Positions 1 to 38,157 of a stretch of 38,157 bases of DNA are shown piece by piece. The notes below the pieces were generated by a model that saw only the letters and a list, made by a program, of their open reading frames with translations, did no database searches and was not told where the DNA came from. This DNA is from Lentzea tibetensis (GTDB lineage: Bacteria > Actinomycetota > Actinomycetes > Mycobacteriales > Pseudonocardiaceae). The stretch lies in NCBI RefSeq assembly GCF_007845675.1, contig NZ_VOBR01000047.1:1-38157 (forward strand), given 5' to 3'. The first letter of the stretch is position 1. Every line of letters begins with the position of its first letter. The translations under genes were made by a program, and so were the position numbers.

Positions 1-310
1 GGACGACAGATCTTGGGAAAGACACCAGGTCAGTCAAGCCACGAGTCAGACCCACCCAGCAAGGACCACCACACACATCCTCACTGTCAAGGCCCAATCG
101 CTGCGCCGAAGGCGCGACCCAACCACCCGACAGCGCGAAACACCGAAACACAGCAAGCATCAGAACCCAGCCCCGATGAAACCGGCAGCCAAGCAAAGAA
201 CCCGGCCCACACGAGAACCGGCAGCCAAGCAACGCCCCAACGGGCAGCCAAGCGCTAGCCCCACCAGACCCAAGCGCCAGCCTCAGCGCACCCCAGGCGC
301 CACCCCAGCC

Positions 311-370
311 ACCAACCCAGACACCAACCCAGACACCAACCCAGACACCAACCCAGACACCAACCCAGAC
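311..370. repeat. Five tandem copies of a 12-bp unit
   Basis: ACCAACCCAGAC is repeated five times without a mismatch at 311, 323, 335, 347 and 359. The period is a multiple of three, so any frame across it stays open and encodes a four-residue repeat; I take this as a by-product, not as coding evidence. Confidence 0.9.
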
Positions 371-409
371 GCAACCGGTCCGTTCGGCCCCATCTGACCT
401 GCATAAACT

Positions 410-437
410 GGAACCACCAAATTCTTTGAACCGTTCG
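410..437 (+). promoter_or_regulatory. Candidate ECF sigma factor promoter for the CHRD gene
   Basis: GGAACC (410-415) is followed after exactly 16 bp by CGTTCG (432-437). GGAAC(C/T)-N16-CGT is the general pattern of promoters read by ECF sigma factors in actinomycetes (SigE, SigL and SigM-like). Transcription would start near 444, leaving a leader of about 95 nt before the ATG at 540. A second element with the same -35 and spacing lies at 8130-8158. The call rests on motif and position only. Confidence 0.45.
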
Positions 438-539
438 ACACACCCCCACGTGTAGTGGGTGAGGTTGAAGCAAAAGGCACTCGGACCAAACCTCCCGAAC
501 TCCCGCCAGTGCCTCCCCCCATTCTTCAGCGAGGTTGTC

Positions 540-1511
540 ATGAGCGTGCGTAAGTCTGTGCTGTCCGGAATCGCCCTCAGCGTGGCACTAGTGGGCGCAG
601 GTAGCGCAATTGCTGCGGCGCACCCCGGCCATTCCGAGCCCGCCCCCGGCGCCCCCGCCGACGCAGGCAACAAGAAGGTCGTCAAAGTGGATACAACAGG
701 CCCCGCTACATTCTTGGTAGCGGACCTGAACGGCAAGAACGAGGTGTCCAACGAGGGCAAGAAGAACGTCGGCGACCAGGACGGCAAGGCCAAGCAGATC
801 ATCAAGATCCAGGGCAACCAGGTGTCGTTCGGCATTCAGTGGAACGGTATCGCGGCGCCCACCGCCGCCCACATCCACGAGGGTGTGGCCGGCAAGAACG
901 GTGCGGTGAAGGTCCCCTTCTTCGCCTCGCCGTTGCCGGGGACGCTCAACGCGGTCACCGGTGCGGTGACGGTCGACGACAAGGCGCTGCTCGATTCTCT
1001 CAAGAAGAACCCGGGCAATTTCTACGCCAACCTGCACAACGGCGAGTTCGCGGCCGGTGCGGTGCGTGCGCAGTTCCGGAAGGTGGAGCGCGCGGACGTC
1101 GGCAGCGTTCTGAACAATGGTGACAACCGGTTCTTCTCGTTCGGCACCGGCAACCAGGAAGTGCCCGGCGACCCGGCCAAGAAGGTCAACGACCCCGACG
1201 GGTTCTCCATTTTCGGGCTGAAGGTCGGCAACGACCGGATCAACTTCTCGATCAAGTGGAGCAACGTTTCCGCGCCGACCAACGGGCACCTGCACAAGGG
1301 TGGCATCGGGGTCAACGGGCCGGTCGTCGCCGACCTGTTCGCCGCGCCCGCCGGGCTGCCGGCCTCGGTCAACGCCGTCGCGGGTAGCGCTGCTGTCCCG
1401 CAGGCCGTCACGGCCGAGCTGAAGAAGAACCCGATCGGGCACTACTCGAACCTGCACACCACCGAGTTCTCGGGTGGTGCGACCCGAGGCCAGGTCTTCC
1501 ACATCGGCTGA
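540..1511 (+). CDS. Secreted protein with two CHRD domains
   Basis: This is a 323-residue exported protein. Residues 1-27 form a Sec signal peptide (basic start, hydrophobic core, cleavage near AIA-AAH). Two related halves follow, about 58-182 and 197-323. Each has a conserved His pair (HIHEG 111-115; HLHKG 250-254) and a closing motif (NLHNGEF 164-170; NLHTTEF 304-310), which is the pattern of CHRD domains (named after chordin; found in many secreted bacterial proteins of unknown role). I chose the ATG at 540 because it gives a clean signal peptide and has AGCGAGG upstream; an in-frame GTG at 459 would bury the signal sequence. It is monocistronic, with a strong terminator after it and a possible ECF promoter before it, which would suit an envelope-stress or surface role. 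The biochemical function is unknown. Confidence 0.85.
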   Translation: MSVRKSVLSGIALSVALVGAGSAIAAAHPGHSEPAPGAPADAGNKKVVKVDTTGPATFLVADLNGKNEVSNEGKKNVGDQDGKAKQIIKIQGNQVSFGIQWNGIAAPTAAHIHEGVAGKNGAVKVPFFASPLPGTLNAVTGAVTVDDKALLDSLKKNPGNFYANLHNGEFAAGAVRAQFRKVERADVGSVLNNGDNRFFSFGTGNQEVPGDPAKKVNDPDGFSIFGLKVGNDRINFSIKWSNVSAPTNGHLHKGGIGVNGPVVADLFAAPAGLPASVNAVAGSAAVPQAVTAELKKNPIGHYSNLHTTEFSGGATRGQVFHIG

Positions 1512-1524
1512 CCCTGACCTCTCC

Positions 1525-1569
1525 CGAAGCCCCCGGCGACTCCCCTCCGCCGGGGGCTTCGGCATTTTT
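1525..1569 (+). terminator. Rho-independent terminator after the CHRD gene
   Basis: A perfect 14-bp stem (CGAAGCCCCCGGCG at 1525-1538, complement at 1548-1561) with a 9-nt loop is followed by GCATTTTT, 14 bases after the stop codon. It is a canonical intrinsic terminator. Confidence 0.9.
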
Positions 1570-1852
1570 CCAACTGATCGAAGAAACCGCGCAACTCGGG
1601 CGCACCGTGCGCGTCTATGTGGATGTCGCAAGGGAAACGTTCGGGGCGTTCAGGGGATGCGACGACGGGGAGCGGAGTGGGGCGGGGGCCGAACTTCGCG
1701 GCGAGAGCACGGCCGGGTCGGCGGGAGCGACCCGGCCGTGTTCGTTTCCGCACGTCAGAGGTGCCGCACTCAAAAATTGTCAGACCCATCCGGTTTGCTG
1801 ACCCCAGTCACGACCCACAGGCCGCGGAGGCCTGGGAGACGGGGGTACCGGT
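1570..1852. other. Intergenic region with a GC-rich hairpin
   Basis: No gene is supported here. A perfect 13-bp inverted repeat lies at 1708-1720 and 1728-1740 (CACGGCCGGGTCG with a 7-base loop), followed by TTCGTTT, so it could be a terminator or transcript-stabilising hairpin. A promoter for the gene at 1853 should lie downstream of it, but I see no clear -10/-35 pair. Confidence 0.5.
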
Positions 1853-2098
1853 GTGGATCACGTCCTTGCTCGCCTGCTGCGCGAACGCGTGCTCGGCTAC
1901 CTGGACGCGGTGGACGCGCAGGGCAGCGCGGAGTCGCGTCAGGTCAGCGCCGCGTGGCGCGCACTCCTCGGCATCCACGAGACGACGGAGTCCGGCGCGT
2001 GCCGCGAGTGCGGCCGCCGGAAGGCGCGCATGTGCACGGTTTGGCGCGTCGCGTGCGCCTACTTCACACCTGAACGCGAGCCGAGGCTCAGAGGCTGA
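1853..2098 (+). CDS. Small hypothetical protein with CxxC motif
   Basis: This 81-residue protein has no family I can name. Residues 1-45 are predicted helical and rich in Leu, Arg and Ala (LARLLRERVLGYLDAV). The second half has C50-R-E-C53 and further cysteines at 61 and 68 among basic residues, which could bind a metal ion. The GTG at 1853 follows a G-rich stretch (GGGAGACGGGGG). Codon use matches the surrounding genes and the helical, charged N-terminus looks protein-like. The 3' end overlaps the convergent M23 gene by 11 bases. It is probably a cytoplasmic protein; function unknown. Confidence 0.55.
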   Translation: MDHVLARLLRERVLGYLDAVDAQGSAESRQVSAAWRALLGIHETTESGACRECGRRKARMCTVWRVACAYFTPEREPRLRG

Positions 2099-2876
2099 CG
2101 CCGCGCTCGTTCAGCCAGGGCAGCGGGTTGATCTTCTGACCGCCGGCGAGCCAGACCTCGAAGTGGAGGTGCGGGCCGGTGGAGAAGCCGCGGTTGCCCA
2201 TGCGGGCGATCTGCTCGCCCGCTCGGACGCGCTGGCCCTCGCGGACGTTGAAGGTGTCGACGTGGCCGTAGACGGTGACCGTGCCGTCGGAGTGCTCGAC
2301 GCGGACCCAGAGGCCGAAGCCGCTGGCGGGACCCGCCTCGATCACGACGCCGTCGGCGGCGGAGAGGATCGGGGTCCCGATCGGGCCCGCGATGTCGATG
2401 CCGTAGTGCGTGGTGCCCCAGCGGCCGCCGTACCCGGAGGTGAAGGCGCCTGCCGCGGGGCGGACGAACTTGGGGCGCTTGGCCTCGGCCTCGGCCGCCT
2501 CGCGCTGCTCGGTGATCTGCTGGCTCTTCGCGAGCTTCTGAGCTTCGAAGGAGCCGTCCGTGGCCTTGGAGACCGGGAGGATCTGCGGCGCGGAGGGGGC
2601 GTTGCCACCGACTCCGAGCGCTGCGGCGTTGTCCTGGGCGTTGGCGAGCGGCGTGACCTCGTTGGACGAGTCACCGTTGCCTGACGTCAGGGTCTGACCT
2701 GCACCAGCGGCGGCGAAAGCGCCGACCGCGACAGCGGCGACGACGATCCGTCCACGCAGCGCCGAAGGCGGCGGCGGGAGCCGGTGGGTGCTCACCGCGC
2801 GGACAGAGGCACGTTCAACAGCCTCTTCCAGCACAGCAGAGCGTTCATGGCCGCCGGGGGAGCGGTGGTGAGACAA
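2088..2876 (-). CDS. M23 family metallopeptidase (cell-wall hydrolase)
   Basis: This 262-residue, membrane-anchored zinc endopeptidase is likely to cut peptidoglycan cross-links. A basic cytoplasmic N-terminus is followed by one hydrophobic segment (residues 43-60), a linker with a short coiled coil (110-135), and a C-terminal LytM/M23 domain (about 137-255). Catalytic motifs are intact: HYGID (H157, D161), YGHV (H205) and HLHFE (H236, H238). I chose the TTG at 2876 because GAAGGG sits six bases upstream and the protein then begins MSHHRSPGG; frames reaching further upstream give non-protein-like sequence. It corresponds in position and family to Rv0950c, which also lies beside sucCD. The 184-base leader up to the next gene holds an 8-bp hairpin and a GTGAC direct repeat. 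Confidence 0.85.
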   Translation of the reverse strand: MSHHRSPGGHERSAVLEEAVERASVRAVSTHRLPPPPSALRGRIVVAAVAVGAFAAAGAGQTLTSGNGDSSNEVTPLANAQDNAAALGVGGNAPSAPQILPVSKATDGSFEAQKLAKSQQITEQREAAEAEAKRPKFVRPAAGAFTSGYGGRWGTTHYGIDIAGPIGTPILSAADGVVIEAGPASGFGLWVRVEHSDGTVTVYGHVDTFNVREGQRVRAGEQIARMGNRGFSTGPHLHFEVWLAGGQKINPLPWLNERGVSL

Positions 2877-2934
2877 AGCTTGCCCTTCCGTCTTCGGGGA
2901 GCCTGGCCGGACTACCGGGCGGGGGATTCCCGGT

Positions 2935-2958
2935 GAGTTCAGTTCGGGGTCTGAACTC
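2935..2958 (-). promoter_or_regulatory. Hairpin in the M23 gene leader
   Basis: GAGTTCAG (2935-2942) and CTGAACTC (2951-2958) form a perfect 8-bp inverted repeat with an 8-base spacer, about 60 bases upstream of the M23 start. It could be an operator or an RNA hairpin. Confidence 0.4.
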
Positions 2959-3060
2959 GGTGTCCTGACTGTGACCAGACCGTGACAACGGACCGGGGGA
3001 CGATAACGGGGCGGAGCCCTCGAGGGCAAACCCCAGTTCGTGATGTCTACCGAATGGTCG

Positions 3061-4053
3061 TCACCCTGAGGGCTGGGAGTGTGCGCTGTGACCGTCGGTG
3101 ACCCCCGGAGCGCGACACGCCTCACTTCCAGCACCGATGGGGCGGGTCACCGAGTCATCCGATCGGGTGATGGCGGTCACCACTACGTGAAGAGTCCTCG
3201 TGTCAACCGGGAGGGAGAGGTGACCTGAATCACGTATTTGGTGTTCTTCGACGAGCAACGAGGGGTGCTCCAACCGGGCGTTGCGCTGCGGAACGATGAT
3301 CTGGTCCATCTCGGACCACACCACCACGAACCGCGTGCGGCACCGGCGGGACGGCTCGGCGAGCTCGGTGAGCAGGTCGGAACCCGGTCGCAGCTGCTTG
3401 GTCAGCGGCGTCGGCAGGAGGTAGGCGGCGAGGGTGCCGTGGTGCGGCGTCCCGAGGGTGACGAGCGTCCGAACGCGTGAGTCGCCGTGCAGCCGCTGTA
3501 CGTAGTACCTGGCGATGAGCCCGCCGAGCGAGTGGCCGACGACATGCACCTGATCAGATCCGGTCTGTTCACAGATCCGTTCGACGTGCGCGCCCAGCAG
3601 GGCGGCCGAGCGGCGCACATCCCCCGTCAGCGCGGTCAGGACGCTGTAGTTGATGGCGTGGACCACGCCGAAGCCCCGCCTTCGCAATGCCCCCGACAGC
3701 ACTGCGAAGGCGGAGCGGTTGTCCCCGATGCCGTGAACAAGCACGATCGGGGTTCCCGCGGCGTCCATCGCCGAAACCACCAATCCGCGCTGGCGCGGTG
3801 GCAGTTGGTCGGTGCGGAAGTGCCGGTAGTGGCCGTCGGGGCGCAGCTGCTCCTCGATCACGCCCCACGGGTAGAGCACGGTGTGGGCGGCCAGCCAGGC
3901 CGCTTCGACGGCGACGCCGCGCATGCCTCCGGGGGTCGCCATCGCGCGGAGGGCGACCTTGGCCTCCTCGACGATGTCCTGTGCCGTGTGCACGCCCCAG
4001 CCCGCGCGCTCGAGGAGCGCGTCGGTCACTCGCTGGAGGACGCCTTTGCCCAT
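3061..4053 (-). CDS. Alpha/beta-hydrolase (triacylglycerol lipase/esterase-like)
   Basis: This 330-residue protein has the serine hydrolase fold. The oxyanion strand is VLVHGIG (104-110), the nucleophile elbow is GHSLGG with Ser175, the likely acid is Asp250 (SEMDQIIVP) and the catalytic His is H278 (DSGHLSLP). The motif order and the TLGTPHHGT segment (199-207) match lipase/PGAP1-like esterases acting on lipid esters. Residues 1-95 form a helical N-terminal extension without an obvious signal peptide. A hydrophilic tail of about 30 residues follows the domain. I chose the ATG at 4053 because a TANNNT box (TACCTT, bases 4066-4061) sits 7 bases upstream and there is no Shine-Dalgarno sequence, so the mRNA may be leaderless. 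It is divergent from the membrane protein at 4176. The natural substrate is unknown. Confidence 0.8.
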   Translation of the reverse strand: MGKGVLQRVTDALLERAGWGVHTAQDIVEEAKVALRAMATPGGMRGVAVEAAWLAAHTVLYPWGVIEEQLRPDGHYRHFRTDQLPPRQRGLVVSAMDAAGTPIVLVHGIGDNRSAFAVLSGALRRRGFGVVHAINYSVLTALTGDVRRSAALLGAHVERICEQTGSDQVHVVGHSLGGLIARYYVQRLHGDSRVRTLVTLGTPHHGTLAAYLLPTPLTKQLRPGSDLLTELAEPSRRCRTRFVVVWSEMDQIIVPQRNARLEHPSLLVEEHQIRDSGHLSLPVDTRTLHVVVTAITRSDDSVTRPIGAGSEACRAPGVTDGHSAHSQPSG

Positions 4054-4162
4054 ACCAGCGAAGGTAAGTGATGGACTCACCGACAAGGAGTACCCAGCGC
4101 TTCTTTTCCACATGCGAACGAATTTCGTCTCAGCTGGGCGACGAGCCCGATGGCAGGCTTGC

Positions 4163-4168
4163 TAGCGT
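4163..4168 (+). promoter_or_regulatory. Candidate -10 box for a leaderless transcript
   Basis: TAGCGT fits the actinobacterial TANNNT -10 and ends 7 bases before the ATG at 4176, where no Shine-Dalgarno sequence is visible. No good -35 is seen. Confidence 0.3.
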
Positions 4169-4175
4169 CGGGCCG

Positions 4176-5849
4176 ATGACGAGCACTCGCCTCGAGAGCC
4201 CTCAGCCCGTCGCGGCACGTCTGCGGTCCGCGTGGGGTCTCGCCGCCGGTGGCGCCGTGCTCCTCGCCGCCGCACCACTCGTCGGAGTGGTCGGCGGCAG
4301 CGCACCTCCCGCGTTCACGTCGTGGCCGCTGCTCGCGGCCCTGGCGCTGCTTCCGGTGGTGGTCTCCGGTGTGCTGATGACTCGGGGCCGCCCGCTGGTC
4401 GCGGCCGCGGTGCTCGCCGCCGTCGCGGCGTTCGCACCCGGCAGGCTGCTCAGCGACCTGCAGATCGGCCTCGACGCACTGGCCGTGTCCCGGCCCGAGC
4501 TGCTGCGCCCGCGCAGCCTCGACCCGCTCGACCCGTCGGCGGGGCTGTGGTTGCTGATCGCCGGGCACCTGCTGACGCTCGCCGCGGGCGTGCTCGCCGC
4601 GAACCGGTCGGTGGGCGACGAGGCGGACGCGTCGGACAAGCTCATCCGGGTCGTTCTGGTCAGCGCGTTCGCCGCGATCAGCCTGCTCGGCACGCCGTTC
4701 ACGTCGACCGACGTGCTGCTGCTCGCGCACGGGCCGTGGGACCTGCCCCTGATCGGGCTGGCCGGTGGCCTGCTCGTGGCCGCGGCCGCACCGCTCGCCG
4801 CCGCGCTCAGCGCCAGCTCGACCGAGCCGGACACCCGGCGCGGCGGCCTCATCGGCGTCGCGCTGGCGATCATCGCGGTCGCCGCACCACCCCTGGTGGC
4901 CGGTCTGGCCGCCGACGGGCTCGGCGTCACCTGGGGCCCGATCGCGGCGCTGGTCGCCGCCGCACTCCTTCTACTGGAACATCCGGATCGGACTGTCCGG
5001 GCCGAACAAGACGAGAAGGCCGAGCTGACGCTTCCCGGCACGGCCCGCATGCACGCGGTCGCGGGCGTGTTCGGCGTGCTCGCCGGTGCCGCGACCGTCG
5101 TGGGTGCGCTCGTGCCCCAGCTGACCGTCACCGCCGGGCTCACCGCCCCGGAGAACTACGCGGCGAAGCTGTTGCTCCCCGCGGGCGTCGCGGTCGCCGT
5201 GCTCGGTGCGTGGCTGCTGGCGCGCGGCGTCGCCGCGGCCGTCCGGCCCACGTTCCTCGTCTCACTCGCCGCGTTGCCGCTGACGGCGGCGGCCGCACTG
5301 GACACCGTGCTCGCCGCGACCCAGATCGCGGTCGTGCAGCCGGGTCCGGGCATCTGGGCGATGGCCGGCGGTCTGGTGCTCGCCGCGGTCGCCGGGGTCT
5401 GCGGGGCCGTCGCCGGTGCGGTGGAACGCGAGGACACCGAACCAGAGCCGCGCGGCGAGACGCCGGTGCCCGTGCTGGCCACCGCGTTCGGCGCCGGACT
5501 GCTCGCGGTGGGCGCGTTCGCCCTGCCCGCGGTGAAGGCCGCCGATCTCGTCGCGCCGGGACTGTTCACCAACTTCCAGGTCGCCTCGTGGGGCTTGCTG
5601 ATCGGACTGCTCGCCGTGCTGGCAGCGGTGGCGCTGGCGGTCAACTCGCGGCCGCCACGCGCGGCCGCGCTGCTGTCCGGTGCGGCGGTCGTCGTGGTCG
5701 TCCGGTTGCTCGAGCTCCCGCTGACCGGAGCCCGCGCCGCGGACGCGTCCGCGGGACCCGGCACGTGGCTGGCCGCGGCCACGGTCGTCGTACTGCTCAT
5801 CGGGGCTGCTCTGCGGGCCGCGGAGGGCTCGAAAGGCCGTTCCGCGTGA
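4176..5849 (+). CDS. Polytopic membrane protein, unrecognised family
   Basis: This 557-residue integral membrane protein consists almost entirely of hydrophobic Ala/Leu/Val segments (roughly 12-14 membrane spans) separated by short loops. I recognise no catalytic motif. A charged cytoplasmic loop near residues 270-290 (LEHPDRTVRAEQDEKAEL) and another near 410-430 (EREDTEPEPRGETP) break it into three bundles. The ATG at 4176 was chosen over upstream in-frame starts because those add a non-hydrophobic leader and overlap the divergent promoter region. It lies immediately upstream of sucCD on the same strand but 160 bases away, so it is probably a separate unit. A transporter or envelope-assembly role is possible; nothing in the sequence decides this. 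Confidence 0.7.
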   Translation: MTSTRLESPQPVAARLRSAWGLAAGGAVLLAAAPLVGVVGGSAPPAFTSWPLLAALALLPVVVSGVLMTRGRPLVAAAVLAAVAAFAPGRLLSDLQIGLDALAVSRPELLRPRSLDPLDPSAGLWLLIAGHLLTLAAGVLAANRSVGDEADASDKLIRVVLVSAFAAISLLGTPFTSTDVLLLAHGPWDLPLIGLAGGLLVAAAAPLAAALSASSTEPDTRRGGLIGVALAIIAVAAPPLVAGLAADGLGVTWGPIAALVAAALLLLEHPDRTVRAEQDEKAELTLPGTARMHAVAGVFGVLAGAATVVGALVPQLTVTAGLTAPENYAAKLLLPAGVAVAVLGAWLLARGVAAAVRPTFLVSLAALPLTAAAALDTVLAATQIAVVQPGPGIWAMAGGLVLAAVAGVCGAVAGAVEREDTEPEPRGETPVPVLATAFGAGLLAVGAFALPAVKAADLVAPGLFTNFQVASWGLLIGLLAVLAAVALAVNSRPPRAAALLSGAAVVVVVRLLELPLTGARAADASAGPGTWLAAATVVVLLIGAALRAAEGSKGRSA

Positions 5850-5851
5850 TC

Positions 5852-5882
5852 GACCTCACCGCTGTTGAGACAGACCTCACCG
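5852..5882 (+). promoter_or_regulatory. 10-bp direct repeat upstream of sucCD
   Basis: GACCTCACCG occurs at 5852-5861 and 5873-5882, a 21-bp period (two helical turns), just after the preceding stop codon. A possible -10 (TAGTGT, 5915-5920) lies 33 bases further on. This suggests a regulator site for the sucCD promoter, but no regulator can be named. Confidence 0.35.
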
Positions 5883-6009
5883 GATGGGGCGTGCGAGCGG
5901 TCGGCGCAGGTCGATAGTGTCTTCGGACAGCCGCGTCAAGTGGGTTCTGACGGCCCCTTGAGGACCACCCAGGCGCGGTGTTCCGACACCGACGTCGCAG
6001 GAGACCCGA

Positions 6010-7179
6010 GTGGACCTGTACGAGTACCAGGCGAAGGACCTCTTCGCCGCCCACGGCGTCCCGGTACTTCCGGGCGAAGTGGCCGAAAACCCCGCCGACG
6101 CCAAGGCCATCGCCGCGAAGTACGGCCAGGCGGTCGTCGTCAAGGCCCAGGTGAAGACCGGCGGCCGCGGCAAGGCAGGCGGCGTCAAGCTCGCCTCCAC
6201 GGCCGAAGAGACCGAGGAGAAGGCCAAGGGCATCCTCGGCCTCGACATCAAGGGGCACATCGTTCACCGCGTGCTGGTGACCCCCGCCTCCGACATCGCG
6301 GAGGAGTACTACTTCTCCTTCCTCCTCGACCGCGCCAACCGCACCTTCCTGGCCATGGCGTCCGTCGAGGGCGGCATGGACATCGAAGAGGTGGCCGCCA
6401 CCAAGCCCGAGGCGCTGGCCAAGATCCACATCGACGCCATCAAGGGCGTCGACGCGGCCAAGGCCACGGAGATCGCCGACGCGGCGAACTTCCCGGCCGA
6501 GGTCAAGGACCAGGTCGTCGACGTCATCGTCAAGCTGTGGGAGACCTTCGTCGCCGAGGACGCCACCCTCGTCGAGGTCAACCCGCTCGTCCGCGACCCC
6601 GAGGGCAAGATCGTCGCCCTCGACGGCAAGGTCACGCTGGACGAGAACGCCGACTTCCGCCACCCGGCGCACGCCGAGCTGGTGGACAAGCAGGCCGAGG
6701 ACCCGCTCGAGGCGAAGGCCAAGGAGAAGGGCCTCAACTACGTCAAGCTGGACGGCCAGGTCGGCATCATCGGCAACGGTGCGGGCCTCGTGATGTCCAC
6801 TCTGGACGTCGTCGCCTACGCGGGCGAGAAGCACAAGGGTGTCAAGCCCGCCAACTTCCTCGACATCGGCGGCGGTGCCTCCGCCGAGGTCATGGCGAAC
6901 GGGCTCGACATCATCCTGCACGACCCGGACGTGCGCAGCGTGTTCGTGAACGTCTTCGGTGGCATCACCGCGTGTGACGCGGTCGCCAACGGCATCGTGC
7001 AGGCGCTCGGCATCATCGGCGACGAGGCCACCAAGCCGCTCGTCGTCCGCCTGGACGGCAACAACGTGGAGGAGGGCCGCCGGATTCTCGCCGAGGCCAA
7101 CCACCCGCTGGTGACCGTTGTCGACACGATGGACAACGCGGCCGACAAGGCTGCCGAGCTCGCGGCTGCGGGGGTCTGA
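6010..7179 (+). CDS. sucC: Succinate--CoA ligase (ADP-forming) subunit beta
   Basis: This is the beta subunit of succinyl-CoA synthetase, which couples succinyl-CoA cleavage to nucleotide phosphorylation in the TCA cycle. The 389 residues are full length. The N-terminal ATP-grasp domain begins [17 protein letters not shown] and holds the nucleotide-binding [16 protein letters not shown] stretch (about 45-60). The C-terminal ligase/CoA domain has [12 protein letters not shown] and the FVNVFGGIT loop. The GTG at 6010 is set by a strong AGGAGA Shine-Dalgarno (5999-6004) with a 5-base spacer. sucD follows after 2 bases, so the two are co-translated. Position and order match Rv0951-Rv0952. Confidence 0.97.
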
Positions 7180-7181
7180 CG

Positions 7182-8069
7182 ATGGCTATCTTCATCAACG
7201 AGAACAGCAAGGTCATCGTCCAGGGCATGACCGGTGCCGAGGGCACCAAGCACACCAAGCGCATGCTCGCGTCCGGCACGAACATCGTCGGTGGCGTGAA
7301 CCCGCGCAAGGCGGGCACCAAGGTCGACTTCGACGGCCACGTGCTGCCGGTGTTCGGCTCGGTCAAGGAGGCCATCGAGGCCACCGGCGCCGACGTGACC
7401 GTGATCTTCGTCCCGCCCGCCTTCGCGAAGGCGGCCGTGGTCGAGGCGATCGACGCCGAGATCGGCCTGGCCGTCGTGATCACCGAGGGCATCCCGGTGC
7501 ACGACACCGCCTACTTCTGGGCGCACGCCGTCGCGACGGGCAACAAGACCAGGGTCATCGGCCCGAACTGCCCCGGCATCATCAGCCCCGGGAAGTCGAA
7601 CGCCGGCATCATCCCGGCCGACATCTCCGGTGCGGGCAAGATCGGTCTCGTGTCGAAGTCGGGCACGCTGACCTACCAGATGATGTACGAGCTGCGTGAC
7701 TTCGGTTTCTCCACCGCGATCGGCATCGGTGGCGACCCGATCATCGGCACCACGCACATCGACGCGCTCCAGGCGTTCCAGGACGACCCGGAGACCGAGG
7801 CGATCGTGATGATCGGCGAGATCGGTGGCGACGCCGAGGAGCGTGCGGCCGCGTACATCGAGAAGAACATCACCAAGCCGGTGGTCGGCTACGTCGCGGG
7901 CTTCACCGCCCCCGAGGGCAAGACCATGGGCCACGCCGGTGCGATCGTGTCCGGCTCGGCCGGTACCGCGCAGGCGAAGAAGGAGGCCCTCGAGGCCGCC
8001 GGTGTCAAGGTCGGCAAGACGCCGTCCGAGACCGCCGCCCTGATGCGGGAGATCATGCAGAGCCGGTAG
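7182..8069 (+). CDS. sucD: Succinate--CoA ligase subunit alpha
   Basis: This is the alpha subunit of succinyl-CoA synthetase (295 residues). It binds CoA and carries the transient phosphohistidine. The N-terminal CoA-binding Rossmann domain has GMTGAEGT (15-22); the ligase domain has GPNCPGII (127-134) and the active-site GHAGAIV with His251. It starts two bases after the sucC stop and is followed after 13 bases by a strong terminator, so sucCD forms a two-gene operon. Confidence 0.97.
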
Positions 8070-8082
8070 TTCCACACGTGCG

Positions 8083-8125
8083 CAGGGCCGGCACCGAGTA
8101 CCTTCGGTGCCGGCCCTGTCTCGTT
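8083..8125 (+). terminator. Terminator of the sucCD operon
   Basis: A perfect 15-bp stem (8083-8097 with 8104-8118; CAGGGCCGGCACCGA) and 6-base loop is followed by TCTCGTT. The T-run is weak but the stem is very stable. Confidence 0.85.
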
Positions 8126-8129
8126 CGGC

Positions 8130-8158
8130 GGAACCAGCTTGATCCGGTCGTCGTCTGA
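8130..8158 (+). promoter_or_regulatory. Candidate ECF sigma promoter for the DUF5336 gene
   Basis: GGAACC (8130-8135), 16 bp, then CGTCTGA (8152-8158) is a good match to SigE-type ECF promoters. Transcription would start near 8165, about 50 nt before the ATG at 8215. It shares -35 and spacing with the element at 410-437. Confidence 0.5.
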
Positions 8159-8214
8159 GTGGGCGCATGAACTACCGTCAAGCCGAAACATCGGCTGGAG
8201 GAGGAGACCTCACC

Positions 8215-8877
8215 ATGTCCGTGCCTTACGGCGCACCACAACAGCAGCCGCCGGCGGGGCCGGCGCAGCAGCCGGCCGCGGGTCTGGACCTGGCCAAGAT
8301 CCTCCCGCTGGTCGCGGCGGGTCTCGGACTCATCTCCTACCTGCTCGCGTTCGCGGACGACGTCCCGTCCGGCCAGGTCACGTTCCTGCTCGCGGCGGGC
8401 ATCCTCGCGGGTCTGACCGCACTCCCGAAGGCGCCCAAGGCGCTGCTCTACCCTGCCGTGGTCCTGGCGGGCGTGCAGGCGCTGGACGTCCTGCAGAGCC
8501 TGATCAAGGCGCCCAGCGTGCAGGGCATGCACATCGTGCTGCTGATCGTGGCGCTGCTCGAGACCGCCGCGGTCGTCATGACGCTCCTGCTCGACGCGGG
8601 CATCGTGAAGTTCGACCCGAAGCCGGCCAACCCGTACGCGCAGGGCCAGCCCGGTGGCTGGAACCCGCAGTCCGGCGCGTTCCCGCAGCAGGGCCAGCAG
8701 GCCCCCGGCCAGCAGCAGTTCGGCCAGCCCCAGCAGCCGCCGCAGCAGTTCGGCCAGCAGCCGGTGCAGCCGCAGCAGCCGGGTCAGCCTCCGCAGCAGA
8801 CGAGCTTCATGCCGCAGCCCGGCCAGTTCGGCCAGCCCGGCACGCCGCCCGGCGGCTTCGGTGGCCCCCAGTCCTGA
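8215..8877 (+). CDS. DUF5336 membrane protein (34 kDa antigen family)
   Basis: This is a 220-residue homologue of the mycobacterial 34-kDa antigenic protein Rv0954. A short Pro/Gln/Ala-rich N-terminus precedes four hydrophobic segments (about 25-45, 53-70, 77-95, 103-125), which form the DUF5336 domain. The C-terminal third (130-220) is a low-complexity tail of Gln, Pro and Gly, likely cytoplasmic and disordered. The ATG at 8215 has GGAGGAGGAG upstream with an 8-base spacer; the in-frame ATG at 8167 has no such site. The molecular function is not established. The syntenic neighbour downstream is the DUF6350/PerM-like gene, as in mycobacteria, and an ECF-like promoter lies upstream. Confidence 0.85.
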   Translation: MSVPYGAPQQQPPAGPAQQPAAGLDLAKILPLVAAGLGLISYLLAFADDVPSGQVTFLLAAGILAGLTALPKAPKALLYPAVVLAGVQALDVLQSLIKAPSVQGMHIVLLIVALLETAAVVMTLLLDAGIVKFDPKPANPYAQGQPGGWNPQSGAFPQQGQQAPGQQQFGQPQQPPQQFGQQPVQPQQPGQPPQQTSFMPQPGQFGQPGTPPGGFGGPQS

Positions 8878-8890
8878 CGTGAAGTGCCGT

Positions 8891-8933
8891 TGAGGCCACC
8901 TTGACCACCGCGAGGTCGGTCGAGGTGGCCTCA
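8891..8933 (+). terminator. Probable terminator hairpin
   Basis: TGAGGCCACCT (8891-8901) pairs perfectly with AGGTGGCCTCA (8923-8933), with an inner GACC/GGTC pair. There is no T-run, so termination may be partial. Confidence 0.55.
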
Positions 8934-8996
8934 TCGGCATCATGGGGCCCGGCGTGCCTCACCCGGATGGCCCAGCTCGATTGAGACAGTGGAGAA

Positions 8997-10505
8997 ATGC
9001 CGGTCTTGCAGCAGCGCGGTGCGATGGAGTCCGTGCGGCCCCCCGAGTTCTCCCGCGCTGAACGGGCGCGGGTGCTCGTCGCGGCGGCCTGCGGTTCCGT
9101 CGTCGTCGGATACGCCGCCGTGGCCGCGCTGCTCGCGCTGGTCGCCGCGACCGCGACGCACGCGGCGTTCTCCACGACCGGCGTGCTCACCGCCGCCGCG
9201 CCCGCCTGGCTGGCGGCGCACCACGTCCCGCTGTGGTTCGACGCGGGACAGCTCGGCGTCCTGCCGCTCCTGCCGACCGCGCTGCTGATGCTCCTCGTCG
9301 GACGCACCGCCGCGGGCACGGCCGACCGGCTCGGGCTCTACGAACCGCTCCAGGCGCGCTCGGTGGTGCTCAGCATCGCCGGGGCGCACGCCTTCGTCGG
9401 CGGCACCATCGCGCTGCTCATGGGCGAGGGCGTCGTGCGCGCCACGCCCGCGGTCGCGTTCTTCGGCTGCGCCGCCGTCTCCGGTGTCGCGGCCACGCTC
9501 GGCGTCGCGCGCAGGTGCGGGCTCGTCGAGGTGATCTTCGAACGGCTCGACCCCATCGCCTTGCAGGGACTGCGTTCCGGCTTCATGGCGCTGTTCGCGT
9601 TCGTCAGCGCGGGCGCGTTCGTCGTCGCCTTCGGGCTCGTCACGTCGTGGTCGACGGCCAGCACGCTGTTCGACCAGGCCGGGCCGACGGTCGGCGTCGG
9701 GCTCGGCGTGTGGCTGCTGTGCATCGGCTACCTGCCGAACGCGATCATCGGCGGGCTCTCCTACGTCGCAGGCTCCGGGTTCTCGATGGGCGTGGTCGAG
9801 GTGACGCCCATGCGGTTCACGCCCGGCTCCGTCCCCGGTATCCCGCTGCTCGCGGCGTTGCCGGAGAAGGAGTTCGCGTTCAGCCCGATGGTGCTGGTGC
9901 TCGCCGCCGCCATCGGCGCGTTCGTCGGCTGGTGCTGCCGCAAGGTCGCGGACCGCCCCGCGTCGCGCATGCGCGCGGTGCTCGTCGCGGCCGTCACGGT
10001 CGCCGTCGGCTGCCTCGTGCTCGCGGCGACGGCGGGCGGGCGCCTCGCCGCCGGCGCCTTCGACCCGGTGACCGTTCCCGCCGGCCTCCTCGCGCTGCTG
10101 GCCGCGTCCTGGATCCTCGTGCCCGGCATGCTGGTCGCCTGGCTCGCAGGCCCCCGGCCCAAGCCCGTGGCCGCCGTGGTCGAAGCCGACGACGAGGAGT
10201 TCGACGAGATCGAGGACGAGCTCGCCGAGGAAGTCGATGAGCAGCTCGACGAGGACCAGTACGAAGAAGAGCTCGACGACGAGGAAGAGTTCGACGACGA
10301 CGAGGACTACGACGAGCCGGTCGACGAGCACGACCTGCACGACGAAGACGAAGACGACGAGCTCCACGACGACGAGGACGACTTCGACGACGAGCTCGAC
10401 GAGCTCGAAGAGGCCGAGGAAGAAGACCTCGCCGAGGCGGAGGCCGAGCTGGCCGAAACCGTCGAACCGGCTGATGAGGACCTGGACGGCGAGCCTCGGA
10501 AGTGA
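8997..10505 (+). CDS. DUF6350 membrane protein (PerM/Rv0955-like)
   Basis: This 502-residue protein has about nine membrane spans in residues 20-380, then an extremely acidic tail (about 395-500) made largely of Asp and Glu, with no hydrophobic segment. Family and position (DUF5336, this gene, purN, purH) match Rv0955/PerM of M. tuberculosis, an integral membrane protein linked to cell division and persistence. The start is uncertain: the ATG at 8997 has GGAGA only two bases away, which is too close for a normal ribosome site; the ATG at 9024 or a leaderless message are alternatives. The tail is unusual in length and could bind cations or basic partners at the cytoplasmic face. Confidence 0.8.
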   Translation: MPVLQQRGAMESVRPPEFSRAERARVLVAAACGSVVVGYAAVAALLALVAATATHAAFSTTGVLTAAAPAWLAAHHVPLWFDAGQLGVLPLLPTALLMLLVGRTAAGTADRLGLYEPLQARSVVLSIAGAHAFVGGTIALLMGEGVVRATPAVAFFGCAAVSGVAATLGVARRCGLVEVIFERLDPIALQGLRSGFMALFAFVSAGAFVVAFGLVTSWSTASTLFDQAGPTVGVGLGVWLLCIGYLPNAIIGGLSYVAGSGFSMGVVEVTPMRFTPGSVPGIPLLAALPEKEFAFSPMVLVLAAAIGAFVGWCCRKVADRPASRMRAVLVAAVTVAVGCLVLAATAGGRLAAGAFDPVTVPAGLLALLAASWILVPGMLVAWLAGPRPKPVAAVVEADDEEFDEIEDELAEEVDEQLDEDQYEEELDDEEEFDDDEDYDEPVDEHDLHDEDEDDELHDDEDDFDDELDELEEAEEEDLAEAEAELAETVEPADEDLDGEPRK

Positions 10506-10557
10506 GCGCCTAGGCTGCTCCTGAGCTGCTGCAACCCGGTCTGCCCAGGAGAGAACG

Positions 10558-11178
10558 CTGAGCACAGAACTCCGGCTTCCCGCACCGGCGAGGGTGGTCG
10601 TACTCGTCTCCGGTTCCGGAACCCTCATGCAGGCGCTGCTCGACGCGAACGACCTGCCGATCGAGATCGTCGCCGTCGGTGCCGACCGCGCCGGGATCGA
10701 AGGTCTCGCCCGCGCCGAGCGCGCGAGTGTGCCGGGCTTCGTGGTGCGGCTGCGCGACTACGCCGACCGCGCCGAGTGGGACACCGCGCTGACCAAGGCC
10801 GTCGCCGAGCACGAGCCGGACCTGGTGGTGTCGGCCGGGTTCATGAAGATCCTCGGCCCGGCGTTCCTCGCCCGCTACGGCGGCCGCATGATCAACACCC
10901 ATCCCGCGCTGCTGCCCGCCTTCCCCGGCGCGCACGGTGTCCGCGACGCGCTGGACTACGGCGTGCGGGTCACCGGGTCGACGGTCCACCTGGTCGACGC
11001 GGGTGTCGACACCGGGCCGATCCTGGCGCAGGAGGCGGTGGTCGTCGAACCCGGCGACGACGAAGAGAGCCTGCACGAACGCATCAAGGTGGTGGAGCGG
11101 CGGCTGCTGGTCGACACGGTCGCCCGGCTTGTCCGCGAAGGCTGCACCGTGAACGGACGAAAGGTGAGTTTTCCGTGA
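10558..11178 (+). CDS. purN: Phosphoribosylglycinamide formyltransferase
   Basis: GAR transformylase moves a formyl group from 10-formyl-THF to GAR in step 3 of purine synthesis. The protein has 206 residues with the phosphate loop [11 protein letters not shown] (18-28) and the catalytic triad N113, H115 (INTHPALLP) and D151 ([11 protein letters not shown]), equivalent to N106/H108/D144 of E. coli. I start it at a CTG (10558) because AGGAGAG lies at 10547-10553, four bases upstream, and the first beta-strand (ARVVVLVSG) is then complete; the GTG at 10594 would cut into that strand and has no ribosome site. It overlaps purH by 4 bases (GTGA), so the two are translationally coupled. Confidence 0.93.
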
Positions 11179-12746
11179 CCACTCCTGCCGAGAGGCGGCC
11201 GATTCGCCGGGCCCTCATCGGGGTCTCCGACAAGTCGGGCCTGCTGGAACTGGCCACCGGCCTGCACGCGGCCGGAGTCGAGATCGTCTCGACCGGCGGC
11301 ACCGCGAAGGTGCTCGCCGCCGCCGGTGTCCCGGTGACGCCGGTAGAGCAGGTCACCGGCTTCCCCGAGTGCCTCGACGGCCGGGTGAAGACGCTGCACC
11401 CGCGCGTCCACGCCGGTCTGCTGGCGGACACCCGCAAGGAGTCGCACGTCGCGCAGCTGCGCGAGCTGGACATCGCGCCGTTCGACCTGCTGGTCGTGAA
11501 CCTCTACCCGTTCACCCAGACCGTCGCGTCCGGCGCGTCGCAGGACGACTGTGTCGAGCAGATCGACATCGGCGGTCCCGCGATGGTCCGCGCGTCCGCG
11601 AAGAACCACGCGAGCGTCGCGGTCATCGTCGACCCCGCCCGCTACGACTGGGTGCTCGAGCAGGTCCGCGAGGGCGGCCTCACGCTCGCCGACCGTCAGC
11701 GTCTCGCCGCGGAGGCCTTCCGGCACACCGCGACCTACGACATCGCCGTGGCCTCGTGGATGGGCAGCGTGCTCGCGCCCGAGACCGACGGCACCCCGTT
11801 CCCCGGCTGGGTCGGCGCGACGTGGAACCGCAAGCAGGTCCTGCGCTACGGCGAGAACCCGCACCAGGCCGCGGCGCTCTACACGCAGGGCGACGGCCGG
11901 TCCGGGCTCGCGTCGGCGCAGCAGCTGCACGGCAAGGAGATGTCGTACAACAACTTCCTCGACGGCGACGCCGCGTGGCGCGCCGCGTGGGACCACGAGC
12001 AGCCGTGCGTCGCGATCATCAAGCACGCCAACCCGTGCGGCATCGCGGTGTCCGATGTGGACATCGCGGACGCGCACCGCAAGGCGCACGCGTGCGACCC
12101 GCAGAGCGCGTTCGGCGGCATCATCGCGACGAACCGCGAGGTCACCGTCGAGATGGCCGAGCAGGTCGCGGAGATCTTCACCGAGGTGGTCATCGCACCG
12201 TCGTACGCCGACGGCGCGGTGAACGTGCTGCAGCGCAAGAAGAACGTGCGCATCCTGGTCGCCGAGCCGCCGCAGCGCGGTGGCGCCGAGATGCGCCCGG
12301 TGTCCGGTGGCCTGCTGCTGCAGCAGAAGGACACGATCGCCGCCGAGGGCGACGACCCGGCCAACTGGACGCTCGCCTGCGGTTCGGCCGCCGACGAGCA
12401 GACGCTGGCCGACCTCGCGTTCGCGTGGCGCTCGCTGCGCTCGGTGAAGTCCAACGCGATCCTGCTCGCGCACGACGGCGCCACGGTCGGCGTCGGCATG
12501 GGCCAGGTGAACCGGGTCGACGCGTCGTTCCTCGCCGTGAAGCGCGCGGGTGACCGCGCCAAGGGCTCGGTGGGCGCGTCCGACGCGTTCTTCCCGTTCC
12601 CGGACGGCCTCGAGGTCCTGCTGGAGGCGGGCGTGCGTGCCGTCGTCCAGCCCGGCGGGTCCGTGCGGGACGCCGAGGTGATCGCCGCGGCCGAGGCCGC
12701 GGGCGTCACGCTCTACCTCACCGGCACGCGCCACTTCGCGCACTGA
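11175..12746 (+). CDS. purH: Bifunctional AICAR formyltransferase/IMP cyclohydrolase
   Basis: This enzyme catalyses the last two steps of IMP synthesis. The 523 residues contain an N-terminal MGS-like IMP cyclohydrolase domain (about 12-155; STGGTAK, KTLHP with K72 and H75) and a C-terminal AICAR transformylase domain (LRYGENPHQ 223-231; the catalytic pair in [10 protein letters not shown]283-H284). The GTG at 11175 overlaps the purN stop as GTGA. A Shine-Dalgarno AAAGGTGAG lies just upstream inside purN. Order purN-purH is the same as Rv0956-Rv0957. A 34-bp palindrome follows the stop. Confidence 0.97.
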
Positions 12747-12751
12747 CCTGT

Positions 12752-12785
12752 CGTGGTGGCCACCTCGGCCGAGGTGGCCACCACG
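12752..12785. terminator. Bidirectional terminator (perfect 34-bp palindrome)
   Basis: Bases 12752-12768 and 12769-12785 are exact reverse complements with no spacer, between the convergent purH stop (12746) and the stop of the minus-strand gene (12787). As RNA it folds into a long GC-rich hairpin in either direction. There is no T-run. Confidence 0.7.
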
Positions 12786-12786
12786 C

Positions 12787-13518
12787 TCACAGCTCGGCGA
12801 TCATCTCCGCGGCGATGGCCTTCGCGGCCTCCTCGAACTCCGGGACGTCCGGCCGCGTCGGTGAGAACAGGCCGACGTCCCAGCCGATGTAGTCGACGTT
12901 CACCACCTTGTCGCCCTTGCGCACCACGACCTCGATGCCGGTGAACGCCGACGTCGTGGTCATCAGCACCGCGGTGCTCTGGTCGCCGATGTCGAGGTCC
13001 TTGACCTGGATCTGGCCCTGGTTGTTGGCCTTGGCCATGGTCACCTGCTCGTCGAACGTCCGCTGCCCGTCCTTCGACTCGTAGACGTAGACGTTCAACG
13101 TGCGCAGACCCTCGCCGTCCTTGCCCTTGGTCTGGCCCCACCCGCAGTTCGTCGTCGTCTCGTCGCCGATCTTGTTCTCGTTGGAGCTGCCGGACGGGTT
13201 CGTGGCGCGCGCCTTCGCCAGTGCCGCCTCGGAGACGTTGCCGCAGACGCCGGGCATCTTGGCGTTGGTGTAGGGCTGGCCCCGGTCCTTGTGCGCGGAG
13301 GTGTAGATGACCGCCGCGGTGGCCGCGCCGCCGAGCACGAGCACGCCGGCGATGATGCCGATGACGAGCGGTGCCTTGTTCTTCTTGGGCGGCACGGGGG
13401 GACCCCAGCCGGGAGGCGGTTGCCGAGGGGGCCAGCCGGGAGGCGGCTGCTGGGGCTGGTGCTGCCAGCCGGGCGGTGGTTGCTGTGGCTGGTGCTGCCA
13501 GCCGGGTGGTGCGTTCAC
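12787..13518 (-). CDS. Membrane-anchored extracellular protein, paralogue 1 of 3
   Basis: This 243-residue protein begins with a cytoplasmic Pro/Gly/Gln/Trp segment holding repeated PPPGW motifs (residues 5-40), then KKNK, one membrane span (about 50-70) and an extracytoplasmic domain. That domain has two conserved cysteines (C92 in the MPGVCGN motif and C124 in NCGWG) that are probably disulphide-bonded. The spacing of the Cys and CxW pattern resembles DUF3558-type secreted domains, but I do not assign it. The GTG at 13518 has GGGGGAAG six bases upstream. It is the last gene of a three-gene cluster of diverged paralogues (12787, 13535, 14175) separated by 1-16 bases. Function unknown. Confidence 0.75.
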   Translation of the reverse strand: MNAPPGWQHQPQQPPPGWQHQPQQPPPGWPPRQPPPGWGPPVPPKKNKAPLVIGIIAGVLVLGGAATAAVIYTSAHKDRGQPYTNAKMPGVCGNVSEAALAKARATNPSGSSNENKIGDETTTNCGWGQTKGKDGEGLRTLNVYVYESKDGQRTFDEQVTMAKANNQGQIQVKDLDIGDQSTAVLMTTTSAFTGIEVVVRKGDKVVNVDYIGWDVGLFSPTRPDVPEFEEAAKAIAAEMIAEL

Positions 13519-13534
13519 TGGTGCTTCCCCCTGG

Positions 13535-14173
13535 TCAGGACTTCGCGAAAACCTGTGCCGCGGCCTGGCTGACGAGCTTCTTCCACTCCTCGACGTCCGG
13601 CTGCTTCGCCGAAAGGAGCCCCGCGTCCCAGCCGCTGTAGTCGATCCTGACGTAGCGCCCGCCGGACCGCACCGCGTACGACACGGTCGTGAAGCTGCTG
13701 CCGCCCTTGCCGACGGTGATCGCGCCCTCGCCCGTCTTCTCGACGGAGCTGCCGGACTGCTCGAACGCGACGAGCTCCTGCTCGGCCAGCCGTTCCTCGC
13801 GGTACGTGCGGATCCAGACGTTCAGCGACCGCCTGCCGTCGCCGTCCCTGCCCTCGGTCTGGCCCCAGTTGCACGAGGTGGCGGAGGCGTCCGGCGACTC
13901 GACGTGGCTGGAGCTGCTGGCGATCGGGTTCGTGACCCGCATGCGCTGGAGCGTGTCCTGGCCGATGGCGTCGCACTTCGCGGGCAGCGCCTCGGCGCCG
14001 GGCGGCGTGCCGTGGTCGCGGTGCGTCTGGACGTACAGCCAGCCGACGGCACTCACGCCGGCGGCGAGCATGCCCGCGACGATGAGCACGGCGACGACCG
14101 GGCCCTTGTTCTTCTTCGGTGGGTGTCCCCACCCAGGTGGTGGTGGCTGTTGCCAGCCCGCCGGTGCGCTCAC
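13535..14173 (-). CDS. Membrane-anchored extracellular protein, paralogue 2 of 3
   Basis: This 212-residue protein has the same layout as its neighbours: a short Pro/Trp-rich cytoplasmic start (PPPPGWGHPPKKNKG), one membrane span (about 24-44) and an extracellular domain with a LPAKC motif, a CNWGQTEGRDGDGRRSLNVW segment and the ending YSGWDAGLLSAKQPDVEEW. These segments align with NCGWGQTKGKDGEGLRTLNV and IGWDVGLFSPTRPDVPEF of paralogue 1, which shows gene duplication. The GTG at 14173 lies one base after the stop of the upstream gene, with GGGGGAG just upstream, so the two are coupled. Function unknown. Confidence 0.75.
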   Translation of the reverse strand: MSAPAGWQQPPPPGWGHPPKKNKGPVVAVLIVAGMLAAGVSAVGWLYVQTHRDHGTPPGAEALPAKCDAIGQDTLQRMRVTNPIASSSSHVESPDASATSCNWGQTEGRDGDGRRSLNVWIRTYREERLAEQELVAFEQSGSSVEKTGEGAITVGKGGSSFTTVSYAVRSGGRYVRIDYSGWDAGLLSAKQPDVEEWKKLVSQAAAQVFAKS

Positions 14174-14174
14174 T

Positions 14175-14759
14175 TCACTCCCCCAGGAGTTCTTCGACGA
14201 CCTTCCTCGTGATCCGCTCACCTTCTTCCACCGGGAACGGCCGGTCGAAGAAGAACCCGCGATCCGCGCCACGGTAGATCACCTTGTAGACGCGTGTGTC
14301 CCGAAGTACGAGGAGCGTGACCTGCATGTTGTCGTCGGGCATGCGGTCGGCCGCGGTGGCCCGGTCGCCGAGCCCGGTGACGACGCGCTCGTCGGGCTGG
14401 CGCTGGTCGCTGAACGTCCGCTCGGCCTCGGCGCGCTTGCCGTGGTCGTAGACGTGGATGGCGAGGATCCGCCGGTCGATGCCGTCCGCGTCCACCGTCT
14501 GCCGCCAGAAGCAGTGCGTGTGCCGGACCAGCTCGAGCCGGTTCGGGTCCGGTTGCTGCACCAGTGAGGGGTTGCTGACCCGCGCTTCTTTCTTGAGCGC
14601 GTCGCTGATGGAGCAGTTCGAGGGCAGCGTCTCGCCCGTCGGCGGCTGGCCGATGGGGCGGGTGTACGCGACGTAGAGCGCGCCGAACAGGCCGGTGGCG
14701 CCGAGCAGCACAACGGCGCTGAGCAGGCAGGCGAGCTTGCCACGGGTCAGGCGGATCAT
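14175..14759 (-). CDS. Membrane-anchored extracellular protein, paralogue 3 of 3
   Basis: This 194-residue protein has a basic N-terminus (MIRLTRGK), one membrane span (about 9-29) and an extracellular domain. It shares with its two neighbours the LPSNC motif, the CFWRQTVDADGIDRRILAI segment and a similar C-terminal fold, but lacks the PPGW-rich cytoplasmic region. It is the most diverged of the three. The start is uncertain: ATGs at 14759, 14777 and 14813 all lack a clear ribosome site. It is the first gene of the minus-strand cluster and is divergent from the SOS operon; the LexA box at 14865 lies about 105 bases upstream. Confidence 0.65.
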   Translation of the reverse strand: MIRLTRGKLACLLSAVVLLGATGLFGALYVAYTRPIGQPPTGETLPSNCSISDALKKEARVSNPSLVQQPDPNRLELVRHTHCFWRQTVDADGIDRRILAIHVYDHGKRAEAERTFSDQRQPDERVVTGLGDRATAADRMPDDNMQVTLLVLRDTRVYKVIYRGADRGFFFDRPFPVEEGERITRKVVEELLGE

Positions 14760-14822
14760 CGCGGAGCAGTGTGTCATCCGTTGCGCCGTGCGGCTTACCC
14801 AGATCGGGTGCATCGGGAGGCA

Positions 14823-14853
14823 TTGACAGCGGGGTGGCCCGACGCGCTAACCT
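14823..14853 (+). promoter_or_regulatory. Promoter of the imuA'-imuB-dnaE2 operon
   Basis: A perfect -35 TTGACA (14823-14828) is followed by a -10 TAACCT (14848-14853). The 19-bp spacing is long, though taking TGACAG as the -35 gives 18. The predicted start near 14860 places the LexA box directly at the start of the transcript, where bound LexA would block transcription. Confidence 0.55.
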
Positions 14854-14862
14854 GTCCCCGTT

Positions 14863-14882
14863 GTTCGAACGCATGTTCGAAC
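14863..14882. promoter_or_regulatory. LexA (SOS) box
   Basis: TCGAAC-GCAT-GTTCGA at 14865-14880 matches the actinobacterial/Gram-positive SOS box TCGAAC-N4-GTTCGA with no mismatch. The palindrome extends one G-T and A-C step further to GTTCGAAC on both sides (14863-14882). It sits between the promoter and the first gene of the mutasome operon, so the operon should be LexA-repressed and DNA-damage inducible. Confidence 0.93.
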
Positions 14883-14955
14883 AGACTTGGAGTCGCCGAA
14901 CTTCCCGCGGTGGCCGCGCTCAGGGGTGCGCGCGGTCGGGACGGGAGGTGGGCAG

Positions 14956-15654
14956 GTGTCGACGTCGGCTACAGCGACGCTGGTCGCGCTCGGGGTGAAC
15001 CCGGCCAGCGAGCTGACGGGGACGACTGCCGACCAGACCACGGGGCGGGTCCTGCCGGTTCGCGGGGAACTGGCGGACCTGCTGCCGTGGGGCGGCTTGC
15101 GACGGGGCAGCACGGTGTCCGTGGGCGGATCAACATCGTTGCTGCTCGCGTTGCTGGCGGGCGCGACCGCGGACGGCTGTTGGGCGGCCGTGGTCGGCCT
15201 GCCGCATCTCGGTGTGCTCGCCGCGGCCGAACTGGGCGTGGCGGTACCCAGGCTCGCGCTCGTCCCGCGACCGGGTGGGGAGCCCGGCGCGGTGATCGCC
15301 GCGCTGCTCGACGGCATCGACCTCGTGGCGGTGGAGGTCACGAGGTCGGTGTCGCCCAGCCTCGCGCGGCGGCTTTCCGCGCGAGCTCGTCAGCGCAAGG
15401 CCGTGCTGCTGGCGTTCGGCAGCTGGCCCGGTGCCGACGTCGAGCTGCACGTCGTCGGGACGCGCTGGGAGGGACTCGGCCGGGGCCACGGGAAGCTCCG
15501 CTCGCAGACGCTCACCGTGCGGGTCGGTGGCCGCGGTGCCGCGGCTCGGCCACGACACGTCGAGCTCGATCTGGTCGGCGGCGGGAAGGTCGTCCTCCAA
15601 GGTGACGACTGGAACGGTGCGCCCGCCAGGAAGGGGCCGACATGCGCCTCCTGA
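14956..15654 (+). CDS. imuA': ImuA' mutasome accessory protein (RecA-like)
   Basis: This 232-residue protein is the first gene of the SOS mutasome operon and fits ImuA', a RecA-fold partner that bridges ImuB and DnaE2 in translesion synthesis. The core (about 40-190) has the strand pattern of RecA-like proteins, but the loop where Walker A would lie reads VGGSTSLLLA (56-65) and has no Lys, so ATP hydrolysis looks unlikely. I chose the GTG at 14956 because GGGAGG lies 7 bases upstream; a TTG at 14887 is closer to the LexA box but has no ribosome site. It overlaps imuB by 13 bases. Confidence 0.85.
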   Translation: MSTSATATLVALGVNPASELTGTTADQTTGRVLPVRGELADLLPWGGLRRGSTVSVGGSTSLLLALLAGATADGCWAAVVGLPHLGVLAAAELGVAVPRLALVPRPGGEPGAVIAALLDGIDLVAVEVTRSVSPSLARRLSARARQRKAVLLAFGSWPGADVELHVVGTRWEGLGRGHGKLRSQTLTVRVGGRGAAARPRHVELDLVGGGKVVLQGDDWNGAPARKGPTCAS

Positions 15655-17150
15655 TGGTCTGGTGCCCGGACTGGCCGGTGATCGCCGCCGCCGCGACGGA
15701 GTCACTCCCACCGCACGTGCCCGCCGCCGTGGCCAAGGGCAACGCGATCGTCGCCTGCTCGGCCATCGCCCGAGCCGAAGGCGTCCGCAGAGGCATGCGC
15801 AAACGCCAGGCCCAGGAACGCTGCCCGGAACTGAAGGTGTTCGAGGCGGACCCGACGAGAGACGCCAGGCTGTTCGAACCGGTGGCCGCGGCGGTGGAGG
15901 AACTGGCACCGGGCATCGAGGTCGTCCGCCCCGGCCTGGTCGCGGTGGCCGCGAAGGGGCCGCTCGGCTACTTCGACGGCCCGGAACGGGCAGCGGAACG
16001 CGTGGTGGACCACGTCGCGCACACGGCGGGCGTCGAGGCGCAGGTGGGCATCGCGGAAGGCCTGTTCGCCGCGACGCTGGCCGCGCACCGGGGAGTGATC
16101 GTCCCGGAGGGCGGGAGTGCGGAGTTCCTCGCCCCGCTGGGCATACAGGAGCTGAACGACCCGGACCTGGTGGACCTGTTGCGCCGCCTGGGTTTGCGCA
16201 CGCTCGGTGCGTTCGCCGCACTGCCGGAACGCGCCGTCGCGGACCGCTTCGGCGGACCCGCGGTGCAAGCCCACCGACGAGCGCGGGCACTGGAGGACCG
16301 GCCCGTCGACAAGCGCACACCGCCCGAGGACCTCGAGGTGGTGCAACAGTTCGACCCACCGGTCGAGCGCGTCGACCAGGCCGCGTTCGCCGCGAAAGCC
16401 CTCGCGGAACGGCTGCACGCCGAGCTGACCGCCAAGGGGTTCGCGTGCACCAGGCTCGGCATCCACGCGAACACCGAGAACGACGAGGAGCTGCACCGGG
16501 TGTGGCGGTGCGCGGAACCGTTGACACCGCGCGGAATCGCAGACCGGGTGCGCTGGCAGCTCGACGGCTGGCTCACCCGTGAGGCGCTCACCGCGGGCGT
16601 CACCACGCTCAGGCTCGTCCCCGAGGAGCTCGTGGACGCGGCGGCACTGCAGTTCGGGCTGTGGGGCCACGACCAGGGAGCGGAACGGGCGGCGCGCGCA
16701 CTCGTGCACGTGCAGGGCCTGCTGGGCCCGGAAGGCGTGTTCACCGCGGTGCTCGGCGGGGGAAGAGGACCGGAGGACCAGATCAAGCTCGTCCCGTGGG
16801 GCGACGAGAGGACGCCGCGGCACGACCCCGCCCAGCCTTGGCCCGGACGGCTCAACGGTCCTTCTCCGGCAACGGTGAAGAGCCGATCGGCCACCGTTGT
16901 GGACAACGCAGGTCAGGACATAGGTGTGACCGGACGCAACGAACTGACTGGCGCACCAATGCAATTCGCGGTGAACGGGGGACCACTTCAGGACGTGGTT
17001 GCGTGGTCGGGTCCGTGGCCGGTGGACGAGAGGTGGTGGGAACCGGACACGGCGCGCCGCGCGGCCCGGTTGCAGCTGATCGCAGGAGGAACAGCGTTCC
17101 TGCTCGTCCGCGAGGACGGCGAATGGACGGTGGAAGGGATGTACGACTGA
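15642..17150 (+). CDS. imuB: ImuB, catalytically dead Y-family polymerase homologue
   Basis: ImuB is the hub protein of the mutasome: it has a Y-family polymerase fold but recruits ImuA', DnaE2 and the beta clamp instead of polymerising. The 502 residues start RLLMVWCPDWPVIAA, where active Y-family enzymes have an Asp-containing metal motif; here the acidic residues are missing, and LGYFDG (108-113) replaces the second catalytic segment. The little-finger region is about 230-335. QFGLWG (337-342) matches the QLxLWG-type clamp-binding motif of mycobacterial ImuB. The C-terminal 150 residues are the partner-binding region. GGAAGGGG precedes the ATG. Its stop overlaps the next small gene (TGATG). 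Confidence 0.93.
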   Translation: MRLLMVWCPDWPVIAAAATESLPPHVPAAVAKGNAIVACSAIARAEGVRRGMRKRQAQERCPELKVFEADPTRDARLFEPVAAAVEELAPGIEVVRPGLVAVAAKGPLGYFDGPERAAERVVDHVAHTAGVEAQVGIAEGLFAATLAAHRGVIVPEGGSAEFLAPLGIQELNDPDLVDLLRRLGLRTLGAFAALPERAVADRFGGPAVQAHRRARALEDRPVDKRTPPEDLEVVQQFDPPVERVDQAAFAAKALAERLHAELTAKGFACTRLGIHANTENDEELHRVWRCAEPLTPRGIADRVRWQLDGWLTREALTAGVTTLRLVPEELVDAAALQFGLWGHDQGAERAARALVHVQGLLGPEGVFTAVLGGGRGPEDQIKLVPWGDERTPRHDPAQPWPGRLNGPSPATVKSRSATVVDNAGQDIGVTGRNELTGAPMQFAVNGGPLQDVVAWSGPWPVDERWWEPDTARRAARLQLIAGGTAFLLVREDGEWTVEGMYD

Positions 17151-17272
17151 TGTTCGACGACTGGTTCGAGACGGGGACGCAGGACCCCGCGTACACGACC
17201 GAGTTCGGCTGGGAACCCTTGCCGGACAACGTGATTCCGCTCCCGCGACGGGCGCCTGACGAGACCGTCTGA
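17150..17272 (+). CDS. 40-residue protein inside the mutasome operon
   Basis: This small gene encodes 40 residues and lies exactly between imuB and dnaE2. Its ATG overlaps the imuB stop by one base (TGATG at 17148-17152) and its own stop overlaps the dnaE2 ATG in the same way (17270-17274), so all three are translationally coupled. GGAAGGGA lies 10 bases upstream. The peptide is acidic and aromatic at its N-terminus (MFDDWFETGTQDP), with GWEPLPDNVIPLPRR in the second half. It has no membrane segment or signal peptide. The seamless fit is strong evidence for a real gene. I know no family; a small adaptor of DnaE2 or ImuB is an inference from position. Confidence 0.7.
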   Translation: MFDDWFETGTQDPAYTTEFGWEPLPDNVIPLPRRAPDETV

Positions 17273-20200
17273 TGGGCTGGAACAACCCGCCCGTCCGCTG
17301 GCGGGAGCTCGAACGCGCGCTCTCCGGCAAACCGTTCGAGCAGCAGGGCGACGGCGGCGACAGTCCGGCGTGGACACATCACCGCGACCGCTACGTCGCG
17401 CCGTCCGAGCTCGAGCTCAGGGTCGACGAACGGGCCACGACGCGGACGCGCGTGCCCTACGCCGAGCTGCACTGCCACTCCAACTTCAGCTTCCTCGACG
17501 GCGCCAGCCATCCCGAGGAACTGGTGGAGGCGGCCCACCAGCTCGGCCTCGACGCGATCGCGCTGACCGACCACGACGGCATGTACGGCGTGGTCCGGTT
17601 CGCCGAGGCCGCCAAGGAGCTCGGCGTGAAGACGGTGTTCGGCGCCGAGCTGAGCATCGGGCTGGAGACCGTCCCGAACGGCGTCGCCGACCCCGAAGGC
17701 GACCACCTGCTCCTGCTCGCCACCAGGGACGACGGCTACCACCGGCTGTGCCGCACCATCACCACCGGCCAGCTCGCCCGCGGCAGCGAGAAGGGCAAAC
17801 CGCAGTACTCGCTGGATGAGATCGCCGAGGACACGCGTGACCACGTCGTCGTGCTCACCGGCTGCCGCAAGGGTTCCGTGCGGCGCGCACTGGACCGCGA
17901 GGGTCCCGCGGCCGCCATCGCGGAACTGCGCAGGCTGGTCGCGCTGTTCGGCGCGGAACGCGTGTTCGTCGAGCTCGTCGACCACGGCTACCCCGACGAC
18001 AGCACGCGCAACGACCTGCTCGACGCCATGGCCGCCGAGCTCGGGCTGCCGACGGTCGCGACGAACGCCGTGCACTACGCGACCGTCGGCCGCGGACGGC
18101 TGGCCGCCGCCATGGCCGCGGTGCGCGCGAGACGCAGCCTCGACGAGATGGCGGGCTGGCTGCCGCCCGCGCCCGCCGCGTTCCTGCGCTCCGGCGAGGA
18201 GATGGCCCGCCGGTTCGCCCGCTTCCCCGGCGCCGTGCACCGCGCCGCGCTGCTCGGCGTGCAGTGCGCGTTCGACCTGCGGCTCGTCGCACCGAAACTG
18301 CCGCCGTTCGACGTGCCCGAAGGGCTCGACGAGGACGCGCACCTGCGCCAGCTCACCCACCGCGGCGCGGTGCACCGCTACGGCACGCCCGAGCAGAACC
18401 CCAAGGCCTACCGGCAGATCGAGCACGAGCTGAAGGTCATCTCCGAGCTCGGCTTCCCCGGCTACTTCCTCGTCGTCCACGACATCGTCGACTTCTGCCT
18501 GCGTCACGACATCCTGTGCCAGGGCAGGGGATCGGCCGCGAACTCGGCGGTGTGCTTCGCGCTCGGCATCACGAACGTCGACGCGGTCAAGTTCGACCTG
18601 CTCTTCGAACGCTTCCTCGCACCCGCCCGCGACGGGCCACCGGACATCGACCTCGACATCGAGTCCGACCGGCGCGAGGAGGTGATCCAGTACGTCTACA
18701 CGAAGTACGGCCGCAGACACGCCGCGCAGGTCGCGAACGTGATCAGCTACCGGGCCAGGTCCGCGGTGCGCGACATGGCTCGCGCGCTCGGCCACAGCCC
18801 CGGCCAGCAGGACGCGTGGAGCAAGCAGATCGACCGCTGGGGCCCGCTGCGCACCACCACGGACGACTGCGAGATCCCGCGGTCCGTGCTGGACATGGCC
18901 GCGCAGCTGGAGAACTTCCCGCGCCACCTGGGCATCCACTCCGGCGGCATGGTCATCTGCGACCGCCCGGTCAGCGAGGTGTGCCCGGTCGAGCGCGCCC
19001 GGATGGACAAGCGCACGGTCCTGCAGTGGGACAAGGACGACTGCGCGTCCATCGGGCTGGTGAAGTTCGACCTCCTCGGCCTCGGCATGCTCTCCGCGCT
19101 GCACTACGCGATCGACCTGGTGCGCGAGCACGAGGACGTCCAGGTCGACATGTGGCAGATCGACCTCACCGACCAGCACGTCTACGCGATGCTGCAGAAG
19201 GCGGACTCGGTCGGCGTGTTCCAGGTGGAGAGCCGCGCGCAGATGGCCACGCTGCCCCGGCTGAAGCCGCGCGACTTCTACGACCTGGTCGTCGAGGTCG
19301 CGCTGATCAGGCCAGGCCCCATCCAGGGCGGCTCGGTGCACCCGTACATCCGGCGCCGCAACAAGGTCGAGGAGTGGGAGCACGACCACCCGCTGCTGGC
19401 GAACGCGCTGGAGAAGACCTACGGCGTGCCGCTGTTCCAGGAGCAGCTGATGCAGATCGCGGTCGACGTCGGCGGCTTCACCGCCGCCGAGGCCGACGAG
19501 CTGCGCCGCGCGATGGGCGCCAAGCGGTCCACCGCGCGGATGGAACGGCTGCGCGAACGGTTCTACGCGGGCTGCGCCGCCAACGACATCGGCGAGGAGC
19601 TGGCAGGCCGGATCTACGCGAAGCTCCTGGCGTTCGCCAACTTCGGCTTCCCGGAAAGCCACGCGCTGTCGTTCGCGCACCTCGTGTTCGTCAGCGCCTA
19701 CTTCAAGCTCTACCACCCGGCCGCGTTCTGCGCGGCACTGCTGCGCGCGCAGCCGATGGGCTTCTACTCGCCGCAGTCGCTGGTCGCGGACGCCCGCAGG
19801 CACGGGGTGACCGTGCTCGGCCCGGACGTCAACGCGTCGCTCCCGCATGCCACGCTGGAGGTCGTCGACGCCAAGCAGGCCGTGCGCATCGGGCTCACCG
19901 CCGTGCGCACGATCAGCCAGAAGATCGCGGACAGGATCGTTGCCGCGCAACCGTTCCGCGACATGGTCGACTTCGGTGAACGAGTGCAGCTCACCACCGC
20001 TCAGGTCGAGGCGCTGGCCACCGCGGGCGCCTTCGCGTGCTTCGGCGTCGAACGGCGCTCGGCGCTGTGGGCGGCGGGCGCGGTCGCCGCGATCCGCCAG
20101 GACCGCCTGCCGGGCACCGAGGTCGGCACCGTCGCACCCGCACTGCCGGGCATGGACGACGTCGAGCTCGCGTCCGCCGACGTGTGGGCCACCGGCCTGT

Positions 20201-20565
20201 CACCGGACAGCTTCCCGACCCAGTTCGTCCGCGCCCGCCTCGACTCGCTCGGCGCGTTGCCGGTGACGTCGCTGGGGTCGGTCGAACCGGGCACGCGGGT
20301 GCTGATCGGCGGCGCCGTGACGCACCGGCAGCGGCCCGCGACCGCGGGCGGCGTCACGTTCCTCAACATCGAGGACGAGACCGGGATGGTGAACGTCGTG
20401 TGCACCACCGGGCTGTGGGCCCGGTACCGGCGGGTCGCGCGCACCAGCTCGGCGCTGCTGGTGCGCGGGATCGTCGAGTCCGCCGAGGGCGTGGTCAGCA
20501 TCCAGGCAGATCGGTTGCAACACCTCGACCTGCGGATCCCGTCACGGTCGCGCGACTTCCGCTGA
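17272..20565 (+). CDS. dnaE2: Error-prone DNA polymerase DnaE2
   Basis: This 1097-residue C-family polymerase is the catalytic subunit of the SOS mutasome and copies damaged templates with low fidelity. It has an N-terminal PHP domain (YAELHCHSNFSFLDG, 63-77), the polymerase active site with PDIDLDIES (about 456-464), finger and thumb regions, a helix-hairpin-helix segment (FANFGFPESHALSFAHLVF, about 785-803) and a C-terminal OB fold (about 985-1090). Length is normal for the family and no intein is present. The ATG overlaps the stop of the 40-residue gene. The 3' end overlaps the convergent gene at 20542 by 24 bases. Expression should follow the LexA box at 14865. Confidence 0.96.
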   Translation: MGWNNPPVRWRELERALSGKPFEQQGDGGDSPAWTHHRDRYVAPSELELRVDERATTRTRVPYAELHCHSNFSFLDGASHPEELVEAAHQLGLDAIALTDHDGMYGVVRFAEAAKELGVKTVFGAELSIGLETVPNGVADPEGDHLLLLATRDDGYHRLCRTITTGQLARGSEKGKPQYSLDEIAEDTRDHVVVLTGCRKGSVRRALDREGPAAAIAELRRLVALFGAERVFVELVDHGYPDDSTRNDLLDAMAAELGLPTVATNAVHYATVGRGRLAAAMAAVRARRSLDEMAGWLPPAPAAFLRSGEEMARRFARFPGAVHRAALLGVQCAFDLRLVAPKLPPFDVPEGLDEDAHLRQLTHRGAVHRYGTPEQNPKAYRQIEHELKVISELGFPGYFLVVHDIVDFCLRHDILCQGRGSAANSAVCFALGITNVDAVKFDLLFERFLAPARDGPPDIDLDIESDRREEVIQYVYTKYGRRHAAQVANVISYRARSAVRDMARALGHSPGQQDAWSKQIDRWGPLRTTTDDCEIPRSVLDMAAQLENFPRHLGIHSGGMVICDRPVSEVCPVERARMDKRTVLQWDKDDCASIGLVKFDLLGLGMLSALHYAIDLVREHEDVQVDMWQIDLTDQHVYAMLQKADSVGVFQVESRAQMATLPRLKPRDFYDLVVEVALIRPGPIQGGSVHPYIRRRNKVEEWEHDHPLLANALEKTYGVPLFQEQLMQIAVDVGGFTAAEADELRRAMGAKRSTARMERLRERFYAGCAANDIGEELAGRIYAKLLAFANFGFPESHALSFAHLVFVSAYFKLYHPAAFCAALLRAQPMGFYSPQSLVADARRHGVTVLGPDVNASLPHATLEVVDAKQAVRIGLTAVRTISQKIADRIVAAQPFRDMVDFGERVQLTTAQVEALATAGAFACFGVERRSALWAAGAVAAIRQDRLPGTEVGTVAPALPGMDDVELASADVWATGLSPDSFPTQFVRARLDSLGALPVTSLGSVEPGTRVLIGGAVTHRQRPATAGGVTFLNIEDETGMVNVVCTTGLWARYRRVARTSSALLVRGIVESAEGVVSIQADRLQHLDLRIPSRSRDFR

Positions 20566-21471
20566 CGGCAGCCTGGCGTCGAGGTACTTCCTCGCGACCT
20601 CGAGCGGTTCGGCGATGACGGAGGCCTCGACCTGCTCACCCGGCCGGCGCCAGTCGTACTTCTCGGGACCTCCCGGCTCGGTGGACGTGAGGGCGGCGCA
20701 GAGCCGGGCCTGCGTGACCAGCGCCCGCCACAGCACGGGGTGGCTGCGCGGGTGGAAGTCGCGGAACAGGTCGGTGACCGGCGCGCATGCGAGGTGCAGC
20801 GCGCTCGCTCGGTCGGAGTACGCCTCGTCGAACTCGCCGAACCGCATGACACGCGCGGTGCGCTCGCCCACCTGGACGATCAGCGCCTGTCCCGCGGTCT
20901 CGACCAGACCCGAGGGCAGGCCCTGCAGATAGGGCTCATCGGCGGGGTGCTCCATCTCGTACTCCGTCTCGGCGTACGGGTCGTACGGCAGCTCGGGCTG
21001 CTGCGCCGCGAACGTGAAGTGGTCGGTGAGCGCCCACGCCAGCAGCTTGGCCATGCCGTACCGGGTGCGGATCTCCGGATCGAGGCGGAGGTCGACCCGC
21101 GTCAGCCCGTCCTGCATGAGGTGGAAGATCGCCACCGGCGCGAGGACGCGGTGCACGATCGACCTCAGGTAGTACCCGTCGTCCGACAACCACCCCCGGC
21201 CGGGCTCGAGGTCACCGTTCCGCGCCGTCCTGGCCAGCCCCGCGATCCGGCTCTGCAGGTCCTCGCCGCGTTCGCCGAGCTGGAAGAGGAGCGGCTCGGT
21301 CACCTCGTACAGGCGTTTCCGCGCTTCGTACTCGTAGTCGAGCCGGGCCTGCCGGTGGGCGGACTGGGACTGGATCCGGCGCTGCGTGGTGTAGCTCAGT
21401 CCTGCGCTGGCCAGCGCCACCGTGATCGACGTCGCCGATGCGACGAGTGCGACAACAACTGCGGGTTCCAC
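20542..21471 (-). CDS. Membrane-anchored hypothetical protein
   Basis: This 309-residue protein starts with one membrane span (about residues 4-26, VVVALVASATSITVALASAG), followed by a basic helical segment (TTQRRIQSQSAHRQARLDYEYEARKR, long helix or coiled coil) and a mostly helical cytoplasmic domain. I recognise no motif. The GTG at 21471 has GAGAGG six bases upstream; a longer frame extends to 21657 but its first 62 residues look non-coding. The 3' end runs 24 bases into the end of dnaE2 on the other strand, so the two transcripts are antisense there. Function unknown. Confidence 0.65.
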   Translation of the reverse strand: MEPAVVVALVASATSITVALASAGLSYTTQRRIQSQSAHRQARLDYEYEARKRLYEVTEPLLFQLGERGEDLQSRIAGLARTARNGDLEPGRGWLSDDGYYLRSIVHRVLAPVAIFHLMQDGLTRVDLRLDPEIRTRYGMAKLLAWALTDHFTFAAQQPELPYDPYAETEYEMEHPADEPYLQGLPSGLVETAGQALIVQVGERTARVMRFGEFDEAYSDRASALHLACAPVTDLFRDFHPRSHPVLWRALVTQARLCAALTSTEPGGPEKYDWRRPGEQVEASVIAEPLEVARKYLDARLPSAEVARP

Positions 21472-21625
21472 GGCGCACCTCTCGGCCAGTGTCTGCCAAC
21501 CTTGGTCATCATGGTGCAGATCCAGTCGTACGACCCCGACTGGCAGCAGGCCGGACTCACCGGGCGTGCGCAGGGACGCCGAGCGCGGCAGCGAGATCGT
21601 TCGGCAGGCACACGGTGCACCCGCG

Positions 21626-22585
21626 CTAAGACGGTGTTGTTCGACGGGGTTCAGCACGAGTTCGAGAACTGGCGAGCCCGAGCACGATGATCGCCACCGC
21701 GCCGAACACGACGTCGCCCGCGAGGTCGGGTCCGCCCAGCTCCGGCTTGACCGGGAACGCGGTCCACACGTAGGTCAGCGTCGCACCGGCGGCCAGTGCG
21801 AAGCGGTGCCGCTGGTCCCAGCCCTGCCCGCGTGACCACCGGGACACCAGCAGGACGCCCGAAACCACCAGCAGGCACCACACCGAGACACCGATCCACT
21901 CGTACCAGCCGGCCGTGATGAGCACCGACGGTCCCCAGTAGAGGCTGGTGCCCAGCAGGGACACCACGCCGACGAGCCACGGCGATGGCGCGACACCGGC
22001 CACCGGGCCGGAACGCGGCCGAACCCGGAGTGCGGCCACCACCAGCAGCGCGATCACGACGGTGATCCCGGCCAGCTGGGCCGGGGAGGCGATGAAGTGC
22101 TCCTCCGAGTAGTTGCCGAGGAACACGAGCGTCGCGCCGAGCGTGAACAGCACGAAGACCACGGTCAGGCCGGTGCGGCCGAGCCACGGCGTGGTCCGCC
22201 GCGCGGGCACGAAGGTCTCCACGATCGCGATCGGCACGCAGATGCTCCACACCGCGTGCAGCGCGAGGATCGCCTGGGTCAGCTCGACGCTCATCCCCAG
22301 CGCGGGCAGGTACGACGGGCCGTGCAGCAGGTCCTGTCCCGCGTACGAGGGGTTCCACAGCAGCTGGTCGACCGGCCCCTCCTCGATCAACGCGTACGCG
22401 GCCGCCAGCAGGAACATCGTCGGCCAGCCCGCGAACCGTCTGCCCAGCTCGCGGACGAGCACCGCGCCGCAGCCGTAGAGCGGAGCCAGCAGCAGGCCGA
22501 GCCAGAGCTGGCCGAACCCGAGGTTCCCCAGCAGGTACTCGCCGACGAACGGCGCCAACAGGAACAAGCCGATGACCGGTGCCAA
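21626..22585 (-). CDS. Polytopic membrane protein beside a TetR regulator
   Basis: This 319-residue protein has about nine to ten membrane spans and no signal peptide. Conserved-looking polar residues inside or near the membrane include EE in LIEEGPVDQLLWNPSY (about 70-85), which could be functional; I cannot name a family. The start is uncertain: the TTG at 22585 has GGGGGA four bases upstream, and another in-frame TTG lies at 22597. It is divergent from the TetR gene at 22632 and a 24-bp inverted repeat covers the region between them, so the TetR protein probably controls it. A transporter or intramembrane enzyme are both possible. Confidence 0.65.
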   Translation of the reverse strand: MAPVIGLFLLAPFVGEYLLGNLGFGQLWLGLLLAPLYGCGAVLVRELGRRFAGWPTMFLLAAAYALIEEGPVDQLLWNPSYAGQDLLHGPSYLPALGMSVELTQAILALHAVWSICVPIAIVETFVPARRTTPWLGRTGLTVVFVLFTLGATLVFLGNYSEEHFIASPAQLAGITVVIALLVVAALRVRPRSGPVAGVAPSPWLVGVVSLLGTSLYWGPSVLITAGWYEWIGVSVWCLLVVSGVLLVSRWSRGQGWDQRHRFALAAGATLTYVWTAFPVKPELGGPDLAGDVVFGAVAIIVLGLASSRTRAEPRRTTPS

Positions 22586-22597
22586 CGCATCCCCCAA

Positions 22598-22621
22598 TTA
22601 CCAATGCGGTCGTATTGGTAA
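22598..22621. promoter_or_regulatory. TetR-type operator between divergent genes
   Basis: TTACCAAT (22598-22605) and ATTGGTAA (22614-22621) form a perfect 8-bp inverted repeat with an 8-bp centre. It overlaps the likely -10 (TAATCT, 22619-22624) of the downstream TetR gene and lies just upstream of the divergent membrane-protein gene. Autoregulation by the TetR protein is the simplest reading. Confidence 0.7.
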
Positions 22622-22631
22622 TCTACCGGAC

Positions 22632-23231
22632 ATGGCGAGGAAGGTCGACGTCGAACAGCACGAGCAGCGCAAGGAGGCCATCGTGCAGGCGGTGTGGCGG
22701 CTCGTCGCGCGGGCCGGGCTGGAGGCGGTGAGCCTGCGCGAGGTCGCGGCCGAGGCTCACGTGTCGATGGGCCGCGTGCAGCACTACTTCCGCACCAAGG
22801 ACGAGATGCTGCTGTACGGGCTGAAGCTCGCGCAGGACCGCATGCGCGTCCGCATCGAGCAACGGCTGCCGTCCGACGACGAGGGCGTCCTGCGCGCGGC
22901 GGTGGACGAGCTGCTCGGCGACGATCCCGACACCCGTCAGGCGGTGCGGGTGTGGGTCGCGTTCCTCGGGCGGGCGCTGGAGGACCCGCGGGTCGCGAAG
23001 CTGCTCTACGCCGACGACGTGGAGCTGCGCGCGTTCACCGCAGGCGTGGTCAGCGCGGCGAACCCGGCGCTGGACGCCGAGCGGGAGGCGCACATCATCT
23101 GGTCCTTGGCGAACAGCCTCGCCGCAGAGGTCGCGTGCGGAGAAACCACGGCTCATACCGCCAGAACCACACTGCGCTACCACCTCGATCGAGTGCTCGG
23201 CGGCGGCGGGGAACCCTCCCTCCCCCTGTGA
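22632..23231 (+). CDS. TetR family transcriptional regulator
   Basis: This 199-residue repressor has an N-terminal helix-turn-helix (SLREVAAEAHVSMGRVQHYF, about 35-54) and an all-helical ligand-binding C-terminal domain. The sequence after the HTH (RTKDEMLLYGLKLAQDRM) resembles TetR proteins with a TetR_C_6/BetI-like C-terminal domain. The ATG at 22632 lies 7 bases after the -10 TAATCT and has no ribosome site, which suggests a leaderless message. The operator at 22598 and the divergent membrane gene point to local control. The ligand cannot be guessed. Confidence 0.85.
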   Translation: MARKVDVEQHEQRKEAIVQAVWRLVARAGLEAVSLREVAAEAHVSMGRVQHYFRTKDEMLLYGLKLAQDRMRVRIEQRLPSDDEGVLRAAVDELLGDDPDTRQAVRVWVAFLGRALEDPRVAKLLYADDVELRAFTAGVVSAANPALDAEREAHIIWSLANSLAAEVACGETTAHTARTTLRYHLDRVLGGGGEPSLPL

Positions 23232-23255
23232 CCCAAAGAGAGGGTTCCCCGCCGC
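23203..23255 (+). terminator. Terminator hairpin overlapping the TetR 3' end
   Basis: GCGGCGGGGAACCCTC (23203-23218) pairs perfectly with 23240-23255 over 16 bp; the stop codon lies in the 21-base loop. There is no T-run. Confidence 0.6.
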
Positions 23256-23312
23256 TGGAATCCGTCCCGCCCCCCCCGGCGGCGGCCGGATGCGCACAAG
23301 GCTGGCGAACGG

Positions 23313-23341
23313 CGGTACATCGCGGGTACATCCGCAGTACG
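23313..23341 (+). promoter_or_regulatory. SARP-type direct repeats upstream of the regulator gene
   Basis: Three heptamers, CGGTACA (23313), GGGTACA (23324) and CAGTACG (23335), are separated by 4 bp, giving an exact 11-bp period with GTAC in each. SARP regulators bind direct heptamer repeats with this spacing. They lie 90-117 bases upstream of a SARP-family gene. I see no good -10 at the usual 8 bp after the last repeat. Confidence 0.55.
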
Positions 23342-23429
23342 GACGATCAGCGGCTCCCCAGGCGCGGTTGATGACGCAGAGCTATCAGCCGAGCTGCCGG
23401 GGCGTCGTGATCTGTGCCACCCTTCTGCC

Positions 23430-26400
23430 GTGTTCTTCCGGGTACTGGGTGCCGTCGGCGTCGTCCGTTCCGACGGCGCGCCGGTCGTGCTCCGTGCGGC
23501 GAAGCAACGCGTGCTGCTGTCCGCGCTGCTCCTCAACGCCAACGAGTGGGTGCGCGGCGACCAGCTGATCGACTTCATCTGGGGCGAGACGCCGCCGAGA
23601 TCGGCCGTCGCGAACCTCAAGACGTACGTGTGGGAGCTGCGCCGCCTCCTCGCCGAGGACCGGATCACCAGCGGCCAGGGCGGTTACCGCATCGCCGTCG
23701 CGCGCGACGAGCTGGACGTGTTCGTCTTCACCGACCAGGTGCGGCACGAGGAGTTCGCCGAGGCCTTGTCGCTGTGGCGCGGTGAACCGTTCGGCGAGTT
23801 GGCCGCGGGCGGCGTGGACGCGGTGCGCGGCAGGCTGCTGGAGTCGTGGTTCCACGCGCAGGAGGGACTCGCCGCCGCCGAGCTCGCGGCCGGCAGGCAC
23901 GCCCACGCCGTGGCGGCGCTGCGCGGGCTCGTCGCCGACCACCCGTTCCGCGAGGAGTCGCGCGGGATGCTGATGATGGCGCTGTACCGGGCGGGCAGGC
24001 AGGCGGAGGCGCTGGAGGTCTACGAGGACGGCCGCCGCGTGCTCGACGAGGAGCTCGGTCTGCTTCCCGGCGCCGAGCTGCGCAGGCTGCACTCCGAGAT
24101 CCTCAACCAGGACGTCGCACTGGACCTGCCGCGCCGCGTGCCGGTTCAGCTGCCCGCGGACGTGCGCGGCTTCACCGGCCGCGACGAGATGCTGCGCATG
24201 CTGGACGACGTGCTGGCAGGCACCTCGACGACCGTCGTGGTGTCCGCCATCGCGGGCACCGCCGGTGTCGGGAAGACCGCGCTGGCCGTGCACTGGGCGC
24301 ACCGCATCCGCAAGCACTTCCCGGACGGCCAGCTCTACCTGAACCTGCGCGGCCACGGCGCCGGCTCACCGCTCACGCCGGTGCAGGCGCTGGAGCGGTT
24401 GCTGACCGCGCTCGGCGTCGAGTCCGGCAAGTCCGTCGACGTCGACGAAGCCGCCGCCGCGTACCGCTCGGCACTGGCCGACCAGCGCGTGCTCGTGGTG
24501 CTGGACAACGCGTTCGACGCCGACCAGGTCCGCCCGCTGCTGCCGGGAACGCCCGGCTCGCTGGTGCTGATCACCAGCCGCAACCGGCTCGACGGCCTGG
24601 TCGCGCGGGACGGCGCGCAGCGGCTCGTGCTGGACGTGCTGAGCCGCAGGGACGCGCGCGGCGTGCTGGAGCAGGTGCTCGGCGCGTCACGGGTCAGCGC
24701 GGAACCGGAGGCCGTGCGCGAGCTGGTCGAGCTGTGCGCGCGGCTGCCACTGGCGTTGCGCATCGCGGCCGCGAACCTCCTGGCCAGGCCCGGACGTTCG
24801 GTCGCGGACTACGTCACCGAGCTGCGCGGCGGTGACCTGCTCGCCGCGCTGACCGTGCCCGGCGACCCGGACACGGCCGTCCGCGCCGCGCTCGACCTGT
24901 CGTACACGGCGATGGATCCGTTGGCGCGCAAGCTGTTCCGGCTCATGGGCCTGGTGCCTGGCCGGGACATCACACCTTCCGCGGTCACCGCGCTCGCGGA
25001 CATCTCCCAGCGGGACGCGGTGACCGGGCTGCAGGCCCTCGCTGCCGCGCATCTCGTCGACGAGCACGCGACCGGCCGGTTCACGTTCCACGACCTGCTG
25101 CGGCTCTGCGCGCTCGAGCGGTGCCGCGAGGAGGACCCGGTCGAGGCGCGCAACGCCGCGCTGGAGCGGATGGCGCTGCACTACGGGCTGATGGCGCGCG
25201 ATGTCATGCGCACGGTCGACCCCCGGCCGTACCGCGACCTGCTTGCCGGCGAGGGCACCGAGTTCCCCGACGAGCAGGCGGCCATGACGTGGCTCGACCG
25301 CGAGATGGCCAACCTCGTCGCCGTCGCGCAGGAGTCCGCGCAGCGCGGCAGCATCACCGTCGCCACCCAGTTGTGCGTCGCGCTCAGCAGCCACTTCGAG
25401 CGGCACCGCACGATGGTCGAGTGGATCGGCACCACCGAGGCGGTGCTCGCGGGGGCGTGCCGGGTGAACGACCTGACCGCGCAGGCGTACGGGTTGATGG
25501 GACTGGCCAGCGCGTACTGGAGCCAGTGCGAGTACAAGCAGGCGCTGGTGCTGCTCGAACAGGCCCGGCCGATCGTCGAGGCCGACGTGGAGATGCTGCG
25601 CACCCCGCTGCTCGCCAACTTCGGGCGCACCTACATCTCGATGGGGCGGCTGCGGGACAGCGCGGACTGCTACCGGCAGCTGCTGGAGCTGGCGCGGCAG
25701 ACGTCGAACCTGCCGTCACTGGTCGGCGCGCTCGCGATCTACGGCGACGTGCACTGGGAGCTCGGCGAGCTGCACCGGGCCTACGAGCTGCACACCGAGT
25801 CCATCGCGGTCGCGCACAGCGCCGGACTGCGCACCGGTGTCGCGCTCGGCGAGACCCACGCTGGCCGGTCCGCACAGGCACTCGGCCTGCTCGACCAGGC
25901 CGTCGAGCACTACCTCACCGGGCTCGACCTGTGCCGCGAGCAGGGCGACCCGGTCGAGGATGCGGGCAACCTCGCCAACCTCAGCGGCGCCTACCGCGAC
26001 CTCGGCCGGTACGACGACGCGCTGCGCACGGCACGGGAGTCCCTCGCGATCTCCACCCGCATCGGGATGCCGCGCACCCAGACGAGCGCGCGGCACGTGC
26101 TCGGCTCGACCTACTTCCTGCTGCACCGGTACGACGAGGCGCGCGTGGAGCTGGAGACGGCGCTCCACCTCTCGTCGTCGCATCCGCGCGGCCGCTGGGA
26201 CACCCTGGTCTCGCTGGCGGACCTGCACCACGCGCTCGGTGCGGCGGAGCGGGCACGTGACCTCGCCGAACAGGCGTTGGCAGGCAGCCGCGAGACCGGC
26301 CACCGGCTGATCTACGCGGAGGCGCTGCGGGTGCTCGCGGAGATCGACGGCGGAGAGCTCCAGCGCCTGGACGAAGCGCTGGAGCTGCACCGGCTTTCGG

Positions 26401-26450
26401 GCTATCGGTTGGGTGTGGAGCGCGTGCTCAGCTCTTCGCGTAGGTCATGA
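23430..26450 (+). CDS. AfsR/SARP family regulator with NB-ARC and TPR domains
   Basis: This 1006-residue regulator has four parts. Residues 1-90 form an OmpR-type winged helix. Residues 95-240 form the bacterial transcriptional activation domain (BTAD; FHAQEGLAAAELAAGRHAHA segment). Residues 250-540 form an NB-ARC/STAND ATPase with Walker A GTAGVGKTAL (about 276-285), Walker B VLVVLDNAF (about 353-361) and the LVLITSRNRL sensor. Residues 640-1000 form TPR repeats. Proteins of this type activate secondary metabolism or stress genes after ATP- and ligand-driven switching. The GTG at 23430 gives a complete winged helix, though no ribosome site is visible. No biosynthetic cluster is seen next to it, so the target is unknown. 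Its end overlaps the convergent reductase gene by 23 bases. Confidence 0.92.
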   Translation: MFFRVLGAVGVVRSDGAPVVLRAAKQRVLLSALLLNANEWVRGDQLIDFIWGETPPRSAVANLKTYVWELRRLLAEDRITSGQGGYRIAVARDELDVFVFTDQVRHEEFAEALSLWRGEPFGELAAGGVDAVRGRLLESWFHAQEGLAAAELAAGRHAHAVAALRGLVADHPFREESRGMLMMALYRAGRQAEALEVYEDGRRVLDEELGLLPGAELRRLHSEILNQDVALDLPRRVPVQLPADVRGFTGRDEMLRMLDDVLAGTSTTVVVSAIAGTAGVGKTALAVHWAHRIRKHFPDGQLYLNLRGHGAGSPLTPVQALERLLTALGVESGKSVDVDEAAAAYRSALADQRVLVVLDNAFDADQVRPLLPGTPGSLVLITSRNRLDGLVARDGAQRLVLDVLSRRDARGVLEQVLGASRVSAEPEAVRELVELCARLPLALRIAAANLLARPGRSVADYVTELRGGDLLAALTVPGDPDTAVRAALDLSYTAMDPLARKLFRLMGLVPGRDITPSAVTALADISQRDAVTGLQALAAAHLVDEHATGRFTFHDLLRLCALERCREEDPVEARNAALERMALHYGLMARDVMRTVDPRPYRDLLAGEGTEFPDEQAAMTWLDREMANLVAVAQESAQRGSITVATQLCVALSSHFERHRTMVEWIGTTEAVLAGACRVNDLTAQAYGLMGLASAYWSQCEYKQALVLLEQARPIVEADVEMLRTPLLANFGRTYISMGRLRDSADCYRQLLELARQTSNLPSLVGALAIYGDVHWELGELHRAYELHTESIAVAHSAGLRTGVALGETHAGRSAQALGLLDQAVEHYLTGLDLCREQGDPVEDAGNLANLSGAYRDLGRYDDALRTARESLAISTRIGMPRTQTSARHVLGSTYFLLHRYDEARVELETALHLSSSHPRGRWDTLVSLADLHHALGAAERARDLAEQALAGSRETGHRLIYAEALRVLAEIDGGELQRLDEALELHRLSGYRLGVERVLSSSRRS

Positions 26451-26991
26451 ACGCGACCCCGCTGTCGAACCGCCGGACGTCGGTGAGCTGGAACCGGCTG
26501 GTGTCGACCTTGCCGTCGAACAGCCCGATGCCCGCACCGAACACGACCGGGTGAAGCTTGAGCAGCAGGCCGTCGATCTCCGGGAGCAGCTCGGCGGCCA
26601 GCCTGCCGCCACCGCACAGCCAGATGTCCGCGCCGTCCTCCTGCTTGAGCTCGCGCACCTTCTCCAGCGGGTTCGTGGAGATCACCTCGACGTCGTCAGG
26701 GGTGCCGGTGATCGTGCTGGAGATGACGTACTGGCGCAGGTGCGCGTACGGGCTCGGCAGCCCGCCGGGCACCTGGTAGGTGTTGCGGCCCATGAGGACG
26801 GTGTCGAAGTGCCGGTTCGGCGCGTCGGTGATGCCGACCATCTCCCGGAACTGCACGGGCAGCGTCTCCGGGTACTCCTCCGTGAGCGCCTGCATGTGGT
26901 CGCCCTCGAAGACGAACCCGTCGAACGTGCCGTCCTCCGCGGCGATGAACCCGTCGAGCGTCGTCGCGACGTAGTAGATCAGCTTTCGCAT
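26428..26991 (-). CDS. Dihydrofolate reductase family protein (RibD C-terminal-like)
   Basis: This 187-residue protein has the RibD-C/DHFR-like fold. It begins RKLIYYVATTLDGFIA (the usual start of the family), has the central VLMGRNTYQ segment (about 65-73), and the nucleotide-binding IWLCGGGRLAAELL stretch (about 123-136). It probably binds NADPH and reduces a small substrate; true DHFR activity is unlikely. GAGAGGGG precedes the ATG. It is divergent from a TetR gene, and both share a 70-base region holding a palindromic operator, so the pair probably forms a repressor-target module. Confidence 0.88.
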   Translation of the reverse strand: MRKLIYYVATTLDGFIAAEDGTFDGFVFEGDHMQALTEEYPETLPVQFREMVGITDAPNRHFDTVLMGRNTYQVPGGLPSPYAHLRQYVISSTITGTPDDVEVISTNPLEKVRELKQEDGADIWLCGGGRLAAELLPEIDGLLLKLHPVVFGAGIGLFDGKVDTSRFQLTDVRRFDSGVAFMTYAKS

Positions 26992-27011
26992 CAGGTTCCC
27001 CTCTCGCTGTA

Positions 27012-27045
27012 ACCACTACGAGCATAGTACTCTGGCCGTAGTGGT
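27012..27045. promoter_or_regulatory. TetR operator with two overlapping promoters
   Basis: ACCACTACG (27012-27020) and CGTAGTGGT (27037-27045) are perfect 9-bp inverted repeats with a 16-bp centre. The centre holds a -10 for the TetR gene (TACTCT, 27028-27033) and a -10 for the divergent reductase (TACTAT on the minus strand, 27029-27024). A protein bound here would block both promoters. Confidence 0.7.
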
Positions 27046-27060
27046 CAAGGAGGTTTTGCG

Positions 27061-27624
27061 ATGCGGCGAAATCCGGAGCGACGCGGCCTGCTGCTCGACG
27101 CGGCGGTCGAGGTGCTCGCGCGCGAAGGCGCGCGCGGGTTGACCTATCGCGCCGTCGACACCGAGGCCGGGGTGCCCGCGGGCACGGCGTCCAACTACTT
27201 CCCCAACCGGGACGACCTGCTGCACCAGATCTCGGTGAAGATCCACGAGCGGCTGATGCCGTCGGAGGAGTCGATCGAGGAGTCCCTCGCGCTGCCGAGG
27301 GACAAGCGCCTCGTCGAGCGGTTCATGCACGACATCGTGGCTCGCGCGGACGCCGACCGGGCCTCGTACCTGGCGATGATGGAGCTGCGGCTGGAGGCGA
27401 CCAGACGGCCGTCGCTGCGGACTGCGCTGACCAAGACGATCTCCGACAACCTCGACTTCAACATCGGGTTCCACGTCGAGGCCGGGCTGCCGGGGGACCG
27501 GACCACGGTCGTGCTGCTGTACCTCGCGATGAGCCAGCTGATCGTGGAGCGCCTGACGCTGCCCGACGTTCTGTCCACTGTGGACCAGGATGCGCTGGTC
27601 GCCGCGATGGTCGACCGGTTCTGA
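27061..27624 (+). CDS. TetR family transcriptional regulator
   Basis: This 187-residue repressor has an N-terminal HTH (LTYRAVDTEAGVPAGTASNYF, beginning about residue 26, ending in the typical YF) followed by a helical ligand-binding domain. The ribosome site AAGGAGG (27047-27053) is near perfect, 7 bases before the ATG. An operator with 9-bp arms spans its promoter and that of the divergent reductase gene at 26991, so it probably represses itself and that gene. A strong terminator follows the stop. Confidence 0.88.
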   Translation: MRRNPERRGLLLDAAVEVLAREGARGLTYRAVDTEAGVPAGTASNYFPNRDDLLHQISVKIHERLMPSEESIEESLALPRDKRLVERFMHDIVARADADRASYLAMMELRLEATRRPSLRTALTKTISDNLDFNIGFHVEAGLPGDRTTVVLLYLAMSQLIVERLTLPDVLSTVDQDALVAAMVDRF

Positions 27625-27635
27625 CCGCTCGCGAC

Positions 27636-27675
27636 AAAGGCCCCTCGCGACTCGATCGCAAGGGGCCTTTTCGTT
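27636..27675 (+). terminator. Terminator between the TetR and DUF3017 genes
   Basis: AAAGGCCCCT (27636-27645) pairs with AGGGGCCTTT (27661-27670), extended by GCGA/TCGC after one mismatch, followed by TTCGTT. It has A- and T-runs on both sides and lies between convergent genes, so it can act both ways. Confidence 0.85.
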
Positions 27676-27681
27676 GGCGTG

Positions 27682-28011
27682 CTAGCGGGTCAGCGGCCCA
27701 CCGGTGATGGTGATCGCCACGATGATCACCGTGATGCCGAACGCGGAGTAGAGCAACGCGTCGACGGCCCGGCTGCGGATCGCGATCAGGCCGGCCTGCT
27801 CGTCCGTCACGAGCATGCGCAGCAGCGCGGCGAGCAGCAGCGCGATGCCGATGAGCACCGCGCCCTCGCGCCAGTAGTACATGACGATCCGCAGCAGGCC
27901 GAGCAGCGTCACGCCGAGCACGAGCGCGAACGGGAGGTGCTTCCCCGCGGCGGAGCGCCAGCGCTGCTCGGACATCAGTGCCGCCGCCTCGGTGTCGTCA
28001 GGCCGTCGCAT
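27682..28011 (-). CDS. DUF3017 membrane protein
   Basis: This 109-residue protein has three hydrophobic segments (about 26-44, 48-67 and 86-104) with the [17 protein letters not shown] start typical of DUF3017. The family is found in actinomycetes directly after folD, as here. It overlaps the folD stop by 14 bases; an ATG at 27975 is the alternative start. Function unknown; the pairing with folD suggests co-expression only. Confidence 0.8.
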
Positions 28012-28855
28012 CGCGACGCTCGGCGGCTTCGACGGTGTTGGTCAGCAGCATGGCGATCGTCATCGGGCCCGAGCCGCCGGGGATCGGCGCCAGGTGCCCG
28101 GCGACCTCCGCGACGCCGGGGTCGACGTCGCCGACCAGTCCGTTCTCGGTGCGCGTGATGCCGACGTCGACGACCGCCGCACCCGGCTTCACCATGTCCG
28201 CGGTGATCAGGCCGGGGCTGCCAGCGCCCGCGATAACGATGTCCGCGCGCCGCACCTCGGCCGCGAGGTCCTTGGTGCCGGTGTGGCACAGGGTCACCGT
28301 CGCGTTCTCGGAACGGCGGGTCAGCAGCAGACCGATCGGCCGTCCGACGGTCACGCCGCGGCCGACGACGGTGACGTTCGCGCCAGCGATCGGCACGTCG
28401 TAGCGGCGCAGCAGCTCGAGGATGCCGCGCGGCGTCGCGGGCAGCGGCGCTTCCTTGCCGAGCACGAGGCGGCCCAGGTTCACCGGGTGCAGGCCGTCGC
28501 CGTCCTTGGCGGGGTCGATGCGCTCGAGGATCGCGTTCGAGTCGAGGTGCTTGGGCAGCGGCAGCTGCACGATGTACGCGGTGACCGCCGGGTCCGCGTT
28601 GAGGTCGTCGATGACGGCCTCGAGCTCGGCCTGCGTGGTCTCCTCCGGCAGGTCGCGGCGGATCGAGTTGATCCCGACCTTCGCGCACGCCGCGTGCTTG
28701 CCCTTCACGTACGAGTGCGAGCCGGGATCGTCACCGACCAGCACGGTCGCCAGCCCCACCTGCACCCCACGGGCGGCGAGCGCGGCGACTCGCTCGCGCA
28801 GGTCTCCGAAGAGCGCGTCGCGGGTTTCCCGACCGTTCAGAAGCGTCGCAGTCAC
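27998..28855 (-). CDS. folD: Methylenetetrahydrofolate dehydrogenase/cyclohydrolase
   Basis: FolD interconverts 5,10-methylene-THF, methenyl-THF and 10-formyl-THF, and so feeds purN and purH. It has 285 residues with the catalytic Tyr49 and Lys53 (SHSYVKGK), the PLPKHLD substrate loop, the [11 protein letters not shown] dinucleotide-binding loop (about 165-175) and the C-terminal PGGSGPMT signature. The GTG at 28855 overlaps the stop of the upstream DMT gene (GTGA); GGGAGG lies 8 bases before it. It is the third gene of a four-gene coupled operon. Confidence 0.96.
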
Positions 28856-29850
28856 CTCCGCATCCTCCCACTCGGGAGCACGGCGACGACGACCGACACC
28901 AGGGTGAGCGCCCCGCCCACGAGCGTCGAGGTCGCCAGCTGGCCCCGGACCGCGTCGAGCGCGACGGCACCGGCGAGCTGTCCGCACACCGAGCACAGGC
29001 CGACCATCAGCACCCCGATGAACCGCACGGACCAGATCGCGCCGCCCACGCCGGCGATCCCCAGTGCGCCGCCGAGGTACAGCCACCACTCGCGGGGCAG
29101 CGCGTCCGGCAGGCCGCGCGCGGTGACGTCGACGCTCGACACCACGAGCAGTGCGAGGGTGCCGGTGGTGAAGTTGAGCAGCGTCGTCACGCCCGCGTTG
29201 CCCGACGCCTCGCGCACCAGGCCGTTGACCGCCTGCTGCCAGCCGAGCAGCCCACCGGCGATGAGCGGCAGCACGGCGAACCACAGCCTGCTCGGCTGGT
29301 CGAACTCGTGCGACACCGCGATCATCACGGCGACCACCGCGATCAGCGCGCCCGCGACGCGCGGGCCGGTCAGCGGCTTCGGCACGCCGGGGCCGAGTCC
29401 GGCGCGGTCGACGAGGAGGCTGCTCACGAGCTGCCCGGTCACCACGGCCACGGTGAACACGGCGACACCGATGGTCGCGACCGTCAGTCCCTGCGAGGCC
29501 ACCAGGAACGCACCGCACGTACCGCCGATGCACTGCCACCAGCGCAGCCGCCGCGTTCCCCCCGCGTTCCTTCCCTTTGCGGGAACGAACGGGGCCTCAC
29601 CTCGAGTTCCTCCCGATCGGGCGATGTGGACAGACGGGTTTCGCAACGCTGCGTACAACTTGGCGATGCCGCGGCGACCCGGTCGGGTCGTCGGCACAGC
29701 CAGCAGGAGGAGCAGCAGGCCGCCGACGAACGAGATCAGCGCGGCGAGGAAGCCGTCCTGCAGGACGCGGCCGAGCTCACCGATGAGCCGCCCCTGCACG
29801 GCGACCGCGACACCACCGAGCGCGGCGAGGAAGCAGCCGAGCGCCTTCAC
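28852..29850 (-). CDS. DMT family transporter (YdcZ-like) with insertion
   Basis: This 332-residue protein has about ten membrane spans in two homologous halves, each with an [14 protein letters not shown]-type WQ motif near the start of the half, as in the DMT_YdcZ family. The first half begins [22 protein letters not shown]. Residues about 71-101 are a hydrophilic stretch that breaks the usual short loop before RLRWWQ and looks inserted. The GTG at 29850 overlaps the stop of the MFS gene and its own stop overlaps the folD start (both GTGA). The cargo is unknown. Confidence 0.82.
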
Positions 29851-31046
29851 CGGCGCACCCGCAGCGCCAGGCCGGCCGCCAGCAGGGCGATCAGAGCCGC
29901 GAGAGCCGTCGCGGCCCACGCGCCGACGTGGTCGAGCAGCCAGCCGGCCACCGGGAGCGCGACCGCGCTGCCCAGGGTCTGCGCGGTCGACATCCAGCCG
30001 AACGCCTCCGCCTGCCGGCCCGCGGGGGCGAGTGACGCGATCAGCGAGTTGTTCGCCGCGATCGTCGGCGCGATCACCACGCCGCCGACGGCCAGGACCG
30101 CGGCGACCAGCCACGGCGACGACTGGTGGAACGCGGGCGCCAGCGCGGCCAGCCCGAGCGCGGTCAGCAGGATCCGCAGCGGGAAGCGCGGCGGACCCGT
30201 CCAGCGCGCCACGACCAGGCCGCCCAGCAGCGCCGCGCCGCTCCACACGCCCGCGAGCACACCGGCCAGCGCGGGCCGGCCGCCGTCGCGCGCCCACGCG
30301 ATCAGCACCAGGTCGACCGACACGATGGCCGCCACCAGCGCCATCGACACGGTCAAGCCCGACAACAACGGCCCGTCGCGCAGGAGATGCCCGCCGCCCG
30401 CGGCCCGGGGCAGCGGTGTGTCGACACCGGCCCGGCGCACCGCGACCGCGAACCCCAGCGCACCGGCCACCGCCAGCACGCCGCACAGCCACGTCGCCGA
30501 GCGCGGTGAGAAGAACGCCACCGTGAACGCCGCGATCGTCGGGCCCACCACGTACAGCAGCTCCTGCCACGACGCCTCGAGGGTGAACACGCGCTGCAAC
30601 GCCTGCCCCGAGGTGAGCCGGGGCCACGCCGCCCGCGCGATCTGCGCGACCGGAGGCATCGCCAGGCCCACCAGGACGGCGACCACCACGGCTAACGGCC
30701 AGTACGCACCCGGCAGCACCGACGGCAGCAATCCGAGCACGCCGATGCCCAGTCCGTACGACAGGGCCGTTGCGACGAGCAGCCGCGCCGCCGGGGCCCG
30801 GTCGGCCGCGCGCCCGCGCAGCGGTCCGGCGATCCCGAGCCCGATCGTGAGCCCGGCGCCGACCGCTCCGGCGACCGCGTACGACCCCGTCCAGCCGGCG
30901 ACGAGGAACGACAACGCGACCGGTGTCGCCGCCTGGTGCAGGCGGCCGAGCAGCGCCCACGCGAAGAGGGGGCGCAGTCCAGGGGTCGCGACGAGCATGT
31001 CGACACTGTGCCGGACAGCACCGACAAATCCTGTCGAGACGGTCAT
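29847..31046 (-). CDS. MFS transporter
   Basis: This 399-residue protein has about 12 membrane spans and the GPLRGRAADRAPAARLL loop (about 74-90) between spans 2 and 3, which is the motif-A region of the major facilitator superfamily. No substrate-specific motif is visible; an efflux role is the common default. A good promoter lies just upstream (31058-31086), making this the first gene of the operon with the DMT transporter, folD and DUF3017. The ATG at 31046 is used; an ATG at 30998 is possible. The leader would be only a few bases. Confidence 0.85.
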   Translation of the reverse strand: MTVSTGFVGAVRHSVDMLVATPGLRPLFAWALLGRLHQAATPVALSFLVAGWTGSYAVAGAVGAGLTIGLGIAGPLRGRAADRAPAARLLVATALSYGLGIGVLGLLPSVLPGAYWPLAVVVAVLVGLAMPPVAQIARAAWPRLTSGQALQRVFTLEASWQELLYVVGPTIAAFTVAFFSPRSATWLCGVLAVAGALGFAVAVRRAGVDTPLPRAAGGGHLLRDGPLLSGLTVSMALVAAIVSVDLVLIAWARDGGRPALAGVLAGVWSGAALLGGLVVARWTGPPRFPLRILLTALGLAALAPAFHQSSPWLVAAVLAVGGVVIAPTIAANNSLIASLAPAGRQAEAFGWMSTAQTLGSAVALPVAGWLLDHVGAWAATALAALIALLAAGLALRVRR

Positions 31047-31057
31047 GATCGGCTTTT

Positions 31058-31086
31058 TCGTTACGGCAGAACCGAGCTAAGGTCAA
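31058..31086 (-). promoter_or_regulatory. Promoter of the MFS-DMT-folD operon
   Basis: On the minus strand TTGACC (31086-31081) is separated by exactly 17 bp from TAACGA (31063-31058). The predicted start is about 5 bases before the ATG at 31046, so the message has a very short leader. Confidence 0.55.
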
Positions 31087-31163
31087 GGTCACCCGGATGG
31101 TTCGGCCGTTCGGCGTAGCGGTGGCCGTGTGCGATCCGGGGAGTTGCGAGAGAAGATGTCAGC

Positions 31164-33761
31164 GTGTCCGAGCCGAAGCCGTTGAACCCGACAGAGCAAG
31201 ACGCTCTGGTGAAGCAGATCGGCCTGACCCTGATGCGCGCCGCCCCGGAGGACTGGCGTCAGGTCGTCGCCGAGTACCGCGCAACCGGCAGGTACTTCGA
31301 GTTGGCCGCGGAGCTGAAGCTCGCGGACGGCTCGGTGCACGGCTGGGCGCCGCCGCAGGACGTCGCCGCGCTGTTCGCCCGCTTGCGCGCGGGCATGCAC
31401 CGCGAGGGTCGCGGCAGCTGGAGCAACGCCCGCTACCAGCTCGACCACCCGTCCAGCTACAACCTGGACTTCGACCGGGCCGAGCCCAAGTGGCAGACGC
31501 CCCCGCCGCAGCAGGCGTACGTCGACGAGATGCGCTTCTTCCCGCGCGTCGAGGAGAACGTGCCGGACTGGCTGCGCCGCAGGCTGGGGCCACCGCCTCC
31601 GCAGCAGCCGCCGCCTCCGCCGCCCCAGCAGGCACCGCCGCAGCGCGGGTTCCGCACCGCCCGCGTGTTCGACGGCGCCGGACCGAACGGCCGCCCGTCG
31701 GTCAACCGCCCGCCGGTGCCGGAGCACGAGCTGCAGCAGCTGCTCGACTACCTGGACGACGCGCCGGTCGCGGTCAGCGGCCGCGGCTTCGACGCGGACG
31801 TGCTCGCCGCCGACGCACCGCAGGTCGTGCCCGCCGGTTTCCAGACCGACGGCCACTGGATCTGGCCCGCCGCGGTCAGCTACTACCTGCGCGCCTACGG
31901 CGTTCCGCCGGAGGCCGAGCTGGTCGAACGAGTCAGATCGGCCGACTTCGAACTGCCCGAGGTGCCGGAGGACGCGAGGCTCGCCGCCGCGGCCAACCTC
32001 GGTGCCCCGGCCGCGCCTCCCGGCACCCAGCTGCCCGTCGCCGTGCTCCCGGCCGCCGAAGCCGACGAGCCCGACGAGCAGCCTGCCGAGGCCGGCGCGA
32101 CGCAGCTGTTCGAACCCGTCGAGGTCGAGCCCGAGCCGCAGGACGACGTCGCCGAGGACACCTCGCCCGACGAGCTCACCGAGACGGTGGAGGACCTCGT
32201 CGAACCCGCGCAGGAACCCGAGGAGCTCACCGACCGGACCGTCGTGGTCGGGCCGGTCGAGGACACCGCCAACCTGCCCGCCGTCGACGAACCCCAAGGA
32301 CCGCCTTATCGGGTGACTTTCGACGAGGACGGCGTCCCCGATCAGGTGGACGACCGGCGCCTGCGCGAGACCTACATGGACGGCATGGACCTGTTCGCGC
32401 CGCACGCGGACGAGCGTCCGCGTGTGGAAGCCGTGCAGGAGACCATGGCGTGGTCTCCCGACCAGGAGCACGACACCGCCGAGCAGGACGTCGTCCAGGA
32501 GACGATGGCGTGGTCCCCGGACGAGGTCGAGGAACGCCCGCAGCCAGACCCGGTGCAGGACACCATGGCCTGGTCCCCTGACCTGACCGAGGAACGCCCG
32601 CTGCCGGATCCCGTCCAGGACACGATGGCCTGGTCGCCCGAGCAGACCGAGGAACGGCCGCGGCCGGACGCGGTGCAGGACACCGCGGCGTGGTCGCCCG
32701 ACCTGTCGGACGACACCGCTCAGCAGGACGCCATCCAGGACACGATGGCCTGGAGCCCGGTGCTCGACGAGCCGGAGCCGGAGACCGCCGCCGAGCTCAC
32801 CGAGGAGCACCCGGTCGTCGAAGCCGACGAGCCGGACCTCGCCGAGCCGGAGCTGATCCCCACCACCGGGCACTTCGACGTGGCCGCGGACCTGCGCGAC
32901 CACACGACAGAGTTCGACGCGGTCGTCGAGCAGCAGCCCGAACCGGAACCCGAGCCGGAGCCCGAACCCCGCCAGGTCTCCTCCGAGGAGGAGACCAAGA
33001 TCGTCGGCACGCGCCGCGCGCTCGACGACCTCGCGGTCCCGCAGGGCGCGTACCGGATCGGCGGCGAGCCGTCGGACCGGACGTGGCACGTGCAGCTGGA
33101 CGGCGACGCGTGGCAGGTCGCCTGGTTCGACCACGGCCCGAAGCACGCGCAGCGGTTCGAACGGGTCGAGGACGCGTCCGCGTACCTCATCGGCAAGCTC
33201 GTCCTCGGCAACTTCCGCAACGTGCCGAGGCCGCCGCCCCCGCGTCCGCAACCGCCGGCGACCAACGGCTTCCGCGAGGAGCCGCGCCGCCCGGTCCTGC
33301 CGCCGCGCCCGCCCGAGCCGGTGGCGCCCGTCGCGCCGCCTGCCGCACCTCCGCTCGCCGTGCCACCGCCCGTGCGGCAGGAGGAGCAGCCCGCCAAGCG
33401 GTCGTGGCCGATCTCGCCGATGAACGGTGAGCCGCCGCTGACGTTGTTCCGCCACAAGCAGATGTTCGAGCTGCCCGCGGGCACCGAGGTCGACCGGTAC
33501 GGCGACCCGACCGGCAACCTCGCCTACGTGGCGGGCACGCCGTTCCCCGAGCGGTCGCTCGTGCCGTCGTGGGTCAAGCGGCCGTACCGCGTGTACCGGC
33601 TGCGCAGGCCCGTCGAGGTGCTGACGGGTGTCGCGGTGCCGTGGTTCGAGCAGCCCGGTGGCGGCACGGCCTACCTGTTCCCCAAGTCGCTGGAGGACAT
33701 GGTCGCCGACGGCGCGCTGGTCGAGATCACGGCCGACGTCCACTCGATGCCCAAGCAGTAG
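31164..33761 (+). CDS. Multidomain protein with C-terminal TNT (NADase) domain
   Basis: This 865-residue protein has no signal peptide. Residues 1-135 resemble the YezG/DUF600 immunity family (EDWRQVVAEYRATGRYFE, SWSNARYQLD, FFPR). A Pro-rich linker follows; then QTDGHWIWPAAVSYYLRAYG (about 227-246), a long acidic disordered region (270-600) with six 20-residue repeats, a small domain (about 628-690; DRTWHVQLDGDAWQVAWF), a second Pro-rich linker, and a TNT domain (about 755-862; LPAGTEVDRYGDPTGN, YRVYRL, WFEQPGGGTAYL). TNT domains are NAD+ glycohydrolases named after the CpnT toxin; the Arg in VDRYG and Gln in EQPGGG correspond to conserved residues. No neighbouring gene looks like a separate immunity factor. 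The GTG at 31164 has GAGAGAAG 8 bases upstream. Confidence 0.85.
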   Translation: MSEPKPLNPTEQDALVKQIGLTLMRAAPEDWRQVVAEYRATGRYFELAAELKLADGSVHGWAPPQDVAALFARLRAGMHREGRGSWSNARYQLDHPSSYNLDFDRAEPKWQTPPPQQAYVDEMRFFPRVEENVPDWLRRRLGPPPPQQPPPPPPQQAPPQRGFRTARVFDGAGPNGRPSVNRPPVPEHELQQLLDYLDDAPVAVSGRGFDADVLAADAPQVVPAGFQTDGHWIWPAAVSYYLRAYGVPPEAELVERVRSADFELPEVPEDARLAAAANLGAPAAPPGTQLPVAVLPAAEADEPDEQPAEAGATQLFEPVEVEPEPQDDVAEDTSPDELTETVEDLVEPAQEPEELTDRTVVVGPVEDTANLPAVDEPQGPPYRVTFDEDGVPDQVDDRRLRETYMDGMDLFAPHADERPRVEAVQETMAWSPDQEHDTAEQDVVQETMAWSPDEVEERPQPDPVQDTMAWSPDLTEERPLPDPVQDTMAWSPEQTEERPRPDAVQDTAAWSPDLSDDTAQQDAIQDTMAWSPVLDEPEPETAAELTEEHPVVEADEPDLAEPELIPTTGHFDVAADLRDHTTEFDAVVEQQPEPEPEPEPEPRQVSSEEETKIVGTRRALDDLAVPQGAYRIGGEPSDRTWHVQLDGDAWQVAWFDHGPKHAQRFERVEDASAYLIGKLVLGNFRNVPRPPPPRPQPPATNGFREEPRRPVLPPRPPEPVAPVAPPAAPPLAVPPPVRQEEQPAKRSWPISPMNGEPPLTLFRHKQMFELPAGTEVDRYGDPTGNLAYVAGTPFPERSLVPSWVKRPYRVYRLRRPVEVLTGVAVPWFEQPGGGTAYLFPKSLEDMVADGALVEITADVHSMPKQ
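32433..32792 (+). repeat. Six in-frame 60-bp repeats in the TNT gene
   Basis: Units begin at 32433, 32493, 32553, 32613, 32673 and 32733. Each encodes V/IQ(D/E)T(M/A)AWSP followed by about 11 acidic, variable residues; the sixth is diverged after WSP. The exact 60-base period indicates recent tandem duplication. Confidence 0.9.
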
Positions 33762-33806
33762 CCGCACGACAAGCCCAGCCGCAACGAGCTCAGCCGCAAC
33801 GTGAAG

Positions 33807-33846
33807 CAGGGGTCCCCGCCAGGGGGACCCCTGATTTCATTTTTCC
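33807..33846 (+). terminator. Terminator of the TNT gene
   Basis: CAGGGGTCCCC (33807-33817) pairs with GGGGACCCCTG (33823-33833) with a 5-base loop, followed by ATTTCATTTTT. Confidence 0.88.
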
Positions 33847-33954
33847 ACGCGACACCGACAATTTCGGGCCGCCGGCGGGAGTTGTCCACAGGTTCGGGGT
33901 TGCAGGCCCGAACTATCCACAGGCCCGAGCTGTGCACAGCCAGAGCCGTGCACA
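33841..33954 (+). other. Cluster of DnaA-box-like sequences
   Basis: TTGTCCACA (33882-33890) is a perfect actinobacterial DnaA box. Related nonamers in the same direction are TTTTCCACG (33841), CTATCCACA (33913), CTGTGCACA (33930) and CCGTGCACA (33946). The last three are spaced 16-17 bp apart. A GTTCGGG/CCCGAAC inverted repeat (33892-33898, 33907-33913) lies between the second and third. The region is between two convergent genes, so it is not a promoter. No dnaA, dnaN or other origin gene is in the window. Confidence 0.5.
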
Positions 33955-33979
33955 GGCCCAACGAGCCCGCGGCAGTTTC

Positions 33980-34573
33980 CTACTCGACCACGAGCCCGTA
34001 GGCGGCGGCGAACGCGACAGCCGTCTCGAGATCCACCCGAGCCCCACCCAACTGGGCCTGCCGCAAAGCGTTGGCGTCCAACCGCGCCCCGCGCAGATCA
34101 GCCCCGGCCAGCTTGGCCCCGAGCAGCCGCGCCCCACCGAGGTCGGCCTCCCGCAGATCGGTCCCGCTCAGATCGGCGTGCTCCAGGTTGGTCTCGCGCA
34201 ACCGCTGCCCCCGCAACGACAGCTTCTGCAGCGGAGCCCGCACGAAGCTCGCGAGCGTGAAGTCCGTCTCGACGAAGGAGATCGGCCGCAGCCGGCAGTC
34301 GACGAACATCGACCCCATCAGGCTGCACGACGAGAACGAGGTCCCACCCAGCGTGGTCTCCACGAACTTGCACGACCGGAACGCGGTGGCGGTGTGCGAC
34401 GACTCGCCCAGGTCGGCGCGCGTGAAGTCGCACTCGGTGAAGGTGCAGTTGGACGTGACGAGCTCGCGCAGGTCGGCGTCCGTGAAATCGCAGTTCACGA
34501 AGGACCGCTGCTCCCACTTCTCCCCTGGCAGCACGGCATCGGAGTAGTCCTCGTCGATGATGTCCACGGTCAC
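33980..34573 (-). CDS. Pentapeptide-repeat protein
   Basis: This 197-residue protein consists almost entirely of A(D/N)LXX-type pentapeptide repeats, interrupted near the middle: CDFTDADLRE, CDFTRADLGE (about 30-60), then SSCSLMGSMFVDCRL and NLEHADLSGTDLREADLGG with ADLRGARLDANALRQA at the end. Such repeats form a right-handed quadrilateral beta helix. Some members mimic DNA and protect gyrase (MfpA, Qnr), but this is not diagnostic. The GTG at 34573 is used; a GTG at 34567 is the alternative. No ribosome site is visible. It is divergent from mdh, 84 bases away. Confidence 0.85.
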   Translation of the reverse strand: MTVDIIDEDYSDAVLPGEKWEQRSFVNCDFTDADLRELVTSNCTFTECDFTRADLGESSHTATAFRSCKFVETTLGGTSFSSCSLMGSMFVDCRLRPISFVETDFTLASFVRAPLQKLSLRGQRLRETNLEHADLSGTDLREADLGGARLLGAKLAGADLRGARLDANALRQAQLGGARVDLETAVAFAAAYGLVVE

Positions 34574-34597
34574 ACTCTGGCACCGTCCACCTGTTGG

Positions 34598-35638
<1,041 letters not shown>

Positions 35639-35641
35639 TCC

Positions 35642-36457
35642 GTGCGGATCAACTGGCCAGTTCCAGACCCGGAGCTCCCGGCAGGCGTGCACCCCGCGCT
35701 CGCTGACGCCGCCCGTGCGGCGTCAGCGGCGTACGGGCGCGCCCGTCAGCTCCACACGCGTCTGGAGCTGCGCGAGGAAGTGGCCGACGGCGCGGACGGC
35801 ACGCCGACCATGCGCGTGGACCGGATCGTCGAGGACGCGATCCTCGACTCCATCCACCGCAACAAGGTGAACCTGCTGTCGGAAGAAGCGGGCTTCGTCG
35901 ACAACGGCTCCGCGCTCACGCTCGTGATCGACCCCGTCGACGGCTCCGCGAACGCCGCGTTCGGCGTCCCGCTGTCGTGCTTCGCCGGCGCGGTCGTCGA
36001 GGACGGCAAGCCGACCGAAGCGCTCACGACGTGGTTCGACACCGGCCGCGCGTGGTGGGCCCGCACCGGTGAGCCGACACCGTTCCGCACGACCGGGCGC
36101 ACGACGCTCGACGGCGCCGCGGTGTGCTTGATGCGTCCCAAGCGGGGCACGGAGGAAGCGTGGGCGCGCGTGGCGAGCCGCGCGGACCGGATTCGCGTCC
36201 TGTGCACGACCTGCCTCGAGACGATGCTCGTCGCCGAGGGAACGGTGGACGCCTTCGCCGACGTCGGCTCGGACACCCACCGCATCATGGACCTCGCGAC
36301 CGCGATCGTGACGGTGCCCGCCGCCGGTGGTGTGCTCGTGGACCTCAACGGCCGTCCGTTCGACTTCGAACCGGACCTCAGCCGACGCTGGTCAGGGGTG
36401 GCGGCAGCGACTCCTCAGCTGGCTGAGGAGCTGATCGCGACGGTGCTGCGGCCCTAA
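35642..36457 (+). CDS. Inositol monophosphatase family protein
   Basis: This 271-residue protein is a Mg2+-dependent sugar phosphatase of the IMPase fold. Metal-binding motifs are SEEAG (E81, E82), DPVDGSANA (D97, D100) and the C-terminal THRIMDLATA (standard WDxAA replaced by IMDLA). The metal set appears intact. Substrate could be inositol phosphate, histidinol phosphate or NADP; the sequence does not decide. The GTG at 35642 lies three bases after the mdh stop, so the two are one unit. A perfect 12-bp hairpin lies inside the coding start (35701-35728). The stop overlaps the convergent DUF1918 gene by 4 bases. Confidence 0.87.
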   Translation: MRINWPVPDPELPAGVHPALADAARAASAAYGRARQLHTRLELREEVADGADGTPTMRVDRIVEDAILDSIHRNKVNLLSEEAGFVDNGSALTLVIDPVDGSANAAFGVPLSCFAGAVVEDGKPTEALTTWFDTGRAWWARTGEPTPFRTTGRTTLDGAAVCLMRPKRGTEEAWARVASRADRIRVLCTTCLETMLVAEGTVDAFADVGSDTHRIMDLATAIVTVPAAGGVLVDLNGRPFDFEPDLSRRWSGVAAATPQLAEELIATVLRP

Positions 36458-36645
36458 TCGGCCGCGCGCGGTTCGACGATGCAGTCGGGACCGGGGAACA
36501 CCAGTCCTTCGTGTCCGTCGGAGAAGCGGACGAGATAGGGCGGCGCGCCGTCGGAGCCGCGAACCTCGAGGATCTCGCCCAGGCGTTCCTCGATGCCCAC
36601 AGTCCGACTGTGGACGTGCAGCCTGTCGCCAACTGTTGCGTGCAT
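36454..36645 (-). CDS. DUF1918 domain protein
   Basis: This 63-residue protein is a full DUF1918 (VGDRLHVHSRTVG, GEILEVRGSDGAPPYLVRF, DGHEGLVFPGPD). It is a small beta-rich cytoplasmic protein of unknown function common in actinomycetes. The ATG at 36645 has GGAGGTGA upstream; that ribosome site lies inside one arm of the inverted repeat at 36652-36689, which also spans a -10-like TAGTCT. Confidence 0.9.
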   Translation of the reverse strand: MHATVGDRLHVHSRTVGIEERLGEILEVRGSDGAPPYLVRFSDGHEGLVFPGPDCIVEPRAAD

Positions 36646-36651
36646 TACGTC

Positions 36652-36689
36652 ACCTCCGGTGGGTCCAAGACTAGGACGCCACCGGAGGT
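36652..36689 (-). promoter_or_regulatory. Inverted repeat spanning the DUF1918 -10 and ribosome site
   Basis: ACCTCCGGTGG (36652-36662) and CCACCGGAGGT (36679-36689) are perfect 11-bp arms, with inner GTCC/GGAC pairs (36663-36666, 36674-36677). On the minus strand a -10-like TAGTCT (36673-36668) lies in the centre and the proximal arm contains the GGAGGT ribosome site. It could be an operator or an RNA hairpin hiding the ribosome site. Confidence 0.55.
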
Positions 36690-36701
36690 CAGCAACAGGT
36701 G

Positions 36702-37079
36702 TCAGCCTGCGCAGGCTTGGCTGACTTTCGCGACGAGATCAGCCTTCTGCTGCACCCAGTCCGCGGCCGAGCTGACGTTGCCCATGCCCTTCGCGGCCTC
36801 TTCCAGCGCGGTCTTCACCTGCTGGTCGGGCGACTGCGCGGCGAGCTTCTCCAGCTCCTCGGCCTTGGCCTTGGTGTCCTCGAGCGCCTTCTGCGGGTCA
36901 CTCATGTCCGGGGTCCACGCCAGCAGCCCGACGGCGTCGGCGCAGGCCTTCGCCTTGTCGATGCCCTGGCTGACCTGGTTGGCCTTGTCGGACGCTTCGT
37001 TGAGGGCGTCGCAGCCGGTCACCCCACCGGCCACCCCGAGCGCCATGGCCAGTGCTACCAGTGGACGAGCTACGCGCAT
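36702..37079 (-). CDS. Small lipoprotein, hypothetical
   Basis: This 125-residue lipoprotein has a signal peptide with lipobox VTGC (Cys near 25), so the mature protein is tethered to the outer face of the membrane. The rest is helical and charged (KALEDTKAKAEELEKLAAQ is coiled-coil-like), with two further cysteines (ACAD, QACAG) that could pair. AAAGGAG lies six bases before the ATG. The ATG overlaps the stop of the upstream ABC gene (TGATG), so the pair is co-translated. Function unknown. Confidence 0.8.
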   Translation of the reverse strand: MRVARPLVALAMALGVAGGVTGCDALNEASDKANQVSQGIDKAKACADAVGLLAWTPDMSDPQKALEDTKAKAEELEKLAAQSPDQQVKTALEEAAKGMGNVSSAADWVQQKADLVAKVSQACAG

Positions 37080-37804
37080 CAATGTCTCCTTTGCCCGAAT
37101 GTTTCCACCGACTCTACCGACTTGCGTGCGTACAAACGGCGGATCACGTCGTCGATCACCGGTTCGACCACGGCGAGGTCGTGGACCTCGACGTGCCGCA
37201 CCACCTCGGTGATCAGCGCGGCCGCGGTGGTGTCGGCACGCCGGAACGTGAGGTGGTGGCGCAGCCCTCCCGCCTCGCTGCGCACCTCTGTGACGCCTGG
37301 CAGCTCCGGGAGGTTGAGTGGTTCGCGCAGATCGATGACCAGCACGCGTTCCGGCGTGACCTCCGCGCGCAGCTCGGCGAGCGGGCCGTCGGCGAGCACC
37401 GTGCCGTGGTCGATCACCATCAGCCGCGGGCACAGCCGTTCGATGTCGTCCAGGTCGTGCGTGGTCAGCAGGAGCGTCGTGCCCTTCTGGTTGAGGCCGG
37501 CCAGGAACTCCCGCAGCCGCTCCTTGGAGTGCAGGTCGAGCCCGATCGTCGGCTCGTCGAGCACCAGCAGCTCCGGCGCGTGCAGCAGCGCCGCGGTGAC
37601 CTCGCCGCGCATCCGCTGCCCCAGCGACAGCTGGCGCACCGGGGTGTCCAGGAACGGCGCCATGTCGAGCAGGTCGACGCACTCGTCGAGCCGCTTCCGG
37701 TGATCCGCCAGGGAAACCCGGTAGATCGACCGCAGCAACGCGAAGCTGTCCCGCAGCGGCAGGTCCCACCACAGCTGACTGCGCTGCCCGCACACGATCC
37801 ACAT
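37079..37804 (-). pseudogene. ABC transporter ATP-binding protein, N-terminally truncated
   Basis: The reading frame starts only at the Q-loop (VCGQRSQLWWDLP) and lacks the Walker A and the whole first half of the nucleotide-binding domain. The remaining part is intact: ABC signature LSLGQ (59-63), Walker B LLVLDEP (79-85), switch His (LLTTHD, H116) and a C-terminal regulatory region, resembling ABC-2-type daunorubicin/YhaQ-like exporters (COG4586 type). Sequence upstream of about 37803 no longer resembles an ABC protein and leads into an IS110-like end. Insertion of the element is the likely cause. The fragment cannot bind ATP normally, so it is probably dead. The other half may lie beyond the window. 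Confidence 0.75.
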
Positions 37805-38056
37805 AAGAAGTGGTGGACGGAGTCGATTCTACCAGGGGAAACGGCCTGTTTCATGATCGAGTAACTGTGTGCGTTGCCGTGTGGGTCGGCCCACGGTTTG
37901 CAGGCCCAGGAGCAGCGACAACGGTGTGTAGACCGAGCGGCATTGCCCCCCGCATGAGTGCTCTTGGGGTGAGCGGCGCAAGATCGACATGGGCGGCACG
38001 GCCAAATCGACGATGAACCGCCCCACCTCGCGAAAGACATCCCAGGAGCTTGAATG
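37805..38056 (-). other. Non-coding end of an IS110-like element
   Basis: These 252 bases lie between the transposase stop and the ABC breakpoint. No gene is supported. The stretch has partial direct repeats near 37978-38013 (minus strand GTCGAT followed by TGGCCGTGCCGC and by CTTGCGCCGC). IS110/IS1111 elements encode a structured guide (bridge) RNA in a non-coding end. In the IS1111 group it lies downstream of the transposase, as this region does. Which group this element belongs to is not decided. Confidence 0.35.
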
Positions 38057-38157
38057 TCAAGCAGCAGCCTTCTCGACACGATGCGACCAGGCGGTCGCCT
38101 CGTCGTAGTGCGTGCGGGTTTTGAGGCAGCCATGCAGGATGCCGACGCACCGGTTGG
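38057..38157 (-). mobile_element. IS110-like transposase, C-terminal fragment
   Basis: On the minus strand, codons from 38155 to a TGA at 38059-38057 encode NRCVGILHGCLKTRTHYDE followed by ATAWSHRVEKAAA. The NRxVGILHGCLxxxTxYDE ending is typical of actinomycete IS110-family transposases. Only 32 residues are in the window; the remainder lies beyond base 38157. It reads toward the truncated ABC gene. Confidence 0.65.

Follow-up and report, generated by a model that had tools for sequence, protein, structure and literature searches.

The ImuA'-ImuB-DnaE2 mutasome causes damage-induced mutation in several bacteria, and its Y-family homologue ImuB is, judging from the ImuB literature, presumably catalytically inactive. 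The mycobacterial mutasome minimally consists of three proteins (PMC10421592, accessible part), and the accessible part of PMC12926913 treats the actinobacterial ImuA2-ImuB2-DnaE2A system as well as other small subunits. A peptide coupled to imuB is mentioned neither there nor in the accessible parts of PMC6511836, PMC10421592 and PMC3919608. The listings and abstracts of the open-access literature, a scope to which subscription papers do not belong, likewise contain no paper describing an imuB-coupled small protein. Hence, the small protein described below, which many soil actinomycetes possess, is apparently undescribed so far.

The imuA'-imuB-dnaE2 cassette and its small open reading frame

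The window analyzed here is a stretch of 38,157 nucleotides from Lentzea tibetensis (contig NZ_VOBR01000047.1). In it, imuA', imuB and dnaE2 are adjacent and a LexA-type SOS box is located upstream of the first gene (Table 1); the true start of imuA' is probably a later GTG within the open frame. The initial annotation had placed a small gene between imuB and dnaE2 with one-base overlaps, and this was borne out, since the neighbors are as named and TGATG occurs at both joints, each time with a single base common to the small open reading frame (ORF) and its neighbor (the imuB stop or the dnaE2 start). We scanned the window for TCGAAC-N4-GTTCGA, which we take to be the actinobacterial LexA box, with up to two mismatches and obtained six matches, of which the one upstream of imuA' is the sole match with no mismatch. 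A further SOS-box-like string (TCGACGACTGGTTCGA, two mismatches, 17154-17169) is situated within the start of the small ORF and may be there by chance, given that the six matches compare with 1.9 expected. Among the 38 named loci having the small ORF (see below), 36 possess a GAAC-N4-GTTC site at most 1.5 kb upstream of the imuB match. Lying beside imuB and behind a predicted LexA box, the small gene thus conforms to the earlier proposal that it is made with the SOS mutasome.

Table 1. Features of the imu cassette in the window
Feature	Positions	Strand	Basis and details
SOS (LexA) box TCGAACGCATGTTCGA	14865..14880	+	exact match to TCGAACNNNNGTTCGA, TCGAAC-N4-GTTCGA; upstream of imuA'
imuA'	14887..15654	+	open frame; NCBIfam NF058630 over residues 65-216, 185.8 bits, cut-off 65
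imuB, Y-family homologue	15642..17150	+	stop TGA 17148-17150; Pfam IMS PF00817, E 1.3e-15
GGAAGGG, Shine-Dalgarno-like	17132..17138	+	in imuB codons GAA GGG, 11 nt before the small-ORF start
Small ORF, 40 aa	17150..17272	+	ATG 17150-17152, stop TGA 17270-17272; product MFDDWFETGTQDPAYTTEFGWEPLPDNVIPLPRRAPDETV
Acidic-aromatic N-terminus MFDDWF	17150..17167	+	comparison with 77 homologues
Conserved tail VIPLPRRAPDE	17231..17263	+	position table over 77 homologues
dnaE2	17272..20565	+	NCBIfam PRK05672, 1506 bits; ATG 17272 overlaps the small-ORF stop by one base

The imu cassette is flanked by four long open frames on the minus strand (243, 245, 371 and 323 aa, within 12787-14272 and 20542-22597), none of which has a Pfam match at E 1e-4; the longest one (371 aa) overlaps the dnaE2 end. 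Elsewhere, the window harbors a 1006-aa SARP-like regulator with Trans_reg_C, BTAD, NB-ARC and TPR repeats (23430-26450) and an 865-aa open frame ending in a Pfam TNT (tuberculosis necrotizing toxin) domain (31164-33761, E 4.6e-30).

The peptide encoded by the small ORF has no match to Pfam or NCBIfam models. Five of six homologues were also without a Pfam match, and the single match of the sixth, Dioxygenase_N, is far below the cut-off. A PDB profile search with a profile of 32 homologues gave no match at E up to 10, and neither Pfam, NCBIfam nor the PDB profile relates the small protein to the UmuD, YolD or PPB2 type of small subunits. AlphaFold returned no fold for the peptide (mean pLDDT 68.5, pTM 0.18), which is expected of a disordered peptide and would be of no help on function. 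By inspection, the peptide contains no beta-clamp motif of the QxxL[FW] kind.

Occurrence of the small ORF and its partner gene

A direct search with the 40-mer gave matches in only 2 of the 25 Lentzea genomes although the ORF is present in 24 of them, the remaining Lentzea homologues being too short or too diverged for such a search. Hence, we used the neighboring genes as anchors. DnaE2 was located in all 25 Lentzea genomes and in 134 of 150 genomes of the Pseudonocardiaceae, the ImuB C-terminus in 161 of 200 genomes of this family. From these 161, 110 imuB ends were taken and joined by those of 14 more Lentzea genomes, giving 124 ends from 32 of 46 genera; the 51 ends left out were mostly weaker or partial matches, so that the counts hold for those examined. 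A second sample comprised 80 named imuB loci and a third, from a class-wide search, 47 imuB ends of other families, one of which is cut right after imuB. As a coupled short ORF we counted a frame of 20-170 aa with its start at -4 to +2 of the imuB stop.

A small ORF with the motif [IV]P.[PQ]R begins within a few bases of the imuB stop at 77 of the 124 ends, which represent 18 of the 32 genera; these 77 homologous ORFs are 21-157 codons long (median 42). The exception within Lentzea is Lentzea nigeriaca (G015), in which imuB overlaps dnaE2 directly with no ORF in between and whose genome, searched with the 25-residue homologue of the sister genome G012, yielded no copy elsewhere. Among the named loci, 38 of 80 possess the ORF, belonging to Lentzea, Saccharothrix, Umezawaea, Gandjariella, Actinokineospora, Prauserella, Qaidamihabitans, Actinophytocola, Kutzneria, Amycolatopsis and one record named Nocardia. 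The latter record (L306, Nocardia sp. NRRL S-836) apparently corresponds to G017, which groups in Lentzea, and has probably been misnamed. Amycolatopsis anabasis was left out of the count because of its degenerate tail, and the locus L274 ends before the end of imuB.

The ORF was not found in a metagenome-assembled genome (MAG) labelled Actinophytocola (L324), in the Pseudonocardiales MAGs L261 and L268, or in the Saccharopolyspora, Micromonospora, Rhodococcus, Asanoa, Phytohabitans, Thermocrispum and Actinomycetospora records of the named list. The plasmid-borne imuB of Amycolatopsis sp. AA4 has no ATG or GTG at its stop, and the gene table, which is incomplete, lists no gene there. Apart from the one cut end, no coupled ORF of such kind is found at the 47 imuB ends of other families, and in 28 loci of other families imuB stops at its usual C-terminus with no added tail. 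Fusion of the tail motif into ImuB was considered and dismissed, as only one chance-like match appeared in 124 ImuB rows, some of them cut short. All seven Saccharopolyspora loci (L278, L281, L286, L290, L301, L315 and L322) are devoid of the ORF; there, two GAAC-N4-GTTC sites lie around the gap that separates imuB from dnaE2, which looks as though dnaE2 were under an SOS promoter of its own.

ORF presence is scattered over several ImuB lineages; on a quick tree built from 104 ImuB rows, at least seven changes are required, five of which are forced by starred branches. This pattern would fit an old gene that was repeatedly lost, with repeated gain as a second option. The initial annotation had regarded junctions that keep imuB and dnaE2 but lack the ORF as speaking against a gene. 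Such junctions do exist, namely in L. nigeriaca and in the genera g4, g13, g16, g36, g39 and g40, where imuB overlaps dnaE2 with no ORF. The absence of the ORF from L. nigeriaca and from the ends examined in 14 of the 32 family genera indicates that the protein is dispensable, but is not evidence that the frame is non-coding.

The small-ORF stop overlaps the dnaE2 start or is at most 4 nt away from it in 55 of the 77 cases. This would be in line with a translational spacer or coupler, i.e. an ORF that merely passes ribosomes from imuB to dnaE2 and whose sequence is irrelevant, as would the direct imuB-dnaE2 overlap in relatives, where the coupling is kept without the ORF, and an AAGGAA after the motif near the dnaE2 start of several Lentzea species, which could be the ribosome-binding site of dnaE2. 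However, a leader or spacer should always end at the next start codon, whereas 11 of the 77 ORFs have no dnaE2 start by motif within the 0.9-1.5 kb read and six more are separated from it by a gap of 21-755 nt. For these 11, the match coordinates show that dnaE2 follows imuB after about 0.8-1.0 kb in G052, G054 and G139. In Kutzneria (g19), dnaE2 is on the strand of imuB as well, at a distance of about 1.9 kb (G079), 2.9 kb (G160), 3.3 kb (G129), 3.7 kb (G145, K. buriramensis) and 15 kb (G042); these distances cover the five of six genomes in which both genes were located, the sixth (G175) being outside the set. Since the Kutzneria ORF stays behind imuB with dnaE2 1.9-15 kb off, the ORF belongs to imuB, and its constant partner, as judged from gene order, is the imuB end. 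The anchor is therefore imuB and not the imuB-dnaE2 junction named in the initial annotation, dnaE2 being remote in these five Kutzneria genomes and not found in two further genomes. Moreover, the tail of the small protein is conserved at the protein level over 18 genera with synonymous variation (see below), and a spacer has no need for a tail motif. The suggestion that the ORF is only a translational spacer is thus disfavored, and we regard it as quite improbable.

In G044 (L121) and G081 (L123) of the Saccharothrix group (g21), imuB has decayed to its C-terminal part and dnaE2 was not found, but the small ORF is intact. This would be compatible with an SOS peptide that is encoded in the operon but acts elsewhere, for instance on cell division, replication or proteolysis, and small SOS-induced peptides with such targets exist in other bacteria, e.g. 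SidA of Caulobacter. However, both genomes are close relatives and near-identical at the locus, so that the retention of the ORF says little and may only reflect a recent decay of imuB; a selection estimate from the pair was discarded as uninformative because the two are too similar. Further arguments against an action elsewhere are that the ORF is found beside imuB, a weak point as the search was made there by design, and that no transmembrane-like stretch is apparent by eye, unlike in many division inhibitors. We consider an action elsewhere to be rather unlikely.

Conservation of the tail, the N-terminus and the imuB end

The tail of the homologues follows the consensus [LV][IV]PxPR[RK][SA]P[DE]. 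Its core motif [LVIMAPS][IV]P.[PQ]R is present in 77 of the 82 coupled short ORFs at the 124 family ends, compared to 40 of 4951 like-sized ORFs of the 80 named loci, about 21 of which are real small ORFs by our own reading. The degenerate DNA pattern of the core motif has four matches in the own genome, the small ORF included, and the control has one. While the proline and the arginine of the tail are found in 77 of 77 homologues each, their constancy is no evidence because both are part of the selection regex. Outside this regex, a leucine or valine precedes the motif in 69 of the 77 homologues, an arginine or lysine follows it in 62 and an aspartate or glutamate is found at +8 in 72. The initial annotation had suggested a check of whether WEPLP and NVIPLP are conserved. 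Among the 77 homologues, WEPLP occurs only in the window and in the sister genome G020, and NVIPLP holds as the start of the tail, the real element being the entire consensus.

The check for purifying selection that had been suggested was run on two levels. For 16 close Lentzea sequences (18 codons), we obtained a dN/dS of 0.35, with pN/pS values of 0.71 and 3.16 in the shifted frames. This is only moderate evidence for selection acting on the protein, and as the last imuB codons of Lentzea show few synonymous changes (pS 0.035), nucleotide-level constraint makes up part of the Lentzea conservation. The tail codons +6 to +8 have a pN/pS of 0.39 for pairs within a genus and of 0.54 for all pairs, as opposed to 1.65 and 1.37 for all pairs in the shifted frames. 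The linker directly before the tail varies in length and is unconstrained, with a pN/pS of 0.99 for pairs within a genus and of 1.36 for all pairs.

The N-terminus of the peptide had been described as acidic and aromatic and had led to the suggestion of a short binding peptide, and the comparison supports this appearance. An acidic-aromatic start, defined as at least two aspartate or glutamate residues in positions 2-6 together with an early aromatic residue, recurs in 54 of the 77 homologues versus 1.0% of the 4951 background ORFs. It is scarce in the Saccharothrix group (1 of 10) and in the Actinophytocola group (g31; 0 of 5), and absent from four genera represented by a single sequence. Four of the five Actinophytocola-group homologues (L157, L159, L166 and L167) carry a cysteine-rich N-terminus, CxxC...C, which possibly binds metal, followed by the same tail.

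The Shine-Dalgarno-like site falls on a Glu-Gly pair in the last codons of imuB. At the 77 ORF-bearing imuB ends, the glutamate codon is GAA in 69 cases and the glycine codon GGG or GGA in all 77. In the 47 ends of other families, by contrast, GAG is found in 37 and the glycine is present in only 16. The 47 ends of the family without the ORF have GAA in 11 and GAG in 17 cases, and those among them running directly into dnaE2 also tend to be G-rich. With a looser list of Shine-Dalgarno-like strings, all 77 ORF-bearing ends match, as do 13 of the 47 family ends lacking the ORF and 26 of the 47 ends of other families. The bias fits the trace left by a ribosome site for the next start and hence counts for translation of the small ORF; it supports this without being proof.

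Since ORFs of 40 codons are common here (68 ORFs of at least 30 aa overlap positions 13000-22000 of the window), the frame could in principle have arisen by chance in a short high-GC gap and be no gene. The motif enrichment, the frame-specific constraint, the ribosome-binding codon bias and the fact that 18 genera have the frame right at the imuB stop all argue against such an origin, to which we give hardly any credence. That the small ORF is coding and conserved is instead well supported by the computation.

Proposed role and comparison with known mutasomes

The computed picture comprises the frame, its coupling, the tail, the ribosome-binding-like codon bias, the predicted LexA box and the patchy presence. 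An unfolded peptide with such a tail, encoded at the imuB end and under an SOS box, is most simply read as a linear-motif accessory. We therefore lean towards the view that the small ORF encodes a translated, SOS-controlled small protein and that the imuA'-imuB-(dnaE2) operon of the Pseudonocardiaceae would in this way yield a fourth, lineage-specific product, probably an extra helper of the mutasome. The peptide would be unfolded and would consist of an N-terminus that is often acidic-aromatic, a linker free to vary in sequence and length, and the conserved linear motif at the C-terminus. With the putative ribosome-binding site situated inside the imuB end, it would be produced together with ImuB. 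During the SOS response, it may then dock on ImuB, with ImuA' and DnaE2 as less likely partners, and tune how the mutasome is assembled, recruited or turned over. Its translation in vivo, its binding to the mutasome and the direction of its effect are what we infer from these features. Published models in which the small partners of other mutasomes insert an arm into the polymerase subunit (accessible parts of PMC12926913 and PMC11791011) make an ImuB-bound peptide plausible, but only by analogy. The idea that the peptide replaces the clamp motif of ImuB was rejected, because ImuB retains its Q..LW in most genera irrespective of the ORF.

The ImuB of the window was aligned with 26 ImuB rows of the family. 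In a contrast of ImuB columns between lineages with and without the ORF, P296 ranked first of 226 columns, followed by 246, 347 and 299. For P296, a mean of 3.46 of five independent pairs changed in the same direction and 0.01 in the opposite one, a contrast that cannot reach significance with only five pairs. P296 is present in 18 of 18 genera with the ORF (one of which also has serine) and is replaced in 9 of 14 genera without it; L. nigeriaca, devoid of the ORF, still has P296. From its position after a weak Pfam IMS_C stretch (residues 235-280, below the cut-off), P296 would be located within the little finger of ImuB. One may thus speculate that the peptide is a fourth subunit of the actinobacterial mutasome whose tail or arm lies on the little-finger side of ImuB, including P296, in the way modelled for the arms of UmuD' and YqjX on their polymerases, and which thereby gates the loading of DnaE2. 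We hold this specific version to be unlikely, but if it were true, lineages could switch damage-induced mutagenesis via gain or loss of one peptide.

A conserved and easily missed peptide from the imuB end is a natural candidate for a regulator or subunit of the mutasome. Its absence in one Lentzea species versus its presence in the other 24 genomes offers a ready natural experiment, and the family is a test case for unfolded peptides that tune the mutation rate.

When compared to the Mycobacterium-type ImuA2-ImuB2-DnaE2A cassette, the cassette of the window resembles it in the imuA'-imuB-...-dnaE2 order, the upstream SOS box and the flanking protein families, but differs in having a fourth small gene behind imuB. 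In a family with the same gene order (f2), which we take to be the Mycobacteriaceae, none of the 12 imuB ends readable downstream (13 in total) carries the ORF. The SRDF[H/R] tail of DnaE2 is comparable to the tail of the small protein in that it is a short, disordered and conserved C-terminal motif in the same complex (PMC3919608, accessible part), but their sequences differ. Of 30 DnaE2 C-termini, the 29 readable ones all end in SRDF[RHQ] with or without the small ORF, and one is out of frame. A mimicry of the DnaE2 tail (RIPSRSRDFR versus LIPLPRRAPDE) was dismissed, as the DnaE2 tail is alike in both cases. UmuD', YqjX/YolD and PPB2 are, according to the accessible parts of PMC12926913 and PMC11791011, likewise short partners encoded beside a mutasome polymerase gene and have a conserved terminal arm. 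They possess a folded domain or helices, except for a YolD variant of which only the N-terminal region is left, whereas the small protein of the imuB end has no predicted fold, does not match them in sequence and carries its strongest motif at the C-terminus.
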